The translations under genes and the position numbers were made by a program. From a virus, in the IMG/VR virus record IMGVR_UViG_3300044729_003839, positions 58,966 to 122,965 of that record: a stretch of DNA of 64,000 nucleotides; one strand, given 5' to 3'. Positions 1 through 64,000 of this stretch are shown piece by piece; the first letter of the stretch is position 1, and each line of letters opens with the position of its first letter. The notes under the pieces are model-generated. The model saw only the letters and a list, made by a program, of their open reading frames with translations, was not told the origin of the DNA and did not search any database.

Positions 1-1
1 G

Positions 2-3000
2 GATGATAAGAACTCGGCCCTTAGGTTGACGGCTAACCCTACACCTTACCTCGAACCTGAGATTCCGACAGCCAACCGCCCATTTAAGTCATTCGCTCAG
101 TCAATACCTTGGGGTCAGTATGTAAACTCCGTAGTCGCCTTGTACATCTTCAAGTACATGGTCAATAATTTCTCTGAAGAGAAAAAACTCAGATATAACA
201 TATCTTACTTGTTGAGTATTTACCCCACCGACGAGCAGGGTAATTTCAACGACCTAGCTTGGGACAAAATCTGGCTGGATATAAGCCAAAGGCGTCTCGG
301 ACTGCCCGAAAACTACCCCTTGATACCAGAGGTCAAAGCTTATAATTTTAGAGATGCGATTGTAAACAATTTTAGATCTGCTGAGCTTTGGGGGTCCGAA
401 GGGGTAATAATTGAAGAAGCTAATGCGTCACTTCCTTCAAACGCCGACTTCTCTTGGAACAAAGAATATTTCAGTGTTGGCCGTATGTTCTTCCCTTCGG
501 GAAGGCCGGACAACAAAGGACATTTTTACATAAAGACCAATCCAGACGTTAATGTATGGGAAAAATACTTCGGCCTGAGGTGGAATCTTATAAAACAAGA
601 GATAAAGGATTGGGAGTTTACTGTTCACGAATCAGAAGATACAGTAACAGACATTGAAAAAGAATTAAAACTGCCTTATGTTATTATAACTGACAATCCC
701 CAGGCTTTTACTCCCTCTTGGCCAATAGCAGCGAGTACAGATTTGCCGGTCAACGGCAACAGGATAGGGGGCGCACGCGGTATCAACACGGGGATACTGC
801 TCAAATCGACGCGAGCTTTTAGGTATCAGCCAGGCAGAATAAGTGGATTTACATACGGGGTCAAGTTAAGTGAAATTGGGGCAGGCCCAGGAACTACCCT
901 CGAGTTCGGGATTGAAAATTTCACCGACTCTTATATGTTCCGCCTCACCAACGGGGGTAATTTCTCGATTATACGGCGGTCAGTTGTCCCTCTGGATGAG
1001 ACGGTATTTTTGAGTGATGCGCGGTATGGGGAGAACACCAAAGAGGTGATAGTAGACGGGCAAGTGCAATACGAAACTACTATCGGGCAGAACATAATGA
1101 ACGGGGACCCTCTTAACGGCGAAGGTCAAACCGGTTATATTCTCGACCCAGACGCTGTAACCATGTTCAAGATCGAGTTTGGCTGGTACGGTGCTATTGG
1201 CGCGAGGTTTTATGCCTATGTGCCAGTGAGAAACGATGAGTGCAGATGGGTAACTATACATACGCTAGTAATTGAAAATCAACTCAAAAAGCCTTGCCTA
1301 GGGGATCCGTTCTTTTTCTTCACTTACAAACTAGACATACAAGACTCGAGTTCTGTGCGTCTAGAACAGTTTGTCGACAAGTTCGGTGCGTCTTATTATA
1401 TCGATGGGTATGACGATGGAACTACCTCCCCTAAAAGTATTTCGTCCGGTACCCGGTCTTTAAGCGTTAATGCTAGTGAAGTCCAGAACACTATAAGCCC
1501 GTTGGACTGGACGACTTTGACCGGGTTCAAATCGCGCAGCTTTATAACCAACTCGCAAGGGGATGAAATCCCCAATAAGAAGGAGATTTTTCCAGAAAAA
1601 ATCAATATTTTTTCTACAACGGACTGTGAAATCAAATTTATTCGACAGTCCGGATGCCCAGAGTATGCTTATAATCATCAAGAGGGGTATAGATGGCAAA
1701 TACTGCCGGAGAATAGAAGGCTGAAGGGAAAGTTTTTTATAAACCCGTTCTTCGAATTAGATTTACCTGAGCTGGAAATCTCTCAGTCCAACTCAAGTAC
1801 GCACACAGCCATAGCGTTATATAACGCTGCTTCACAAGGACAATTTAGGGATCCTACCGTTCAAAGTAACTGGGACGTTACAGGACAGCAATATCTGCGA
1901 GTATTGGCTAATGATGTTTTCGGGGTTTTTGTAGACAAGACAGCTTTCCCGACAGACTCAGCTTTGTTGCGGCTAAAAAGACCGGTAAATTATAGGTATT
2001 TATCGAGCAGGTCGGCCCTGCCAGAGCCAATAGATACGGTCAAGTTGCCATTTACTTACGCCCCCGTATCCCCCAACGAACAGGGATACGACCTTGAAAT
2101 AGACTATTTTCGTAGAGATCAGGTCCTGTTGTCTTCCGTGGACGTAAATTCTAACGAGTTCTATATATACTGGACGGGAGGACGAACTCCTGGCCCTAAT
2201 CCGGGGAATTTCGCCTCCATCCGATTTGGATTCTGCTGGCCTAATGTATCAGACGATCAAAGTCCGATCTATGCTCTGGGATCATCGGGGGACTGGGGAA
2301 TTGAGCAAGGCCCAGTGGAGTATGATGGCCAAACTTTTTACGAAGGATTGCCGTACGATTTTGTAAGCGATTTCTCTGATAACTGCCTTTATGTAGAAAC
2401 AGGCTCAGATGTGCGGTATAATACATTCGGCCTGGAAATACGAGAAGAAGACTTTTTCGCCGGAAGGTTTATGAACCTCGAGCCTGATTTCGTTCTCTCC
2501 GCTCCAGGGACTGAAGGAGGAATATGCAGAGGGCTGTTTTGTAAGGCTGGGAAAGAGATCAGAGATCAAGTAGTTATTATATCTGAATATAACGAAGACG
2601 AAGACATAACCACTTATTTTGTGTCAGATCCTAACTCGCCTTGGCCCAATCTCGAACCGAAGAATTACACCGTCACAATATCTCAAGGGGACAATAAGGT
2701 CAGCGTAGAAACCACTGGGGGTATTACCAGAAATTTAGACGGAGTAGTTCTATATCTAATACCTATTGGGGAATCTTTACCAGAAGGCATAGAAGAAGGG
2801 TTTGCTAAAGTCTCGTACAATATTATTTATATTGCAAGAATGGACCAAAAGTCTAGAGTTGTAGAGATATTGACTTCGGAGATAGCTCCTGGCGATTTGC
2901 CATTTGTCCGCGTGTTTATCCAAGGTAGGCAAGGAGCCCAGCTCGGAGGGGTATGGATAGGACAAAAGACTTCTGAAGGAATTAGGGTATCCCCATTGAC

Positions 3001-3454
3001 TCCGCACAGGTCGTCCCTGTCCATATCCGACAACGGAGTTGATAAGCACGGGGAGTGGTCTGACCCCCCTGAGGAGGACGGGGCGGTGAAAGCGGTGGCT
3101 GCCTATACCCAGGCTGGCACAGCCCCTACCTTAGACGCCTCAGAGCAAAGTCTTACTACATTTAAATCGATCAATACAAGTCCGAGAAAGTGCGGCAATT
3201 TTATAGTCCCGGGCGTGTTCACGGGCTCAGACTACCCACTACGTACATTCACCCAACCATCAATCGGTACTCCCATTGCAACTTATTACGTATCCGCCAA
3301 CAAACCCACCCAAATCGACCTTAAAAACGTGTTCTATGTAGGCGGAGAAGGTGTGTACAACAGTGTTTACTCAAACATCGCTACGTTTGTTGTGGCGAGA
3401 TCGATAGAATCCCCGGGACAAGTGCAGGTGTCTTTGAATTATATAGAAAGTTGA
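2..3454 (+). CDS. Large virion structural protein, 5' end outside window
   Basis: The reading frame is open to the left edge of the window; the first in-window initiator is a TTG at 26 with no clear ribosome site, so the true start is probably upstream and the gene is partial. At least 1142 residues are present. No enzymatic motif is visible. The central part (about nt 800-1350) is beta-rich and reads like a jelly-roll or LamG-type sheet domain, with many aromatic and glycine residues. There are no membrane segments. It is followed after 24 nt by a second giant virion-type gene driven by the GTTGAAAGC element, whose TGA is this gene's stop codon. Position and style suggest a tail fibre, baseplate periphery or capsid-surface protein. 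The exact role is not recognised. Confidence 0.7.
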   Translation, partial: DDKNSALRLTANPTPYLEPEIPTANRPFKSFAQSIPWGQYVNSVVALYIFKYMVNNFSEEKKLRYNISYLLSIYPTDEQGNFNDLAWDKIWLDISQRRLGLPENYPLIPEVKAYNFRDAIVNNFRSAELWGSEGVIIEEANASLPSNADFSWNKEYFSVGRMFFPSGRPDNKGHFYIKTNPDVNVWEKYFGLRWNLIKQEIKDWEFTVHESEDTVTDIEKELKLPYVIITDNPQAFTPSWPIAASTDLPVNGNRIGGARGINTGILLKSTRAFRYQPGRISGFTYGVKLSEIGAGPGTTLEFGIENFTDSYMFRLTNGGNFSIIRRSVVPLDETVFLSDARYGENTKEVIVDGQVQYETTIGQNIMNGDPLNGEGQTGYILDPDAVTMFKIEFGWYGAIGARFYAYVPVRNDECRWVTIHTLVIENQLKKPCLGDPFFFFTYKLDIQDSSSVRLEQFVDKFGASYYIDGYDDGTTSPKSISSGTRSLSVNASEVQNTISPLDWTTLTGFKSRSFITNSQGDEIPNKKEIFPEKINIFSTTDCEIKFIRQSGCPEYAYNHQEGYRWQILPENRRLKGKFFINPFFELDLPELEISQSNSSTHTAIALYNAASQGQFRDPTVQSNWDVTGQQYLRVLANDVFGVFVDKTAFPTDSALLRLKRPVNYRYLSSRSALPEPIDTVKLPFTYAPVSPNEQGYDLEIDYFRRDQVLLSSVDVNSNEFYIYWTGGRTPGPNPGNFASIRFGFCWPNVSDDQSPIYALGSSGDWGIEQGPVEYDGQTFYEGLPYDFVSDFSDNCLYVETGSDVRYNTFGLEIREEDFFAGRFMNLEPDFVLSAPGTEGGICRGLFCKAGKEIRDQVVIISEYNEDEDITTYFVSDPNSPWPNLEPKNYTVTISQGDNKVSVETTGGITRNLDGVVLYLIPIGESLPEGIEEGFAKVSYNIIYIARMDQKSRVVEILTSEIAPGDLPFVRVFIQGRQGAQLGGVWIGQKTSEGIRVSPLTPHRSSLSISDNGVDKHGEWSDPPEEDGAVKAVAAYTQAGTAPTLDASEQSLTTFKSINTSPRKCGNFIVPGVFTGSDYPLRTFTQPSIGTPIATYYVSANKPTQIDLKNVFYVGGEGVYNSVYSNIATFVVARSIESPGQVQVSLNYIES

Positions 3455-3458
3455 AAGC
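3450..3458 (+). promoter_or_regulatory. GTTGAAAGC late-type element
   Basis: GTTGAAAGC begins exactly 29 nt before the ATG at 3479. Its TGA is the stop codon of the upstream gene. No Shine-Dalgarno sequence lies between the element and the ATG. Confidence 0.7.
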
Positions 3459-3478
3459 TCTTAAGATTTGAGTTTTCG

Positions 3479-6400
3479 ATGTCCGAAGGGGTTTTTAGGG
3501 GATTTGGACAATTTTCTCGCCCAGACATCGGGCTGATTTCCGACGGGTTTCAAAACCTTTCCGAAATCTTCGAGTCGGACAAGCGAAACGCGTTAAGAAA
3601 TATACTTCTAGATCCTGAATCTCTTGACCAAATTTATCAGTTATCTGAAACTATTAGTAGAGAGGATCTTAGGTCGGTCTCCGGTCTATCTTCCTTCCTG
3701 CTTTCAACCCTGCATAGAATTGATAATATATCAGGAGATCGAATCCTTGAGGAGCTTGAGGTTGACAAGCTATACGCTTCGCCTAAGTACACCTTGGGTG
3801 GTACGGGTTCCAATGCTTTAAACCGTCCGAATGTAATAATTTTTAACGGAGGCATAAAGTGCGAAGGTGCTTTTTACCGCGCTAATGTACTTTCCGAAAG
3901 TCTTTTCGAAAACCCAGAAAAAAGACTAATTTCCCTCTCGACATCCCGCTCAAGTCTTTTCAGCTCCAACTTGGACGAGGATAATCCCGGGTTCTTCAAA
4001 GACGCTTCGTATCCGGGGTCTGTCCGCGTACGCAGAAAGTCCCATGTCAATAGAATTTTTGTCCCCGAGGGTTCTTTCGTCCGGAAGTCTTCCGTCCCTG
4101 AGTCTCCCTCCCACACCCTTAAGCTCAATGTCATTAACGGGCCTGGGCAACCAGTAACACCTTTGAAATTACTGGCCACTATAAACTCCCCACTCAAGAT
4201 ATTTTGCAGACTTTCCAGGGGTAGTATAAAATTTAAATTCACTGACTCGTTAATTAATTTTTACGGGTACCAAGTGCAAGTTGTCCAGCAAAGGCCTAAT
4301 ACTGAATTTGTAGACTTTTTACAAGTAGAACCATCTTCTCAACCCTCAGGTACAAACGAGTTCACTTTAGATATAGATATCACGAGTACTGGATATCAAC
4401 AGGTATACGATTTGTACCTGTATCTTTACCTGAATCCAGAAAAAGTCAGAGGTCTAGAGTTTGAAGGTATCGATATCAGAGAAACTCCTGATAAAAAAGA
4501 CCTTGGCCTTATAGGGTTTAACAACCTCGAGGAACTTAGAGTGTCCGGAGGTTCGATGACGATCCTGCCACTCTGGTTAAAAACACTCTCTAACAAGCTC
4601 CGGGTACTCGATCTTAAAAACAGCGGAGACACTTGGAAATCAGGTCCGATGTCCTGGTTTGATATCAGGAATTCAGGGGCTGTCCCCTCATTCAATCACC
4701 CCATTTATACAGTAGTAAGCTATTTAACAATCCCCAAAAGCGGGCCGATGATAAACAGCGCCGGGGATGATTGGGCGGATGAAAAGTTTGAGAAATATAT
4801 TTTAAACGAGAGCAGGACTGCCGGGGTTGATTATCGCCAATTTACAAATTTACAAGAACTTTACCTCGGGGACAGATTCAGGGGACTTAATTCCGACTTA
4901 AGTGATGTTTTCCCCAACTTAAGGGTACTGGAATGGAACACTAAAACTCGCGGACTAACAGCCTTCATTTCCGGCCAAAAATTGCCGTCGATTAAAAACA
5001 CGGGCGGACTGACTCAGTACAACATTTCTGGTTCAGGTGCATCAGGGACAATATATGACATAGGTACATCTACAAACCCATCAGATCCGGGGTATATTTC
5101 GAATTATAGAATGACGTCTTTCAATATCTCCGGATTTTCTGACAGGCGCCATAATATTACAGGCTTTATAGGAAATCCTGCTGAGGACTGGAGTAATTGG
5201 TACTTAAATTCCACATTCATTGATATTTCTAACACCGGGACTACGATTAACATACAAAATAATACTTGGAAATCTTTGAGGGAGCTTTTAGCTGTCCAAT
5301 GTGCAAACTCGTTAAATATTTCAAACCCATCTTCTCCACTTCGTACACCGGCACTCCGATCTATTGATTTGTACGGGTCTATACTCGGGGGTCAAATGTT
5401 TTCACTAGGGGATTCTTCTACTGAAAACACTGGAGAACTGACTTCAATAGGGTTATATAATTCTCGGCAAATTACCCCTGTAGTTAAAAACGGTATTGAC
5501 TACTTTTTACCTGAAAATTTTGCACCCGAAAGGGCTTCGGGATCTCCACACAAACTACTCACACTAAGCGTACCGTCCATACAGCAACAGTTTAGATTCA
5601 GGGAAAAAGACCTTATTAACCTGAGAGAACTAACATACTTCGGGACATTTAACTCCAGATTCACTGGCAGATTTCCAACTATTTCTGCCAGGCCTAACCC
5701 AGAATTAAACACTAAAGTGCTTTCTGTAGTCACACAGTTTTCTGACTTTTACGACCTCAGGAGCCTATCTATTGCCCCTATAAACCCCCTTTTCTCTAGA
5801 GATTTAGCCTATCTGGAATGTAATGGCCAAAACGCCTCAGGAGGTGGGGCTCTATTGCCATCTTTCGAGGGTGTAGTAGACTCTCAGATATCGATTGTGA
5901 TACTGGACTCTTCGTTAAGGAGTACCTATCCCTCTAATTGGTTTTTACCGCAATCCAGGGGCGCAGCGATAAGGAACAACGATTCATACACAGAAATCTC
6001 CGGCCTATCTATTTCCCGAGTAATCCAGACACCTGGAAACGCTTGGGAGGAAAAAGATAATATTTATACAATTACTGGCGCGAGCAATTTTAATACTAAA
6101 GTATTAGTGAATGATATCATTAAGGGAGCGGTAAATGGTCCGGAAATAGCCCGAGTTTTGTCCGTAAGCTCTACGGAAATTATTATAGACAGAGATATAC
6201 CTAACACTTTGCCGTCAACTTTATACTTTTTTAGAAATACTGTCGACATAACAAATTGGTTCTCCTCTGGTTTTTCAAAATTAGTAACTTTCCGGGCCAA
6301 GAATTGTAGGCTTTCGGGATCCTTGAATATTTTGCCTGGGTTTAGCAGTGTCGTTTTTCTAGACTTATCCGAAAACAACATAACGTCCTATGTCCCCGGT

Positions 6401-7000
6401 TGTTTATTCAAAGTATTCCTAGGAAACTCCAGGAACATCACTGTTAATCTGTCCTACAACAATTTGTCCATAGAAGCCATAAGGGCTATTATATCAGATG
6501 TTATACAAATAGATTTGATAGGCAGATTTAGAAATTGTTTTGTGAGAGTAGGATTTAATAAACTAGATTCTGACGGAAAATATATAAACTACTCACAGTC
6601 TGAAATATTCCCCACCCAAGTGCGCAAGGGAGGAGACATCATAACTTCACTGTTTAGAGACGAAGAGTTTTATGTATATGAAACAGTTAATCAATTCGAC
6701 GAGAACGGTAATCAGGTGCAAGTGGAGAATATTGTTGGGACACGTATTGTTCAGATTCCGGGGGAACTAATTCAAGGTGTATACTATAAAACAAGAATTA
6801 ACGAGACTCAGGTTACAGTCGAAAGCGCACAAGCCATAGCGTTCAAAAATCTCTTTGGAGTAAGAGTAGACCTAGGATTTGCTTACATCTCTCCAGTAAC
6901 TACCCCTATAATCACTTTAGTGCGTTACGAAGACGTAACCACCAGGTACCAATCTATCATCGATGCCGGATTAGACCCGGAAGATTTGGTAAACCCCTAA
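3479..7000 (+). CDS. Leucine-rich-repeat virion/adhesin protein
   Basis: This 1173-residue protein is probably part of the virion. Leucine-rich repeat segments are readable in three places: about residues 345-385 (NLEELRVSGG... LRVLDLKN), 455-490 (NLQELYLGD... NLRVLEW) and 935-1010 (VVFLDLSENN, VNLSYNNLS). These carry the LxxLxLxxN pattern. LRR solenoids usually bind proteins or glycans, so receptor recognition is the likeliest inferred role. There is no signal peptide, so it is not an obvious secreted effector. The ATG at 3479 is supported by the 29-nt spacing from the promoter element. The downstream gene starts 3 nt after its stop, so the two are probably co-translated. Confidence 0.72.
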   Translation: MSEGVFRGFGQFSRPDIGLISDGFQNLSEIFESDKRNALRNILLDPESLDQIYQLSETISREDLRSVSGLSSFLLSTLHRIDNISGDRILEELEVDKLYASPKYTLGGTGSNALNRPNVIIFNGGIKCEGAFYRANVLSESLFENPEKRLISLSTSRSSLFSSNLDEDNPGFFKDASYPGSVRVRRKSHVNRIFVPEGSFVRKSSVPESPSHTLKLNVINGPGQPVTPLKLLATINSPLKIFCRLSRGSIKFKFTDSLINFYGYQVQVVQQRPNTEFVDFLQVEPSSQPSGTNEFTLDIDITSTGYQQVYDLYLYLYLNPEKVRGLEFEGIDIRETPDKKDLGLIGFNNLEELRVSGGSMTILPLWLKTLSNKLRVLDLKNSGDTWKSGPMSWFDIRNSGAVPSFNHPIYTVVSYLTIPKSGPMINSAGDDWADEKFEKYILNESRTAGVDYRQFTNLQELYLGDRFRGLNSDLSDVFPNLRVLEWNTKTRGLTAFISGQKLPSIKNTGGLTQYNISGSGASGTIYDIGTSTNPSDPGYISNYRMTSFNISGFSDRRHNITGFIGNPAEDWSNWYLNSTFIDISNTGTTINIQNNTWKSLRELLAVQCANSLNISNPSSPLRTPALRSIDLYGSILGGQMFSLGDSSTENTGELTSIGLYNSRQITPVVKNGIDYFLPENFAPERASGSPHKLLTLSVPSIQQQFRFREKDLINLRELTYFGTFNSRFTGRFPTISARPNPELNTKVLSVVTQFSDFYDLRSLSIAPINPLFSRDLAYLECNGQNASGGGALLPSFEGVVDSQISIVILDSSLRSTYPSNWFLPQSRGAAIRNNDSYTEISGLSISRVIQTPGNAWEEKDNIYTITGASNFNTKVLVNDIIKGAVNGPEIARVLSVSSTEIIIDRDIPNTLPSTLYFFRNTVDITNWFSSGFSKLVTFRAKNCRLSGSLNILPGFSSVVFLDLSENNITSYVPGCLFKVFLGNSRNITVNLSYNNLSIEAIRAIISDVIQIDLIGRFRNCFVRVGFNKLDSDGKYINYSQSEIFPTQVRKGGDIITSLFRDEEFYVYETVNQFDENGNQVQVENIVGTRIVQIPGELIQGVYYKTRINETQVTVESAQAIAFKNLFGVRVDLGFAYISPVTTPIITLVRYEDVTTRYQSIIDAGLDPEDLVNP

Positions 7001-7002
7001 AA

Positions 7003-8538
7003 ATGTCAGGACTTTACACTAGATTTAATCTCTCCGAGCAGGGAATTAATGCCACTGATGCAGTACAAAAACTGTACTCACCCTCTGTGCAAGACGATAT
7101 TAACTTATTCGCTTTCTCAAGCAAACTAAAGTCTTTTATTCAGTCTCCAGAGAACATTACAGGATTCGTAAATGAGTCTTTCTTACAAAGTAGGAGAACT
7201 AAATTTGTCACAGAGGATTTTACTTTTTCTGATGGCAATAATGTCTGGTTTGATTACGCTGGAAATTTCCCAGTAGTATTCTCGAGTAACGGATCTTTGG
7301 CAGATATCGAGGTAATAGGTAATGGGTCGGGGTACAAGGTCACTAATTCTTTCGGAGCAGAACCAGCATACCCTTATCAACTAAACGTGAGGGCGATAGG
7401 TCTTGAATCAGAGTCTAGAGACGCAGTTATTCAAATAACTGTTGAATCAGATGGCAGAATATCGTCCTCGGCAGAAGTAGTGTCACCCGGGTCTAAGTAC
7501 AAGGTAGGAGAGATCTTGGAGATAATACCCTCTTGCAACGAGGGAGAGACACCCACCCTTAACAAGTGCGTAAACTATAATAATGAGTATGTTTTAAAGG
7601 ATAGTCCTGGCGGCCACGCTGCCCTCTTACTGTCCAAACAGTATACATATACTGTAAAGTCATCTGCCCGGGGAGGCTTTTTCCTATACGATGATAGGAA
7701 AGAGGAGTGGGTAAATTTAGGGTCGGAGTTCGATTCTTTCAGATCCTCGGACTCGTATCCGGTTAGAATTGACAGATCAGATACCCTTAATTCTAAAAAT
7801 CTCTCTAACTTATTCGGTTTTAACTTTACCTCTTACATTTTCAGTTATAGCAGTTCAACCCAAGAGGATGCGTATAGAGCTTCTGAAACCTTGAGCGAAG
7901 ACTTGCAAGAAATATCAGACAGAGTAGAATCTGTTAAGTCCGGATTTTCAGATTATATACAAAACTCCAGAACCCCCAGGTCTGAGGAGGATGAGGACGA
8001 AGGCTTAAGCATAAGATACAATATTTTTACGGGTCAAGACCTGATTACCAATAGTAGGGTAATATTCCGGGATCCTGACAACTCGTTAGAGGTTGTGGAT
8101 TACAGTGATTTGTCCACTTTGTCCGGCCCGAAAGACTACAAGTTAGGGGATATTACTGTCCCGGGGATCTGGGTCCGAGACGAAGATCGCTATTCGCGAA
8201 TTTTTAGCAATGACAACAAGCCTTTTGTAAATCTTTTAGGAAAGCTTTACTTGAATCCGAGGATATATAATCCCGATGGCGAGGAGGCTACATTATTCAA
8301 GTATAGCATAAGCGCATCAGCTTATAATGCTTCAGGGGACTCCAGTCTTGGATTCAATACTACAGTAGGCACCCTTGTTCAGAATATATCTCAAGACGCA
8401 GACAACGGAGGTTTTGTATATTACCGGACACTGGTTCCAATTACGTTAAACCAGCAAATAAACTTAAAGTCCTGGCCTTTGTTATCGTATAAAAACTCTC
8501 TTGGGCAGACAAAAGAAGCAATGTTTTTGGCTGTTTAA
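7003..8538 (+). CDS. Virion structural protein, unrecognised
   Basis: A 511-residue protein starting 2 nt after the LRR gene, so it is likely in the same transcript. Residues about 95-170 contain two copies of a beta-strand motif ending in GxGY/GSKY (IGNGSGYKV, SPGSKYKVGEIL), which recurs in phage fibre and baseplate proteins. Residues about 285-330 form a charged, probably coiled-coil segment followed by an acidic EEDEDE stretch. No catalytic motif is seen. Its TAA stop interlocks with the stop of the convergent gene on the other strand. It is probably a fibre or fibre-connector protein; the function is not recognised. Confidence 0.65.
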   Translation: MSGLYTRFNLSEQGINATDAVQKLYSPSVQDDINLFAFSSKLKSFIQSPENITGFVNESFLQSRRTKFVTEDFTFSDGNNVWFDYAGNFPVVFSSNGSLADIEVIGNGSGYKVTNSFGAEPAYPYQLNVRAIGLESESRDAVIQITVESDGRISSSAEVVSPGSKYKVGEILEIIPSCNEGETPTLNKCVNYNNEYVLKDSPGGHAALLLSKQYTYTVKSSARGGFFLYDDRKEEWVNLGSEFDSFRSSDSYPVRIDRSDTLNSKNLSNLFGFNFTSYIFSYSSSTQEDAYRASETLSEDLQEISDRVESVKSGFSDYIQNSRTPRSEEDEDEGLSIRYNIFTGQDLITNSRVIFRDPDNSLEVVDYSDLSTLSGPKDYKLGDITVPGIWVRDEDRYSRIFSNDNKPFVNLLGKLYLNPRIYNPDGEEATLFKYSISASAYNASGDSSLGFNTTVGTLVQNISQDADNGGFVYYRTLVPITLNQQINLKSWPLLSYKNSLGQTKEAMFLAV

Positions 8539-11500
8539 TTAGGCAAGTTTACGAACAAATAGTAAGTGTCAGAGACTTGCTCACCGTTCCCCAGATAGGT
8601 TAAGACATCCTCGTCATGGTCCTCTGCTTCCAGAGGCATATCTACTCTGAACTTATGGGAGTAAAGAGAGAAACTGAAATCAACTGGTGTTATAATGGGT
8701 TCTACAGCGTCTTTACCTCTGAATTCTAGACTTCTACTCAGGGTTAAAGTCTTACCTCCCAATCCGGCCTTGGTCGGGTCGCCCCAAAACACGTCATACC
8801 AACCCGCTGGCGCGTCGTAAAGATCGTCATCCTCAATCGCTGTATCCTTTAACAAAGGATCGGACACTATGTAAGGCGGGTAGCATATCCCGGATATGCC
8901 ATCAAATCCAAACGGGGTTACACGTTCCGAAAGAGCCTGTGGAATCTCACTTTGAAACGGTATTAAGTTATCGTCGTTGTCATAAGTCAACTTAATGACA
9001 TCGGAGAAACAAATAGATTCCCCTGTATCTACAAGTGTATTCTGAAACTCTCTGCTATTACTTGTATAGAACCTGATGAACTTGCCGCTGAACTGCGAGA
9101 CTTCAGAACCCCCCGGCAATAGGGAGGGCAGAAGTACAGAGAACGAGATTACTGTAAACCCGGATACTTCTACTTTTTCTAAAAGTATTGGTAGTACGGC
9201 TGGAAACTTCTTTACGCTAGAGCCTTCAAAGTCCGAGTTATCGCACACCTGAACAGCAGATATCGATATAGGAGAAAGCCATTCGTTTGAGGAGAAGTCG
9301 GGGAGTCCATATAGCTCAGGGTCGTCGTCAGAAGTAACGGACGCAGAATCTACAGACAAGAAATATTTACCCTGAAGTTCTTCCGGCCCAGTAGTCCAAA
9401 GATATATCTGAGCCACTTCAGGGGTTACTTTACCAAACGCGGAAGTCTTGTGATTGGGGTCCCCGCCAAGCTCGTTCTCGCCTAGCAGGCCCGGGTCGTC
9501 GAATACAGAATTATTGAGGGGGAAAGAGTCAGCGATAAATCTGCCGCCTTCTCCAAATCTATCCGAACTCAAAGAGATCCCGATATAATTACTCCCATTA
9601 GGTGAAGATTCTTCATACTTTGACTCTCCCGCTATAATATTAGGTCTTTGAGTATAGTTATTATCTCCGTCTCCGTACAATCCGAATCCGTCTGCTCCCG
9701 AGCTAAACTCGTCTTTAAATATATTGGATGCGAATCCGTCAAAAGGTGTGTTACTGGGAGAAAGGGCTAAGCTCCTGTCATACGGATGACCTTGGGAGAC
9801 TTTCCACCAACTCGGCCTGAAATCAAAAGGTATTTTTTGCTGGTTCGGGGTAAAATCTCCACTTACCAAATCCGAGTAAGACGTTCTCCCTTCCCCCGGT
9901 GAAGCTATTCTTCCCCTCCACAGCGGCTCGAGATTATCTTCAAATTCCCCGCTCAAGACGGGAAAAATCCTCAACTTATATTCGCCTTCTTCCAGTTCCG
10001 GGTCGGTTATAACTCCAATTTCACTAATCTCCACAACTATCGGATCACCCAAGGCCTGGCCGTCTTTCTCAACAAGCTCGTAACTGACAGATGCGTACTC
10101 ATCCCCAACTGGGATCAGTATACTGACTAAATCATCAGAAAATATGGCAAATTCTCCCGGACTAAGTTCCTCCAACTCTATGTCTATCAGCTCGCTGTAA
10201 AAATTAACTGGATCTTGAAGTTTTGTAGTTTTTAGGAAAATGTTGGGCTCGGTGGGCACTATGACAGACGGTTCGGACCTGTCAGTCCCCCCAACATACA
10301 TGCGGATAGTAATAGGCATATAAGCTTCCCACTCCGTACTCGAGTAGAAATACTTAAACTTATTATCTATACTGTTTACATCAAAAGAGGTAGCAGAAAA
10401 GTACTTAGAATTTTCCGAACTCGGCACACCTGAGCTAAAAACTTCAGTCCATTCGTCCAGATAAACATCAATTTTTACGAGACAATTCGTTTCTACTTGA
10501 AAAGAATATATTCCTGGAGTGATATAAAGATATCCGTCCCATCTAATTCCCCAGTCTCCCGTTTCAAATCTTAGTGGGTTCGGGGGTGATTCCCACCTCA
10601 TGTTTGAGTCTTGAACAATAACTTCCCCCGTAGGAGCCCCTATTTGACGTATTTCTTCAGCGCTCCAGCGACTTTCAATAACCGCCTTAGAATACCAGTA
10701 ACCTCTTTCGACAACAGGATCGCCAGAGGGTTTTCTGATCAAATTCTCGACTGTATCCGGAATACCGGTACTGGGAGACTCAGAGAACCACGGGGGCGGA
10801 TTAATACTGGAATAACCTCTGCCCAACCTAAAAGGCCTTTGGGAAAATCTTAAACTTCCGAGTATACTCCTTATGCTAGTAAGACTACTAAAGCCTTCTT
10901 CTACACTCCATCCGTCCTCACTATCCACCCTCAAGTAGATACCTGTACCAGACAAATCAGCCTTAGATCCGTTCTCTAACTCATACCACTCTACAAGTAG
11001 AATAACATACCTTCTGCCTGACAAAATTTCTTCGTCAGTAAGATCGGTGACCCCGTCTACGCCTTTAAGTTCGTTTACTGTAATCTCTCCGGTTACAGTA
11101 TTAAAATCGAATTTTAAAAAGCCTATTACTTGGCGCTTTGCTACTCTGTAAAATTGAGCTGAGGGTCCCGCATGCAGGCTGTTAAAACTGTCTATACCGG
11201 AAAAAGAATCTACCTGGGAAATTCTGTCTTGGATCCTTATACGCGGATTAAGGTTTACAACCCCGTCTTGGGCTGACACCCCCAGCAAGGGGAGTAACGC
11301 GTCCCTAGTAATCCCTTCGAGTGCGAAGTCTTTTGTGACCGCCCAGTCTGACGAATCATACTGGGAATTGTAAAATTCCTGCTCTTCTACATCCCCTTCG
11401 TTAAGTTTAACGAGTGTATTATTTAAGGCTTTTCGCGGGTCAGAAACATCGGAAAGAGAATTTGATCGTTTAAGTCCTATAAAATCCGTTCTCTGCTCTC

Positions 11501-11588
11501 TTTTACCGGCCTTTGACCTCAACGACCGAATTATCGCGTCTTGCGGAGTCTGGGACAACCCCGGAGTCTTATCTATCCTAGTTGCCAT
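8535..11588 (-). CDS. PA14-domain virion protein
   Basis: A 1017-residue protein on the minus strand. Residues about 340-400 (minus strand nt ~10570-10390) contain the PA14 signature: GDWGIRWDGYLYITPG, then YSFQVETNCLVKIDVYLD. PA14 is a beta-sandwich that commonly binds carbohydrate, so an adhesin role is plausible. The rest is beta-rich, without membrane segments or nuclease or hydrolase motifs. The start ATG at 11588 sits exactly 29 nt from a minus-strand GTTGAAAGC. Its 3' end overlaps the convergent gene by 4 nt at a TTAA palindrome shared by both stops. Codon use by eye is AGA/AGG- and TTA-rich, like the three preceding genes. Confidence 0.7.
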   Translation of the reverse strand: MATRIDKTPGLSQTPQDAIIRSLRSKAGKREQRTDFIGLKRSNSLSDVSDPRKALNNTLVKLNEGDVEEQEFYNSQYDSSDWAVTKDFALEGITRDALLPLLGVSAQDGVVNLNPRIRIQDRISQVDSFSGIDSFNSLHAGPSAQFYRVAKRQVIGFLKFDFNTVTGEITVNELKGVDGVTDLTDEEILSGRRYVILLVEWYELENGSKADLSGTGIYLRVDSEDGWSVEEGFSSLTSIRSILGSLRFSQRPFRLGRGYSSINPPPWFSESPSTGIPDTVENLIRKPSGDPVVERGYWYSKAVIESRWSAEEIRQIGAPTGEVIVQDSNMRWESPPNPLRFETGDWGIRWDGYLYITPGIYSFQVETNCLVKIDVYLDEWTEVFSSGVPSSENSKYFSATSFDVNSIDNKFKYFYSSTEWEAYMPITIRMYVGGTDRSEPSVIVPTEPNIFLKTTKLQDPVNFYSELIDIELEELSPGEFAIFSDDLVSILIPVGDEYASVSYELVEKDGQALGDPIVVEISEIGVITDPELEEGEYKLRIFPVLSGEFEDNLEPLWRGRIASPGEGRTSYSDLVSGDFTPNQQKIPFDFRPSWWKVSQGHPYDRSLALSPSNTPFDGFASNIFKDEFSSGADGFGLYGDGDNNYTQRPNIIAGESKYEESSPNGSNYIGISLSSDRFGEGGRFIADSFPLNNSVFDDPGLLGENELGGDPNHKTSAFGKVTPEVAQIYLWTTGPEELQGKYFLSVDSASVTSDDDPELYGLPDFSSNEWLSPISISAVQVCDNSDFEGSSVKKFPAVLPILLEKVEVSGFTVISFSVLLPSLLPGGSEVSQFSGKFIRFYTSNSREFQNTLVDTGESICFSDVIKLTYDNDDNLIPFQSEIPQALSERVTPFGFDGISGICYPPYIVSDPLLKDTAIEDDDLYDAPAGWYDVFWGDPTKAGLGGKTLTLSRSLEFRGKDAVEPIITPVDFSFSLYSHKFRVDMPLEAEDHDEDVLTYLGNGEQVSDTYYLFVNLPN

Positions 11589-11608
11589 TAAAAAGGTATT
11601 CTTTAAAA

Positions 11609-11617
11609 GCTTTCAAC
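11609..11617 (-). promoter_or_regulatory. GTTGAAAGC element, minus strand
   Basis: On the minus strand GTTGAAAGC starts at 11617, 29 nt upstream of the ATG at 11588. It is head-to-head with a plus-strand variant 5 nt away. Confidence 0.7.
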
Positions 11618-11622
11618 TTGGA

Positions 11623-11631
11623 GTTGAAGGC
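11623..11631 (+). promoter_or_regulatory. GTTGAAGGC variant element
   Basis: One mismatch from GTTGAAAGC. It begins 32 nt upstream of the ATG at 11655 and forms an inverted repeat with the minus-strand copy. Confidence 0.5.
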
Positions 11632-11654
11632 TTAGTATACAGGGCGTACAACCG

Positions 11655-11879
11655 ATGGAAAAAATTAGGTTAACAGAGGGACTAGCTTTCCTTATATTCG
11701 AGGCGTTGTTCTGCATATCATTTATCGCTCTTTGCGAAATACCTAACTGGGCCATAGGGGCTAAGCAAGTTAATGCCTGTACAGATAGGTGGATGTTTAC
11801 GGCGGCTCTTTTCTTTCCTTCTGCGGTACAACAATCTCCCCCTTCTAGCTCTCGTACAAATCGCGGTACGACAAAATAA
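11655..11879 (+). CDS. Small predicted membrane protein
   Basis: A 74-residue frame starting at an ATG 32 nt downstream of a GTTGAAGGC element. Residues about 7-27 (LAFLIFEALFCISFIALCEI) form a hydrophobic membrane segment, and residues 46-57 a weaker second one. The tail is serine- and proline-rich. It overlaps the 3' end of phoH on the opposite strand by 35 nt. A holin-like or other inner-membrane role is possible but rests only on size and topology. The promoter-like element is the main reason to accept it as real. Confidence 0.45.
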   Translation: MEKIRLTEGLAFLIFEALFCISFIALCEIPNWAIGAKQVNACTDRWMFTAALFFPSAVQQSPPSSSRTNRGTTK

Positions 11880-12594
11880 CCTGTTTTACAAATTCCGAGC
11901 GGACAATATCATCGATTTGGAATTCCACTGAACCGACAAACTCGTCGAGTTTAGACAGTCTGTGAACCGCATCGCTCAGACCGTCCTTTCCAAATCTATT
12001 GGCTAAATCGCGCTGAATCACATCACCTAGTAACGCGATTGAACTGTAGTCACCGAGACGAGAAAGAATAGTCAGCACGCTATGCGCAGTGGCATTCTGC
12101 ATCTCGTCCGCAATTACCATGCAACGGTGCAGCGACCGACCTCTTAAATGTTCAATGGGCAAAAACTCGATAATCTTTTTATCAATCAAGTAATCCGCCT
12201 TCCCTTTCGCCATAAACACGCTTAACGCGTCCCTTAGCGATGCAATATGCGGCTCGAGCTTTTCCATTTCGTTGCCTGGCAAATAACCAATACCTTTTTC
12301 ACCGGGCGTATCGACAATCGGTTTGATATAGTATATTTTATCGATTTGCCGTTTTTGAAGTTTTTCGCAAGCAATGAAGACGGAGAGAAGTGTTTTAGCC
12401 GTCCCCGGGGGACCCGTTAAAATAGTAAGAGTTCGGCTTCGCAAATAATCCAAAGCTTCGCGCTGGCTGTCATTCGCAGGGTGGATCGTCCTGAGGCCGT
12501 CTCCCCGCCCTGCAGGGATCCCATAAGCAATTTCATCGTATCCCGGCACCGATGACTCGGTGACCTTCTCTCGCCTCGTACGCGCTTTAGCCAT
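11845..12594 (-). CDS. phoH: PhoH-like ATPase
   Basis: A P-loop ATPase of the PhoH family, which is common in phages of marine and cyanobacterial hosts; its role in infection is unsettled, and RNA metabolism or phosphate response are proposed. Counting from the ATG at 12594, Walker A is GPPGTAKT (residues 61-68), Walker B is VIADEMQNA, and the family-typical LLGDVIQRD and C-terminal DIVRSEFV follow. The frame also extends to a GTG at 12627, but a terminator-like hairpin with a T tract lies across that region, so the ATG at 12594 is preferred. That gives 249 residues, a normal full-length size. Confidence 0.92.
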   Translation of the reverse strand: MAKARTRREKVTESSVPGYDEIAYGIPAGRGDGLRTIHPANDSQREALDYLRSRTLTILTGPPGTAKTLLSVFIACEKLQKRQIDKIYYIKPIVDTPGEKGIGYLPGNEMEKLEPHIASLRDALSVFMAKGKADYLIDKKIIEFLPIEHLRGRSLHRCMVIADEMQNATAHSVLTILSRLGDYSSIALLGDVIQRDLANRFGKDGLSDAVHRLSKLDEFVGSVEFQIDDIVRSEFVKQVILSYRDLYES

Positions 12595-12610
12595 TGAGTT
12601 TTCCAGGTAA

Positions 12611-12643
12611 TAAAAAAGACGGGACACAAAGACTGTGTACCCG
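12611..12643 (-). terminator. Rho-independent terminator
   Basis: On the minus strand the stem GGG(T)ACACA / TGTGTCCC closes a GTCTT loop and is followed by GTC and TTTTTT. It lies between the kinase-like gene and phoH, so it would end transcripts from the kinase-like gene. Confidence 0.7.
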
Positions 12644-12702
12644 CCCAGGAGCTGATATATTTTGAACGGAGAACCATTCAGAGAAAAGCACCTACAATGC
12701 TT

Positions 12703-13296
12703 TCACCTTTGTCTGAGGGGGATAGAAGGACAGTTGGTGAACACGTCTTTGTCGGTGTCGGGCCTGGGGAGGCTGAATACACAAGAACGGGGTATAAGGC
12801 TTTGGGCTTTGAAGAACTTCTCGGTATGTCCATAATACCCGTTATGCTCGTTCATTCTCAACTCGAGTTGGGCGTTTATCCAGTACGTAGAGGCACGAGG
12901 ATTATTGGCTCTAAGCTCGGTGATGTGCCGATCGATAATGGTTTGATCCCAGCCCCGGCCCAAGATTACAACATCGACTCTTTCGCTCAAGTCGATCAAA
13001 ATTGATTCAGGCTCGAGTGAGCAGATCGGGTTGATAGGGGGCATTTGCCCCCTGCGCTCCTCGTAAAACAATGTGTCGGAGACGAAACGATCGATTAGGA
13101 GATAGTCTGGGGCCGGCAAAGGAATGTCTGTAAGCTTTTCCCTGAACTGTTCAACAGGAGAGCTATGTTCCGGCTTGATTCCTGAAAAGTGAAGAGTATG
13201 AACTAGGTATCCCGCGTTTTTTAAGTTAGACGCCGTCTTGTTAAGGAGAGAAGTTTTTCCAACCCGATCGGGCCCCAGGAAAATAATCGTGTGCAT
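12703..13296 (-). CDS. Nucleotide (thymidylate-type) kinase-like P-loop protein
   Basis: A protein of about 197 residues from the ATG at 13296 (an in-frame GTG at 13329 would add 11). It opens with MHTIIFLGPDRVGKTSLLNK, a Walker A (GPDRVGKT, residues 8-15) of thymidylate or deoxynucleotide kinase type. LLIDRFVSDTLFYEE gives the DR motif that contacts the phosphoryl acceptor in that fold. Later comes DQTIIDRHI. It could phosphorylate dNMPs alongside the reductase and dUTPase encoded elsewhere in the window. Kinase specificity cannot be read from the sequence, and a polynucleotide kinase-like role remains possible. It ends at a terminator. Confidence 0.7.
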   Translation of the reverse strand: MHTIIFLGPDRVGKTSLLNKTASNLKNAGYLVHTLHFSGIKPEHSSPVEQFREKLTDIPLPAPDYLLIDRFVSDTLFYEERRGQMPPINPICSLEPESILIDLSERVDVVILGRGWDQTIIDRHITELRANNPRASTYWINAQLELRMNEHNGYYGHTEKFFKAQSLIPRSCVFSLPRPDTDKDVFTNCPSIPLRQR

Positions 13297-13329
13297 TGCG
13301 GAGGGGAGAAGTCTCCCTAAGTCTAGCAC

Positions 13330-13338
13330 GTTGAAAGC
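13330..13338 (+). promoter_or_regulatory. GTTGAAAGC late-type element
   Basis: GTTGAAAGC starts 29 nt before the ATG at 13359. It lies in the divergent gap with the kinase-like gene. Confidence 0.7.
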
Positions 13339-13358
13339 CCTATGAGACGATTATTTCA

Positions 13359-13682
13359 ATGCCTAGACCGAGATGGGGTGTTCGGTTTTCATCCGACCCG
13401 AACAAAACTAAAAGCTACGTGCAGTCGTTGTATGACGATGATGCCGCCAATGTGAAACGCGGCGAGCTGTTTCTTAACGAGCCGAAGGCCCAGATCTTTT
13501 ATGTCGGCGCGGATGGAGTTGCAAGACGTGTAGGCGAGCAGGACGTCGTCCCTTTCGCCCAAATCGATTTTACCGGCCTTAGGGAATTCGCTGACGATAC
13601 CGCTGCCGCTGCCGCCACTCCTCCCGTCCCAGTCGGAGGCATGTACCGCACGGGAAGCGCCCTCAAGGTGCGGGTTTCTTAG
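13359..13682 (+). CDS. Small virion-associated protein
   Basis: A 107-residue protein. It has the pattern RGELFLNEPKAQIFYVG near residue 36, an alanine-rich linker and a C-terminal GGMYRTGSALKVRVS. This layout (a short statement of an output value followed by GGMYRTG) is typical of small phage fibre or tail accessory proteins, such as trimerising caps. Start chosen by the 29-nt promoter spacing. Its TAG stop at 13682 shares its G with the next GTTGAAAGC element. The precise role is not recognised. Confidence 0.65.
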   Translation: MPRPRWGVRFSSDPNKTKSYVQSLYDDDAANVKRGELFLNEPKAQIFYVGADGVARRVGEQDVVPFAQIDFTGLREFADDTAAAAATPPVPVGGMYRTGSALKVRVS

Positions 13683-13690
13683 TTGAAAGC
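13682..13690 (+). promoter_or_regulatory. GTTGAAAGC late-type element
   Basis: GTTGAAAGC begins 35 nt before the ATG at 13717, immediately at the stop of the preceding gene. Confidence 0.65.
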
Positions 13691-13716
13691 TTAAAGAATA
13701 GATTAAATCGCGTATT

Positions 13717-14448
13717 ATGGCTACAATCGCTAGATTAAAAAGGCTTGTTGGCATCGAGTTTGAGTACAAAGCTTCGCTCGGAGATTTTTTTGCCACCGTC
13801 TTGCAGAATAAACTTGTCAACGAGTACGATCAGACGGGGAACACCCCTGAAATTCGCTCGGAACTGCTGGAAAAATACAACACTTGCGGGCCTAGCATGG
13901 GCTTCTCGGCCAAGCAATTCGCGTATGGGGTCTTGGAACTGGTGGTGGACGCGTTGGTTGCGAATCCGGATGTTGTGACGGATCCGTACGAGAACCAGCT
14001 CAATGATCAGCTCGTGAATATTACAAGGTATGTGGGAATCGCTGGTGAGGGAGATTATCACTTTATGGTAGCAGTGTATAACCTTTCCGCAACGCTTTCT
14101 CAAATCACGCAGAACGTTATTCCTGTCGGTCCGCTTGTCGCCTTGGGTGACGTAATCGATGGCGGTGAGAACTACACGGTTGACGGTTTAGACGGAGGCG
14201 ATGCGACCGGTGTTGTGTTCCGAGCTTATCTTGAAGTAGGCGAACAGAACGATCCTGCTCAGTACGAAGACGCCTCGCTCGAGGGGACGATTGTGGACGG
14301 TTCTGTGACCGAGATTACCGACATCCTGGACGGCGGTGACGGCTTTGCCGTCGGCGATATCTTGAGTCTGGAGATCGATACAACAGAACCCGGCCAGGGT
14401 GACGGTGAAGGATCCGGCGCGTTAGTTGTGGTTATCGAAGTGGCATGA
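13717..14448 (+). CDS. Virion structural protein with beta-repeat C-terminus
   Basis: A 243-residue protein. The N-terminal half is helical and unassigned. Residues about 145-235 contain two copies of a DGGxxYT / DGGDGFAVGDIL motif of the kind found as repeats in phage tail and fibre proteins; the protein is acidic and glycine-rich there. It is likely a tail or fibre component. Its own GTTGAAAGC element lies 35 nt upstream. It abuts the hydrolase-containing gene downstream, which has no obvious promoter of its own and may be read from the same transcript. Confidence 0.6.
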   Translation: MATIARLKRLVGIEFEYKASLGDFFATVLQNKLVNEYDQTGNTPEIRSELLEKYNTCGPSMGFSAKQFAYGVLELVVDALVANPDVVTDPYENQLNDQLVNITRYVGIAGEGDYHFMVAVYNLSATLSQITQNVIPVGPLVALGDVIDGGENYTVDGLDGGDATGVVFRAYLEVGEQNDPAQYEDASLEGTIVDGSVTEITDILDGGDGFAVGDILSLEIDTTEPGQGDGEGSGALVVVIEVA

Positions 14449-14449
14449 A

Positions 14450-17400
14450 GTGCATAGCCTCTATCGTTGCAGGTGCCTGGTAGGTTATAGGCCGTTTTCT
14501 ACCGGCGATCAGGAGATTATATGGTTCCCGGAAAGGCAGATTGCCGGGGTAACCTTGTCAATGAACTGGTCGCCTGATGCGTTGACCGCGAATGCCGAGA
14601 CTTCAGTCCGGGGAGCAACGCAGTTTGTAAACGCCTTGTCCGGGTCGACAGTAAACGTCACGTTGTCCGACCCGTACATGACCGGGGCGTCTTGGGCGGT
14701 ACTTTTTGACACGGCTGCAGCGTACACTGGCGAGCAGTTGGCAGCCGCGAATCATATCTTGCTGCCGAAGTGCGAAAAGGGCCAGGTATCGACTCGCGAA
14801 AGACCTTGCCGTCCGTACGAACAAAGCTCGGAATTTGAAGATCCGGGCATCAGCAAAGCTAGTTTTTCACAATTCGCTCATTTGGTTGTAATTTTCTATT
14901 ACAATGTCGGCAGCAACGTCTTCAGCCTGGAGAGTTATTTTCGGGTAAACCGGTTCAATATCAGTCACGGGAAAACTTATCCCAAAGTGACGATTTCCGG
15001 GCTCGACCCTCAAACTATCGCTTTTAACCAGAATCTGGCGAACTTCCAGATGAAAGAGAACGAGACGTTGGAAGAGAATTTGAAGGAAATTGCGAAACAA
15101 TACGGATACCGGGTGTCGTTTTGCAACTCGCCTGAAGCGAATTATGGCCAGAAATACATAATGCCTAGTGGGTTTAGAGAGAAGGCGGTTACAGGGGAAG
15201 AAGTCCTTAAGAAGTATATTGGCAGCGTAGGGGGAAATTATAGCAAATTACCTTTAAAAGAATACGCAAATAAGATTTCGATTTGCACCCGGGCCAATGT
15301 TAACCAGGGCTGCTCAATATTTTACTTGGGCAAAGGCCTTTACGAGTATTACAATATAAGCGGGTCGGTCGAACGTGATTTTCTGAATTCTAACGCTGAA
15401 CTTGAGTTCAAGCGCGGCTTAGGTGTTGATTATGACACCACCCCAATCGATGGAGAAGAATACACTTTAGAAGATACTTTCCCGGATAAGAGAAAGGCGA
15501 AGATGGCGAGTGTCAAAACGAGTCTCAAGCAGTTCCCCGAGCAGTTTACTGTCTTAAAAAAGAGGTTTCAAGTCAATCAGTCGACAAGCGGATATGTGTG
15601 GAGAGGTAACAGTCCGGCCGTTAAAAACACCAAGGTAGAGAATACGAACTTATATGGTATTGGTGTTAATGATAACGTTCCTATATCGTTTTTAGACGGA
15701 CTTGTTGAGAACAGAACCTTTACGAAGGACGTTAACGGTTCCCTATGGATTAATATACAGACAAACTACGTCCTTAAAGTGTGTGATAAGGCAAAGAAGT
15801 GTACGATCCGTCCTATTCATCAAGAGGTGGGTAATTTACTGGCGATTCAAGGCGATTTGAAAAAGGGCAGTAAAGTTGCGATTAACCAGGTATTGGGAGA
15901 GTCGAATCCAGAGAAACTGCTACATACTCGATTCTATATTCCAAAGTCATCGGCCGGTACTACTACTGTTACCCTCGAACCTTCGTTGGTGTGGAATTTC
16001 GCCATCCCGGCATTCGATCTTACAGACGAAGAGAAGAAAGAGGCTGGGATTAAAACTTTCGAGACGGGTCCGGGCCCAGCGCGGTCTACTGTAGGCAGAG
16101 TGGTCCCTGAAGCGCCTAAAGCAAGCCTTAAGAATTGGAGGCCGACAGACGCAACTAAACCGAGCAAAGTGCTGGTAATGGCGGGGCACGCCGATGCTTC
16201 TGACACAGGGGCAGAGAATGAAAGAGCGTTGAACATCGAACTTGTGAAATGGGCGCAGAGAAATGCTCAAGCGTATGGAGTGGCGGATTTTCTCGAGTTT
16301 TACTACCCACCGTCCCCCAATGCCAAGACTCAATTCAAGACGGCTTTTGATGCAGTTTCTGCCGGAAAGCAAGTGATCGAGATTCATAACGACGAGCCTA
16401 ATGGCAGGTCGGGGGTAATTCCGCCCCTCGTCCCCGGCCCTAGGAGCGGGAGTAGCGGAGTACCGGCTGGAGCACGTCCCAACAAAATCAGGATCCTGGA
16501 CGATACTTTAAGTTCGATTTACGGCGCTTTTGATAAGGACTGGAGGTCGAAACCAGGAGAGGCGCCATTAGGAATTCCGAACAGAGGCGGTACTATCCTC
16601 GAAGTGGGCAGAATGTCTGATGAAGTTAATAAAATTGTCGAGTCGGGTACCCCGGCACAAAAGGAAGCGCTGTATAAACAGCTTATGGACCCGTTTATGA
16701 AGGCTGTGGCGGCAGAGAAGGCTAGGATGCCGGGATCTGCGGCACCTGCTGCACCGCAACTCCCACCAGCCGCTTCCGCTCCTATAGGCCAATGCTTAGG
16801 TCAACTGGGCAACACAGGTAGCTCTAGTGGTCCCCATCTCCACGTAGAATGGGCAGGAAGTAAAAAAGGTGCTTTTATAGACGAGTCCACTGTATCTAAA
16901 TATGTTACAATTAGTGGGAGAAAAATAGGAACACCTGATGTTACTTCTAGATACCGCACATCAGACAGACCGAATCACAACGGTGTTGACATTGGTGGCG
17001 GAGAAGGTGCAAATTTAGGTTTGACTGGGGGGGCCAGATTTAACAGAGTAGTAGAAGCTAATTGTGGCAAAAGCACAGGGAGATATGACCGATGCGGGGG
17101 TGGATACGGAAATCATATTATTATCGATACCCCGGAAGGGCAACTTTTGATCGCTCACCTCAAAGAAGGCTCGTTGACCAACTGCTCAAATCAGCCCCAG
17201 ACAAGCTCGTCATCTAGCTCTTCCGGCTCAAAGTACGGCCAAGGCGTACAGAACTCCCCCACCCCTGTCGGCGTCACGGTAGAGACCGAGTTCAAAGGAA
17301 TACCCCGCTCGTTAAGAATTGTTCCTGGCAGGACGATCCTCGCGTTCGTAACCAAATACGATGAGTGGATTGAGAAGGGGCGGCCGAACAATATCGACCC

Positions 17401-18253
17401 CGGGGTCTGGATCCCTCAACGATTTTCAAAATGGTTCGTTAAAAGTGCTGAGTATAGGTGGGACGGAGACCTTAGGGTGAAGGTGACTGGGGTGAGTGAT
17501 TGGGGTGTAGCAGTAAACAACGTTCCGGCTCCTCCCACCTTTGAAGACTACTTAGTTACGGAAAATTTCAAATACCGCGATTACTATGGGTATATCCGCT
17601 CGTTAGGAGATTTGTGCTGGAACCTGGGTAATGGCAAAACATCTTGCGACGAACTTTGTAAAGAGGCCGAGGAGGTGAGGGAGTTTTTACAACGTTCGAG
17701 AGAAACGGCTGAGGCGACAGAGGCGGCAGCGGCAAGTAATGTGACTAGCGAATTTCCTCCAGCAAATTGCAAGTATATAGGAAGTAAATACCCTGCAAGT
17801 CGGGTAAATGCGATCATTAACGCGGCACGACAAGGCGGTATAAACACTAAGGCGGGTTATGCGGGGGTTGTAGGCAATGCAATTATCGAGTCTAGGCAAG
17901 GAACTGAACTAAACCCAGCAGCGGACAACAAAAATCCGCGATATCTCGACTCCCAAGGGAGAGGTTGTATAGGAATCTTTCAGTGGTGCGACAGAAAGAA
18001 AGGCTTGGATGATCTCGCACGCAGACTCGGTAAGCCCTGGCAAGATTTCGGTGTGCAAATGCAGTGGTTCGTCCAGGAGTTAAAAGGGGCAGACAGCGGG
18101 GGACCTGCAACCGTGCAAGCCCTCAACAGTACTAACGACCCTAAAAAAGCTGCTTTTGAATTCAATAGGTTATTTGAAAGGGCTCCCGGTCAAAAAGAAA
18201 CGGAAAGACAACAAGCCGCACAAGAAATATTCGACCAGTTAGAGTGTCAATAA
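14450..18253 (+). CDS. Multi-hydrolase baseplate/tail lysin (amidase-like, permuted M23, lysozyme)
   Basis: A protein of about 1267 residues with three cell-wall modules, so probably the tail-tip or baseplate protein that opens the cell wall during injection. Nt ~16160-16640 look like an N-acetylmuramoyl-L-alanine amidase (VLVMAGHAD, then IEIHND). Nt ~16790-17180 hold an M23 peptidase whose parts are in permuted order: GNTGSSSGPHLHVEW comes before HNGVDIGG and LLIAHL. After a serine linker and a conserved middle domain, nt ~17790-18250 encode a phage tail-lysozyme domain (YAGVVGNAIIES, GCIGIFQWCDRKKGL). The start is uncertain: GTG at 14450 follows the previous stop, while ATG at 14561 is the first ATG in frame. 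The M23 stretch is visibly more AT-rich than its flanks. Confidence 0.82.
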   Translation: MHSLYRCRCLVGYRPFSTGDQEIIWFPERQIAGVTLSMNWSPDALTANAETSVRGATQFVNALSGSTVNVTLSDPYMTGASWAVLFDTAAAYTGEQLAAANHILLPKCEKGQVSTRERPCRPYEQSSEFEDPGISKASFSQFAHLVVIFYYNVGSNVFSLESYFRVNRFNISHGKTYPKVTISGLDPQTIAFNQNLANFQMKENETLEENLKEIAKQYGYRVSFCNSPEANYGQKYIMPSGFREKAVTGEEVLKKYIGSVGGNYSKLPLKEYANKISICTRANVNQGCSIFYLGKGLYEYYNISGSVERDFLNSNAELEFKRGLGVDYDTTPIDGEEYTLEDTFPDKRKAKMASVKTSLKQFPEQFTVLKKRFQVNQSTSGYVWRGNSPAVKNTKVENTNLYGIGVNDNVPISFLDGLVENRTFTKDVNGSLWINIQTNYVLKVCDKAKKCTIRPIHQEVGNLLAIQGDLKKGSKVAINQVLGESNPEKLLHTRFYIPKSSAGTTTVTLEPSLVWNFAIPAFDLTDEEKKEAGIKTFETGPGPARSTVGRVVPEAPKASLKNWRPTDATKPSKVLVMAGHADASDTGAENERALNIELVKWAQRNAQAYGVADFLEFYYPPSPNAKTQFKTAFDAVSAGKQVIEIHNDEPNGRSGVIPPLVPGPRSGSSGVPAGARPNKIRILDDTLSSIYGAFDKDWRSKPGEAPLGIPNRGGTILEVGRMSDEVNKIVESGTPAQKEALYKQLMDPFMKAVAAEKARMPGSAAPAAPQLPPAASAPIGQCLGQLGNTGSSSGPHLHVEWAGSKKGAFIDESTVSKYVTISGRKIGTPDVTSRYRTSDRPNHNGVDIGGGEGANLGLTGGARFNRVVEANCGKSTGRYDRCGGGYGNHIIIDTPEGQLLIAHLKEGSLTNCSNQPQTSSSSSSSGSKYGQGVQNSPTPVGVTVETEFKGIPRSLRIVPGRTILAFVTKYDEWIEKGRPNNIDPGVWIPQRFSKWFVKSAEYRWDGDLRVKVTGVSDWGVAVNNVPAPPTFEDYLVTENFKYRDYYGYIRSLGDLCWNLGNGKTSCDELCKEAEEVREFLQRSRETAEATEAAAASNVTSEFPPANCKYIGSKYPASRVNAIINAARQGGINTKAGYAGVVGNAIIESRQGTELNPAADNKNPRYLDSQGRGCIGIFQWCDRKKGLDDLARRLGKPWQDFGVQMQWFVQELKGADSGGPATVQALNSTNDPKKAAFEFNRLFERAPGQKETERQQAAQEIFDQLECQ

Positions 18254-18257
18254 CACC

Positions 18258-18776
18258 ATGTTGTTTCTAAAACCGCTTCTCGGACTGTTTTTCAAAGACG
18301 TGGTGCAAGACGCCGCAAAAAAATCCGTTCAAAACTCTTTGAATGAACTGTCAAAAGAGCAGATAAGGCGTGAGTTTCTCCGCACAGTAGCCGAAGGCTA
18401 CACCCGAGAAGTTGAGCACAACCTCTCACAATATGTACGCGCTTTAGGGGCCGCTTCGGTAACAATCGAAGCGGAGGGGGACTTGACAGGAGACAGGCTA
18501 TTCTCCGCCCTACAAAGTTCGCTTAAAACCCTCGAAGTTGAGATCGAAAAGCAGGGGGAAAATTCTCCCATCGTCCAGTATTTAAAAAGACGGTATGGCG
18601 AGGAGCAAGACGTTTATGTAGGCAGAGAGTCCGTCTCCGTCGCCAGCATGTTTTCTCCGGGAGAATCCCGGCAACAAATATGGCTTAATAGGTCGGGCAA
18701 TATCGAACTGCCTGAGTCAATATCCCGAGAAGTTGCTAACCTGCTCGATCAAATATTGTCCGAAGACTTGCCATAG
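18258..18776 (+). CDS. Hypothetical protein, tail-associated by context
   Basis: A 172-residue protein starting 4 nt after the multi-hydrolase gene, so probably translated from the same message. It is mostly helical: residues 1-12 are hydrophobic (MLFLKPLLGLFF) and residues 14-110 are rich in charged heptad-like helices. The C-terminal part is polar. No motif is recognised. The context suggests a partner or chaperone of the hydrolase, or a tail-tip protein. It overlaps the convergent HNH gene by 28 nt. Confidence 0.55.
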   Translation: MLFLKPLLGLFFKDVVQDAAKKSVQNSLNELSKEQIRREFLRTVAEGYTREVEHNLSQYVRALGAASVTIEAEGDLTGDRLFSALQSSLKTLEVEIEKQGENSPIVQYLKRRYGEEQDVYVGRESVSVASMFSPGESRQQIWLNRSGNIELPESISREVANLLDQILSEDLP

Positions 18777-19462
18777 TACTTCGCACCTTTGATGATGTTT
18801 TCCCTCGGATCAAGCACCTGGTACTGTGCATTCAAAGCGTGGTAATCAAACCAGCTTTCTGACATCTTTGTGCAAGATAGACGACAAGTAACACCCACAC
18901 ATTTGACAGGTATTGTCTCTAGGTCTAGAGAATTGTCCCGGCACCATTCCTCGACAAGCCGTATAAACGGATAGACATGATCGACATGATACGCTCCGTG
19001 TATCGGCTTGCCTGTCAACGACGATTTAACAACATTTTGACCCGAGACTCGTCTTTTATAAAGATCGATTTGCGGTTGGATAATATTTCTTAAGGCACGG
19101 ATCGCGAGTTTTCTATTCTCCTTGGCCGGGTCGGGGGCATAAGTTCTCGGAAATATTTTCGACATTACATACGATTTTCCCACCCATACTTCGTACTTAG
19201 ACGTGGGTGTCATCAAGACTACACCCTTGACTTTGCGGCCATTAAACTCTTTGCTTGTGAGCTTGAACTTGCACTGTCCAGGCCTTAGCAATATTTTCCT
19301 GAACCTTTCAATCTTGAGACAGATTTGCCTCATGAACAGGGTGTCCTCTTCGTTAAAAAAGACACCCGTCTCATAAGATGAAGTAATAAATTTCCATCTT
19401 TCCGCGAACTGTTTTTTATTGTATTGCTGCTCGCCAATCTCCGTATATATCGACTTACCCAT
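18749..19462 (-). CDS. HNH-type endonuclease-like protein
   Basis: About 237 residues. The C-terminal half carries an HNH-like core: LTGKPIHGAYHVDHVYPFIR (residues ~155-175) with the paired histidine and aspartate of the beta-beta-alpha-metal fold, followed by a tryptophan- and tyrosine-rich helix. The N-terminal half is basic and could contact DNA. The frame reaches a GTG at 19465, but an ATG at 19462 is immediately downstream and preferred; either start overlaps the end of the sigma factor gene by about 10 nt. It is probably a free-standing homing-type nuclease lying downstream of the sigma gene. Confidence 0.6.
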   Translation of the reverse strand: MGKSIYTEIGEQQYNKKQFAERWKFITSSYETGVFFNEEDTLFMRQICLKIERFRKILLRPGQCKFKLTSKEFNGRKVKGVVLMTPTSKYEVWVGKSYVMSKIFPRTYAPDPAKENRKLAIRALRNIIQPQIDLYKRRVSGQNVVKSSLTGKPIHGAYHVDHVYPFIRLVEEWCRDNSLDLETIPVKCVGVTCRLSCTKMSESWFDYHALNAQYQVLDPRENIIKGAKYYGKSSDNI

Positions 19463-20180
19463 CACTCATAAGTTTGCTAAGCAGCTCGTCCGTCTTCGCT
19501 GCAATCTTCTCCGCACTATTAATCCCCGGGTTCTTACGGTAGATAGTTGACACAGCTCTTTTGTGAATGTAAACATCCATTAGAAATGTGTATTCTTCTG
19601 GGGAAAGTTTCGAAAGCCTACCTATAATATCCCCGTAATCGCTAAACATCGAGGCGAGATTATCGTCATCAATCCCCCCGTCATCAACTGGCATCTCCGT
19701 CTCCTCGTTAATCTCCAAATACGTCATTTGAAACGCCTCACGCGTCTCGGCTATAAGATGTTCGGTCAGGCCGGTAGCCTCAGATATCTGCGCGTCGGTC
19801 AGGTCTGGGCTCCTGCCAACAATCCTTCTCATCTTCATATAAGCGTCTGAATACGACCGTGGTATCTTGATCATTCGCGAGTTATCGCGCAAATAATTCA
19901 ATAGCTGAAAAGTCAACGAGCGATTTAACCAAGTACTGAAATTGGCTTTTTCCGGGTCCCACTTGTCATAAAGTTTGACCATTGCTTCAAGGGCAACAGA
20001 CCTCAACTCATCAAATGGAACACCAGAAAACGATGCCACTTTTCTCGCGGCATAACTCGCTTTCCACATATTTTCCCGGATGTGAAAATCGCGAGTCCGC
20101 TCGTACTCCGTCTTCCTCCGATTATAATTATTCCTAAGCCTCTCCCTTCTCAGCTCGACATTAATACCTTGCGTGGTCAT
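19455..20180 (-). CDS. Sigma-70-family RNA polymerase sigma factor
   Basis: A 241-residue sigma factor. Residues ~30-110 match region 2: AYAARKVASFSGVPFDELRS, VALEAMVKLYDKWDPEKANF, then STWLNRSLTFQLLNYLRDN, equivalent to the core-binding and -10-recognition helices. Residues ~112-160 read as region 3 (IKIPRSYSDAYMKMRR, then LTDAQISEATGLTEHLI). The last 60 residues begin LSPEEYTFLMDVYIHKRAVS and may be a degenerate region 4. It would redirect host RNA polymerase to phage promoters, and GTTGAAAGC is the obvious candidate target. The ATG overlaps the thioredoxin stop (ATGA), so the two are translationally coupled. Confidence 0.88.
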   Translation of the reverse strand: MTTQGINVELRRERLRNNYNRRKTEYERTRDFHIRENMWKASYAARKVASFSGVPFDELRSVALEAMVKLYDKWDPEKANFSTWLNRSLTFQLLNYLRDNSRMIKIPRSYSDAYMKMRRIVGRSPDLTDAQISEATGLTEHLIAETREAFQMTYLEINEETEMPVDDGGIDDDNLASMFSDYGDIIGRLSKLSPEEYTFLMDVYIHKRAVSTIYRKNPGINSAEKIAAKTDELLSKLMSDG

Positions 20181-20512
20181 CAGGCTCTGCCTCCCCTAAT
20201 CGAGTTGATCACGAAGCTTTTAAGTTGCGAAGCGGGCATAATGCCTTCACCGTTAAACCCGATCAAATCGCATTCTTCGTCAAAAACAGCGATTTCTGGA
20301 GTTCCTTGCCCGGAAGTTCCCGGCTTAAGAGACTCGAGAAATTCCCAGTTATCTTCAGTGACGTCGTATTCTCCCCAGCCCACACGCAGTTCTGGGTATT
20401 CTTCAGATACTTCTCCGGCCACTTGTCCCCAAATCGGTTTCATAGCTTCGCAAGCGGGGCATCCGGGCTGTACGAAGAGTACGACTTTTCTTAAAAAGGT
20501 CTCTTTTTCCAT
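20180..20512 (-). CDS. Thioredoxin-like protein
   Basis: A 110-residue thioredoxin fold with a CPAC active site (Cys18, Cys21) in VVLFVQPGCPACEAMKP, and the cis-proline region as GTPEIAVFD. The CPAC dipeptide differs from the CGPC of classical thioredoxin and resembles glutaredoxin-like or phage thioredoxins. It could reduce ribonucleotide reductase or other phage proteins. An AGGAG site lies 9 nt before the ATG, unlike the structural genes. A TGnTAAAAT element lies just upstream, and the sigma factor gene overlaps its stop. Confidence 0.85.
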   Translation of the reverse strand: MEKETFLRKVVLFVQPGCPACEAMKPIWGQVAGEVSEEYPELRVGWGEYDVTEDNWEFLESLKPGTSGQGTPEIAVFDEECDLIGFNGEGIMPASQLKSFVINSIRGGRA

Positions 20513-20542
20513 TGGATTAATCTCCTGAGTAATGGCTTAATA

Positions 20543-20551
20543 ATTTTAGCA
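20543..20551 (-). promoter_or_regulatory. Extended -10 (TGCTAAAAT) before thioredoxin-sigma genes
   Basis: The minus strand reads TGCTAAAAT from 20551 to 20543, about 31 nt upstream of the thioredoxin ATG. It matches the TGnTAAAAT form seen before the dUTPase gene. No clear -35 is visible. Confidence 0.5.
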
Positions 20552-22132
20552 CTATAAATACTGAGTTGGCAAGCTCCCTCTTCCGAGTCTTCCCGTAACT
20601 CTTTGACTACCCCCAATATGATTGATTTGGGGGAGTTGAACTCTAGATCCCCCATGGGCAGCCTTGGCCGCCCCCATAATCTCATCCCTATACACCCTTA
20701 AACCCATGACAAAAGCGTCGACAAAATCATCATTCTTTGAGTAAGGAAAAGCGCACAGCTCTGACATTAATTCACCGAGCTTGGGAATTTCTGAATATAT
20801 CGAAACTCGACCGTCTTCCGCCACGGGAGCCACTTCATTCGCCCTCATAATCTTATCTTTGGTTGGGATTACCTCCTTCACCGGAATCTGTAATTCTTTG
20901 CGAAGCATTTGTATCAAAGGAAGTCCACTAGCCCTGCTCTCGATATAAATAGCCCTTACTTTCCAGGTTTTCAACCACAGCGGCATCACCTTTAACAAGT
21001 CAGGAAACTCCATATGTTCTTTATAAACATTAATAAGGTGTAATTTCCTTGTCTTTTTAACAACCCCAAACACGCACACAACCGAGTAATCGTTCATCTC
21101 TTTTTCTTTAAGGGCAGTATCGGCAGTTGCGAATACAAACTCGTATTGTTGACGATTTTTCTCATGCTGCTCGAACCAAGAGTGTTTGAAAATCGAACCG
21201 CTAGCGCCCTTAGGCCTACCTAGATATAGCGTTTCAAAGGTGTTTTTGTCCTGCTTTTCAATAGCTTTTAGTTCTTCTACAGGGAAAAATTCCGGCCAAT
21301 GCGATTCACCTAACTTTCTTCCTATAGGGTCGTTTTCCTCATCAAGGCACAAAGCGGGCACATTTAGCTCTAGCCAACCTTCCGGGTCACTTGATAGCAA
21401 TCTGCCGATAACATCTTCCACGTGGAATCTAGTTCCCATCGACATAACACAGTTATTTGGTAAACCTCTAGTAAGGAACTGAGTCGCAGTCCAGGCAAAA
21501 GTCGATTCAAGTACTTGTAGTGAATTACCGTCTTCAAGTAAATCGTCTAAGATGCCGATACCTGGTAAATCTTCTTCGCTAATTACACCGAATCCAAAGC
21601 CGGTTACGCCGGACCCTGCACTAGCAGACATTATAATTCCCCCTTGACCAGTTCTCATAGTCTTAAGGTTACAGTCTTTTTTATTAATACTGCATTCAGG
21701 AAATATCCATTTAAACGTATCGCTTGTAATATAACTCAATATCGCCCTGGAGTTCTCGTGCGTGAGCTTAAGACCATAAGACGCCATGATGAATTGAGCG
21801 CTGGGGCTACGTCCTAGCTGCCAACTCGGCATTAATTTAGATATAAGCATACTTTTGCCGCTCCTAGGCGGCAATGATATAGTCGTTCGTTTGTAATTTG
21901 GATTGCCATCGCAAATATTCTGAACATAGTCACATATTAACTCGTGTACTTTATACGGGACGAATACGCCGCTGTTTGTGACTTCTCTTGTAATAACTCT
22001 AGCGTAGGTAATAAATTCCGTGCGGCACTTTAGCCGAAGCAGTTCTTTTCTCTCCTCCTGGCTCAAACTCTCAACTTTCAGCATCATCTCTTTGACAAGA
22101 GATTTCTCTTTCGCCAATTGGCTCTTATTCAC
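20552..22132 (-). CDS. terL: Terminase large subunit
   Basis: The 526-residue DNA-packaging motor. The ATPase domain has Walker A LPPRSGKS (residues 87-94), the FIMASYG adenine-side strand and a Walker B-like ILDDLLED near residue 190, with MGTRFH as the coupling motif. The C-terminal RNase H-like nuclease starts at FATADTALKEKE (metal-binding Asp) and ends with DDFVDAFVMGLRVY. Length is normal for TerL. The start is GTG at 22132, overlapping the end of the hub gene. A GTTGAAAGC copy inside the hub gene lies 34 nt upstream of this start. Confidence 0.95.
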   Translation of the reverse strand: MNKSQLAKEKSLVKEMMLKVESLSQEERKELLRLKCRTEFITYARVITREVTNSGVFVPYKVHELICDYVQNICDGNPNYKRTTISLPPRSGKSMLISKLMPSWQLGRSPSAQFIMASYGLKLTHENSRAILSYITSDTFKWIFPECSINKKDCNLKTMRTGQGGIIMSASAGSGVTGFGFGVISEEDLPGIGILDDLLEDGNSLQVLESTFAWTATQFLTRGLPNNCVMSMGTRFHVEDVIGRLLSSDPEGWLELNVPALCLDEENDPIGRKLGESHWPEFFPVEELKAIEKQDKNTFETLYLGRPKGASGSIFKHSWFEQHEKNRQQYEFVFATADTALKEKEMNDYSVVCVFGVVKKTRKLHLINVYKEHMEFPDLLKVMPLWLKTWKVRAIYIESRASGLPLIQMLRKELQIPVKEVIPTKDKIMRANEVAPVAEDGRVSIYSEIPKLGELMSELCAFPYSKNDDFVDAFVMGLRVYRDEIMGAAKAAHGGSRVQLPQINHIGGSQRVTGRLGRGSLPTQYL

Positions 22133-25100
22133 AGTCGGTTTCTCCGCTCTCCCTCGCTTTCAACTCTTCGTACAGTGAAGTGCGTTCTTGCCCGGGGAAT
22201 ACAAACCCGTCCGGGAAAACGGTCCCAGCAGGCAGCAAAGTACCGGACGGTAGTGCTACACCTGTTGGTAGCGAAGACCCTTCGGGGAATACGGTGCCAT
22301 CCGGAATAACAAACCCTTCGGGCAATGGCAAATCTTGTGTAACAGTGCCGCCACTTGTTGGAGACTCATCACCCGCCCTTTGAATAAACGTATTCTTAAG
22401 AGTGTTGATTTGATTCGGAGACAGCACCTGATCGATAGGCGGCTTGTTTTCTTGCAAATCGTCTACAATCTTCGAATCAAGCGAGATGGACAGGAATCTT
22501 GCCTCGTCAAATAGCGTGCGTTCGTTGGGGAAGACAATTGGCAGCGGCGGATTGTAAAGTCCGAGCTTAACAGGAGTTCCCAAGCCTGGAGTCATCGTCT
22601 CCCATTCAAGATGAGCAGGCCTTATACCGCCCTCCATAATCTTAGTAGTCTCGATCTTGTTCTTTTCGTACAGCCCAGCAAGACCCGGAATATTAGCTAA
22701 CGCCAGTCCGATTAACGGGGTAACGTTAACACCGATCCTCGGGCCGTCTTTAACCAGGTCGAGGGTTTTGACAAACCGGTATATAGACTGCAAGGCCTGG
22801 GAATTCTCCCTAACATCGATTATAAGCTGCTCGAGAATAGCGGTTTCTGGCCCCGGCTTCCAGAATATATTCTGCAGCGTATTATACCCGGAGTCTATAA
22901 GTCGCCTTTCAACCGATTCAATGCGGGTAATATTATTATCCGCCATTTTGAACCCTTTTTCCACGTTTTCAAACGTGTAAGCAAATTCCGCCTCTTTCTC
23001 CGCCTCGTCCGCATAACGAGATTCATAGAACTTCTCCGCCATGTTTACAAGACGCTGCGACCCGTATATCATCTGGGTCAAGTCACTTGTGTTAGGAGGG
23101 ATTAGATTTTTACCAACTAGAGTAGGAGTAAGTCCCAAGTCAAATGCTACGTCTCCGACATTGTTTGGTAAACAAAAACCTGTGGGACAATAGGCATTGG
23201 CATTTACACTCGTCAAAGCACCACACGGATCGAGCAATTTCTGGCCGTCCGTATCGACTCCATGTGCAACTTTGCGACACTTAGGATCGCAAGGACAGTT
23301 ACCGCCCGCCCCACCAAACAACGAGGACAATGCTCCAATCCCAAACAGCGCAGTTGATATTGGGTTGAACCCGCCCCCTACAAGAGCGGCAAGCCCGTTA
23401 AAGCCTATGCCACCCCCCAGGCCGCCAAACAGCGACTGCACTGCGTTGCCAATGCCCAGCGCACCCATGGCTGTGCTAGCGAGAAACGGTAACGATCCCA
23501 AGGAGCCTGGCGCCATCGGCATTCCGGCCAAATTACTGAACTGGTTGAACATTTGCCCCATTGGCCCCAGGGCCCCACCCCCAATCAACGAGGCGGTAGA
23601 GGACAGGATCTGAGGCGTTATTGCGTTCCTGCCGAGCAGCGAGTTAAACGTACCGGAAACAGCGGCGGTCAGCCCTCCCCCGGACGCGGTGTTAAGAATA
23701 TTTCCTAAGGCGGTGGGATACCCCGCGAGCACGTTCCTGGCGATTCCGACAACCGGCTGGACGTACTTGTTCACCTCAGGGGGGAGTTTACTCAGCCCGA
23801 GGATAGTGGCTGTATCAATCGCGCCCCAGACTCCTCCAGACATCAAGCCGGTCATTACCGACGCGGTCTGCGGACTTAACGAAAGCAGCGAATTTCTTAA
23901 GGCGTTTTGGCCGATATTTACCAGGGCTTGGTCAACCGTGCCCCCAACAACCCCGTTAGTTAACACTCTGCCCGCATCACCTATGCCCGTTAATAGTTGT
24001 GCAGTTTCAAACGAAAGTTTTCCATCTCTATCTAGCTCTTGACGCAACGTGTTAGTTAAAGTGTCGACAGGAACCCCGAGTCTGCGGTTCATCGCCTCTC
24101 TCGCAGCGGTAGACAATACCTGCGCGCCGTTAAACGCCTGAGCCGGTAACAGCCCCGCCAGTTGCAATGCGTTCCTAAGGGCCGGATCTGTATTAGTCAA
24201 AGGGATGTTAGAGATTACGGTATCGAAGATTGTTTCAATAATCTCTGGTTCCTTGAGCCAATCGAACCCGCCCTCTTCAAGTGCGGGCACCGGCCCATAC
24301 CCATCCAGAAATTCCACCTTAGTAAGCGGTTTATCCTTTTTGTGAAACTTGTGCGGGAGTCTTTTACCCTCCTTCACCCACCTCATAAGCCCTTGATATC
24401 TCAAACATTTTACAATTTCCGAGTTGTTTCCATCGTCTACAACCGCCTCCATGCCGTGCAATTTCTCTGAGCAAGTAGGCAAAGTGGTTCTGAAGAATAC
24501 AGGAGGAGAGGATTCCGGGATCCAGCCAAACTCGCCGTTCTCATCCCTTCTGCAGACCATGCTTGTCGTTCTGAATCCCCTATCCTCAGAAAAGTCGTGC
24601 TTCTCGCCAAGCAGTGACTCAGTACACTCCGGTATTCCCGGATTTCTCAACTGCGCTTGCTCGATCGGGATTGTGGTTTCGTTCCCCGGGTTAATACCCT
24701 TTTCGATCCAAAGCCCGTTGGTCAGGGATTTCCACGCCCAAGCCGGTTTATTACCAACTTGAGGGCTACTCCGCCTAAGACAGACAACAACATCTTGATT
24801 GATTTCGTTACTCAGTATATACGTGCGCCCCTCGTTCTCTTTGTTACAAGTCATTCCCGGATCAGAAGATCCATTCCAGACCGCCATGCTCTCATCGATT
24901 ATAGGAAGCTGAAACGGCGACCCATTCAACCCCACGTCCTTGTCATTCTTAACAATACCGATGACATACATATTCTCGCTTCGGCCATTTGTCTTACCAA
25001 CCAAGACGTTCGAGCCGATATATCTCGAGCTTAACGTGCCGCTACTCGAACCGGACACAGGGATCCATTTAGAGGTGAATCCGTCGTCCGTAGTGACCTT

Positions 25101-25244
25101 GACCCTGCCAAGCCTTTTGGGATCGTTAACATCAATGATTACCGCTTCTTCGTTAAAGGGGTCGGCAAAAGGCACACCTAACGTTTCGACAATCCTGCTT
25201 TGCGCTCGGGCCATCACCCCGGCATGTTTAAAAAACTCGCTCAT
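22125..25244 (-). CDS. Baseplate central hub/spike protein, gp5-like
   Basis: A 1039-residue protein. Residues ~25-100 form a gp5/gpV-type OB fold (VNDPKRLGRVKVTTDDGFTS, then KWIPVSG, VGKTNGRSENMYVIGIV). The middle is glycine-, alanine- and leucine-rich and then cysteine-rich (CPCDPKC near residue 640). Residues ~974-1018 are seven and a half tandem hexapeptides of form [LIF]-P-x-G-[TFS]-[VLAS], likely a repetitive needle. A charged tail follows. In the family the hub trimer caps the tail tube and pierces the outer membrane. The ATG overlaps the upstream gene's stop (ATGA). Confidence 0.85.
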   Translation of the reverse strand: MSEFFKHAGVMARAQSRIVETLGVPFADPFNEEAVIIDVNDPKRLGRVKVTTDDGFTSKWIPVSGSSSGTLSSRYIGSNVLVGKTNGRSENMYVIGIVKNDKDVGLNGSPFQLPIIDESMAVWNGSSDPGMTCNKENEGRTYILSNEINQDVVVCLRRSSPQVGNKPAWAWKSLTNGLWIEKGINPGNETTIPIEQAQLRNPGIPECTESLLGEKHDFSEDRGFRTTSMVCRRDENGEFGWIPESSPPVFFRTTLPTCSEKLHGMEAVVDDGNNSEIVKCLRYQGLMRWVKEGKRLPHKFHKKDKPLTKVEFLDGYGPVPALEEGGFDWLKEPEIIETIFDTVISNIPLTNTDPALRNALQLAGLLPAQAFNGAQVLSTAAREAMNRRLGVPVDTLTNTLRQELDRDGKLSFETAQLLTGIGDAGRVLTNGVVGGTVDQALVNIGQNALRNSLLSLSPQTASVMTGLMSGGVWGAIDTATILGLSKLPPEVNKYVQPVVGIARNVLAGYPTALGNILNTASGGGLTAAVSGTFNSLLGRNAITPQILSSTASLIGGGALGPMGQMFNQFSNLAGMPMAPGSLGSLPFLASTAMGALGIGNAVQSLFGGLGGGIGFNGLAALVGGGFNPISTALFGIGALSSLFGGAGGNCPCDPKCRKVAHGVDTDGQKLLDPCGALTSVNANAYCPTGFCLPNNVGDVAFDLGLTPTLVGKNLIPPNTSDLTQMIYGSQRLVNMAEKFYESRYADEAEKEAEFAYTFENVEKGFKMADNNITRIESVERRLIDSGYNTLQNIFWKPGPETAILEQLIIDVRENSQALQSIYRFVKTLDLVKDGPRIGVNVTPLIGLALANIPGLAGLYEKNKIETTKIMEGGIRPAHLEWETMTPGLGTPVKLGLYNPPLPIVFPNERTLFDEARFLSISLDSKIVDDLQENKPPIDQVLSPNQINTLKNTFIQRAGDESPTSGGTVTQDLPLPEGFVIPDGTVFPEGSSLPTGVALPSGTLLPAGTVFPDGFVFPGQERTSLYEELKARESGETDCE
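22158..22166 (-). promoter_or_regulatory. GTTGAAAGC element inside hub gene, before terL
   Basis: The minus strand reads GTTGAAAGC from 22166, 34 nt upstream of the terL GTG, within the last codons of the hub gene. It may give terL its own late promoter. Confidence 0.5.
22190..22324 (-). repeat. Hexapeptide-coding repeat of the hub spike
   Basis: About seven and a half 18-nt units encode LPEGFV, IPDGTV, FPEGSS, LPTGVA, LPSGTL, LPAGTV, FPDGFV and FPG. Units are degenerate at the DNA level, which argues for an old repeat kept at protein level. Confidence 0.75.
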
Positions 25245-27133
25245 GACTCTATTTCAAAAAATACATCCTCAGCCACTAGCAAATCAGCTACAGGGTACCC
25301 GTACTGCAGCTTTTTATCGGCCGTAGCGGTCATCCAGTTATCCATTATACTCCTAGCGGCATCCCAAGTCCTCCCGTCCCTGTTATAATAAAACGGCATT
25401 CTTATAACAATAGTGTTCGACAAGTTAACGTCTCGGCAAACAGCCATGCCTGCAACTAGCTGATTGGCGTACATCCCCACCTCGGCGTCTTGCTCGGTCC
25501 CCACATGAATAACGTCCCAGACAACGGGCAAGTTAACCGGAGCGTTGGATTCTGCCTGCCTAAGCCCGCTTCTTACCCTATACGATCCATCTCCGTCCTG
25601 AACAAACTCCTCACCACTTACCGCCTTTATATTAAAAGCCCAGAACATGAACAATACGGACAGTAAAGAGCCCCTGGCTGGGATAAGTCCTGGCCATTGA
25701 CTAATGTCTATCACCAAGTCAGAGACCACACTCTCCTCAACAAAATCGCTATCACCATTAAAGGTCTTTTTCCTGTATCGAGCAATGGTACTGGTACCTT
25801 GAAGTACTTCGATCTGTGATAAATCCAGTCTTCTTAAACTGTCTTCTTCCGGGTCTAGAGTCCATAAGCCGCCTTCGGGCAAATCATTCTTATGAGCATT
25901 CCTTAAAAGCAAGCGTTTGAACGGGGAATCCCATTCCAAGTTCCACATCTCGCCGATAAAACCCATGTGCTGAGCGATCCAGTCCAGGTTTAGCGGATAG
26001 CAAGTTTCCGGGTCGAGAAAATTATTATAAAACCAGTCTATTCGCGTCTTGGAATCGCTGAGTTCCATATCCGAGCCGGAAGTCAGCCATTTTGCAACAT
26101 CCGAATCACTGTCTTCGTTATTATACGCCCCGGACACACCAGGAAGCCTGTTATACACAGGCCGGGAAATCTGACCGTCTATTGTAATCGCAGGCAGTCG
26201 GAAAGAGCTTAGCGCGAATTGCACTGCTCTTTGATACAACAAGCCCAACACATTATAAGATTCTGCTACAAACTCTCTATTCGTAAGATTTTCTCTGTCA
26301 TCCCAAAGCTCATCTAATCCTGCAGCTATAAATTCAGACCATGCTAATGGCAAAGACTCTGTGACAGAGTTGAATACCCGGTCGTAAGTCTTTCTCTCGA
26401 GTGGCACGGTGGCAAGTATATCGCTGCTGAGTATAAGGCGGACAAATATATCTAACGAATCCTGGAAGGAGGTTGGGGAGAGAAATTTTACTACTCTCCT
26501 TGTAAAACTCTCTTCCGAATACGTACTTGGCGGCAAATATACTGTCGAGTAGACACTAGCCACTTTGTCAACATTTACCGATTCATTTGTTCCTGGGAGT
26601 GGAAACACTCCCCGTGAAACAGACAAAGTCTCTACAACCTCTTCACCGTATAAATAGTAGTATAGGTCGGGAACAGTATACGACTCGTATCTCCATTTGC
26701 CCTGTTCTTCATTGATCAGTTTTCCAATAACGCACTTTCCCACTTCACACTCAGTATTACTTGCACCATCGCTGCAACTCATCCCGGCCATGGCGCAGTT
26801 TTCTAAGCCATTTGGGACGGGTACTCCATGTGCCAAGACTTCTACTTCATCAGACAGGAGAACAGGAATGGTATGAACATGCGAAATACTTCTGTATTTG
26901 TACTCGGACAGAGTCTTCTGGTCATACTCCCTTTGAATTACCTCGTCTCTTGCCCGGTTCCTGCTTTGGCCGTCTTGGGTGAACTCCACTTGGCCGATTA
27001 CATGCTGAAATATTTTACTCCTCGCTCTGTCATTGGCGAACTGGAAGTTCACACGAGCCGGATTAAGGGCAAAAGCCGGAGACTTTCCCCTTTTGCTTGA
27101 TTTACGATCCCAAGAACTATTAGACGATATCAT
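25241..27133 (-). CDS. Baseplate wedge protein, tail protein I-like
   Basis: A 630-residue protein between the hub and the gpJ-like wedge. Residues ~385-420 carry the gpI-type signature: CYPLNLDWIAQHMGF, then WNLEWDSPFKRLLLRNAH, matching the pattern of P2 gpI-family wedge proteins. There is a cysteine cluster near residue 120 (CAMAGMSCSDG, CEVGKC). No catalytic motif. It is part of the baseplate wedge that links hub and fibres. It overlaps the gpJ-like gene by 14 nt and the hub gene by 4 nt, so the three are tightly coupled. Confidence 0.75.
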   Translation of the reverse strand: MISSNSSWDRKSSKRGKSPAFALNPARVNFQFANDRARSKIFQHVIGQVEFTQDGQSRNRARDEVIQREYDQKTLSEYKYRSISHVHTIPVLLSDEVEVLAHGVPVPNGLENCAMAGMSCSDGASNTECEVGKCVIGKLINEEQGKWRYESYTVPDLYYYLYGEEVVETLSVSRGVFPLPGTNESVNVDKVASVYSTVYLPPSTYSEESFTRRVVKFLSPTSFQDSLDIFVRLILSSDILATVPLERKTYDRVFNSVTESLPLAWSEFIAAGLDELWDDRENLTNREFVAESYNVLGLLYQRAVQFALSSFRLPAITIDGQISRPVYNRLPGVSGAYNNEDSDSDVAKWLTSGSDMELSDSKTRIDWFYNNFLDPETCYPLNLDWIAQHMGFIGEMWNLEWDSPFKRLLLRNAHKNDLPEGGLWTLDPEEDSLRRLDLSQIEVLQGTSTIARYRKKTFNGDSDFVEESVVSDLVIDISQWPGLIPARGSLLSVLFMFWAFNIKAVSGEEFVQDGDGSYRVRSGLRQAESNAPVNLPVVWDVIHVGTEQDAEVGMYANQLVAGMAVCRDVNLSNTIVIRMPFYYNRDGRTWDAARSIMDNWMTATADKKLQYGYPVADLLVAEDVFFEIES

Positions 27134-28421
27134 ATAAATTGTCGTACGTGTAAGTGATGGTAGTCGAGTCGATGACCGAGGTTAAAGAAACGATTGAGCG
27201 ATAGAGTCTAAAGGCCGAAGTGCTGTTCGGGCATATGAGGGACGAGGCAGACACTCTATCAACGAATTGGTTATAAGTGTACGAGCATGTTAGCGTTTCT
27301 TCGTCTTCCGTACCGAGAAATCTACCACAAACTCCATCCGTATTCCCGGTAATCTCCGGATCCAACGCCATTTCTTTAAGGTCGAGAATAGGGATATCTT
27401 GGACGAAGTCCAGGGCTAACACTTGCCGGGAAACATCAGTATAAGAGACGTTGGTCCCTAACCCTAGACTAGACGGAGAGAAAATACCTTTTAATAAATC
27501 GTTTACTTGTGAAGCTAAAGTATCACTAAAAGTTGTAGTAATTCTCGGATTCCAAGATATACTCACCACGACCTCAACTGGTAGAATAGTTGGAGGTGTA
27601 AGAAACAGTTTAACATCGATAGGGGTTCGGTCTCTAAGCGATGTTAACAAGACGGATTGAGTCGCAGTAGTCAAAGGCGAGCCGTCCTCTCCCCCCGCCA
27701 CTATAAAAATCCCACGATTATTCTCTACATCGTCTTGAAACCTCTCCTCATAGGGCAATACCTCGACAATTGATGCTTCAGGTGCTATTGCTCTGACTTC
27801 AGACCTGTAATCTTCTCTCGATGTAAGGTTTCTCCGCCCCAGCAATTCAAAAGCCCGGATCTTCATCTGATCAACGGTTTCAAGATCCGTACCGCCCGAT
27901 GCCGGTTCGAGATTAGTAATGAAATCGAGCCCGAGGAAATTTCGCTCGACGCGGGTAATTTCATCCTGCGCTACGTTATAAACTTCCCCCCAACGCTCGG
28001 ATTGTACCGTGCCAACAGCGCTTTGGTCGACAATTTGCACTTGATCCAACAAGATGTAGGATTGGCCGCTTCTGGCGAACACCCTCGTCCCACCTGGTAT
28101 AGTCACAGGCCTGCTATATCCCGGAACCTTGTAAAAGGTTACTTCAGCCAATGCCCTAGATCCCAGCTTTCTTTGGACACCCAGACTCCTAAGCCATTGC
28201 AACGTAACAGCCTCGGGCAAAGTATTCAAATAGTATAGAAGTTCGGCTTGGGCGAACCCTTGGCCCTCGCTTATCGCGGACAAAGGCGAGGCGGGGGTAA
28301 AATCATTAAGCGTCCCGTCCGACTCGATAAACATTCGAGTCTGTATAGCTCGGACGATGTCTCCTACATTCCTATTATCAAGCTGCAGAGGCAGTATTGG
28401 TGCGAATATCTCTAATGCCAT
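27120..28421 (-). CDS. Baseplate wedge protein, gpJ/gp6-like
   Basis: A 433-residue protein of the baseplate J family. It shows the typical order: an N-terminal helical part with ASPLSAISEGQGFAQAELLY, then FYKVPGYSRPVTIPGGTRVF, EVYNVAQDEITRV, and GGTDLETVDQMKIRAFELLG followed by LTSREDYRSEV. These match gpJ/gp6, which forms the ring of wedges round the hub and transmits the contraction signal. Length is normal. It starts at an ATG 9 nt after the upstream minus gene's stop. Confidence 0.9.
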   Translation of the reverse strand: MALEIFAPILPLQLDNRNVGDIVRAIQTRMFIESDGTLNDFTPASPLSAISEGQGFAQAELLYYLNTLPEAVTLQWLRSLGVQRKLGSRALAEVTFYKVPGYSRPVTIPGGTRVFARSGQSYILLDQVQIVDQSAVGTVQSERWGEVYNVAQDEITRVERNFLGLDFITNLEPASGGTDLETVDQMKIRAFELLGRRNLTSREDYRSEVRAIAPEASIVEVLPYEERFQDDVENNRGIFIVAGGEDGSPLTTATQSVLLTSLRDRTPIDVKLFLTPPTILPVEVVVSISWNPRITTTFSDTLASQVNDLLKGIFSPSSLGLGTNVSYTDVSRQVLALDFVQDIPILDLKEMALDPEITGNTDGVCGRFLGTEDEETLTCSYTYNQFVDRVSASSLICPNSTSAFRLYRSIVSLTSVIDSTTITYTYDNLYDIV

Positions 28422-28429
28422 AACTTATA

Positions 28430-29434
28430 TCAAAAGGTTGTAGTACGGGTTCTTTGCGAGAATGGGAGTCCTCTGCCCGGGTCAGAGTTCTCCGTATCCT
28501 TTAACGGGGTGATGAAATCGCCGTTAGAATTAATTTCAGGTTGATAGGTAGTATAACCGTTAATCTCCACCACAAGCTTCGCCACATCAACAGCGTACAT
28601 TTTCTGGTCAGCAGGACTTAATGCTCCGATGCCAGTAAAGTCTCGAATCGTGCCGATAGTCCCCAGGCCAGCCAGAGAGCGAGACACGTTCCTCGCCTCT
28701 TGGACATCACTTAATGAGAGAAGAGAGTCTAATCCCGGCCTGAGCAGCGATTCCAAAGGACTGGTAGTAGCGTAACCGACATACCCTTCTGACAACGATT
28801 TAAGAATTGTGTCGGGAAGGTTCTGAGCCGTAGACCCAGCCCCGGGCAAAGCGATACCGGCGAAATAATCTTCCGGAGTAAGATACCCTGTAGAGAATTC
28901 GACCCCTCTGTAATCAGATGTCAAACCGACCGAGTCGGAAAGCGGCAATAAAGAACCGGCTGGCAATTTGTCCGGCTTGCGTGCAGGCACTACAGATGCG
29001 AGATTAGAGTAAACTTCGAGATCGGGTATGATTTTTTTAAGCCTGTTGACAAGGCCGGGGCCGGAAATCCCGGGCACTTCTAGATAGTCAATAACACTGG
29101 ACAATGACGTCTCATAACTAGACATCTCGCCATATGATGTCAAGACGTTTTTGTGCAAATTACTGGCAACTTTGGCCAGGTTGTTTCCCGGCGTGTTTAC
29201 GTACCTAGAAAACTCGCGATTAGTCTCATACTCTTGTTCAAGAGCAGAAAAGACTTTATCCTCGGTTAACGCTTGCTCGATCAACATGGCCGGGGTCATG
29301 CTGTTTACAATCCCTCCGACAGGCGAGTTCGCAATTACCTGATTCGCTACTTCCGGGTATCTCTCGGGCGACCCGTAGGCGACCGAAGCAAGACCGGTAA
29401 TTGTCGACCAGGAATCCGTGGCGTAAGTAGACAA
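28430..29434 (-). CDS. Baseplate-region protein, unrecognised
   Basis: A 334-residue protein heading the minus-strand baseplate cluster. It is mostly helical at the N-terminus (residues 1-130) with a glycine/leucine-rich centre. The last 40 residues (YQPEINSNGDFITPLKDTEN) recall the end of a LysM repeat or a gp53-type wedge, but the match is too weak to name. The start is TTG at 29434, chosen because it lies exactly 29 nt from a minus-strand GTTGAAAGC. Context says baseplate wedge or hub accessory. Confidence 0.55.
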   Translation of the reverse strand: MSTYATDSWSTITGLASVAYGSPERYPEVANQVIANSPVGGIVNSMTPAMLIEQALTEDKVFSALEQEYETNREFSRYVNTPGNNLAKVASNLHKNVLTSYGEMSSYETSLSSVIDYLEVPGISGPGLVNRLKKIIPDLEVYSNLASVVPARKPDKLPAGSLLPLSDSVGLTSDYRGVEFSTGYLTPEDYFAGIALPGAGSTAQNLPDTILKSLSEGYVGYATTSPLESLLRPGLDSLLSLSDVQEARNVSRSLAGLGTIGTIRDFTGIGALSPADQKMYAVDVAKLVVEINGYTTYQPEINSNGDFITPLKDTENSDPGRGLPFSQRTRTTTF

Positions 29435-29454
29435 GAATTTTTACCCTATAACTG

Positions 29455-29463
29455 GCTTTCAAC
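29455..29463 (-). promoter_or_regulatory. GTTGAAAGC element, minus strand
   Basis: GTTGAAAGC on the minus strand starts at 29463, 29 nt from the TTG start at 29434. It is likely the promoter of the baseplate cluster. Confidence 0.7.
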
Positions 29464-29465
29464 TC

Positions 29466-29474
29466 GTTGAAGGC
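29466..29474 (+). promoter_or_regulatory. GTTGAAGGC variant element
   Basis: Plus-strand variant 34 nt upstream of the ATG at 29500. It is separated by 2 nt from the opposing minus-strand copy, making a near-palindrome. Confidence 0.5.
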
Positions 29475-29499
29475 AAGGTGTATAGGAATTTATTTTCAA

Positions 29500-29985
29500 A
29501 TGGCAGAAGCGAGTATTCAGAACTTAAGTACGCCTTTGGCGAACGAAGAACCGTTTCTGGGGGACGGGGACGAAGGCGAGATTGTCACAAACACGGCAGA
29601 CGGCAGAGCATGGGTCTTTGACCAGTCTGGATTCCCTGTCGAGTTAGGAGGCGCTTGCGTTAATAAACCGATCGCGGGTAACTTGTTCGCTGGCAACTAC
29701 CTCGAACTTGACATCACCGATCCGGATAATTTACCCATTCCGAACACCGATCCGCTCCAGGTCAGGCCAGGAAATTACCGCGAAATACGGATTCTGGCAA
29801 GATTTGTAGGCGAACCGTTGACGACATTTTCCGCCTACTTCGACTACCCGGTTGACTGGGCAAGTGGAAACTCGTTAGACGATTATGCAGAAACAGGGGC
29901 CGAAGTCCTTATCGAGCTGAGTAGTTTTGGCCCTCGACCCGCTTGGATCGCAAGAGTACTGTGGGCGAAAGTCGTTGAAAGCTGA
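29500..29985 (+). CDS. Small fibre-associated virion protein
   Basis: 161 residues from the ATG at 29500 (MAEASIQNLS). An in-frame TTG at 29467 lies inside the promoter element and is rejected as a start. The N-terminus (LANEEPFLGDGDEGEIVTNT) resembles the short attachment domain at the start of phage fibre and neck proteins, and the rest is beta-rich. It lies directly upstream of the giant fibre gene, suggesting an adaptor between baseplate and fibre. No motif gives a firmer assignment. Confidence 0.6.
   Translation: MAEASIQNLSTPLANEEPFLGDGDEGEIVTNTADGRAWVFDQSGFPVELGGACVNKPIAGNLFAGNYLELDITDPDNLPIPNTDPLQVRPGNYREIRILARFVGEPLTTFSAYFDYPVDWASGNSLDDYAETGAEVLIELSSFGPRPAWIARVLWAKVVES
29974..29982 (+). 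promoter_or_regulatory. GTTGAAAGC late-type element
   Basis: GTTGAAAGC starts 31 nt before the GTG at 30005, inside the last codons of the preceding gene. Confidence 0.6.
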
Positions 29986-30004
29986 GTAGTAGTTTAAGCT
30001 TATT

Positions 30005-33000
30005 GTGGAAAAAATCGCTTTTCAAAACGGCAAAGTAGTCTCTAGCCAGTATCTGAATAAAGTCCAGGAAGGGACGGAGTTTACCGGGGAGCCCCGCTCT
30101 GATTACTATGACGTAGCGACTAGCGGTGAGCAGGAAGGCTGGGATATTGGCCAGCGCGACGCTATTAAGGATTGGGAGATTGCTAATCCCCGGCTTGAGC
30201 CGGAGACCGCCATCGGTCGTCTTGCTCATGACGGTATCGTACTTAATGGAAATGAAAACGAACTTTTAGCGGTTGTAGGGTTGCCGTCCACTTTCGCATT
30301 CGAGGGTGGCCAAGGTGTAACAATTGAGGCGGGAAGCTTTATAAACCGGTCGGGGGACGCTGTTTCCTGGCCCAGGCAAAACATCAAGTTGCTGGGTGGC
30401 GCGGGAACAGTCTCTTACATTTACCTGCTTGAACAGCAAGACGCACCTTACACCGTCTCGGTGTCCAGCTCGTTGCCAAGCGTTAACGAAGCGCATATTC
30501 CGCTGGCGAAGATCACTCTTGACACGAATGGCGACGGCTTGGCCACTGATCCCGACACAGGCGAAGTCTTTGGTACTGGTTACATTGACATCCGCCCACA
30601 CACCTTCATCTCCGCTCTTAATCCGTACCCGAGAAATCTTTCTAACACCCCCATCCAGCGCGACGATTACACTGCGTTAGTCTCGGACAGAGTAATTACA
30701 GATACCAGTAACGGCAGCATTATTGTCACGCTTCCCGAATCTCCCAGCGACAGCGACCGAATCGCGTTAGTCGATATTTCCGGGACGTTCGACCGTTTCC
30801 CTTTAATTATTCGCACAAACCCCGTAAGTAACGAATTACTCAACGGGTCTCCAGACGACTGGATTGTAAACATCCGAGACGCGCATCTCGAGCTGTTTTA
30901 CCATGCAGCTACCGAGCAGTGGAAGTTTGAAGAGGCACCGGGATCAGAGTGCAATCCGGTTCTTGGTACGTTCCTTTCTTGTGGTGGTAAAGAGTTTATT
31001 GGCGATAGGACTATTGCCGAGTGCCCGGACGGGGCCAGATTGCCCACCACATACCCCATTCTTTCCGCAGGAGTATACAGTTTCGAGCCGTCACAAGCCG
31101 ACCCGACACTTGGCAAGTGCTACAGGCAATATGACGAAACAGTGGCATTGTATGCGAATGGTACTGGCGGACTTGTAAACGTCCCTCAAGCCCCCCGATG
31201 CAACAGATCTAACGCCTCTTTCACTCCTCTTTCCAGAAACACAATCCACATCGATCAGACGATCGGCGAAGATTCAATCGATAACAGGGGCTTTGATAAA
31301 GATCGTCCGTTCCGCACCATTGAACGTGCGCTGCTTGAAGGTGTTAGAGAATCCCGTCGCTCCGGCCAGAACAACGACCGGTACGACAAGGTCATGCTGG
31401 AAATCGCTCCGGGTGACTATTATGTTGATAATAGTCCTGGTGTTCTTTCCGGTCTTACGATAAGTGAAGGGACCGGACTCGTTCAAAAAGTAGATACAGG
31501 GTTCACAATTTCTAACTCAGTTATCGGAGACAAAGCCACTACCATTGTGGTAAATGTCGGCAATTCGGTTAACACGCAACCGCCACGCGAGTTGAACTTG
31601 GGCCGAGTCCTTTACTCAGAGTCTGGGGGTGTTGGTAACATCGCTCGGGTGCAAAAACAATCCGGCTCCAGCTCGAACTGGATCATCAGCCTTGAATACG
31701 TTAGAGGGACTTTTGAAGTAAACGACAAACTCTTCTTTGACAATCTGGCTGTTGTCAACCCTCAGACCGGGGGTCTTATCGTTCCCCGGGGAATATCGGT
31801 AGACGGGGTCGATCTTCGCAAGGTCCGCATCCGGCCGATGTACGTTCCGGAACTCAGCCCGGTCCAGAACGACCCGCAGACCGAAAAAACCGCCATATTC
31901 AAAGTTACTGGTGGAACCTATGTGTCGTTGATGACTTTCACCGACAACTTGCAATACTCGAGAAGCCATAATACCGTCACCGCTATTGAATTTGCTTCGG
32001 AGCAAGAGATTATCGGGGGCGGCAGCGAAACATCTTACTATTCCCGGATTAACTCCCTGTTCAAAGATGTTGATGGGTGGGAAGATGAGTTGCTTGAAGC
32101 GATTGCTGCTGAAACCACTATCGTCGCCCCTATCGCCTCTACAAAGCAGAACCGGTCTCAGGACATTGAGGAGAATCAGACAGGAATTCCTAGTCCCGAC
32201 TCGGCCAGTAACGCGGCTGTTATGTATCCCGGCGCCACCAGAATTCGCAACTCGGATGGCGCTATTGTCCCCTTGCCGGACATCAACTCGACCCGATCCA
32301 GTTCGCCTTACGTCTTTAACTGCTCGGTTCGGAGTATTTTCGGTCTGAACGGCCTCTGGGCGAACGGTTCACGTGTGTCTGGCTTTAAGTCGATGGTCAC
32401 CGCGAACTTTACCCAAGTCTCGCTTCAGACCGACCCGAACTGTTACTTAGACAATACGTATTTCCAAGACCCGCCTATTAATAAAACGGACAGCGAAGGC
32501 AAGAAATACAAATCCAGCAATGCAGATAAGTTCAAGTACCGCCACTTTGGAATCAGAGGCAGTAACGATGCCGCGATCCAAATCGTGTCCGTATTCTGTA
32601 TCGGTAACAGCGATCATTTTATTTCCGAGTCCGGCGCTGATCTGTCGATTACTAACTCTTGCTCGGACTTTGGTGACATCTCACTTCGAGGTATTGGGTA
32701 CAAAGCTAAGTCTTTTAGTCAGGATCAAGCCGCCCCGGAGACTGGATACAGCGGTACCCGGATTACACAGATTGTCCCCCCTTTGCCGCTGCAATACACT
32801 CAACTTCCCGACGGTCGTCCCGCCACATTAGAAGATATTGAGGTAAGTACTGGTCTTGTTATTGACTATAATAAAACCCTGGCTTATGTGCTGGCAAATA
32901 AAACGGGTACGAATGAGGCGCCCGAAACCATCAGAATCTATGTTCAAAACTCGAACATTGCCAGTCCGTTTAGCCTAGAACGTCCTCCTTCCGCCTCTAA

Positions 33001-36000
33001 TATCGCTTTCGGCCAATACAGCTACACCAAAAAAATCGGTACGAGTACTTGGGAGTTGTCCGGCGGTCCCAGCAGACCTAACAGAAAACGTATCTATATT
33101 AACGGTTTTGATGAAGTCGGCAATTCTATACTGTATACTGGCGATCTCCAACTCGCTGCAACCAATTCCCCCGGATTTGGTAATCTAGACGACAGCTCTA
33201 AAATATTTGCATGGGACAGCGCACCTATTGATATTGATCAGGAAACCGGGAATACAGTAACCGGATCTCCAGCCTGGTATATTAATGTAACGACTCAAGG
33301 TATCTCTGAAGAAAGTACAGATCAAAACGCCGATGGATACCTCACCAAACGGTTTAACTACGCTTTTAGGTATAAGCTGATTGACAACCCGACTGGGCAA
33401 GATGCCGTCTTCGCCTCCCTGGACTTTATGTTCAACCGGTCGGCGGTAAAAATCATCCGCGCTATTGATCAGAGGCGAGCGGATGACCGAGTGTATCGAG
33501 TCGTACTCGAAGGATTCGAGCGTCTTCGGGGGATGAGACGTCCGCAGCCTTATTATGTCCTTGAGAAGCAACCGGGTGTTGCCGGTTTCCCTTTAAATAA
33601 TTCATCCGAACTTGAGGATAACCCGTTAACCATCACGCAAGTACGCACTTATGAAGAGGTGTTTACACCAGGAGCCAGTGTCCAAAACAGTGGAAAATAC
33701 GTTACATATTTGACGCAAGGTTCCCGCGCTCGCGATGTATTTACCGGAGACTTTTACCCGTCTCTGGATAGCGATTATCCCGAGCTTACGGAAGACCCCG
33801 TTGAAAGTGCTACTAAGCAGGCTTTGGCCCTAATGCAGGCAAGAGCTTCTGTGAACTTCAGTGCCCCGCTCCAGGCATCGACCGAACCTATCACGGTCCG
33901 TACCTCGGCATCCGCCTCTGTCGGCATCCTGGTCGGGTTGAGACGTCCGTCCGTCATCCGCGCTTCCGGGCACACCTGGGAATGGACTGGATACCTGAAC
34001 TACGACACTTCGTTCCCAACATTCCAAGGCGAACCTTTAGAGCAAGAGTTCATTCTTGGTAAGATTATCACCGAAGAGAATGGTGGCCGAGTATACGCCA
34101 CCGGTATGAACGAGGAGGGTAACTATTACCTCGGTACTACTGTCTTTGACCTTAGGTCGGGCGAGCAGTTCTCGATTCCTTACGCGTCAGAATCTGGAGC
34201 CGAAGGCCTTACCAACCAGGTGCTGAACAACGTAATCATAAGAAGTACTTTGCTTATGCAAGACGGCTCCAGCCTTATCATGGGGCGGGGTACAAGCCTT
34301 TTCTTCAGTAACGATACCCAGTTCAAATCTTTGACTACTGGCGATATCATCGCATCGCCAAACCCTCCCCTAGTCTATGCATCACGCGACCGGGCCGGTA
34401 TTGTACAACTCGCCAAGAAAGAAGATATCAGAGGGGCGAAGAATCCAGCGTTCCTGGGGATTAGTGACAAAGTCGCTGTTACTGCCTTCGACCTGGCTAA
34501 CGAACTTGATGCTAGGTTAAATAACAATGTCACTGGCGGTAGGGGCATTTCTGTTACCCAGGTCAACGTAGAAATCCCGGGCGGAGACCCTAACGATCCT
34601 TCAGACGATATAGCCCAGTTCGTTGTAAATTCTGGTCTGCCAGGTAATACTGATGCCGTAGGATTCTCCAGTCTTTGCATTGGCGAAGACCCCTCTCTAG
34701 AGAATAGTACAAAACTTACAAGTCTTAGAACTTCTAGCCAATCTCTCCCCGTAAGGGACGAAAGTAATGCCTCAGACTCTGCTCTAGTCACAGAGAAAGG
34801 GATCGCCAAATGGGCTAAAGATATCCCGGGGTATGTAAAATCTCAGGGCACAAGCCCCTACATCGTGCTTCACGTCTCCAGGGATACCCCGCTTACCGGG
34901 GAAAACTCAGTACCTGGTGGGTACTTTGAGACAAATGAAGTATCTTACAGCCCCAATTCTAGTTCGATATTCAGAAGAACAATTTTCTCGACAGTAACAG
35001 ATGCGCTGGAATTTGCGGCCGGAGCCTACCTCCCCCTAGGAGCCGAACTTGTAATCAGTGTCCATGACAATATAACTGCTACCGAAGCAGGACCATTAAT
35101 GGTTGCAAATAGCTGGTCAACTGTTGTTGTAGCTGGGGCGAGGGGTGCTGTTACAACCCCTAAAATCCGGATTAATATAGATGGCTCTGTACCTTCGGAC
35201 AACACAAAATTCGCCGGAACCAGGATCCCTCAAGTCATCGATAGAGCTATATCTGCTGGCATAATTTTTCAAGATCTGACAATTGACATTAACACTAATG
35301 AGACAAATGCTGAAAGCACTTATCTAACCCTTAATGGGGGGTTTGGGGTAAATACACGGGATACAGTAATTAACTGGTTGAATTGCAGCGGAAGCAGCGC
35401 GTCTGGCACAGCTTACTCTCAAGTGCCAGGTAAGTTCATTAATGCCACGGCCAGTGTGGGCGAAAAAACTCAGATTCGAGTTACACCAGAATTGACTACT
35501 TCCGGATCAGATTACAGTATTGTAACCAATCTAGAAATGGCAAATACCAGCCAAAAGACGTTCGTCGCCTTCTTTGATCAAGCTGGTGGTCTTTTGGGGC
35601 AAAACTGCGACATCGTTTTTGATTTCAGACGGGCAAGTTATGGCGATGGGGGAAATAAAACTCTGGAGTTTAAGTTCACTCACAATAGTTCTGAGCCTTG
35701 CTGGGTTAAAATGCTTGGCATGGGCGGCAGAGGAAACTGTAGAATTACAAGCCGAATTGCTCCGTTTGTGAAATGGAACTTTGATAACAAAGATTGGAAT
35801 ATGAAATTCTTTTACACAGGATTTTTATCCAATCCTAATACTTGTGGCTTAGCCTTTAAACCGTTCCCGTATTCAAGCGGGGTTTACAAAATCTCGCAAA
35901 GCACGGCTCAGAGTATACTTAGCTCTGGTGCTGCCGCAGTTGCCAAGGATTGTATAATCTCCGGATTGGACTCAGCGTCCTTTAATTCCGGCCCGTTCTC

Positions 36001-36163
36001 TATCTACCAAGAGTTAGCAGGTAAGACGGTTAGTACAGTTTCTATCCCCTCCGTTCTTTTGAAAAAAGAAGTTCCTAACTCGTTTAGAATCTCATCCCCT
36101 GACGGAACTGAATACGACATCAGTGTAAGTAACGCTGGTGTTCTGCAAGTAGATCCTGTCTAA
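30005..36163 (+). CDS. Giant tail fibre / tailspike-like virion protein
   Basis: 2052 residues, GTG start 31 nt after a GTTGAAAGC. Residues ~415-480 hold a beta-helix entry motif (GFDKDRPFRTIERALLEGV, then DKVMLEIAPGDYYVDNSPG), as in pectate-lyase-like fibres of cyanophages. Residues ~1455-1500 (ASRDRAGIVQLA, then AVTAFDLANELDARL) resemble a fibre-shaft motif. The C-terminal ~500 residues are a second beta-rich unit ending SPDGTEYDISVSNAGVLQVD, likely the host-contact tip. From about nt 34650 codon use by eye shifts to more AT-rich, suggesting a replaced tip. No catalytic dyad is identified. Confidence 0.78.
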   Translation: MEKIAFQNGKVVSSQYLNKVQEGTEFTGEPRSDYYDVATSGEQEGWDIGQRDAIKDWEIANPRLEPETAIGRLAHDGIVLNGNENELLAVVGLPSTFAFEGGQGVTIEAGSFINRSGDAVSWPRQNIKLLGGAGTVSYIYLLEQQDAPYTVSVSSSLPSVNEAHIPLAKITLDTNGDGLATDPDTGEVFGTGYIDIRPHTFISALNPYPRNLSNTPIQRDDYTALVSDRVITDTSNGSIIVTLPESPSDSDRIALVDISGTFDRFPLIIRTNPVSNELLNGSPDDWIVNIRDAHLELFYHAATEQWKFEEAPGSECNPVLGTFLSCGGKEFIGDRTIAECPDGARLPTTYPILSAGVYSFEPSQADPTLGKCYRQYDETVALYANGTGGLVNVPQAPRCNRSNASFTPLSRNTIHIDQTIGEDSIDNRGFDKDRPFRTIERALLEGVRESRRSGQNNDRYDKVMLEIAPGDYYVDNSPGVLSGLTISEGTGLVQKVDTGFTISNSVIGDKATTIVVNVGNSVNTQPPRELNLGRVLYSESGGVGNIARVQKQSGSSSNWIISLEYVRGTFEVNDKLFFDNLAVVNPQTGGLIVPRGISVDGVDLRKVRIRPMYVPELSPVQNDPQTEKTAIFKVTGGTYVSLMTFTDNLQYSRSHNTVTAIEFASEQEIIGGGSETSYYSRINSLFKDVDGWEDELLEAIAAETTIVAPIASTKQNRSQDIEENQTGIPSPDSASNAAVMYPGATRIRNSDGAIVPLPDINSTRSSSPYVFNCSVRSIFGLNGLWANGSRVSGFKSMVTANFTQVSLQTDPNCYLDNTYFQDPPINKTDSEGKKYKSSNADKFKYRHFGIRGSNDAAIQIVSVFCIGNSDHFISESGADLSITNSCSDFGDISLRGIGYKAKSFSQDQAAPETGYSGTRITQIVPPLPLQYTQLPDGRPATLEDIEVSTGLVIDYNKTLAYVLANKTGTNEAPETIRIYVQNSNIASPFSLERPPSASNIAFGQYSYTKKIGTSTWELSGGPSRPNRKRIYINGFDEVGNSILYTGDLQLAATNSPGFGNLDDSSKIFAWDSAPIDIDQETGNTVTGSPAWYINVTTQGISEESTDQNADGYLTKRFNYAFRYKLIDNPTGQDAVFASLDFMFNRSAVKIIRAIDQRRADDRVYRVVLEGFERLRGMRRPQPYYVLEKQPGVAGFPLNNSSELEDNPLTITQVRTYEEVFTPGASVQNSGKYVTYLTQGSRARDVFTGDFYPSLDSDYPELTEDPVESATKQALALMQARASVNFSAPLQASTEPITVRTSASASVGILVGLRRPSVIRASGHTWEWTGYLNYDTSFPTFQGEPLEQEFILGKIITEENGGRVYATGMNEEGNYYLGTTVFDLRSGEQFSIPYASESGAEGLTNQVLNNVIIRSTLLMQDGSSLIMGRGTSLFFSNDTQFKSLTTGDIIASPNPPLVYASRDRAGIVQLAKKEDIRGAKNPAFLGISDKVAVTAFDLANELDARLNNNVTGGRGISVTQVNVEIPGGDPNDPSDDIAQFVVNSGLPGNTDAVGFSSLCIGEDPSLENSTKLTSLRTSSQSLPVRDESNASDSALVTEKGIAKWAKDIPGYVKSQGTSPYIVLHVSRDTPLTGENSVPGGYFETNEVSYSPNSSSIFRRTIFSTVTDALEFAAGAYLPLGAELVISVHDNITATEAGPLMVANSWSTVVVAGARGAVTTPKIRINIDGSVPSDNTKFAGTRIPQVIDRAISAGIIFQDLTIDINTNETNAESTYLTLNGGFGVNTRDTVINWLNCSGSSASGTAYSQVPGKFINATASVGEKTQIRVTPELTTSGSDYSIVTNLEMANTSQKTFVAFFDQAGGLLGQNCDIVFDFRRASYGDGGNKTLEFKFTHNSSEPCWVKMLGMGGRGNCRITSRIAPFVKWNFDNKDWNMKFFYTGFLSNPNTCGLAFKPFPYSSGVYKISQSTAQSILSSGAAAVAKDCIISGLDSASFNSGPFSIYQELAGKTVSTVSIPSVLLKKEVPNSFRISSPDGTEYDISVSNAGVLQVDPV

Positions 36164-36441
36164 TGGCAAGAGCTAAACCCCCTCGCTGGTGGGGCAAATT
36201 CACCTCCTCCTTGCCCAAGTTTCGTTTGCCTTTTCTCGAACCGAGGGTATGGACGCGGGAACTCGCCCAGGCCTGGGTAGACCGAATCCCGCCCAAATGC
36301 CCGTTTGAGAGGGCGGTGTGGTGGCGCGGTCGCCTTGTGCTCTACATCCCCCCTTTGTGTCCCCTTAACCCATGTTCGACCCAGCTTTACGCGATACGCC
36401 TCAAAGCGCAAGAATTTCTGTCAGCAAATCCTGACATTTGA
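36163..36441 (+). CDS. Small conserved-style protein downstream of fibre
   Basis: 92 residues; its ATG shares the A of the fibre's TAA stop (TAATG), implying translational coupling. It is basic and tryptophan-rich at the start (PPRWWGKF, VWTRELAQAW) with a CPFERAVWWRGRLVLYIPP core and a CPLNPC motif. No family is recognised. Coupling to the fibre gene suggests a fibre-assembly or virion accessory role. The minus strand also has an open frame here, but the coupling favours this one. Confidence 0.55.
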   Translation: MARAKPPRWWGKFTSSLPKFRLPFLEPRVWTRELAQAWVDRIPPKCPFERAVWWRGRLVLYIPPLCPLNPCSTQLYAIRLKAQEFLSANPDI

Positions 36442-36466
36442 ATTCGCGCCCCCCTCAAGCGCGGTG

Positions 36467-36472
36467 TATAGT
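36467..36472 (+). promoter_or_regulatory. Possible -10 (TATAGT)
   Basis: TATAGT preceded by GGTG lies about 57 nt upstream of the ATG at 36529. No -35 at normal spacing is visible. It could serve the 36529 gene. Confidence 0.35.
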
Positions 36473-36480
36473 AAAAACAT

Positions 36481-36506
36481 GACGAGGGGAATTTCTCCCT
36501 CTCGTC
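36481..36506 (+). other. 5'-leader hairpin
   Basis: GACGAG plus GGGA pair with TCCC(T)CTCGTC round an ATTTC loop. It lies between the putative -10 and the start at 36529, so it would be in the mRNA leader. No T tract follows, so it is not a typical terminator. Confidence 0.5.
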
Positions 36507-36528
36507 CAAATCCAAAGGACCAAATCGT

Positions 36529-37491
36529 ATGACCACGGCTACAACTTTTACCGTCAACGTGATCGAGGTGGGGACCTCAAGCCCCGATCTCGCCCCGCTC
36601 GCAGGACGTGAGTACTCTAAGCAGTACACAGCTCTGCCTAACGCGAATCTGCCCAAGGCGATGCGTCTCGCGCTGGACAAAGTGTTTACCGCTTTGACTG
36701 GCGAAGAACTCCCTCTCGAAGAGAACACCTTCCTCATCAAGGCAGAAGACGGTGTTTACAATCGCCTTTTCGGACCCATTCTCAAGGCAGGGAATGACGA
36801 GGTCGAAGGTACTTCCACCGGCTCGTTCACCATTCAATGGGGCAATCGCTACATCCCTGTCACTCTGGGCAAGGAGGGCTTAGGCGTAGAAATTAACGGC
36901 CAAGCTGTAACGCTTGAGGCTGAATTCGCTGGATTCAACTTCTCCGGCCGTGGACCCGACGCTTGCCTGATGGTGTCTGTTGACGAAGAGGATGGCTCGG
37001 GTCAAACCGCCATGCCCATCGCGGTTCGGTTCATCGACTACCAGAACCCGCCTGAGACAAAAGCTCTCAACTCCCTTCTCAAAAAGAACAAGGCGGTAGA
37101 TGACATTCTTCCCCTTGTGCAGGAGGTTACTCCCCGTGGGTCTGGGGGCATGCGCTCCGACTGCGACAGCGAGATCGACTTCCGCGACCTCAAAATTGGT
37201 CAGTACAGCGTGATCGGCTATCGGAGCGCGAACACGAAATTCGGTACCTCGTATCGGATCGTGATCGGCGATTATCCGGTGGGGACCGGTCAAACTGCTG
37301 AGACCTGGGCTCATACCAGTCTCCGCTCGCTGCTGGCGACGAGTCCCGAAATCACCCAGGAAAAACCCGCCTTGCTCCATATCAAGGACAAGGAAGTCAC
37401 AAGCGAAGGCAAAACCCGTATCCGTTGCACGCTGATCCTGAGCAGGCAGGAAGAAGTCAATCCGGACGCCCTGGATCTGAACTTCGGCTGA
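36529..37491 (+). CDS. Hypothetical protein, possible nucleic-acid-binding role
   Basis: 320 residues, soluble and acidic. The first 160 residues are beta-rich. Residues ~205-310 (DLKIGQYSVIGYRSANTKFG, then YRIVIGDY and RIRCTLILS) have the strand pattern of an OB-like fold, so a single-strand-binding role is conceivable, but no diagnostic motif proves it. It carries its own leader hairpin and a strong terminator, consistent with an independently expressed, abundant protein. It uses GC-rich CGC/CGT arginine codons, unlike the fibre genes. Confidence 0.55.
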   Translation: MTTATTFTVNVIEVGTSSPDLAPLAGREYSKQYTALPNANLPKAMRLALDKVFTALTGEELPLEENTFLIKAEDGVYNRLFGPILKAGNDEVEGTSTGSFTIQWGNRYIPVTLGKEGLGVEINGQAVTLEAEFAGFNFSGRGPDACLMVSVDEEDGSGQTAMPIAVRFIDYQNPPETKALNSLLKKNKAVDDILPLVQEVTPRGSGGMRSDCDSEIDFRDLKIGQYSVIGYRSANTKFGTSYRIVIGDYPVGTGQTAETWAHTSLRSLLATSPEITQEKPALLHIKDKEVTSEGKTRIRCTLILSRQEEVNPDALDLNFG

Positions 37492-37505
37492 TCGCCCTTA
37501 GCACG

Positions 37506-37532
37506 CCCCGGTCTTATGTCCGGGGTTTTCTT
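37506..37532 (+). terminator. Rho-independent terminator
   Basis: CCCCGG and CCGGGG pair round TCTTATGT, followed by TTTTCTT. It lies 14 nt after the 36529 gene and just before a GTTGAAAGC element. Confidence 0.85.
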
Positions 37533-37533
37533 A

Positions 37534-37542
37534 GTTGAAAGC
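37534..37542 (+). promoter_or_regulatory. GTTGAAAGC late-type element
   Basis: Starts 33 nt before the ATG at 37567, directly after a terminator, which supports promoter function. Confidence 0.7.
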
Positions 37543-37566
37543 TTGTTATCTTAACAAGTCGAGCTA

Positions 37567-38088
37567 ATGGAAACCAAAGCGCCTTATGGCTGGTCGTCAC
37601 TGAACAAAGACGAAGTGTCTTACGAGTTTGGTGAGGCGAGAATGGGCACAGGCCCTAACGACATTCCTTCTAACCAGATCGGCGAGGGGGAAGACGATTA
37701 CCACAGCAGAGACGTGTCCCCTGACTCGGAGTTTGGTGCTGCGAAAGTAGCAGATAACCGAGACGGTTACGGCGGTAAAGATGACTATCGCCCTAAGGCT
37801 GGGGACAAAGACCCTGCCGATGTGGGTACCATAGACCTCCCAATCGGGCACATCGTCCTTGAGGATGGTGTTGTCCAGGGGAGGAATTACTACCTCGTGC
37901 AGGACATTAAGTCGGAGAAAATGTACACCGTAGTGCCCAATTTCAAAGGTGGTGAGACCTATAAATCCCCTATGCGTGGTGACCGGACTTCCGCTTTGCA
38001 AGACGCCTATAGGACGCTTTCGGCTACGTTGCCCGACTCGGCCCTGGCTCAACTTCGAGAACGGTTCCCGGAAACTCTCGCTTTGTGA
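37567..38088 (+). CDS. Hypothetical protein, probably virion-associated
   Basis: 173 residues. The first ~95 are polar, rich in Gly, Asp and Lys, and look disordered. Residues 96-170 form a compact domain (IGHIVLEDGVVQGRNYYLVQ, then KMYTVVPNFKGG). The late-type promoter suggests a structural or assembly role. Its TGA stop is the first part of the TGATATAAT element that precedes nrdB. No family recognised. Confidence 0.55.
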   Translation: METKAPYGWSSLNKDEVSYEFGEARMGTGPNDIPSNQIGEGEDDYHSRDVSPDSEFGAAKVADNRDGYGGKDDYRPKAGDKDPADVGTIDLPIGHIVLEDGVVQGRNYYLVQDIKSEKMYTVVPNFKGGETYKSPMRGDRTSALQDAYRTLSATLPDSALAQLRERFPETLAL

Positions 38089-38094
38089 TATAAT
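38086..38094 (+). promoter_or_regulatory. Extended -10 (TGATATAAT) before nrdB
   Basis: A perfect TGnTATAAT, 21 nt before the nrdB ATG at 38115. The TGA is the stop codon of the preceding gene. No -35 is evident. Confidence 0.7.
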
Positions 38095-38114
38095 CATTTC
38101 AACCCACATTTTAA

Positions 38115-39119
38115 ATGGCCTCGATCCTTTCTCATCCCCCCATGGTCTACAAATTCGCCCATGGATACGACTTTCCTGAATTCAACGATTATTTTAAAAA
38201 GGCCATCCTGTCGGTGTGGAATCCGTGGGAAGTCAGCCTGAAAAGTGATTGCCTGGACTGGGATCATAACTTATCGCAGTCGGAAAAAGATTTGGTGGCC
38301 GGTGTGTTGCGCGGTTTCACCTCCGCCGAACTAGGCATCTCGTGCTATTGGGGAGACACGGTATGCAGAACGTTCCCTAAGCCGGAGATCCAAGACATGG
38401 CAAGGACGTTCAGCGCGTTTGAACGTATCCATGCAGCGGCTTATAACTATCTTTCAGACACCCTTGGGCTTAACGAGTTCGAAGAGTTCATGGCTGATGA
38501 GGCGGCTAAGACAAAAGTTGAAAGGTTCTTTACAGAGTGTGAGTCAGAAAAGGTATCTTTAGCTGTGTTCTCTGGTTGTGGCGAGGGAGTATCACTATAC
38601 TCATCCTTTGCAATTTTACTATCCTTTAACAGGGGCGGTAGACTCAAAGGACTAGCGCAAATCATATCATGGTCAGTTTCCGACGAAGTAAAACACAGCG
38701 ATGCTGGAAGTTTACTATTTAAATACTTAGTAAAAGAGGTAGGTATTACAGAAGAGGAAAAAGCCCAGATCAAGAGAGGATTCGACGCTATCATAGCCAA
38801 TGAGTACAGCTTTTTGGAAAGCATTTTCGACAAAGTCGATAACACTGCTATTCCTATCGCTCTAAATGACCTGAAAGCTTATATATTGTACCGAGCTAAC
38901 GACCGTCTCCAAAACCTTGATCTTGACATGCGTTATGAAATGGATGATGAACAGATTGCATCAGCTCGGAACATCGCTTCCTGGTTCGATCCTATGGTCA
39001 AAGGCCAGACAAATAACGACTTCTTTTCAATGGCGAAGAATGGGAGCGGCTATGTTGCAAAGCCAAGCCAAGACTTTGACAACGTCGATCTTAGGGCCTT
39101 GGACCTGGTTCTGACATGA
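38115..39119 (+). CDS. nrdB: Ribonucleotide reductase class I beta subunit
   Basis: 334 residues; supplies the radical for reduction of ribonucleotides to dNTP precursors. The first ExxH ligand helix is FERIHAAAY, with Tyr four residues after His, the position of the radical tyrosine in E. coli NrdB. The second helix has GCGEGVSLYSSF (Glu ligand) and WSVSDEVKHSD (second ExxH). The C-terminal tail, which docks on NrdA, is acidic/hydrophobic (NVDLRALDLVLT). Length is typical. It is separated from nrdA by three small genes. It is preceded by the extended -10 element. Confidence 0.92.
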   Translation: MASILSHPPMVYKFAHGYDFPEFNDYFKKAILSVWNPWEVSLKSDCLDWDHNLSQSEKDLVAGVLRGFTSAELGISCYWGDTVCRTFPKPEIQDMARTFSAFERIHAAAYNYLSDTLGLNEFEEFMADEAAKTKVERFFTECESEKVSLAVFSGCGEGVSLYSSFAILLSFNRGGRLKGLAQIISWSVSDEVKHSDAGSLLFKYLVKEVGITEEEKAQIKRGFDAIIANEYSFLESIFDKVDNTAIPIALNDLKAYILYRANDRLQNLDLDMRYEMDDEQIASARNIASWFDPMVKGQTNNDFFSMAKNGSGYVAKPSQDFDNVDLRALDLVLT

Positions 39120-39128
39120 CTTGATCTA

Positions 39129-39284
39129 ATGGCTGACTACCCGTTTCCAAAGCCTTATCTCCAGCAGCCCGGAAACACATGGGTAGTAAAGACTTTGTCC
39201 GGGGTTAAGACTTTCACTGATCCCGAACTTGCCTGGAGCGCTTACTACTTCGCCCGACTCAATTACCTTAAAAAGGTTAACTAA
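39129..39284 (+). CDS. Small hypothetical protein between nrdB and nrdA
   Basis: 51 residues, starting MADYPFPKPYLQQPG, with a WVVKTLSG strand and a C-terminal helix (DPELAWSAYYFARLNYLKK). It starts 9 nt after the nrdB stop. Too short for domain assignment. The tight spacing and clean coding pattern support it as real. Confidence 0.5.
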   Translation: MADYPFPKPYLQQPGNTWVVKTLSGVKTFTDPELAWSAYYFARLNYLKKVN

Positions 39285-39293
39285 CTAATCACC

Positions 39294-39452
39294 ATGGCTT
39301 TATCTAAGACTGACAAGAACGAGAAGATTATGAAGTCGTCTCACGGGACTACTTGCCTTATTACCCAGGCAGGTAAAGCGGACAGGCTTCTCGATCTTTC
39401 AAGAATTCGAAAAATCGCTGAGAAGAGGCGAGCTAGTGATTGGGAAATCTAA
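39294..39452 (+). CDS. Small hypothetical basic protein
   Basis: 52 residues, lysine- and arginine-rich (MALSKTDKNEKIMKSS, then SRIRKIAEKRRASDWEI). It starts 9 nt after the preceding small gene. No motif recognised; possibly nucleic-acid-binding from charge alone. Confidence 0.45.
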   Translation: MALSKTDKNEKIMKSSHGTTCLITQAGKADRLLDLSRIRKIAEKRRASDWEI

Positions 39453-39456
39453 TACA

Positions 39457-39951
39457 ATGGATGTAAACATTAACATACCGGCAGGATGGTCTTTGCCTGA
39501 ACCAGGTGAAGGCGAAGACGAGTACACGAGCATGGAAGAAGTCCCTGCCCTGGACCCTGAAGATGAGAAGAAAGAGAAATGGCTTAGGTGGAAAGACTCC
39601 CCTTACCAGGTGAGTGATATGGGCAGGGTTAGGCGTGTCCAACAGAACGGCTCGTTCAAGTTAAGAAAGCCTCGATCGGATGATAGGGGTAAGCATAGAG
39701 TCAATCTAACTTGGGAAAGTCAGGGAGTTCCGCATCGTGAAGAGCCGTTTGTCCACCAAGCCGTGATGGAGTTATTTGGACCTGAAAAACCCAGTGGAGA
39801 AAACATAGTCATCTGCCATAGGCATCCTACTGGCGAAGATGGCAAACCGGATAATAGGCTAACTAATCTCTACTGGTGCAATAGGAGTAAAAATGTTAAA
39901 GATAGTTGGGATGACGGCCTTATGGAGGAAGGTGCGAAATGGAAAGACTGA
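39457..39951 (+). CDS. NUMOD4/HNH-type homing endonuclease-like protein
   Basis: 164 residues from the ATG at 39457 (a GTG at 39436 in frame would overlap the upstream gene). Residues ~43-65 are a NUMOD4-type motif (WKDSPYQVSDMGRVRRV). The HNH_3-like core follows: HQAVMELFGPEKPSGENIVI, CHRHPTGEDGKPDNRLTNLY and WCNRSKNV. The family usually nicks or cuts DNA and spreads by homing. It lies between nrdB and nrdA, a common homing location in phages. The N-terminus INIPAGW echoes an I/V-P-x-G-W motif in three other proteins of the window. Confidence 0.75.
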   Translation: MDVNINIPAGWSLPEPGEGEDEYTSMEEVPALDPEDEKKEKWLRWKDSPYQVSDMGRVRRVQQNGSFKLRKPRSDDRGKHRVNLTWESQGVPHREEPFVHQAVMELFGPEKPSGENIVICHRHPTGEDGKPDNRLTNLYWCNRSKNVKDSWDDGLMEEGAKWKD

Positions 39952-40007
39952 GCCCTCGGCCTCCCTAACCCCTAAGAGATAACCAACCCCTTAATTGCTA
40001 ACTAACG

Positions 40008-40027
40008 CAAAAGATGTAAATCTTTTG
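40008..40027 (+). other. Hairpin upstream of nrdA
   Basis: CAAAAGAT and ATCTTTTG pair round GTAA. About 15 nt further a pyrimidine run (CGTCTTTTTTTTATC) leads into the nrdA start. It may be a weak terminator or a leader structure. The gap 39952-40055 otherwise holds no gene. Confidence 0.45.
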
Positions 40028-40055
40028 TGAAGGAATTTTTCGTCTTTTTTTTATC

Positions 40056-41996
40056 ATGTTTGACATTGACACCCTAGCTACACACCCCGACTGGCTCAAC
40101 GAAGAAGCGCAACAAATACTTGCGAATGGCTATTTGCTTCCGGGCGAGACTCCACGCGAGATGTGGAAGCGGTGCTCGTTAACGGCCGAAAAATATCTTA
40201 AAAGACCGGGAATCGGCGAAGATATTATGGAGATGTTCTGGAAAGGTTACATGGGAGGTGCGTCTCCTGTGTTAAGTAATTTCGGTACGAATAGAGGACT
40301 TCCGGTTTCCTGCTTCGGTCACACAATTTCTGATAGTACATCGAGTATCTATAGCCACCTGAAAGAAGTAGCTTCTCTTAGCAAGTATGGTGGAGGAGTC
40401 GGTAGTTATTTTGGAGAATTAAGACCTAGCGGATCCCCCATCAGCGGTGGTGGTAGGTCCGGATCTATCGTGGATTGGATGCGTTTGTATGACAGAACTG
40501 CGGCAACCGTTTCTCAGGGCAACACTCGACGTGGATCCTTCGCCCTATACCTGCCCATCGACCACCCCGACCTCATGGACGCCTTGCGAAGCAAGGACCA
40601 TAGCCAGGGCGATCCGCGCAATTTCATCGACTCGAATCTCGCTGTAACTGTAAAAACCAAGTGGATCGAGGAGATGATTAATGGGAATAGGGATAAACAA
40701 AAGATATTTGGCGAGGTATTGAAATCCCGAATGATTTCCGGATCGCCATACATTATTTTCATAGACAATGCTAACAACAATAGGCCTAAGTGTTTTATAG
40801 ATAGAGCGCTAGAGATTATTCAATCTCAACTTTGCTCTGAAATCTTTTTGCCCTCAGACGAAAATCACACGTTTAGCTGTTTACTTAGTTCAGCAAATCT
40901 CGCTAAATATGACGAATGGAAAACGTGGAAAGGGAGAAATACAGGCAAAACAGTTCCAGAGTTGGGTATCTATCTTCTCGACGCTGTAGCCGAGGAGTTT
41001 ATCCATAAAGCTAGCAGACTACCGTCAATGGGGCGTGCAGTAAGATTCACCAAGAAAGCCCGTGCGTTAGGTTTGGGGACTATGGGCCTCCACGCCTTGT
41101 ACCAATCTCGAGGTATTCCTTTCGCTTCGAAAGCAGCTCGAGACTTGAACATTGAAGTTCATAAGTATGTGGACGAAATGACCCTAAAAGCGTCTCAGGA
41201 CATGGCGAGAGAGTATGGCGAGCCGGAATGGTGCGAGGGGCATGGAATCCGCCACGCTACTCGAACTGCAATCGCTCCTACTAAAACAAACTCTGTCATA
41301 TGCGGTGCAGTAAGCGAAGGCATCGAGCCCATCATCGCGAACTTGTTCGTCGCGACTAATGACAAGGGAACCTTTGTGCGTCGAAACCCGTACCTCGAAG
41401 CACACCTCACCTCAATAGGTAAAAATACTCAAGACGTATGGGATAGTATTCTTGATGAGCGAGGAAGCGTACAGCATCTCGACTTTTTAAGCGAGAATGT
41501 TAAAAACGTGTTCAAAACGGCCCGGGAAATCGACCAGTTTGAGCTGGTAAAACAGGCGTCTGACCGTCAGAAGTACGTATGCCAAGGCCAGTCTTTAAAC
41601 CTGTTTGTCGATCCGGAATCAACGGCAGAATACCTGTACAAGCTGCATTTGTTGGCTTGGAAAGTTGGCCTTAAGTCTTTGTATTATTTGAAGTCAACTT
41701 CTTTACAAGTTAAGAAAGCAGCTAAACAAGTAACCGTTTCATCGCCCGTCGCCTTAATTGTGACGAAAGATGGTTGTCCGTGGTGCGTAAAAGCCAAAGA
41801 ACTCCTTACCAAGGCCGGATTTGTTATCCAGGAAAAGGACAGGTCGGAAATCAGCGACGATGACTGGCCGTATCAAACCGTACCGCAAATATGGATTAAC
41901 GGCAGCCATGTCGAAGGTGGGTACGAAGGCTTGGAAGCGATGCTTTCCCCCGAGGCCGAGCCGGAATACAAAGAGTGCCTGGCTTGCCAGGGTTGA
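40056..41996 (+). CDS. nrdA: Ribonucleotide reductase alpha subunit with internal glutaredoxin domain
   Basis: 646 residues, catalytic subunit of class I RNR. It lacks an N-terminal ATP-cone. Visible are the substrate-site cysteine (LPVSCFGHTISDST), YGGGVGSYFGELRPSG, the radical region (IIQSQLCSEIF), CLLSSANL and the paired tyrosines of the radical path (LYYLKSTS). Downstream is a glutaredoxin domain with CPWC (574-577) and the later TVPQIWINGSHVEGGYE. The very C-terminus is ECLACQG, a CxxC redox tail as in free NrdA. So the glutaredoxin lies between the core and the tail it would normally reduce. Confidence 0.92.
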   Translation: MFDIDTLATHPDWLNEEAQQILANGYLLPGETPREMWKRCSLTAEKYLKRPGIGEDIMEMFWKGYMGGASPVLSNFGTNRGLPVSCFGHTISDSTSSIYSHLKEVASLSKYGGGVGSYFGELRPSGSPISGGGRSGSIVDWMRLYDRTAATVSQGNTRRGSFALYLPIDHPDLMDALRSKDHSQGDPRNFIDSNLAVTVKTKWIEEMINGNRDKQKIFGEVLKSRMISGSPYIIFIDNANNNRPKCFIDRALEIIQSQLCSEIFLPSDENHTFSCLLSSANLAKYDEWKTWKGRNTGKTVPELGIYLLDAVAEEFIHKASRLPSMGRAVRFTKKARALGLGTMGLHALYQSRGIPFASKAARDLNIEVHKYVDEMTLKASQDMAREYGEPEWCEGHGIRHATRTAIAPTKTNSVICGAVSEGIEPIIANLFVATNDKGTFVRRNPYLEAHLTSIGKNTQDVWDSILDERGSVQHLDFLSENVKNVFKTAREIDQFELVKQASDRQKYVCQGQSLNLFVDPESTAEYLYKLHLLAWKVGLKSLYYLKSTSLQVKKAAKQVTVSSPVALIVTKDGCPWCVKAKELLTKAGFVIQEKDRSEISDDDWPYQTVPQIWINGSHVEGGYEGLEAMLSPEAEPEYKECLACQG

Positions 41997-42004
41997 ACTC
42001 TTTA

Positions 42005-42013
42005 TGTTAAAAT
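42005..42013 (+). promoter_or_regulatory. Extended -10 (TGTTAAAAT) before dUTPase
   Basis: TGTTAAAAT lies 30 nt before the ATG at 42035, just after the nrdA stop. It matches the form before the thioredoxin gene. Confidence 0.5.
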
Positions 42014-42034
42014 TTAAACGCTACCCAAAATCAA

Positions 42035-42685
42035 ATGCTTAAGCCTACTTTTTACGTTGAAGACGAAAACTTTGCCCCCCAAGTGGCGCACCCAGGTGAT
42101 GCCGGAGCGGACATCAAAGCGTTCGTAGAGGGCGGGTTTAACCGGGCAAACTCGATCCGCTTCTTCAGAGAGTTCGAGTCCGACGCTTTGAAATACGGCT
42201 ATAAGCTGTATATCAATGGCGAGCAGTTTGAGTCAGAACTGCTACCCCTTTTCCTTGAGAAGATTGAGAGCGAGGGCGGAGCTATTTTTCTGCCCCCCGG
42301 GGAAACAGTCCTTGTGAATTCTGGTTTCAAAGTGATCTTGCCAGAGATACAAAAAATGTATCCAGGCCCGCCTTGGAATCAATTCGTTCTCCAATATAAA
42401 ATTTTAGGGAGAAGCGGCTTGTGTCATAAGCACGGCGTGGTTGTCACGAACTCGCCAGGAGTTATCGACTCGGGATACAGGGACTGGGTCAAGGTATCTT
42501 TGACGAACGAGATAGGCAAAGGCTCGTTGGGGGACAATTACCATGTGTTTACTCATGGCGCACGAATTGCCCAAGGGGTGTGCGAACTTGCCATCGACCA
42601 ATCCGACTCCGTCGTAACCACCAACAAAAGCGTTTTCACCAAGACGGATAGGTCGTTAGGCGGGTTCGGCTCGACAGGGGTATGA
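42035..42685 (+). CDS. dut: dUTP diphosphatase with internal insertion
   Basis: 216 residues, hydrolyses dUTP to dUMP to keep uracil out of DNA and feed dTMP synthesis. All five trimeric dUTPase motifs are present: DAGADIKA (~22), ILGRSGL (~127), GVIDSGYRDWVKVSL, GARIAQGV and the C-terminal arm DRSLGGFGSTGV. Usual length is about 150; the extra ~55 residues lie between motif 1 and the VLVNSGFKVILP strand (about residues 33-85). The gene follows nrdA and is coupled by ATGA to the next small gene. Confidence 0.93.
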   Translation: MLKPTFYVEDENFAPQVAHPGDAGADIKAFVEGGFNRANSIRFFREFESDALKYGYKLYINGEQFESELLPLFLEKIESEGGAIFLPPGETVLVNSGFKVILPEIQKMYPGPPWNQFVLQYKILGRSGLCHKHGVVVTNSPGVIDSGYRDWVKVSLTNEIGKGSLGDNYHVFTHGARIAQGVCELAIDQSDSVVTTNKSVFTKTDRSLGGFGSTGV

Positions 42686-42858
42686 GCAATCCGCAAGTAT
42701 TGATACCCGATTTCAAACGCCCCTGGTGTAAAAACTGCCAGGGGCGGGGATTCAACGTACTTGAGATATACGATCCGGGTAAAGAATGCCCGAGGTCCGA
42801 AGCAGTAGAATGCCCTGATTGCGGAGGTACGGGTGACAAGTTTAAGTCCAGAGATTGA
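42682..42858 (+). CDS. Small zinc-finger protein, DnaJ-type CxxCxGxG repeats
   Basis: 58 residues starting in an ATGA overlap with the dUTPase stop. It carries two half-sites, CKNCQGRGF and CPDCGGTGD, like the zinc-binding repeats of DnaJ, plus one further cysteine. It probably binds one zinc ion; the partner is unknown. A 9-bp perfect hairpin (CGCCCCTGG/CCAGGGGCG, 42718-42746) lies over the first half-site. The end overlaps the next gene's GTG start by 26 nt. Good coding and coupling support it as real. Confidence 0.65.
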   Translation: MSNPQVLIPDFKRPWCKNCQGRGFNVLEIYDPGKECPRSEAVECPDCGGTGDKFKSRD

Positions 42859-43306
42859 GGTTTTAGTTTTAAACTTCGACTACACGCCTTTGAACATTGT
42901 CCGTGGCAGAAGGGCTATTGTCCTGTTACTGAAGAACAGAGCGCAGCGAGTGTCGGAGAAGGTAATCCGCCTCCTTAAATATATTAAAATGCCGCTTAGT
43001 CGGGCGGCCAGAGAAAAACCTACAAAGACGGGAATCTACAGGCGAGATGGCTACAGTTGCCAGTATTGTGGCAGCACCAGGAGTCTAACAATCGACCATG
43101 TTATTGCCAGAAGCAGAGGAGGTCAAGACACCTGGGAAAACCTTGTGCTGGCATGCTCCAGGTGTAATGTTAAGAAGGCGGATAGACCTCTGCAACAAAC
43201 GGGAATGGTATTAAAAAGGAAACCAAGGCCTCCTTTGCCCAAAGTAGTGGAGACCGTACAACAATCTAAAGACCCAGAATGGGCGACTTACGGATTTTTC
43301 GGTTGA
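42833..43306 (+). CDS. HNH endonuclease
   Basis: 157 residues with a classical HNH-5-like core: GYSCQYCGSTRSLTIDHVIA, RSRGGQDTWENLVLAC and SRCNVKKADR. Two CxxC pairs bind structural zinc and the DH/N/H residues form the nicking site. The N-terminus (VLVLNFDYTPLNIVRGRRAI) is typical of the widespread free-standing HNH proteins of cyanobacteria and their phages. The GTG at 42833 overlaps the previous gene. Its TGA stop lies in the GTTGAAAGC element of the next gene. Confidence 0.85.
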   Translation: MTSLSPEIEVLVLNFDYTPLNIVRGRRAIVLLLKNRAQRVSEKVIRLLKYIKMPLSRAAREKPTKTGIYRRDGYSCQYCGSTRSLTIDHVIARSRGGQDTWENLVLACSRCNVKKADRPLQQTGMVLKRKPRPPLPKVVETVQQSKDPEWATYGFFG

Positions 43307-43310
43307 AAGC
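43302..43310 (+). promoter_or_regulatory. GTTGAAAGC late-type element
   Basis: Starts 29 nt before the ATG at 43331. Its TGA is the stop codon of the HNH gene. No Shine-Dalgarno. Confidence 0.72.
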
Positions 43311-43330
43311 TTTGCGTACCCGTTTATAAA

Positions 43331-43828
43331 ATGGTGAACTTTACTTTCAATCTTTTTAACAAGCTTCCCTTTGCCAGCAAGGCATATGAAAGTGTGGCAA
43401 ATTTCGTGAATAAAAATCTGCTCGACAGAAAACTTTTCAATCCCGCCTTTCTCGCCATCGCCTTTAACGCTGTCGACTCTTTTTGGTTGAAACACAGGTC
43501 TACGGACTGGTATTCCCGGTCCGAACTTAGGGTGATTACCGGCTCGATCTTAGAGTCGATTTCTGATAATAATCTTAGCGAGAAGGAGGTGGAAAAGCTT
43601 ACACGCTATATTCTGTCGAAATGGGATCCGAGAGTGGCGGAGCAGAAACAACAATCGCAAGAGCTGCTTAGCAAGGTGGAAAAGAACGCGGAAGTCACAG
43701 TCAAAGCGTATCGTAAAATCGGCAAGAAGGTTAAGCCGAGCAAGCTTGTTGCCGAAGCGGCCAAAGTGTCTAAGGCTAAGGCATCTGACGACGGAATTAT
43801 CGAATCATTGACCAGGATATTTCGTTGA
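43331..43828 (+). CDS. Hypothetical virion-type protein
   Basis: 165 residues, mostly helical. Residues 1-60 are aromatic-rich (FNLFNKLPFASKAYESV), residues 60-110 are acidic, and the tail is lysine-rich (VKAYRKIGKKVKPSKLV). It is driven by a late-type element, so likely made with the structural proteins; a scaffold or head-associated role is possible but unproven. Its TGA stop is part of the next GTTGAAAGC. Confidence 0.55.
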   Translation: MVNFTFNLFNKLPFASKAYESVANFVNKNLLDRKLFNPAFLAIAFNAVDSFWLKHRSTDWYSRSELRVITGSILESISDNNLSEKEVEKLTRYILSKWDPRVAEQKQQSQELLSKVEKNAEVTVKAYRKIGKKVKPSKLVAEAAKVSKAKASDDGIIESLTRIFR

Positions 43829-43832
43829 AAGC
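43824..43832 (+). promoter_or_regulatory. GTTGAAAGC late-type element
   Basis: Starts 27 nt before the ATG at 43851. Its TGA is the stop codon of the upstream gene. Confidence 0.68.
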
Positions 43833-43850
43833 TTTGAAAGCGTATTTCAA

Positions 43851-44297
43851 ATGACTTATTACGAGAAGCCTAAGGGCTGGAGCGAAGCGCCGAAGGAGAG
43901 TTGGGTCTCTGGGACGCCTATCGGTCAAAGTGAGATCAAAATGCCGGACCTGGGGGACCCTGGGGCCCATGAGGACGCCTCGGACAAAGTGTCTTTTGAG
44001 GATGCTGGCACTCCTGCCCTGTACCAAGGCAGGTCGGTATCTCAATGCCCTCCAGGCACCAGCAACCAGAAAGGTGTCTGCATGCCGGATCCGAAGTCCG
44101 AAGCCAGCCTTGAATCCAAGATCGAGACCGCCACTAAAGGTGGTAAGCAGTGGGGCAAGGAAAAAGAACCTGGTGAGGATGAGAAGGCCGGTAAAGGCGA
44201 ACGTTCGTTCAAGCGTGAACTGCCCGAAGCGCCTAAAGAGGCTGATGCTCAAATTCGCCGTCTTGCCAAAGAAGGAGTGAAGGGGCGGGCGGCATGA
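43851..44297 (+). CDS. Hypothetical hydrophilic virion-type protein
   Basis: 148 residues, highly polar and probably disordered. A central element SQCPPGTSNQKGVCMPDP carries two cysteines that could form a loop. The second half is Lys/Glu-rich. The late-type promoter suggests a structural or assembly role. It is coupled by an ATGA overlap to the following 76-residue gene. No family recognised. Confidence 0.55.
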   Translation: MTYYEKPKGWSEAPKESWVSGTPIGQSEIKMPDLGDPGAHEDASDKVSFEDAGTPALYQGRSVSQCPPGTSNQKGVCMPDPKSEASLESKIETATKGGKQWGKEKEPGEDEKAGKGERSFKRELPEAPKEADAQIRRLAKEGVKGRAA

Positions 44298-44524
44298 TCG
44301 AGAAGCTTTCTAAACCGATTCGGTTTGACACGCAAACCGATTTTCTTGTTGTCGCCCGAGACGGCGAAAAATTCTTTGTATCAGATTCTGACCCTAGTCT
44401 TAACCTAAGCCTGGAGGAGATGAAGCCTAAGACTCTCTTGGAATTTGCTTTGGTGACTAACATGCCAATCAGAAAATTCGTCCGCGCACAGCGCGTTCTC
44501 AGCGCAAAGTTCTTCGGTACGTGA
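44294..44524 (+). CDS. Small hypothetical protein
   Basis: 76 residues starting in an ATGA overlap with the previous gene. It has a beta-alpha look (FDTQTDFLVVARDGEKFFVS, then LSLEEMKPKTLLEFAL, then a basic helix). No motif recognised. Its TGA stop begins the TGATATACT extended -10 of the next gene. Confidence 0.55.
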   Translation: MIEKLSKPIRFDTQTDFLVVARDGEKFFVSDSDPSLNLSLEEMKPKTLLEFALVTNMPIRKFVRAQRVLSAKFFGT

Positions 44525-44530
44525 TATACT
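44522..44530 (+). promoter_or_regulatory. Extended -10 (TGATATACT) before exonuclease gene
   Basis: TGnTATACT, 20 nt before the ATG at 44550. The TGA is the preceding stop codon. Confidence 0.6.
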
Positions 44531-44548
44531 GGGTTCAACAAAGAACCC
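44531..44548 (+). other. Hairpin adjoining a start codon
   Basis: GGGTTC and GAACCC pair round AACAAA. The stem ends 1 nt before the ATG at 44550 and begins right after the -10, so it would lie at or near the 5' end of the mRNA. Confidence 0.6.
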
Positions 44549-44549
44549 C

Positions 44550-45743
44550 ATGGAACTTAAGGAAAATTGGCTCGAGTCCCGGCTCGCCGGAGAAAAAAAC
44601 CTCCCGCTCGTTGTTATTGACTACAAGGTGTACGCGCACGCGATTCACTCGTTCACCGAATCCGCCCTGGATATAGTCGGAGAGGACAATGAGCCCGCTT
44701 TGCGAAACATCGTCAAAGCGTTATGGGCTTATAAACTCAATCGCGGAATCGACTCGATACCACGGCATGACTTTACTGCAGTAGTCGTCGATGATTTTAA
44801 AGGTGAGTTTGGCGACGGCTTGAAAGGGTACTGGAGAAGTATCGAAGCCCATGCCTTGGGTATGCCGGAATACAAGGGAGGTAGACCGAACAAGCCATCT
44901 TTGTTTCCTATAATCCTTGAAGAGGGATATAAATATCTCAAAGCGCCTGGCTCGACGTTCCACTTTTTTGAAAAAGAATTTTATGAAGCGGATGATGTCG
45001 CGGGTAAAATCGCACGCATACAACGAAACTCACCCCCTATCGACCGCTACATCCTGTTAAGTACGTTGGATGGGGATTGGCAAGGCTTGGTCTCTGACCA
45101 GCATAAGGTTGTCTGGTGTAATGCTGGGCCGTGGCTTCCAAGAATTCGTACAGAGCATGAAGTATGTGATTATTACTTGAGGAAGGAGAAATTGCATATT
45201 AAAACTGCGCGAGAAACTTATACTGTCAAGGTGGAAGTCGGCGATAAAGGTGATAATTTAATGCCGGGAACGCCCCTCCGTTTCTTCGACCTGTACGAGG
45301 AAGACGAAGTCTGGGGCTGGACTGCTGACGAGGAAGCCACCCTGGCCGGGATAATGGCCGATACGAGGCGATCGAACCGGCCTGACCACCTCGCTAAGGC
45401 CGAAACCTACCTCAGAGGATTGGGGATGTTCCTGCCTGAGATCCCGGCCCCGGACCGCCACGAGATCGCCCTGTTCAGCGAGCGAGCCGTCAAAGAGCGC
45501 CGGGAAGCGCTTTACCCCAACCTCAGGGGGTTGAACAAAAAGCATTGCATCGACCTGCCCGACGGCCCGTTCGAGAAATGTGCTAAAATCGTAGAGGAGG
45601 ATAAAGCCGCCTTAGATGAGATTAAAGAACTTGAATCGTTGAGGAAAGCTGATCCGGAGTCAGTAGACTCTCAACGAATTAAAGACTTAAAACAAGCACG
45701 AAAAGACTACAAAGCCATGCTGATCAGGTTCAATGCCCAGTAA
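44550..45743 (+). CDS. 5'-3' exonuclease / flap-endonuclease-like (FEN/PIN fold)
   Basis: 397 residues. Metal-binding acidic clusters of the FEN family are readable: LVVIDYKVYAH near the start, FYEADDVAGKIAR (~146), LSTLDGDWQGLVSD (~170) and EVGDKGDNLMPG (~229), the last the helix-hairpin-helix region. Such enzymes, like T4 RNase H or the T7 gp6 analogue, remove RNA primers and process flaps at the fork. The C-terminal ~100 residues are charged and helical. It precedes the helicase gene with an 11-nt overlap. No polymerase domain is fused. Confidence 0.82.
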   Translation: MELKENWLESRLAGEKNLPLVVIDYKVYAHAIHSFTESALDIVGEDNEPALRNIVKALWAYKLNRGIDSIPRHDFTAVVVDDFKGEFGDGLKGYWRSIEAHALGMPEYKGGRPNKPSLFPIILEEGYKYLKAPGSTFHFFEKEFYEADDVAGKIARIQRNSPPIDRYILLSTLDGDWQGLVSDQHKVVWCNAGPWLPRIRTEHEVCDYYLRKEKLHIKTARETYTVKVEVGDKGDNLMPGTPLRFFDLYEEDEVWGWTADEEATLAGIMADTRRSNRPDHLAKAETYLRGLGMFLPEIPAPDRHEIALFSERAVKERREALYPNLRGLNKKHCIDLPDGPFEKCAKIVEEDKAALDEIKELESLRKADPESVDSQRIKDLKQARKDYKAMLIRFNAQ

Positions 45744-47586
45744 GAAAAAGGAAGCGAACTCGTCAGACGCCCTTTTGAAGGAGAAGGGCCCAGCGTCAAA
45801 ATATGCAAGCAGTATCGCCGCCCTCGAATCTCGTGGCTACTACTTGCGTGTCAACATCGACTCTAAGCTAACCTCTTTTCATGACTTGTACGAGAAGTTC
45901 AGCCCGGGAGAATCCCACTTCAAAAATAGCTTGCCCAGGGGAATAAACTATCCCAAATGGTTTGAGTTTTTAATCCCGGCCTCTGAGTTTACTCTCGAAA
46001 GCCTACAAAACGAAGCGTTGGACGAAGAGGGCGGCTTGTTCAAAGACCCGGATTGCCGCGACTTTGCAATGCCGTTGTTTATGTATAGGTCGGGGAGGGC
46101 TAGTGAAGTCACGGATTATGTCCTGGGGGTAGAGAATCTTAAAGCCATTAGGCACAAAAAGATGGGAGGGGGAACCTATGACCTAGGAATAGCGTATTCG
46201 CCCAACTCGATAGAGAACGAGTTCAAAGCCAAAAGCCTTAACAATGTGTATGCTTATGTGCCGGAGAACGACTGGTTCGAAGAACGAGTGAGAAAGTTAA
46301 AGTTCGAAGATATTGTAACCATTTTCCCTCCAGCCGAAGCAGAGATGTTCAAACTGATCATTGGAAGGGCTTGTGTAGGGAGGAGTGGCAACATCCATCC
46401 CGGCAGTAGTGAAGTATTGATGCACGGATTTCGAAAGGCTGGGGTGATTGTCGGGGAACCCGGGGTCGGCAAAAGTACCGTCTTGGGTGGGATTATGAAA
46501 GCGATGCAGTATTGTGGTTATAATGTAGTTAACTTTGGCCAGTTCGGTAGCCGTTTTAACCAGGGCGCAGTTGTCACTTCGCACCTCGCGTACAACGATG
46601 ATTTAACTCTCGAATCGCTTGAGAACATGCTCAAGGCGCATAGCTTTAAGTCTGTAGTCACAGGCGGCACAGAGAAAGTCGAGAATAAGGGTACCGATTC
46701 GATTGAAGTCGTCTCGAACACTGTTATAATAGCGAACTGTAACGAGGTCAGGTCTGAGATATCTTACAGTCTTGATTCGGGGGCGATAAGCCGCCTCGCC
46801 CTAATATCAACGTACCGTGCCTTCGAACAAGAAGAAATGTCCGAGACGATGAAAAGAGATATACATCCCGTTGCAAATATAAAACACTTGTGCAAGACGC
46901 TTAAGGTCGATGAGGTCACACTGTTTATGAAGATAATGCGCGAGTGTACCGACTTCTTCCTGTCAAAGGTGCGTTCGGGAACAGACGTTCATTTCCACAG
47001 CGAGCAGTTACTCCCGTACCTTAGGATACAAATACATAAAAATGCTTTGGAATGTTATTTGCGGTTTAGTTTTCTTGCTTATGCCATTAGATGTCACAAA
47101 GGCCAGGGAGACTATCTGCCCGAGCTTACTCTCGGTTCGCTTGCCAGTGTTCTCGAAGCTACAAGATTCATCGCGATTGATATGAAAGCTAATAATCTCA
47201 GGCGAAATATGAAAGCGCATTGGGAAAATGCAAAGCGCGAGCAAGCACATCCTTACTGGGCGCAGAGAAAACTTTTGATCACAAGCGTCGACAAAGCGTA
47301 CGAAATATTTAACAATTACAAAGCCGATAAAGACTTGGCGATGGCGACTGAAAATGTGTTTTCCGCTCTTACACTTAGGGACGGGTTTAGTATGGGAAAG
47401 AAAATGTCACATATCGTAAGGACTTGGGAAATGATTAGGGGGGAGAAGAAACAGATCTACAGGCTTGCCCGAGACCTAATGGCGACTGTTACAGATCAAG
47501 AAGAATTAGATTACATTTGTAACACTGCTAATAGGGCAGATACTTCTTGGGCGTACCGGGCCGATTATGACCCGCAAAAACTATGA
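45733..47586 (+). CDS. SF3-type replicative helicase
   Basis: 617 residues. An N-terminal ~220-residue domain is unassigned. The ATPase core has Walker A GEPGVGKST (~241-249), an acidic Walker B AYNDDLTLE (~285) and a motif-C-like TVIIANCNEV (~328) ending in the polar residue that senses phosphate in superfamily 3. The compact core of about 100 residues between Walker A and motif C fits SF3 (D5-like) rather than DnaB. The C-terminus ends ADYDPQKL, and these nine codons (with stop) reappear recoded after the HNH gene. It works with the AEP-type primase downstream. Confidence 0.8.
   Translation: MPSKKKEANSSDALLKEKGPASKYASSIAALESRGYYLRVNIDSKLTSFHDLYEKFSPGESHFKNSLPRGINYPKWFEFLIPASEFTLESLQNEALDEEGGLFKDPDCRDFAMPLFMYRSGRASEVTDYVLGVENLKAIRHKKMGGGTYDLGIAYSPNSIENEFKAKSLNNVYAYVPENDWFEERVRKLKFEDIVTIFPPAEAEMFKLIIGRACVGRSGNIHPGSSEVLMHGFRKAGVIVGEPGVGKSTVLGGIMKAMQYCGYNVVNFGQFGSRFNQGAVVTSHLAYNDDLTLESLENMLKAHSFKSVVTGGTEKVENKGTDSIEVVSNTVIIANCNEVRSEISYSLDSGAISRLALISTYRAFEQEEMSETMKRDIHPVANIKHLCKTLKVDEVTLFMKIMRECTDFFLSKVRSGTDVHFHSEQLLPYLRIQIHKNALECYLRFSFLAYAIRCHKGQGDYLPELTLGSLASVLEATRFIAIDMKANNLRRNMKAHWENAKREQAHPYWAQRKLLITSVDKAYEIFNNYKADKDLAMATENVFSALTLRDGFSMGKKMSHIVRTWEMIRGEKKQIYRLARDLMATVTDQEELDYICNTANRADTSWAYRADYDPQKL
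47560..47586 (+). repeat. Left copy of 27-bp imperfect direct repeat (helicase 3' end)
   Basis: Encodes ADYDPQKL and stop. It differs from the copy at 48275-48301 at five bases, all in third codon positions. Confidence 0.85.
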
Positions 47587-48263
47587 GTAATACCCCTGTA
47601 ATTAAGCAGTGCAATGAGTGTAAATTAAATAAGCCACTCACTGAGTTTGTTAAGGATAGCAGAAAATCTGGCGGGTACAGAAACAAGTGCAAAGAGTGCA
47701 GAAATGTCTATTTAAGGAATAGATATAACAATAAAAAAAGTCAAATATCTGAGTATCAAAAAAATTGGAGGGAAAATAACCCAGACAAAGCGAAAAGATA
47801 TACGAGAAAAACTTACCTTAATAGGGTAATAAGGTTAGGTAGGGAAGAGATAAGGAGGAAATCTAGAGAGGAATACTGGAAAAATGTCTCTAAAAAAAGA
47901 GCTGAACTGCGTAAATCTTATCAGAAACACTCAGATAAGAGGAAAGAGTATGCAAAAAAATATAAAAAGAAAAATCCTCACTGGAATAGAATGCATGAAT
48001 CAAACCGCAGAGCACGGAAATTAAGAGCTGTTCCCCCTTGGTTAAGCGAAACCCATAAATACCAAATTCAGTTAATGTCTGAATTAGCCCGAAATCTAGA
48101 GAAGGAGACGGGAGCAAAATACCACGTGGATCACATACACCCCTTAAAACATGAAAACCTGTGTGGTCTCCATGTACCATGGAATTTACAAGTTATACCT
48201 GAGAGTGAAAACATCTCTAAAAGTAACAAATTTATCCCCGAGTTGGGCCTTACAGCGTGCTAA
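47583..48263 (+). CDS. HNH homing endonuclease, inserted at 3' end of helicase gene
   Basis: 226 residues, very basic. Residues ~9-40 have two CxxC pairs (CNECKLNKP, CKECRN) for zinc. The middle is Lys/Arg-rich helices. The HNH core is YHVDHIHPLKHENLCGLHVP, followed by WNLQVIPESENISKSNKF. Codons are AT- and AGA-rich, unlike its neighbours. The ATG overlaps the helicase stop (ATGA). A recoded copy of the helicase's last nine codons lies 12 nt after its stop, so it looks like a mobile gene inserted between helicase and the small membrane gene. Confidence 0.88.
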   Translation: MSNTPVIKQCNECKLNKPLTEFVKDSRKSGGYRNKCKECRNVYLRNRYNNKKSQISEYQKNWRENNPDKAKRYTRKTYLNRVIRLGREEIRRKSREEYWKNVSKKRAELRKSYQKHSDKRKEYAKKYKKKNPHWNRMHESNRRARKLRAVPPWLSETHKYQIQLMSELARNLEKETGAKYHVDHIHPLKHENLCGLHVPWNLQVIPESENISKSNKFIPELGLTAC

Positions 48264-48274
48264 GCTAAATTAGT

Positions 48275-48301
48275 GCAGACTACGACCCACAAAAGCTATG
48301 A
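48275..48301 (+). repeat. Right copy: remnant of helicase 3' end
   Basis: GCAGACTACGACCCACAAAA begins it; the 27 bp would encode ADYDPQKL and stop in frame but no gene reads into it. Its final ATGA starts the small membrane gene at 48298, as the helicase's own ATGA starts the HNH gene. It marks the ancestral junction before the HNH insertion. Confidence 0.85.
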
Positions 48302-48387
48302 TAATGACTCGACTCATCGCCTTGCTATTGACAATTACACTATTCTACGGTATCCTGATCCTAATGCTTCTCCCCTACATTAAATGA
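48298..48387 (+). CDS. 29-residue single-pass membrane peptide
   Basis: MIMTRLIALLLTITLFYGIL continues to a second hydrophobic half and ends PYIK. It is nearly all one membrane helix with a single Arg near the N-terminus. The stop overlaps the primase start (ATGA), and its ATG overlaps the stop of the helicase remnant, so it was once coupled on both sides. Function unknown; membrane tethering of replication or toxicity-like roles are only guesses. Confidence 0.6.
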   Translation: MIMTRLIALLLTITLFYGILILMLLPYIK

Positions 48388-49367
48388 CAACCGCTACTAT
48401 CTCCTTGGATCAAGAGTCTTGGGACCATAAACCGTCGGCCAAGACCCAATACGGCAATTTAACCGATAAGTATGGCAATCCTAAAAGCGAGGTTAGGGTC
48501 CTGGGTCTCCGGCTCGGCACTGACACAGCCGATGTCACACCAAAATCACTCGCCAGGGCCATAGTCCAAGGCAAGACATGGTCGCCTTTTGTATTCAACG
48601 AGTGTCCGGATTGGAAACGCAGGCGCAGGATCGAGCCTTTGTTCAAGAGCTGCCAAGTCCTAGGTGTGGATTATGATGATGGCGATTCGGCTGAGGAAAT
48701 CATCCAACAAGCAGGACAACTCGGAATCCAATTCAACATTTTACACCACTCCTTCTCAAGTACTCCCGAACACCCTAAATTCAGGGGTATTATCTTTCTC
48801 GAGGAGGAGGTGACAGAATTTCAACAGGCGAAACTGTTCTCTACGGCTTTGGCGCATGGCCTGAACGCTGATAAATCATGTGTCGATGTCGCCCGGTTGT
48901 ATTTTGGCTCCAAACCCGACTCGATCGTATATTTTAATGACGAGGTAGTCACACCGTTGGGAGTGTTGCAGTCACTAGCCGATTCTGTCTCTGCCTCTCA
49001 ATACGTTGTTAACCGCGACCCTGAGTCAAAAGAGTATGAGCCGGACTGGGGAACAGAAGACGATCAGCGCAAGATATTCGCCAGGCTTTCGCCTGGAAAG
49101 CGTACATTTGTCCGACGCAAGATTGGTGGCTTGCTTCTTGAAATTGAGAAATTTGACGGCTCGAATGGTTCAAGCCGTTACGAGTGTTTGTGGCGTAACA
49201 CGTCTCGTATCGCGAGGATGAAGGAAACAGTCGGCAATGTAATCCTGAGCTGGGTGCTGGAACGGGTGGAGAAAAATTCACACTTTGACGGATGGGACAA
49301 AAACCCCGAGGAGGTTGTTAAGAACGCGATTGCCTGGAGCTTTGAGCATAGCGATCCGCCTGTGTGA
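48384..49367 (+). CDS. AEP-type (archaeo-eukaryotic) DNA primase-like protein
   Basis: 327 residues. The metal-binding motif GVDYDDGD (~93) is followed by LHHSFSSTPEHPKFRGIIFL (~118-137) with the sHxxFR-type motif and DVARLYFGSKPDS (~166). This order is that of AEP/prim-pol catalytic domains found in phages and plasmids. It would lay primers for replication with the SF3 helicase just upstream; whether it also polymerises DNA cannot be told. The C-terminal ~100 residues are helical. Its ATG overlaps the membrane peptide's stop. Its end is 6 nt before a GTTGAAAGC element. Confidence 0.78.
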   Translation: MTTATISLDQESWDHKPSAKTQYGNLTDKYGNPKSEVRVLGLRLGTDTADVTPKSLARAIVQGKTWSPFVFNECPDWKRRRRIEPLFKSCQVLGVDYDDGDSAEEIIQQAGQLGIQFNILHHSFSSTPEHPKFRGIIFLEEEVTEFQQAKLFSTALAHGLNADKSCVDVARLYFGSKPDSIVYFNDEVVTPLGVLQSLADSVSASQYVVNRDPESKEYEPDWGTEDDQRKIFARLSPGKRTFVRRKIGGLLLEIEKFDGSNGSSRYECLWRNTSRIARMKETVGNVILSWVLERVEKNSHFDGWDKNPEEVVKNAIAWSFEHSDPPV

Positions 49368-49372
49368 AAATC

Positions 49373-49381
49373 GTTGAAAGC
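49373..49381 (+). promoter_or_regulatory. GTTGAAAGC late-type element
   Basis: Starts 33 nt before the GTG at 49406 and marks the switch from replication to tail genes. Confidence 0.65.
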
Positions 49382-49405
49382 CAAGTATAAGCATTTACTT
49401 GGTCT

Positions 49406-51133
49406 GTGGCGAAGTACGAAGATCTTAATCTCAAAGATTTAGAAAAATACTCTCAACCCTTAGACGAGATCCCTCTTGAGGTTCCTCAAGCAAAAAGGCC
49501 CTCTATAGTTGAGAGACTTTTAGGGACCCAGAGTTTAATGGAAAGGACGGGGTTTTTCACCCCTGAATTCGATTACTTTGGAGTATCAGATACAATCACC
49601 AGGAGAGGAGCACACCTATCGGTATCGCAGAACCTGGCAAAAATTAATTTTGTAAAGGGTACGTCTGGGGGGATGCAAAACCGCATCGCCTACATCCGGT
49701 ATTGGACGAGAAAAGGTACAGAGCAAAAGACTGAAACGTCTTCCGCTGTACAGACCTCTTCACCCTCGTCAAGCGCTCCGGAAAAGGCGAGTCAAGCCAT
49801 TGGCCAGGTACAGCCACTTTCATTCGATACTAGCAAGTTAGAGAGAGAATTAGGACAGACTGCCTCTGCAATAATCGGTCCCAGGACACCCTTTCCTTTG
49901 GGGCCTGAAACCCCTACCCCAAGGTCAAATCAATTTGATCTCCCTGGTACGCCAGCACCAGTAATAATAACACCTGCTCAGCCCCCCAAGCCCCCGGAGC
50001 AGCCAAGACCTATCTCTCCTGCCATTCCCGACCCAACTGTACGCGAACCCTTGCCTGCAGACTCAGGCAAAGTGTATAACGCGAATCCAGGCGCTCCCAG
50101 TACCATCAACCCGTCTATCGGCGGTGCGAGTTCACAAAGTGTATGGCAGTTTCTTTTCAACCCCGAAGAGCTGCAACTTGACTCCGGGCCGGACTATAAC
50201 CGGGCCGAGACTTGGGGTGTGTCTGATCCGGCAAATAGCGGCCAGCCCTTGTCCTGGAAATCAAATAAGAACAGAAAGCTTATATTTGGCAAGGTCTTGT
50301 TGACGGGCTATGTTATTGGCAAGCGGGTCGATTCTCTTGAAAGAGGTTTGCAACAACTGTTCATGGCACGGGATGGTGAGAACGGGGATGATGGACCTCC
50401 CGTACTCGAATTTGTTTGGGGAGCCAGGGTTTTTGGGCCTTGCGTAATCCAGAACATACGTGTCCGCGAACGAGCCTGGGACGCCGGAGCACTTGTCAAC
50501 GCAGAAGTATCTTTCGAGCTGGAGCAAGTGCCCGAATGGACGATTAACGACGGGTTTGTAGACATCGCTAGGCCGGGGAGAATGCCGCTGGTGAACGATC
50601 CGCTGCTGCCCAGGTCTGGTGTGGGGGTCCCGGCCGCACCCAGCACCGAAAGTACCTCGTCGGGAGCAACTCCTCCCCCTAAAGACCAAGAAGGAGGGGG
50701 TAATCCCAAACCACCTGTTTCTTACGACGCCAACAAATGTCAGAGGGCTTATTATTACTCGGGTTTATTCCCTACTTTTAGAACTCAAATAAACAACGTT
50801 AACATATTTTTTGACTCTAGAGATAAAACAAGAAGACTGTCTACAGAGTTTTTAATTAAATATCAAAACGCTGTTCAGGAATTAGGGACAGATTTTGCTG
50901 CACCAGGCCGAGCAACAGAGATATACAAAAGAATAGAAGACATTTTAAACCCAAATAGACCAGGTGGTAGATTTGATGGGGGTCAGATAAAGGGGTATAT
51001 TAACGGGTATATAGAAGAAGCTATTCAGGGAGCTTCTCGAATAGCTAATAATAGCGAAAAATGTCCCAATACTGCTGGCAAAAGTTCCCCGGGAATTAGA
51101 CCGGGAACAGTATCCAGTCCGACTAATTTATAA
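49406..51133 (+). CDS. Baseplate/tail-tube protein with CIS-tube-like domain
   Basis: 575 residues, GTG start. After a polar, Pro-rich linker (residues ~110-235), residues ~245-395 match the tube-initiator pattern of contractile systems: FLFNPEELQLDSGPDY, KLIFGKVLLTGYVIGKR, then PPVLEFVWGARVFGPCVIQN and ALVNAEVSFELEQVPEW. Such proteins cap the hub and start tube polymerisation. The last ~125 residues (from CQRAYYYSGLFPTF) form a separate domain with strikingly AT-rich, AGA-rich codons, likely acquired. The stop overlaps the tape measure start (TAATG). Confidence 0.72.
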   Translation: MAKYEDLNLKDLEKYSQPLDEIPLEVPQAKRPSIVERLLGTQSLMERTGFFTPEFDYFGVSDTITRRGAHLSVSQNLAKINFVKGTSGGMQNRIAYIRYWTRKGTEQKTETSSAVQTSSPSSSAPEKASQAIGQVQPLSFDTSKLERELGQTASAIIGPRTPFPLGPETPTPRSNQFDLPGTPAPVIITPAQPPKPPEQPRPISPAIPDPTVREPLPADSGKVYNANPGAPSTINPSIGGASSQSVWQFLFNPEELQLDSGPDYNRAETWGVSDPANSGQPLSWKSNKNRKLIFGKVLLTGYVIGKRVDSLERGLQQLFMARDGENGDDGPPVLEFVWGARVFGPCVIQNIRVRERAWDAGALVNAEVSFELEQVPEWTINDGFVDIARPGRMPLVNDPLLPRSGVGVPAAPSTESTSSGATPPPKDQEGGGNPKPPVSYDANKCQRAYYYSGLFPTFRTQINNVNIFFDSRDKTRRLSTEFLIKYQNAVQELGTDFAAPGRATEIYKRIEDILNPNRPGGRFDGGQIKGYINGYIEEAIQGASRIANNSEKCPNTAGKSSPGIRPGTVSSPTNL

Positions 51134-54100
51134 TGGCAATAACGAATCTCCAACTTAACGTCCGGGCGAATACCGCCCGTGCCCTAACCGACTTCAAACG
51201 GTTCTCTGCCAACCTGGACAATCAATTCCTGGTTAGCGGCTTGAAACTGGACGTTGTCCGCAGTGCGTTAAGCCAGATTAACCGTGAGTTTCAAAAATCT
51301 ATCGGAGAGCAAGGCCTTATTGGGGCTTCTTCGCTCCGTGCCGCTCAAAACCAAGCAGCGCTATTGACCCAGGTATTCAAAGGGTTTTCAAACGAAGCGT
51401 CTTTGAGTATAAGTACTCAGCTCGGGACCGCCCTAAATAACGTTGCTGTCAAAGCTGGCGGCACGATGAAAGACGTTCAGAGAACGCTTGCTGCAACTCC
51501 GTTCATAAGTAAGAACTTGCCAGAGGACTTAAGGCAAAGTCTTACAACGGGGATTCTAGCCTTCCAGCGAGATTTCCGCCGAGCCGGTATAGGGGACAAT
51601 TTTGGCGGGCTTGCTCAACAATTCCTATCCGGCAAAGTAATGGGCCGAGATCTTGTCAATTCCGGCGACCCGATGTCCGCCTTTTTGGGTTCAGAGTTGA
51701 TTAAACGGGCGGGAGGTCAGGGATTCATAGACAGTCCGGCAAGACGTACAGAGCTGTTAATGGAGATTGTTAACGATCCCGAGACAATCGCCAAGTTAAA
51801 AGAAATGGCGAAAAGGGCGGCGGGGTTCCGTATCGTCCTTGAGGATTTGAATACACAACTGTTTAACACTGAGTCAGGGACATTCGGCTCTTTGCGCAAA
51901 GTGATCGACAGGTTTGGCAAACAAACGACAATGTTTGATGAAGTCGATAAACTCATTAATCAAGTCTTCGGTCCCAGCGGATTGTTCAAAACTTTGTTCT
52001 CCAGCATCAAAGAAATATTTGGCATAGGCGACCCGCTGAGGCCGCTTATCGACGCGATCCAGTTCATGACTGGCATATTTGCCAAGATCACCGAGTACTT
52101 TAAGTCCGAACAATTCAAGACTATCCTGTTCTTGGTAAAAGACACTTTTCAAAGGGTTGTAGAATTCTTTACCAATGTGTACAACAGTGTAAGGCAAGCG
52201 ATTCCTGACGACGCTTTCACTCGTATAACGGGATTTTTTAAAGAAATACGTGACCAGATTACTTCGAAAAACTTCGACCCTACAAACATAATCTCTTTTA
52301 TTGAGGGAATTGGTAAAGGTGTTCGCGAATACATTCAAAAAATCGGTAAGTCGATACGGGAAAGGGATGATACCAGGGAGATGGGATTTGTGGCCGAGAT
52401 CGGCGCAAGCCTTCTCACCGAGGTAGGTAAAACGGCCATCGTCCTCGTCAAAGAGCTATTCCTAACCTTGGTAGACAAAGTACCCGAGATCGCTACTGCG
52501 GTATTGCCAGCTTTGAACAAAGGTATTAACTCTTTACTGACAGAGGCTTTTGGAGAAGTTGGCGGCAAAATCGTTAAGTTTATTGCCGGTTTCTTGCCAG
52601 GCCCGTTGGGGGCTGTGGCTAGGGCAAGTGCTGTAGGCGATGTAACGGGCGGTGGAGGTAACATGTTCAGCGCTTTGGCCATGGGCGCTGGTGCTTTGTT
52701 AGGTCCGGGAGCATTAATGGGTGGGGCAGGACTTTTAAGGAATATCTTTACTTCCAGGGGGAGATTCGGAATGCTCAATGCCCTAGGTAATAGGGCTATG
52801 GGTATTGAGACTCAATTCAATCGCAGGCTTTTGCTGACCGACCCTTTCACCGGTGTAAACGGGTTCAGTCCATTATCGCGGGGATTGATAGACCCGTTAT
52901 CTAGGAGAATGCGGCCATCAACCCCGTTCGCATCTACTATACCAGACCTATTTCCCCAGGCTTTAGGGACCCAAGTACAAGCTTATAGGGAAAGACAATC
53001 CTTGATGTACGGACTCTCCCAGGGGAGAAATATACCTTACTCGGGAATAAGACCATCGGTAGCAAATGTACCAATAACACCAACTCCTGGGGGGATTTTG
53101 TTTCCTAATGTAGCTATAGGAGGACCGCAAGAAGCTCAATTTAGGAGATGGGCCACTCAGGGTAGGCAAGTAAATGCTAATGCAGTTAGTAATATTGATT
53201 ACGAACTTCCAACCTTTAGAAGGAGAGATGTGATATCTAGATATGCCAGAAGGTATGGCACAAGGGCTACCATAAGAAGAGGTATATCAGATATAACTCC
53301 AGGGCTTATTAGACTACCAGCAGATGCCCTTTTGGGCGGATTTAGTGGTGAGGAATCGGCCACGCCCGGGTATTACTCCCGGAGCAGAAGTAATGTGGCG
53401 GCCAGATTTAACAGGAGGTATGGGTCTGGAGGAGCAAGAGCAGTTCTTGGGAGGGGTGTGAGGAGGTTTGGCAGAGGCGCCCTTATTGGCGGAGCTTTGG
53501 CCGGAGCCGGTGCCCTCGGACTCGGCATCTTTGGCGGACCGGGGGCACAAGCTGCTCAGTCCGGCTCGCTAGAGGCTGCGGGATCTGTCCTATCCGGGGG
53601 GTTCGAAGGGGCGATGCTAGGGGCGACTATTGGCTCTATCGTGCCAGGTATCGGAACGGCAGCCGGTGCGGTTATCGGGGGAGTTATTGGCGGTGTCGCC
53701 CCCTTAATGGACAAGGGAGTCAGAGACAAAATGGCCGAGTTTTTAGACTCTATAGGTCAAGGACTCCGTAGTACATGGAACAACTTCACCAAAGGATTTT
53801 CAGATCTAATGGACTGGGCAGGCAAAGGCCTTCAAAACGCCCTTAAGGCGATGGTCAACGGGTTTGTCGGCCTGCTAAACGCTACTTTATCCGCTGCAAC
53901 CGCCTTGCCCAGGACAATCGCCACTGTCATACAAGGTATTTGGGAACAAGCCCCCGGCCCGGTTAAGGACAAGTTGTCTGGTGTCGGAGAGTTGCTAGGA
54001 GCGGCGGTATCTGTAACTTCTTACCAAATCCCAACAATCAACAACAAAGGATTGAATTTCGCCGGTCCGGCGCTAGGCCTGGAAGCAAGAATGAGCGGAC

Positions 54101-54381
54101 GACAGCCCTTAGTTGTTAACGATGGCGAGTTCGTTATCCCGAGCAACGGCTTCGCCACTTTATCAAGTTTAGTGGGCCAGAACCTACGCAATCGTGAAGT
54201 CGTTACGAGTAGCGGCGGCCCGACCCAAATAAACATCAACCTGACCGTACAAACAAGCGCGTTCTTTGCCGATGCCGAGCAAATCGCCCGCGAACTCAAA
54301 CAACCCGTCATCACCATTATCGACGAGGCGTGGAAAGAATACGCCGATGTCCAAAACGTTATGAGGTCTAAAGTATCATGA
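51133..54381 (+). CDS. Tail tape measure protein
   Basis: 1082 residues. The N-terminal ~420 residues are helical (NLQLNVRANTARALTDFKRF at the start). Gly/Ala-rich hydrophobic segments lie at residues ~490-540 and ~775-860, probably able to enter membranes at injection. The C-terminal motif QPLVVNDGEFVIPSNGFA is characteristic of tape measure proteins. In the family this protein sets tail length and leaves through the tube with DNA. The stretch nt ~52980-53330 is unusually AT-rich against its flanks. It is coupled to both neighbours by overlaps. Confidence 0.88.
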   Translation: MAITNLQLNVRANTARALTDFKRFSANLDNQFLVSGLKLDVVRSALSQINREFQKSIGEQGLIGASSLRAAQNQAALLTQVFKGFSNEASLSISTQLGTALNNVAVKAGGTMKDVQRTLAATPFISKNLPEDLRQSLTTGILAFQRDFRRAGIGDNFGGLAQQFLSGKVMGRDLVNSGDPMSAFLGSELIKRAGGQGFIDSPARRTELLMEIVNDPETIAKLKEMAKRAAGFRIVLEDLNTQLFNTESGTFGSLRKVIDRFGKQTTMFDEVDKLINQVFGPSGLFKTLFSSIKEIFGIGDPLRPLIDAIQFMTGIFAKITEYFKSEQFKTILFLVKDTFQRVVEFFTNVYNSVRQAIPDDAFTRITGFFKEIRDQITSKNFDPTNIISFIEGIGKGVREYIQKIGKSIRERDDTREMGFVAEIGASLLTEVGKTAIVLVKELFLTLVDKVPEIATAVLPALNKGINSLLTEAFGEVGGKIVKFIAGFLPGPLGAVARASAVGDVTGGGGNMFSALAMGAGALLGPGALMGGAGLLRNIFTSRGRFGMLNALGNRAMGIETQFNRRLLLTDPFTGVNGFSPLSRGLIDPLSRRMRPSTPFASTIPDLFPQALGTQVQAYRERQSLMYGLSQGRNIPYSGIRPSVANVPITPTPGGILFPNVAIGGPQEAQFRRWATQGRQVNANAVSNIDYELPTFRRRDVISRYARRYGTRATIRRGISDITPGLIRLPADALLGGFSGEESATPGYYSRSRSNVAARFNRRYGSGGARAVLGRGVRRFGRGALIGGALAGAGALGLGIFGGPGAQAAQSGSLEAAGSVLSGGFEGAMLGATIGSIVPGIGTAAGAVIGGVIGGVAPLMDKGVRDKMAEFLDSIGQGLRSTWNNFTKGFSDLMDWAGKGLQNALKAMVNGFVGLLNATLSAATALPRTIATVIQGIWEQAPGPVKDKLSGVGELLGAAVSVTSYQIPTINNKGLNFAGPALGLEARMSGRQPLVVNDGEFVIPSNGFATLSSLVGQNLRNREVVTSSGGPTQININLTVQTSAFFADAEQIARELKQPVITIIDEAWKEYADVQNVMRSKVS

Positions 54382-54881
54382 CGAGAAATAGGATCGACAC
54401 TCCCGAACTCGACAGGATCAAGAACAAATTCGCATTGCGCGACCGTCTCAACATGGAGAACAGGGATTCGCGCCAGAACCCTCAACTATTTTTTGATTCT
54501 TCCTCTACAAATTCATCATTACAAAACAACACGTTGAGGGGGTTAACTTACCCACTGCAACTCGACGGTAATGGCGGTATATCCACATCGTACGGATACG
54601 ACCGCATTGGTCAGGCCATTCAGGAGGTGTTAGAAACAAGGATAGGCGAGAGAGTGGGCAATCCATTTCTCGGAGTCCGAGAACTGCTGTTCGAAACATT
54701 AAGCGAAGACATTGAAGAGCAGAACATTAAAAAACAGATCTTAAGCGCGGTGCCGTACCTGTCTGAGGAATCTTTAAACGTCTCGTTGTCAATTGGCGAA
54801 GAGGGAACGTGTTATATCACAGTACGGTATGCGGTGGACTCGGGAGAGCAAATAATTACAGTAAGGACGTCAACCAGTTGA
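54378..54881 (+). CDS. Baseplate wedge protein, gp25-like
   Basis: 167 residues. After a polar N-terminus, residues ~50-165 match the GPW/gp25 family: GLTYPLQLDGNGGISTSYGY, DRIGQAIQEVLETRIGERV, then NPFLGVRELLF and the final YITVRYAVDSGEQI. In the family gp25 joins the wedge to the sheath and starts sheath polymerisation. The ATG overlaps the tape measure stop. Its own TGA is in the next GTTGAAAGC element. Confidence 0.92.
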   Translation: MTRNRIDTPELDRIKNKFALRDRLNMENRDSRQNPQLFFDSSSTNSSLQNNTLRGLTYPLQLDGNGGISTSYGYDRIGQAIQEVLETRIGERVGNPFLGVRELLFETLSEDIEEQNIKKQILSAVPYLSEESLNVSLSIGEEGTCYITVRYAVDSGEQIITVRTSTS

Positions 54882-54885
54882 AAGC
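54877..54885 (+). promoter_or_regulatory. GTTGAAAGC element, short spacing
   Basis: Only 16 nt before the ATG at 54893, unlike all other copies. Its TGA is the gp25 stop. If it is a promoter, the start codon may be further downstream or the site may be relict. Confidence 0.45.
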
Positions 54886-54892
54886 TTGATAC

Positions 54893-55321
54893 ATGCGAAA
54901 TTCTTTACGCGATTTCTCTTGTCTCGGACGCGATGCCCAAGAGCTGATTATTAACCAGCTTAGCGAGATCGATTTGGATCGTATCGGCCCTAAATCTATT
55001 GCGCAGGTGGGTAAAAGTCTCATCCGTCTCATATCCCAAAGCCACCATTATCAGGAAGAAGTAGAAGATCAAGAGGTCAAAAATAACTGGCTTGCCGTCA
55101 GGGAAATGAGCCTCACGATCCTCGAAGAAATCCTTAAACGGTATCAGAAACTGTCCGAGCAGGCGGAAATCGCTGAGTGGGATAGGTCTGCCGTGCTGGG
55201 GATGCTGGCCGATATAAGTAAGGTGTGCCATGAAGAGCAGAGACGGACGGACGAACTCCTCCGCAACGAGAACGGTAAAGAGTTCAGCAATGAATTACTA
55301 GAGGAAATTTTCAGCTCATGA
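54893..55321 (+). CDS. Hypothetical helical protein in tail cluster
   Basis: 142 residues, almost wholly alpha-helical and acidic (DAQELIINQLSEIDLDRIGP, then LSLTILEEILKRYQ-like helices). No motif recognised. It lies between gp25 and a series of polar proteins, so a tail or head assembly role is likely. The stop overlaps the next small gene's ATG (ATGA). Confidence 0.55.
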   Translation: MRNSLRDFSCLGRDAQELIINQLSEIDLDRIGPKSIAQVGKSLIRLISQSHHYQEEVEDQEVKNNWLAVREMSLTILEEILKRYQKLSEQAEIAEWDRSAVLGMLADISKVCHEEQRRTDELLRNENGKEFSNELLEEIFSS

Positions 55322-55491
55322 TGAACATGGATATGGCGCGTGCGGGGGGAGAAGGCATGGTCTCTGGCGATAAGCGTAAAGAGCAAGAGCAGGAAGCCAC
55401 TGTGACAGGTGGCGATAACCCTATCTTCTCGTCAGAGGAGAAAAAATTGAACATCGAAGTCCCGGAGGGGTGGAAGACTCAGGACAGTTGA
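55318..55491 (+). CDS. Small hydrophilic protein with VPxGW motif
   Basis: 57 residues starting MMNMDMARAGGEGMVSG, with a charged middle and a C-terminal LNIEVPEGWKTQDS. The VPEGW ending parallels VPDGW and IPDGW in the proteins at 57857 and 58557. Coupled to the previous gene by ATGA. Its TGA lies in the next GTTGAAAGC. Function unknown. Confidence 0.55.
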   Translation: MMNMDMARAGGEGMVSGDKRKEQEQEATVTGGDNPIFSSEEKKLNIEVPEGWKTQDS

Positions 55492-55495
55492 AAGC
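55487..55495 (+). promoter_or_regulatory. GTTGAAAGC late-type element
   Basis: Starts 37 nt before the ATG at 55524, followed by a TA-rich stretch (TTTTTATATATTT). Its TGA is the preceding stop. Confidence 0.65.
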
Positions 55496-55523
55496 TTTTT
55501 ATATATTTGTCAACGTAAACTAA

Positions 55524-57851
55524 ATGGCTGCCGGAGATTCAAAAGAAGTCCTTCAGGAAAAGGCGAAAAAATCCAAAGCGATACAAGAAAATAGAATGCA
55601 AAAGCCGACCCCAAAGGGTCAGTTCAGGACGGATAATCCTTGCATTTTAAGGGACGGTAGTGTAGACCCTCAGTGCAAAAAAGTATATCAGAGATCAGTA
55701 GCTGGCAGGGAAAAGGGCGAAGATTTCGTCAAAAGTTTAGACGCCCAGGGTAAGAGCGAGAAAGATATCTTTATGGCAACTGTTCAAAAGCTTATGAACA
55801 GAAGCTTAGGGTATGTAGGAGCTTACTTAGACTCTAAAAATCAGTCTCGCAGGTATAACCAAAAAGAGGCAATGGCAATCGCCGATGCTATTATGAGCAA
55901 GGCGGGTGTGGGAGAAAACCCGGGAGCCAGATTAACCAAAGAGTCGGATGACTCTAAACAGAAAAGAGCAGAAACACGAGAACAAAATAAAGCAACCGGT
56001 GCTACTTTCGAGAAGGGAAAGAAAGCTTCTCCGATTAGGCAGCAAAGAAGAGAGCCGGGTGGCAGAGGGAAAGACGCACTGGGGATGCCCGAGACATGGC
56101 AAAAACCCGGATCCGGTGTGGACGAAAAAACCGGGCAAATTAGAAAAGAGGCGGGCCTTAAACCTACTGAGCCGGGAAAAGTAAAAAGCGATGTAGAAGT
56201 AGATGAAACCTCAGGCACTGCGGGGTCTCGTCCCCAGAAAAGAAAGCCTCCTGAGCAAAAAGTACCCCCCAAATCCCAGGGTATAGACCCTTCTTCCCCA
56301 GTTCAAAGAAGGCTTCAAGCACTTTCTAAAAAACCTGAGCCTACTCCCGAACAGAGAGAACGGCTAGATCTTTTAATGAAGGGCGTCGAAAAAGGAGAAG
56401 TTAGTCAGGAAGAATTTCAGGCAGAATTGCTAAAGATAATGTCTGAAGTAGAGAGTAGCGGTGGTGCTGCTAGAGAGGAGATTAGAGGTGATATCCGCAG
56501 GAAAAAAGAGGGCGAGGGTAGAGGTACCACAGGGGTGCCGATCCCGGGGAGTAAGGCTGCCAAACTTAGACAGGCTCAAGTTGATAAAAGGGTGGCCGAA
56601 GAAAAAGAAGAGATGCAGGCCAGGTTGGATAAAGCAAATGCGGTTAGAAAAGCTAAAACTCCGAAAGTAGATGAAGATTCTCAAATCTCCAAAGAGCTTA
56701 AAAAGGGCGGATTAGGAGCAAAACTAGAAACTTCTAGAAAAGACTGGCTTAAGGATGATGACGACGAAGGGGTAGAAGAAACGCCCCAGACAGAGTCTCA
56801 ACCTGAGGAAGTCCCGGCACCTGCTCAAAAAGAAGAGGGAGGTGCCCCGAGAGTTTCTGCTGAGACGGCTGAAGCTTTCGAACGCCTAATGCCGAATCTT
56901 TCAACAGAGCTAAATAAACAGATAGAGCTTCAGGCCAGGGTCAATTCTGGTATTAAAGTGGATCCTAATGCAAAGTTACTCCCTAAAATTGTAAGTCCAG
57001 GCCAAGCCGCTGCAGTTAAAGCCGAAGTAGAAAGACTCAAAAAAGACCCTGAGCAAATTAATTTCTTTATCGAGGAATCGATCTTTAACATTAAAGACCT
57101 CTATGACATAGAGGACCCTGATTTTGACAATCTAGCGACCCAGTACTTAAATAATTTCCTTTCTGGTGGTAGGCCTGCCCCGGCTGGACAGCAGCCGGAG
57201 CCAGAACCCCCAAGTCAAGAGCAAAAGGCTCCCACTTCTCCGCGAGAAACTCTCCCCGAAGAACGTCTTGGCCGTAAAGGCAAACCTGCCCCCTCCGGTG
57301 AAGGATTCAAAATCACACCTCAAGACGTGAGAAAAGTAAAACAGCCTTTGAAAAAAGCTATAGAGCAAGGTCTCTCTGCCAAAGAAGTTGCTAAGCAATA
57401 TACGCAAGGAACACTATTTCCTTCGGGACTCGTAACAGAAACTTCTGCGACCAACCCACTTGAAGGTGGTAGTTCTCCCGCTCAAGAATCCCCGGAAGTA
57501 CCGGAGTCCAGAAATGAAGAATTAGGCGGAAATCTTTTTGACGACCAAGGTAATCCTAATGATTTTAGAGGTAAACCTCCTGCAAGACGCGAGTCTACTC
57601 GTCAAATTCCCCTACCCTTAGGGAGAGAGAATACGGCACAAAAGCTTGCCGCCAGAGCGAAAGTGGAAGAGCGTCGTTTAGCTAAGGAGGAGAAGAAACT
57701 CGGCAAACCCCCCTCCAAGCCCAGAAAAGGAGGCCGGGCACCAGTTCAACCTAGTCTGTTCACAGCTAAAAAACAAGAACCTCGCAAGTTTAATACGTCA
57801 GAAATGTCGTACGAGGAATTTTCTCAATCCGTTCGATCACTACTCCGATAA
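55524..57851 (+). CDS. Large charged, disordered virion-type protein
   Basis: 775 residues dominated by Lys, Glu, Pro, Gln, Arg and Gly. A possible folded part at ~35-125 includes CILRDGSVDPQCKKVYQRSV and GKSEKDIFMATVQKLMNRSL, with the helix RYNQKEAMAIADAIMSKAG. Other helices are at ~265-320 and ~455-560. The final ~20 residues (TSEMSYEEFSQSVRSLL) could be a docking tail. The composition suits a scaffold, an internal head protein or an unfolded linker. No family recognised. Late-type promoter upstream. Confidence 0.6.
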   Translation: MAAGDSKEVLQEKAKKSKAIQENRMQKPTPKGQFRTDNPCILRDGSVDPQCKKVYQRSVAGREKGEDFVKSLDAQGKSEKDIFMATVQKLMNRSLGYVGAYLDSKNQSRRYNQKEAMAIADAIMSKAGVGENPGARLTKESDDSKQKRAETREQNKATGATFEKGKKASPIRQQRREPGGRGKDALGMPETWQKPGSGVDEKTGQIRKEAGLKPTEPGKVKSDVEVDETSGTAGSRPQKRKPPEQKVPPKSQGIDPSSPVQRRLQALSKKPEPTPEQRERLDLLMKGVEKGEVSQEEFQAELLKIMSEVESSGGAAREEIRGDIRRKKEGEGRGTTGVPIPGSKAAKLRQAQVDKRVAEEKEEMQARLDKANAVRKAKTPKVDEDSQISKELKKGGLGAKLETSRKDWLKDDDDEGVEETPQTESQPEEVPAPAQKEEGGAPRVSAETAEAFERLMPNLSTELNKQIELQARVNSGIKVDPNAKLLPKIVSPGQAAAVKAEVERLKKDPEQINFFIEESIFNIKDLYDIEDPDFDNLATQYLNNFLSGGRPAPAGQQPEPEPPSQEQKAPTSPRETLPEERLGRKGKPAPSGEGFKITPQDVRKVKQPLKKAIEQGLSAKEVAKQYTQGTLFPSGLVTETSATNPLEGGSSPAQESPEVPESRNEELGGNLFDDQGNPNDFRGKPPARRESTRQIPLPLGRENTAQKLAARAKVEERRLAKEEKKLGKPPSKPRKGGRAPVQPSLFTAKKQEPRKFNTSEMSYEEFSQSVRSLLR

Positions 57852-57856
57852 TTACC

Positions 57857-58567
57857 ATGGCACCACTTAAGTCCGGTACGTCCGAAGACGTAATCTCCGA
57901 GAATATCTCGAAACTCATGCACGAGGGCATGCCCCAAAAACAAGCAATAGCAGCCGCTTTGCGTAGTGCGGGCAAGTCGAAGTATGACACGGGTGAGGGT
58001 CGTGACCACGACGATGACGGGGACATTGACAGCGACGATTGGGAAATGGCCCGGGATAAGGCTATTAAAGATGAGATGGATGAAGAGTATTGCGAGTCCG
58101 AGACGGACCATGACGACCCGGAGGGCCAGATGGCACAAGGCGACTTGCGCAGCGCTGCTCGCAACGCGTTGCTAATCGATTCTTTGATAAACGAAGAATC
58201 TAATATTCCCGAGTGGATATCAAACAAACTCGCGATTGCCTCGGATTACCTAAATTCTGTCGCCCAATACATGCAACATACGGGCAAAGATAGAGACGTT
58301 GTATTTGCCGAGGAAATGCAGGGCCCGGGCCCATGTTGGAAGGGTTATGAAATGGTGGGTCAAAAAGAACTTAACGGTAAAAAAGTACCTAATTGTGTAA
58401 AGGTTAAGTCTTCCGATTCTTCCGAATGTGGAGATTCCAAATACGCAGAGGTAAAAGTGCCTGACGGCTGGAATGTTACTCAGTCCGGAGGAGTCCTCGG
58501 GCCTAAAATTACAAAATCCCAACACTTAACCGGTAATCAAGACGCTTCTACTCTAAATGACGAGTGA
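57857..58567 (+). CDS. Hypothetical virion/head-associated protein
   Basis: 236 residues. The N-terminus SEDVISENISKLMHEGMPQK continuing QAIAAALRSAGKSK is a helix-loop motif often found at the ends of phage head and assembly proteins. An acidic, Asp-rich middle (DHDDDGDIDSDDWE, an EF-hand-like string) follows. Near the end are CWKGYEMVGQKELNGKKVPN and YAEVKVPDGWN. It starts 5 nt after the charged protein and overlaps the next gene by 11 nt. Calcium binding by the Asp string is possible but unproven. Confidence 0.58.
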   Translation: MAPLKSGTSEDVISENISKLMHEGMPQKQAIAAALRSAGKSKYDTGEGRDHDDDGDIDSDDWEMARDKAIKDEMDEEYCESETDHDDPEGQMAQGDLRSAARNALLIDSLINEESNIPEWISNKLAIASDYLNSVAQYMQHTGKDRDVVFAEEMQGPGPCWKGYEMVGQKELNGKKVPNCVKVKSSDSSECGDSKYAEVKVPDGWNVTQSGGVLGPKITKSQHLTGNQDASTLNDE

Positions 58568-58856
58568 ATTTGACTGTCAAATTCCCGATGGCTGGGGAAT
58601 AGATCCGGAGTACGGGGAGAAAAAATACGTCAAAACAGTAACCGATCCGGACACTGGCCGCGAACGCAAAGTTCGTTACGGAGCCAAAGGCTATTCCATC
58701 GCCCCAGGCACGTCAAAAGGCGACCGGTACTGCACCCGCTCAGAAGGACAACGTAAGCAATACGACTACGACTGCTCCGGCAAAGATAAAAATACCCCTC
58801 TCTGCCTTTCTCGAGCCAAATGGAAATGCTCGGGGACACGATCTCGCAGATCGTGA
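58557..58856 (+). CDS. Small basic cysteine-containing protein
   Basis: 99 residues. It opens FDCQIPDGWGIDPEYGEKKY. The middle KVRYGAKGYSIAPGTSKGDR and the C-terminal CSGKDKNTPLCLSRAKWKCS resemble short DNA-associated phage proteins with KxRYG...C patterns. Five cysteines could bind metal. Its TGA stop starts the next extended -10 and lies at the end of an inverted repeat. No firm family. Confidence 0.55.
   Translation: MTSEFDCQIPDGWGIDPEYGEKKYVKTVTDPDTGRERKVRYGAKGYSIAPGTSKGDRYCTRSEGQRKQYDYDCSGKDKNTPLCLSRAKWKCSGTRSRRS
58837..58855 (+). promoter_or_regulatory. Inverted repeat overlapping an extended -10
   Basis: CACGATCT-CGC-AGATCGTG, a perfect 8-bp stem, directly abuts TATAAT at 58857. It could be an operator for a dimeric regulator or an RNA hairpin ending the preceding message. 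Confidence 0.5.
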
Positions 58857-58862
58857 TATAAT
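58854..58862 (+). promoter_or_regulatory. Extended -10 (TGATATAAT) before lysis genes
   Basis: A perfect TGnTATAAT, 32 nt before the ATG at 58886. The TGA is the preceding stop. It would start transcription near 58869, which rules out an in-frame TTG at 58865 as start. Confidence 0.65.
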
Positions 58863-58885
58863 AATTGCTTGGAAACCCCTTTGCC

Positions 58886-59287
58886 ATGACTCTAATCCTC
58901 TATTTTTTCATTTTTTCAAGCTGGGGCTTGGGCCTTTTGGCCGCCTTAGCCGCCCTGTCGATGAAAATGCAGGAACATGGCGTCAGGATGAAGTCTTTGA
59001 CCCTGGAGATCGAGTCGGACTCCTTGGATTTTGCCGGTAAAAAGAACCTTTTTGACCGGATCGTGTCGCGAGTTCAACAACCCACAATGTCTGGTGGTAA
59101 CGGGATCCCAGACGAGTTGAGAAAGCTGATGGAGACGGGTCCAGGTCATCCGGAAGTCGGTGAAATCGAAGACGGTGACGATGTGGTCGGAGTTGTGTTT
59201 AAAGCTCATAGTTACCCCCCGGGCTTAGATGACAACGACGACGATGACGACGAGAAAGATTCCCCAATCGGGAATCGCGCTGATTAA
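58886..59287 (+). CDS. Membrane protein upstream of endolysin (holin or spanin candidate)
   Basis: 133 residues from the ATG at 58886. Residues ~1-26 (MTLILYFFIFSSWGLGLLAA and on) are one strong membrane segment near the N-terminus. The rest is soluble, with a helix (~27-65) and an acidic poly-Asp tail (DDNDDDDDEKD). It overlaps the endolysin gene by 59 nt in another frame. Position just ahead of a lysin suggests a holin-like or other lysis-membrane role, but one segment and a long tail are unusual for a classical holin. Confidence 0.55.
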   Translation: MTLILYFFIFSSWGLGLLAALAALSMKMQEHGVRMKSLTLEIESDSLDFAGKKNLFDRIVSRVQQPTMSGGNGIPDELRKLMETGPGHPEVGEIEDGDDVVGVVFKAHSYPPGLDDNDDDDDEKDSPIGNRAD

Positions 59288-60533
59288 AAGGTTTGAAGGT
59301 TGCCATTTAACTGCGTATCCAGACCCTAAGACGGGCGGTGAGCCTTGGACAATTGGTTGGGGCAGTACCAAAGATAGGCAGGGAAAACCTTTTAAGAAAG
59401 GAGATAAAATTACTCAGCAGGAAGCTGATTCTCTACTCGAGTATCAGTTACAAACAGCTTTTTTGCCCGCCATTTTAAAACTGCCTCACGCTGCTTCGAT
59501 GTCCGAAGAGCAGATTGGGGCATTGCTGTCCTTCTCATACAACCTAGGGGCCGGATTTTATAACTCCCCGGACTTTACAACCATAAGCCGTTATTTAAGG
59601 GATAAGGATTGGGAGCGAGTACCGGAAGCATTGCTGCTTTATCGAAACCCGGGATCGAATGTCGAAGAAGGCCTAAAACGCAGGCGGACAGCCGAAGGCG
59701 CGTTGTGGTCGTCCGGCCTAGAGAAATTCAAATCAGACAAAAGGTTAATGACCGCGAAGGTGGATACCTTACTCAAAAAAGAGCCGCTGCAGTCTTTTGA
59801 ACTTACCCCACAACAGGTAGTGCAAGTCCCGAAAGGGCGGTCTTATACCATTACTGATTCAGTGGATGAAGGCGCCCATATCAAAGTAACTATTGATTAT
59901 GGTGCGGGGACCTGGTATATCTACAAGCCGCATTGGAACATTGTAGTACCGGGTAAGCCAGAAGTCCATCAACCGGACAACAAGCTTATCCTGCTAAACG
60001 TACCGTACTATACACAACTTGATTCGGTCACTAACCACGGGGCGAGGATGTGCTTTAGCTCCAGTTGCGCTGCTGCGGCTGAGTTTTTGAAGCCAGGATG
60101 CTTAGGGGGTAACAGAGGGGCAGACGACCTCTACATGACAAAATACGTATTCAAGTACGGCGATACTACCAACTCCACCGCCCAGGTCCGCGCCTTGCGC
60201 GATCTCGGTATTCACGCCACTTTCAGGCAGAATCTGACACGTAAAGATGTAATCGCACAACTCGAGAAAGATATTCCTGTCCCAGTAGGCTACTTGCACA
60301 AAGGTCCTGTTACCGCACCGTCGGGAGGCGGTCATTGGTGCGTGATCATCGGTGTCGATGAGGACAAATCGCAGTATATTGTCAACGACCCATACGGAGA
60401 AGCCGATCTGATTTACGGGGGATTTCTCGGATCTCAAAACGGGTATAGAATGAGATACTCCTTTCGGAATTTTGAGAGGAGATGGCAAGTCGAAGGAGAA
60501 GGGACCGGGTGGGGACTAATACTCATTAAGTGA
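59229..60533 (+). CDS. Endolysin: GH24 lysozyme fused to C39-like cysteine peptidase
   Basis: 434 residues. Residues ~10-165 are a T4-lysozyme-type GH24 domain: LIKRFEGCHLTAYPDPKTGG with catalytic Glu ~23, EPWTIGWGST, and LLSFSYNLGAG. Residues ~195-250 look like a small beta linker domain. Residues ~255-434 are a papain-like C39_2-type domain with GARMCFSSSCAAAAEFL (Cys ~275), SGGGHWCVIIGVDE (His ~368) and YIVNDPYGE (Asn/Asp ~387). It could thus cut glycan and peptide bonds of the wall. ATG at 59244 is an alternative start. Both lie inside the upstream gene. Confidence 0.85.
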   Translation: MTTTTMTTRKIPQSGIALIKRFEGCHLTAYPDPKTGGEPWTIGWGSTKDRQGKPFKKGDKITQQEADSLLEYQLQTAFLPAILKLPHAASMSEEQIGALLSFSYNLGAGFYNSPDFTTISRYLRDKDWERVPEALLLYRNPGSNVEEGLKRRRTAEGALWSSGLEKFKSDKRLMTAKVDTLLKKEPLQSFELTPQQVVQVPKGRSYTITDSVDEGAHIKVTIDYGAGTWYIYKPHWNIVVPGKPEVHQPDNKLILLNVPYYTQLDSVTNHGARMCFSSSCAAAAEFLKPGCLGGNRGADDLYMTKYVFKYGDTTNSTAQVRALRDLGIHATFRQNLTRKDVIAQLEKDIPVPVGYLHKGPVTAPSGGGHWCVIIGVDEDKSQYIVNDPYGEADLIYGGFLGSQNGYRMRYSFRNFERRWQVEGEGTGWGLILIK

Positions 60534-60546
60534 ACAAATAAATCCT

Positions 60547-61455
60547 ATGTCTAATACCCAACGTAAGGACTTTCTAGTTTACGGTTACGCCAGGGAAAAA
60601 TCCGACCAGTTTGGGGATGTAGGGACCTATTATTATATAGGAAAAGGGACAAAAAACAGGCCCTACAACTGCTGGAAAAGCGCCAGAAAAACTAAATGCC
60701 CCCGGGACAGGGTGAAGAATATCCACATACTGCATAAAGATCTCGATGAAGAGACTGCTTTCAAATTAGAGATAGAGCTTATAGCTAAATACGGAAGAAT
60801 AGATTTATACCCGACAGGGGGTATACTATTAAATAAAACCGACGGTGGGGAAGGAGGTTCTGGAAATCTTTGGGGCCCCAGCCATTCTAGGTATGTCTCA
60901 CGCTGCTGGTGCCATGTGGATATAGGATTTGTTTTCAATAAATCTTCAGCCGAAATATGCAGAGAATATTACTATCTAAATTTGAATAGAAATAAGTTAA
61001 ATTCAGTAGCTAGCGGACTTTGTAATAGTTACAGAGGGTGGATAGTAATAAGAACAGAATTAATCGAAGAAAGTCTTAGCGAGGGGGAACTGAAGAGAAG
61101 ATTTACTCCAGAATACGCTAGAAAATTTTTAGAGGAAGTCAAGAAGTCTGCTATCCGTAAGAGGTCTAGGGGCAACACTGGTGAGCCCAAGACCATAAAA
61201 AACAAAGGTTATCACTCAAAAAGCACAAGAAAATTAATATCTCGAATTGTCAGAGGGAAGTCTAAAAGATTTAATTGGGTGAATTATGAGTTGGGGATAG
61301 TGACTTCGGGTTATACAGTGTCGGATCTTTGGGAAGAATTTAATCACCTAAATTTAGACAGGAGTACTTTATCGAAAGTTATCAACAGAAAACAAACAAA
61401 TCACAAAGGGTGGTTCTGTTTAGGGGAGGCGGGAACAGATTTTTCGGTGCGGTAA
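60547..61455 (+). CDS. GIY-YIG homing endonuclease
   Basis: 302 residues. The N-terminal ~95 residues are a GIY-YIG nuclease: DFLVYGYAREKS, then GTYYYIGKGTKNRPYNCWKS, a FKLEIELIAKYGRIDL helix bearing the catalytic Glu, and LLNKTDGGEGGSGN. The rest contains DNA-binding repeats of NUMOD type (NKSSAEICREYYYLNLNRNK, then TSGYTVSDLWEEFNHLNLDR, both followed by GWxV/GWF). Codons are AT- and AGA-rich. It separates the endolysin from Hsp20. No flanking duplication was found. Confidence 0.87.
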   Translation: MSNTQRKDFLVYGYAREKSDQFGDVGTYYYIGKGTKNRPYNCWKSARKTKCPRDRVKNIHILHKDLDEETAFKLEIELIAKYGRIDLYPTGGILLNKTDGGEGGSGNLWGPSHSRYVSRCWCHVDIGFVFNKSSAEICREYYYLNLNRNKLNSVASGLCNSYRGWIVIRTELIEESLSEGELKRRFTPEYARKFLEEVKKSAIRKRSRGNTGEPKTIKNKGYHSKSTRKLISRIVRGKSKRFNWVNYELGIVTSGYTVSDLWEEFNHLNLDRSTLSKVINRKQTNHKGWFCLGEAGTDFSVR

Positions 61456-61494
61456 TCCCGACTTGTGACGGGGGGTCGACCGAACCACGTTCCG

Positions 61495-61503
61495 TGATAT
61501 GAT
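61495..61503 (+). promoter_or_regulatory. Extended -10 (TGATATGAT) before hsp20
   Basis: TGnTATGAT, 64 nt upstream of the ATG at 61559. This gives Hsp20 a long leader. No -35 at normal spacing. Confidence 0.5.
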
Positions 61504-61558
61504 CGGTGAAATCTTGTTGCCGGGGCCTCCTGGCGCTTGATTTCAATCCCCTTATCAC

Positions 61559-61930
61559 ATGTTACCCCAGACCGCAGTTTCCCTTCTCCGCGCCCTTGAC
61601 GGCATGAGTTCTGTTCCTGTAGTGCGAGGAGGCGCAACAGTCCCTCGCCATAATGCGAAAGTTTGCGATGATCAGATTGTGTACGAAATCGCTTTGCCGG
61701 GATTCAAGAAAGAGGATGTTAAAGTTAGTGTTTCGCCTGGCCGTCTAGACGTATCGTCCGACACCACCAGGGACTACTCCTCGTACGTGATGGCAGGAGC
61801 GCGTGTCGCCCCCTTCTCCATCAGTTTCCCCATGCCGTCCTCCGCCACCGTCAAAAGTGCGACCATGGCTGACGGGTTACTGTATGTGACGATCCAGACA
61901 CAGGACGCAACGACCATTGCAGTTACCTGA
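61559..61930 (+). CDS. hsp20: Small heat-shock protein, Hsp20/alpha-crystallin
   Basis: 123 residues. The alpha-crystallin domain covers ~30-118: CDDQIVYEIALPGFKKEDVK, VSVSPGRLDVSS and the ending ATMADGLLYVTIQT with the dimer strand. No IxI C-terminal motif is evident. Hsp20 is a recurrent gene in phages of cyanobacteria and probably holds unfolded proteins during virion assembly. It is smaller than bacterial homologues because the N-terminal arm is short. The MoxR ATPase follows after 47 nt. Confidence 0.9.
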   Translation: MLPQTAVSLLRALDGMSSVPVVRGGATVPRHNAKVCDDQIVYEIALPGFKKEDVKVSVSPGRLDVSSDTTRDYSSYVMAGARVAPFSISFPMPSSATVKSATMADGLLYVTIQTQDATTIAVT

Positions 61931-61941
61931 TGCGTGTGTTA

Positions 61942-61976
61942 GGGTGAGGAGGTCCCGAGAGGAAAACCCCTCACCC
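61942..61976 (+). other. Stem-loop flush with the MoxR start codon
   Basis: GGGTGAGG (61942-61949) pairs with CCTCACCC (61969-61976); the ATG follows 1 nt later. It could act in translation control of the ATPase gene. Confidence 0.5.
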
Positions 61977-61977
61977 A

Positions 61978-62985
61978 ATGCTCACACTCAACGTCTCCGA
62001 AGCAGCCAAAACCCTCCAGGCCATTATCGCCGGGGCCATCAAAACCTCCGTAATGATGTGGGGCGCACCTGGAATCGGCAAAAGCTCAATCGTTCAGCAA
62101 GTGGCCGAACAGAACGGCATGGAGGTGATCGACGTACGCCTCAGCCAGCTCGCTCCTACTGACATTCGCGGCCTTCCCTTCGTCCAAGAAGGAATCGCCC
62201 ACTTCGCGCCCCCCAGCTTCCTGCCCCAGTCCGGCAAGGGGATTCTGTTCCTGGACGAGGTGAACCTCGCTCCCCCGGCCATTCAGAACGTGGCCATGCA
62301 ACTCGTTCTGGACCGCCGCGTGGGCGACTACACCGTACCCGATGGCTGGTTCATTGTCGCCGCCGGTAACCGTGTCGAGGACCGGGCTGCAGTCAACCAG
62401 ATGCCCGCTCCTCTCGCCAACCGCTTCCTGCACTTCACTGTCGAACACGACCTGAACTCCTGGAAGACCTACGCGATCAAGCACGGTATCCGGGAAGAAA
62501 TCATTTCCTACCTGAACTTCCGCCCCGACTCCCTCCACAAGTTCTCCAAAGACGCCATCGCCTGGCCCAGCCCCCGGAGCTGGGGATACGCCTCCGACCT
62601 CCTCAAGATCGGCCTGAGCGTCGATCCGGCCGTGGGCGAAGGTGCTGCAGCCGAATTCAAATCGTTCATCAAGATCTACAGCAAGCTGCCTGCCGTGGAG
62701 AAAGTCTTGAACGGCGATATGTCCGTCAAGATGCCCAACGAGCCCAGCATGGTCTATGCGGTTACTGGTGCGTTGGTGGCACGCTCCGAGACTGTGGACA
62801 ACTATTTCAACGCGGCCAAATGGCTCGTTGGAGCGACAACCGAAGACTACCTCGGCGTGTTCTTCTACGACGCGATTACTGCCCTGTCCGTCAAAGGCAT
62901 GTTTGAGAACTTCGCCGTCAAGGTGAACAAGGACAAAGATCTCCAGTCCTTCATGGCTCGGTACGCCAAGCTGCTCAATTCCTGA
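61978..62985 (+). CDS. MoxR-type AAA+ ATPase
   Basis: 335 residues. Walker A GAPGIGKSS (29-37), RLSQLAPTDIRGLP (the substrate-loop region), Walker B GILFLDEVNLAPP (~88), sensor 1 FIVAAGNRVEDRAAV and the arginine-finger region APLANRFLHF are all present. The C-terminal lid is helical. MoxR proteins work as chaperones or metal-insertion motors together with VWA-domain partners, and the next gene has a VWA domain, so the two probably form a complex. Role in infection unknown; the proteostasis link with Hsp20 is inference. Confidence 0.88.
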   Translation: MLTLNVSEAAKTLQAIIAGAIKTSVMMWGAPGIGKSSIVQQVAEQNGMEVIDVRLSQLAPTDIRGLPFVQEGIAHFAPPSFLPQSGKGILFLDEVNLAPPAIQNVAMQLVLDRRVGDYTVPDGWFIVAAGNRVEDRAAVNQMPAPLANRFLHFTVEHDLNSWKTYAIKHGIREEIISYLNFRPDSLHKFSKDAIAWPSPRSWGYASDLLKIGLSVDPAVGEGAAAEFKSFIKIYSKLPAVEKVLNGDMSVKMPNEPSMVYAVTGALVARSETVDNYFNAAKWLVGATTEDYLGVFFYDAITALSVKGMFENFAVKVNKDKDLQSFMARYAKLLNS

Positions 62986-63002
62986 GCATTTCACTGGCGA
63001 GG

Positions 63003-63021
63003 GGGCGGGTAAATCCCGCCC
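63003..63021 (+). other. GC-rich hairpin between MoxR and VWA genes
   Basis: GGGCGGG and CCCGCCC pair round TAAAT. Only a mixed CTCCTTCTC tract follows, so it may be a weak terminator or attenuator. A run of nine C (63051-63059) lies just before the next gene. Confidence 0.5.
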
Positions 63022-63062
63022 TCCTTCTCAAGTTTGTACACCTGTCACTTCCCCCCCCCAAC

Positions 63063-64000
63063 ATGGCACCTCCAATCGCCAAACGGGTCATCAAGTCCCG
63101 AGTAAAGCTGCTCAAAAACTCTCCGTTCTTCGGTACTTTGCTGTTCCACGCTCAAGTCAAAGAAACCGAAAACATTCCTACTGCCGCTACAAACGGCCAG
63201 TCGATCTTCTTCAACAAAGACTTTTCAGATACGCTTGACGACGAAACCTTTCAAGGTATTCTGATCCACGAGGTACTGCACGCAGCGTTGCTGCATGTGC
63301 CCCGGATGAAAGATATCTCGATGAACGACCCGGCGATCTCGAACATCGCTTGTGATATTGTCGTCAACGGGATCTGCGACGAAAACAACATCAAGCTTAC
63401 CGACGGTGCGATCAGAGACAATGAGCTGAAGCACTTGAGCGTGCGAGAGATCTACTCGATCATCAAGCAGAAGCAGGCGGAAAACCCCAAGCATCTTCAA
63501 CAGAAATACGGAATTACTCAGGTAAATGCTTGCCTGTTTAATGGTAATCCGGAAGGTGAGGGTGAGGGTGAGGGTGATGGAGACGGCCAAGGCACCGGCC
63601 AGGATGACGGCGGGATCGACTGGAAAGACGCCATGACCAAGGCGGCTACCATCGCTCGTATGAAGAAGGCGGGCTCGATGGGTGCAACTTTGGAGCGCGT
63701 GTTTGCCGAACTTCTCGAACCTACTATCGACTGGCGCACTATCCTCTACAAGTACATTACCGAGTCGAGGACGGACTTCTCCGGCTACGATCGACGTCAC
63801 GTGTACAACGGTCTGTACCTGGACGACTTTTCCGGCAACCAAGTCCACGTCCTGATCTACATCGACGTTTCGGGCTCTATCGATGAACAGCTTCTGACCG
63901 ACTTTATGTCCGAAATCCACGGCGCGGTCAAGAGTGTGGATTCAATCTGCGGCGAGGCCTTCTGCTTCGACACACGCCTCCACCATGTCTGCGCCGTCGA
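63063..64000 (+). CDS. Metallopeptidase-VWA protein, 3' end outside window
   Basis: 312 codons visible, open to the right edge. The ATG at 63063 starts MAPPIAKRVIKSRVKLL. A zinc-peptidase-like signature HEVLHAALLH (HExxH, ~68-77) lies in ILIHEVLHAALLHVPRM. A low-complexity Gly/Glu/Asp linker, coded by tandem GGTGAG units, is at ~161-180. A VWA-type metal-ion-dependent adhesion start IYIDVSGSI (DxSxS, ~265) comes near the edge. This order matches putative metallopeptidase plus VWA-like proteins that pair with MoxR ATPases. The upstream hairpin may limit read-through from MoxR. Confidence 0.82.
   Translation, partial: MAPPIAKRVIKSRVKLLKNSPFFGTLLFHAQVKETENIPTAATNGQSIFFNKDFSDTLDDETFQGILIHEVLHAALLHVPRMKDISMNDPAISNIACDIVVNGICDENNIKLTDGAIRDNELKHLSVREIYSIIKQKQAENPKHLQQKYGITQVNACLFNGNPEGEGEGEGDGDGQGTGQDDGGIDWKDAMTKAATIARMKKAGSMGATLERVFAELLEPTIDWRTILYKYITESRTDFSGYDRRHVYNGLYLDDFSGNQVHVLIYIDVSGSIDEQLLTDFMSEIHGAVKSVDSICGEAFCFDTRLHHVCAV

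Follow-up and report, generated by a model that had tools for sequence, protein, structure and literature searches.

A MoxR-type AAA+ ATPase and a metallopeptidase-VWA protein, encoded next to each other at the end of a viral contig, are members of a gene pair that is kept together in nearly every genome in which this could be judged. The pair itself is the gp24/gp25 pair already known from phage N4, and its jumbo-phage version was described by Iyer et al. (2021). A small heat-shock protein (Hsp20) encoded beside it is not a general part of the MoxR-VWA system, as it adjoins the pair in the S-TIM5 lineage only. We suggest that in the S-TIM5-like lineage the motor and its protease-VWA receptor might process a virion protein with the assistance of Hsp20, a proposal that we regard as evenly poised between right and wrong. 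The stretch of DNA analyzed (the window, 64,000 nucleotides) covers G000:C1:58966-122965 of a viral record of 122,965 bases; the phage is related to cyanophage S-TIM5.

Results

The earlier note had read a cassette of Hsp20, MoxR and metallopeptidase/VWA genes from the letters of this DNA, and it is indeed there: three consecutive reading frames of the window lie head to tail on the plus strand, with matches in Pfam and PHROGs.

61559..61930, plus strand: Hsp20 / small heat-shock protein, 123 aa (PF00011, phrog_432)
61859-61882, plus strand: alpha-crystallin-domain motif of Hsp20
61916-61924, plus strand: C-terminal I-x-V of Hsp20
61978..62985, plus strand: MoxR AAA+ ATPase, 335 aa, phrog_1297, the N4 gp24 family (Pfam, PHROGs, predicted fold)
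62062..62085, plus strand: Walker A of MoxR, GAPGIGKS; Lys invariant in 69/69 rows of alignment A5
62239..62259, plus strand: Walker B of MoxR, GILFLDE; Asp invariant in 69/69 rows, next residue Glu in 50 and Asp in 19
63063..64000, plus strand: DUF2201_N metallopeptidase and VWA protein, phrog_1314, the N4 gp25 family (Pfam, PHROGs); first 312 aa, no stop
63267..63296, plus strand: HExxHxxxxH metallopeptidase motif, HEVLHAALLH; HExxH in 80/80 rows, last His in 79/80
63342..63368, plus strand: second conserved segment of the peptidase domain, N-x-A-x-D-x3-N; N94, A96, D98 and N102 invariant in 80/80 rows
63543..63611, plus strand: Gly/Glu/Asp-rich linker, varying in length among near-identical relatives (alignment A3)
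63864..63878, plus strand: MIDAS motif of the VWA domain, DVSGS; D, S and S invariant in 80/80 rows

Because the window reaches the last base of the record, the metallopeptidase-VWA gene is truncated in the contig as well as in the window. Circular permutation was rejected as a way of recovering its missing 3' end, since no direct or inverted repeat of at least 15 bases links the 3 kb at one end of the contig to the 3 kb at the other, and the complete gene was therefore taken from relatives (397 aa in L006, 389 aa in L051). Two observations indicate that the locus is more than chance: differences between near-identical copies fall mostly at third codon positions (between MoxR of the window and that of L004, 48 codons differ synonymously and 19 non-synonymously), and the order Hsp20-MoxR-VWA recurs in L006, S-TIM5 and L051. 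In L007, Hsp20 and MoxR stand in the same order, and the contig stops 148 bases past the MoxR match. S-TIM5 (Aurunvirus) has the same trio in the same flanking order, with 56% identity to the MoxR and 49% to the VWA protein of the window; its record labels Hsp20 a 'Bacterial-like gene', the second gene a MoxR-like ATPase and the third hypothetical. Both subunits of ribonucleotide reductase are also encoded by the window phage.

The MoxR protein matches AAA_5, AAA_3 and AAA above the Pfam cut-off (34.6 bits for AAA_5 against 22) and phrog_1297 with an E of 2.5e-90. Its Walker, sensor and arginine-finger positions are intact, with K35, D93, N131, R149 and R200 invariant in all 69 rows of alignment A5, which left out nine of 73 loci (six truncated, three near-duplicates). 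The best sequence match is Midasin. A Foldseek search with the predicted model (pLDDT 93.2) returned NorQ at ranks 1-12 and CbbQ2 at rank 13 (E 6.8e-10 to 3.2e-8), several of the NorQ matches coming from NorQ-NorD VWA complexes, and the modeled fold is closest to the NorQ/CbbQ type. The MoxR of cyanophage S-CREM1 has been assigned to the CGN subfamily (PMC9964418, in part). Two other assignments were rejected, namely a bpMoxR/VMAP ternary conflict system (PF20030 at 23.7 bits, below the curated cut-off of 27) and a known anti-phage defence system, as MoxR reached no more than weak P-loop similarity in PADLOC (best E 1.8e-4 over 38 residues), and Hsp20 and the L006 VWA protein had no match there.

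The third protein carries DUF2201_N (PF13203, 'putative metallopeptidase domain') with an E of 8.4e-30 and matches phrog_1314 with an E of 4.7e-65. Its VWA domain (PF09967) scores 15.2 bits in the contig-cut window copy, below the cut-off of 26.4, and 51.2 bits in the complete L006 homologue; the complete L051 and S-TIM5 homologues exceed the cut-off too. Alignment A4 left out four of 80 loci (L080, L091, L113, L121). Either H78 or the N94/D98 segment is a candidate for the third metal ligand. In the predicted model of the L006 homologue, residues 259-397 resemble VWA domains (Z up to 13.5; 137 residues with an rmsd of 2.6), and the linker is a low-confidence stretch. Rea1-MIDAS is the second Foldseek match of the protein. 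Residues 1-258, which the structure comparison barely tested, could not be placed in a structural family of peptidases. An HNH endonuclease, the label used by PHROGs and by the RefSeq copy of S-TIM5, was rejected, as Pfam found no HNH family in the window copy or in five homologues; judged by its domains, this public label for phrog_1314 is wrong.

MoxR and its partner are rarely seen apart. The family phrog_1297 is present in all 22 phage records examined and phrog_1314 in 21, the sole record lacking it being a contig that stops just past MoxR. All nine named phages found by the MoxR search carry the VWA protein, and all seven found by the VWA search carry MoxR, in a non-random sample of 17 named phages (16 hand-picked from the search matches, N4 chosen by name). 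The VWA protein retrieved 80 viral loci, phage G itself (L053) and some near-duplicates among them. In 73 of these, MoxR precedes the VWA gene on the same strand, and in the other seven the sequence before that gene is no longer than 1,344 bases. Bacterial loci are similar, with MoxR upstream in 67 of 80, on the same strand in 66 of these. The pair, which is common in bacteria, is also found in jumbo and rV5-like phages; S-TIM5 and L051 have a 4-base overlap between its two frames, and FFH2 and GAP31 keep both genes on opposite strands. These counts (22/22 and 21/22 records, 73/80 loci) uphold the reading of the two genes as a MoxR-VWA pair like those of bacteria. The earlier note had also asked whether the genes of the cassette are lost independently. 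MoxR and the VWA gene are not, since 73 of the 80 loci are paired and the other seven are short of upstream sequence, and this part stands; Hsp20 is lost separately, and that part does not.

The identity of Hsp20 is clear, as PF00011 (E 9.5e-10, 38.9 bits against a curated cut-off of 20.8) places an alpha-crystallin domain in it, phrog_432 matches with an E of 4.6e-12, and its profile matches solved relatives with an E of 4.7e-15. It occurs in seven of the 22 phage records, all of which have the MoxR family, and in one of 50 further records with the pair, drawn from the 80 viral loci. All positive records among these 22 and 50 belong to the S-TIM5 lineage, Paride excepted, where Hsp20 lies ~61 kb away from the pair. 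RaK2 and XbC2 gave no Hsp20 match, and in Kyanovirus S-CAM9 Hsp20 adjoins replication genes and phrog_1314 is absent. Within the S-TIM5 lineage, Hsp20 is directly upstream of MoxR on the same strand in every copy read (the window, L004, L005, L006, L007, S-TIM5 and L051), and outside near-identical copies it has 21-44% identity to that of the window (five compared).

Gene neighborhoods differ between phage groups. Upstream of the trio are tape-measure/tail-lysin-like genes, baseplate-wedge genes and an endolysin, and downstream, in the two readable relatives (S-TIM5 and L051), a small gene is followed by a virion-protein gene, so annotated in S-TIM5 and matching phrog_1645 in L051 (E 8.6e-107). 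Virion-protein genes flank the pair on one side or both in RaK2, PBECO4, XbC2 and the S-TIM5 lineage. Replication genes, such as those for dCTP deaminase, helicase and DNA polymerase, accompany the pair in N4 and its relatives; helicase and polymerase genes are near it in N4, LUZ7 and Vibrio phage D502. A DNA polymerase A gene is downstream of the pair in 26 viral loci. No metalloenzyme gene was found among the identified neighbor clusters. A DUF3150-like protein was rejected as a conserved third gene in phages, as it occurs near the pair in only 43 of the 73 viral loci with both genes, and lies between, before or after them; the 30 viral loci lacking it include L051, a member of the S-TIM5 lineage.

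In a quick, unrooted tree of 84 VWA proteins, in which several rows are on long branches, the S-TIM5 lineage stands beside the bacterial clade (SH-aLRT 99), and a single branch (support 90) separates the bacteria from the rest. Of the loci, all picked as best matches of the L006 protein, one in three viral (27) and one in two bacterial (40) entered the tree. It would be tempting to conclude that the S-TIM5 lineage acquired the pair independently from bacteria; this was rejected, because bacteria are split off by a single branch, with which one phage origin still fits.

Discussion

The same two families, in the same order and adjacent or nearly so, make up N4 gp24/gp25 of the Schitoviridae core, listed among the core genes of N4-like phages (PMC4193335, in part), with gp25 being core by one of three methods (PMC7650795). 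N4 differs from the window in having no Hsp20, in its replication-gene setting, and in transcribing the pair as a middle, not late, transcript (PMC4193335, in part). The group 2.2 jumbo-phage MoxR-vWA proteins with an N-terminal metallopeptidase share the domain architecture, and virion assembly and peptidolytic processing were proposed for them (Iyer et al. 2021, PMC7824862, in part); RaK2, PBECO4 and XbC2 stood in for the accessions of that paper in our comparison. ATV p618/p892 is likewise a viral MoxR with a VWA partner, but of an unrelated archaeal virus (PMC4124505, in part) and with no peptidase domain according to the available part of PMC7824862. A two-subunit MoxR chaperone was noted in phage 0305phi8-36 in 2007 (orf66/orf63; PMC2147016, in part), a viral pair that we liken to this one by its published description. 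NorQ-NorD and CbbQ-CbbO, the closest solved folds of the motor, likewise have a VWA adaptor but differ in serving the maturation of cellular metalloenzymes and rubisco. Their partners NorD and CbbO are not known to carry DUF2201_N.

In the account that we favor, whose chances as a whole seem to us balanced, MoxR would assemble into a NorQ/CbbQ-type ring powered by ATP. The VWA partner may grip a target by its metal-bearing MIDAS face and dock it on the ring, and the N-terminal zinc-metallopeptidase-like domain could then clip the remodeled target. In the S-TIM5-like lineage the target would most likely be a virion (tail/baseplate-side) protein, late in infection, which Hsp20, from the same gene block, may keep soluble beforehand. 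The intact Walker, HExxH and MIDAS motifs, the pairing, the tail/lysis/virion setting and the matches of MoxR to NorQ, CbbQ2 and Midasin and of its partner to Rea1-MIDAS are points for this explanation. A virion-assembly chaperone role, one of the roles considered in the earlier note, is plausible because the trio sits in a tail, lysis and virion block in the S-TIM5 lineage, and only plausible because the N4-like pair sits with replication genes. There are several suggestive points from other viruses. ATV p618 is a virion component that binds strongly to p892 and was assigned to tail development (PMC4124505, in part). Virions of phAPEC6 contain an 'ATPase', gp265c, of 49.52 kDa by mass spectrometry (PMC7247149, in part), and the MoxR of PBECO4, of the same species, has a calculated mass of 49.50 kDa, from which we infer that gp265c is probably this MoxR. 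However, gp265c may have been carried over, since thymidylate synthase and a PhoH-like protein are on the same virion list, and the available part of that list does not identify the VWA partner (calculated 54.1 kDa in PBECO4).

That Hsp20 is a chance neighbor unconnected with the pair is compatible with every other reading and, in our judgment, could equally be true or false: it is absent in 15 of the 22 phage records and in 49 of the 50 further ones, and is placed elsewhere in S-CAM9 and Paride, yet it holds its place upstream of MoxR in all seven S-TIM5-lineage copies despite its low identity to the window protein outside the near-identical copies.

Alternatively, the pair might remodel or cleave a phage protein of replication or nucleotide metabolism, or insert a metal cofactor as NorQ-NorD does, its late-gene place in S-TIM5 being incidental. 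NorQ and CbbQ2, the closest folds, serve metalloenzymes and rubisco, and the window phage has both ribonucleotide reductase subunits. The helicase and polymerase genes near the pair in N4, LUZ7 and D502, its middle transcription in N4 (PMC4193335, in part) and the maturation role of MoxR-VWA couples in general (PMC7159879, in part) point the same way. We nevertheless consider this rather unlikely, given the virion genes that flank the pair in RaK2, PBECO4, XbC2 and the S-TIM5 lineage, the four virion proteins encoded near the gp24/gp25 homologues of roseophage RPP1 (PMC4193335, in part), and the lack of a metalloenzyme gene among the identified neighbor clusters. Host-protein remodeling, the other role raised in the earlier note, is neither backed nor contradicted by these data, and we consider it improbable that the pair acts on the host by taking apart or degrading one of its proteins or a defence protein: the pair is widely retained over unrelated phages, bacterial conflict systems include MoxR-VWA modules (PMC7159879, in part) and patchily distributed jumbo-phage metallopeptidases are thought to hit host proteins (PMC7824862, in part), but defence families appeared only as the weak P-loop similarity given above, and in N4-like phages the pair shows no such patchy distribution, being listed as core (PMC4193335 and PMC7650795, both in part).

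For this core pair of N4-like phages, several jumbo phages and the S-TIM5 lineage, we found no experimentally established function. A mostly title-level survey of the literature found no knock-out of N4 gp24/gp25 or of the S-TIM5 MoxR, and the available part of the CRISPRi-ART paper mentions N4 for rII genes only (PMC11879866). The identity of the two proteins as a MoxR motor and a protease-VWA protein, kept together in nearly every testable genome, makes a clear experiment feasible in N4, an E. coli phage that is grown in the laboratory. If the maturation of a virion protein is true, the pair would be a phage assembly factor that joins ATP-driven remodeling with proteolysis.

What is new here is a bacterial LRV neighbor of the pair and a related LRV domain in S-TIM5-like phages. 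An LRV-repeat protein usually adjoins the bacterial MoxR-VWA copies; its cluster, built by single linkage and holding at least one HEAT-only protein (L177), has 89 members, 56 of them with at least two copies of a simple LRV motif. In S-TIM5-like phages a related LRV domain lies at the N-terminus of a protein that is encoded away from the pair.

G000:C1:6731-8164, minus strand, outside the window: LRV-domain protein of the window genome
1915-3135 of S-TIM5: LRV-domain protein of S-TIM5

It is possible, though quite doubtful, that these belong to a wider three-part machine, not so far described as a unit: a regulated AAA+ protease in which an LRV/HEAT-repeat adaptor chooses the target, MoxR is the NorQ-like motor and the metallopeptidase-VWA protein is the receptor, and of which S-TIM5-like phages would keep a shortened adaptor and an Hsp20 by the motor. 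The bacterial LRV partner, if confirmed, would hint at how such machines select their targets.

Hsp20, MoxR and metallopeptidase-VWA genes in an S-TIM5-like phage

The cassette described in the earlier note, an Hsp20 gene followed by a MoxR gene and a metallopeptidase-VWA gene, is real, was read correctly and is largely known already. Its three genes are co-oriented, separated by 47 and 77 bases, and lie at the right end of the window, which is the final 64,000 bases of a viral record 122,965 bases long.

61559-61930, Hsp20
61978-62985, MoxR, same direction as Hsp20
63063 onward, metallopeptidase-VWA gene, same direction, truncated after 312 codons where the contig ends

By sequence comparison this is the known MoxR and VWA pair, carried by an S-TIM5-like phage; its Hsp20 neighbour is specific to that lineage, and there is a tentative lead towards LRV-repeat proteins. 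The gene order before the trio matches that of cyanophage S-TIM5: primase, a 327-aa protein (56% identity to S-TIM5), a 575-aa protein, tape-measure/tail-lysin-like and baseplate-wedge-like proteins, several small proteins, and then the trio. In S-TIM5, an annotated Hsp20 immediately precedes the MoxR and VWA genes, whose products are 56% and 49% identical to those of the window. The window is near-identical to contigs L002/L004 and L003/L005, and the MoxR proteins of two further relatives, L006 and L007, are ~70% identical to its own.

Another S-TIM5-like contig, L051, continues past the VWA gene with a gene of 70 aa, one for a virion structural protein (phrog_1645, E 8.6e-107) and one of 262 aa in the position that ThyX occupies in S-TIM5, where a small gene and a gene annotated as virion structural come before ThyX. 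The downstream virion proteins of the two have different family matches, with FG-GAP repeats in S-TIM5 only. Five long contigs of the lineage (the window's genome, and L002, L003, L006 and L007 of 82, 85, 68 and 119 kb) end in or near the VWA gene; either a variable region comes next, as the difference between these virion proteins would suggest, or a genome end is nearby.

One further gene lies between the endolysin and Hsp20 genes in the window:

60547-61455, + strand, GIY-YIG-like protein of 302 aa (weak PF22945; phrog_15526, E 4.2e-9)

It was not found between these two genes in L006, L007 or L051, and a 31%-identical copy lies at another place in L006 (3869-4771). Such a shifting position fits the expectation for a mobile homing-type endonuclease gene.

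Distribution of the pair

Among GenBank phages, 816 records match MoxR and 347 match the VWA protein (tblastn, E<=1e-5), a gap due partly to the lower sensitivity of simple tblastn relative to family profiles. With such profiles, the MoxR family (phrog_1297, N4 gp24) was found in all 22 chosen phage records and the metallopeptidase-VWA family (phrog_1314, N4 gp25) in 21, both being present in the rV5-like phages FFH2, GAP31 and phiTE. The single exception is the record holding L007, whose contig stops 148 bases past the MoxR match. Independent loss of MoxR or VWA in relatives, which the earlier note took as a sign against a cassette, is thus not seen in these records. FFH2 and GAP31 retain both genes even though these are on opposite strands, ~4 kb apart.

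Furthermore, MoxR lies upstream on the same strand in 73 of 80 additional viral loci found via the VWA protein, and the upstream sequence of the other seven spans just 260 to 1,344 bases. In bacteria, MoxR is upstream in 67 of 80 loci (same strand in 66); in ten of the 13 loci without it, 1.8 to 5 kb of sequence could be read upstream, so the linkage is looser there. Several genes separate MoxR from VWA in the Pseudomonas phage Paride, and a DUF3150-like protein is encoded near or between the two in 43 of the 73 viral loci with both. Also, phrog_1314 is called 'HNH endonuclease' in PHROGs and many RefSeq phage records; no HNH domain was found in the window copy or in five scanned homologues, and the label looks like a propagated misannotation.

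Domains, predicted folds and conserved residues

The complete metallopeptidase-VWA gene encodes 397 aa in L006 and 389 aa in L051, and both proteins pass PF13203 (DUF2201_N putative metallopeptidase domain) and PF09967 (VWA) and have a complete MIDAS, with D-x-S-x-S and the downstream Thr and Asp. Across 80 aligned VWA proteins, HExxH, N94, A96, D98, N102 and the MIDAS D, S and S are invariant, and the downstream MIDAS Thr and Asp are present in 79 (one gap) and 77 (three gaps), respectively. In the MoxR alignment of 69 proteins, no variation occurs at the Walker A lysine, the Walker B aspartate, N131, R149 or R200. The residue following the Walker B aspartate is Glu in 50 proteins and Asp in the other 19. 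Such conservation is what would be expected if selection keeps the motor working, the peptidase-like domain able to bind metal and the binding face metal-dependent.

The nearest folds to the MoxR model (pLDDT 93.2, pTM 0.85) are those of NorQ, some of them in entries with the NorD VWA domain, followed by CbbQ2. By sequence, its top solved relative is Midasin, which has a MIDAS domain of its own. The L006 VWA-protein model (pLDDT 83.6, pTM 0.57) contains a clear VWA domain at residues 259-397, with Z reaching 13.5 and an rmsd of 2.6 across 137 residues, and its second Foldseek match is Rea1-MIDAS complexed with Ytm1. The N-terminal putative peptidase domain has weak sequence similarity (E 0.0016) to MJ1213, a small zincin-type peptidase. 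A Gly-Glu/Gly-Asp dipeptide linker (63543-63611) varies in length among near-identical contigs, resembling a coding microsatellite.

The Hsp20 neighbour

The Hsp20 passes PF00011, and its profile matches solved small heat-shock proteins. As for its co-occurrence with the pair in other phages, raised in the earlier note, the association holds within the S-TIM5 lineage and not beyond it. Hsp20 occurs in seven of the 22 chosen phage records, the seventh being Paride, where it is ~61 kb from the pair, and in one of 50 further records, L051, so that across both sets it adjoins the pair only in this lineage. In Kyanovirus S-CAM9, which has no phrog_1314, Hsp20 adjoins replication genes. Within the lineage the adjacency is stable despite divergent Hsp20 sequence (44%, 37% and 21% identity to the window's in L006, L007 and S-TIM5). 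We therefore regard Hsp20 as a lineage-specific companion, perhaps a functional one, rather than a defining part.

Possible function of the pair

The earlier note offered virion assembly or host-protein remodelling, and we consider the chance that the pair acts on the virion to be roughly even. Tail, baseplate, endolysin and virion genes surround the trio in the S-TIM5 lineage, and the pair adjoins virion-protein genes in RaK2, XbC2 and PBECO4; in N4-like phages it is surrounded by replication genes. In N4 the pair is middle-transcribed, and in roseophage RPP1 four mid-phase virion genes lie close to it (PMC4193335). A two-subunit MoxR chaperone was noted in phage 0305phi8-36 in 2007 (PMC2147016). 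From group 2.2 jumbo phages, Iyer et al. 2021 reported a MoxR-vWA pair that includes an N-terminal metallopeptidase; they suggested a role in assembling virions, combined with proteolytic processing, and cited the archaeal virus ATV (PMC7824862). According to a review, p618 of ATV is a major virion component, binds the VWA protein p892 and was assigned to tail development (PMC4124505). The virion list of phAPEC6, given as one species with PBECO4, contains an 'ATPase' of 49.52 kDa (6 peptides) and also thymidylate synthase (PMC7247149); abundant proteins of the infected cell may thus have been carried over as contaminants. The PBECO4 MoxR has a mass of 49.50 kDa.

An LRV-repeat companion

When the neighbours in the 80 bacterial loci were clustered, one companion stood out: 54 loci encode a long LRV-repeat protein (PF01816 6.1e-73 on one member), and the next family reaches 11. 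In 34 loci the LRV gene precedes MoxR on the same strand, mostly within ~140 bases. Among 23 pair-bearing phage records, PF01816 matches only S-TIM5 and the window's genome, both under the curated cut-off:

G000:C1:6731-8164 (= L031:6731-8164), - strand, outside the window, protein of 478 aa with a single LRV-type repeat segment at its N terminus
S-TIM5 1915-3135, - strand, LRV-type homologue

The two are homologues of each other (E 1.5e-20), and the record holding L007 has a third copy (E 2.8e-59, one stop in the matched stretch). A profile of the N-terminal part of the first two finds bacterial LRV proteins of pair loci, at E 6.4e-15 for the best whole protein and about 1.4e-5 for the best single domain; when the 631 proteins were reversed or shuffled, it matched none of them. 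The S-TIM5 protein and an LRV protein from Calothrix are 42% identical across the aligned stretch. At the level of sequence, S-TIM5-like phages and bacteria thus share an LRV-type segment, which does not imply a shared function, because LRV domains are repetitive, the search covered pair neighbours only and the phage gene lies away from MoxR. A literature search on LRV with MoxR-VWA found no paper joining both. The LRV/HEAT-repeat companion of the bacterial pair (L131-L210) occurs in cyanobacteria, Chloroflexota, Deinococcota, Verrucomicrobiota and others.
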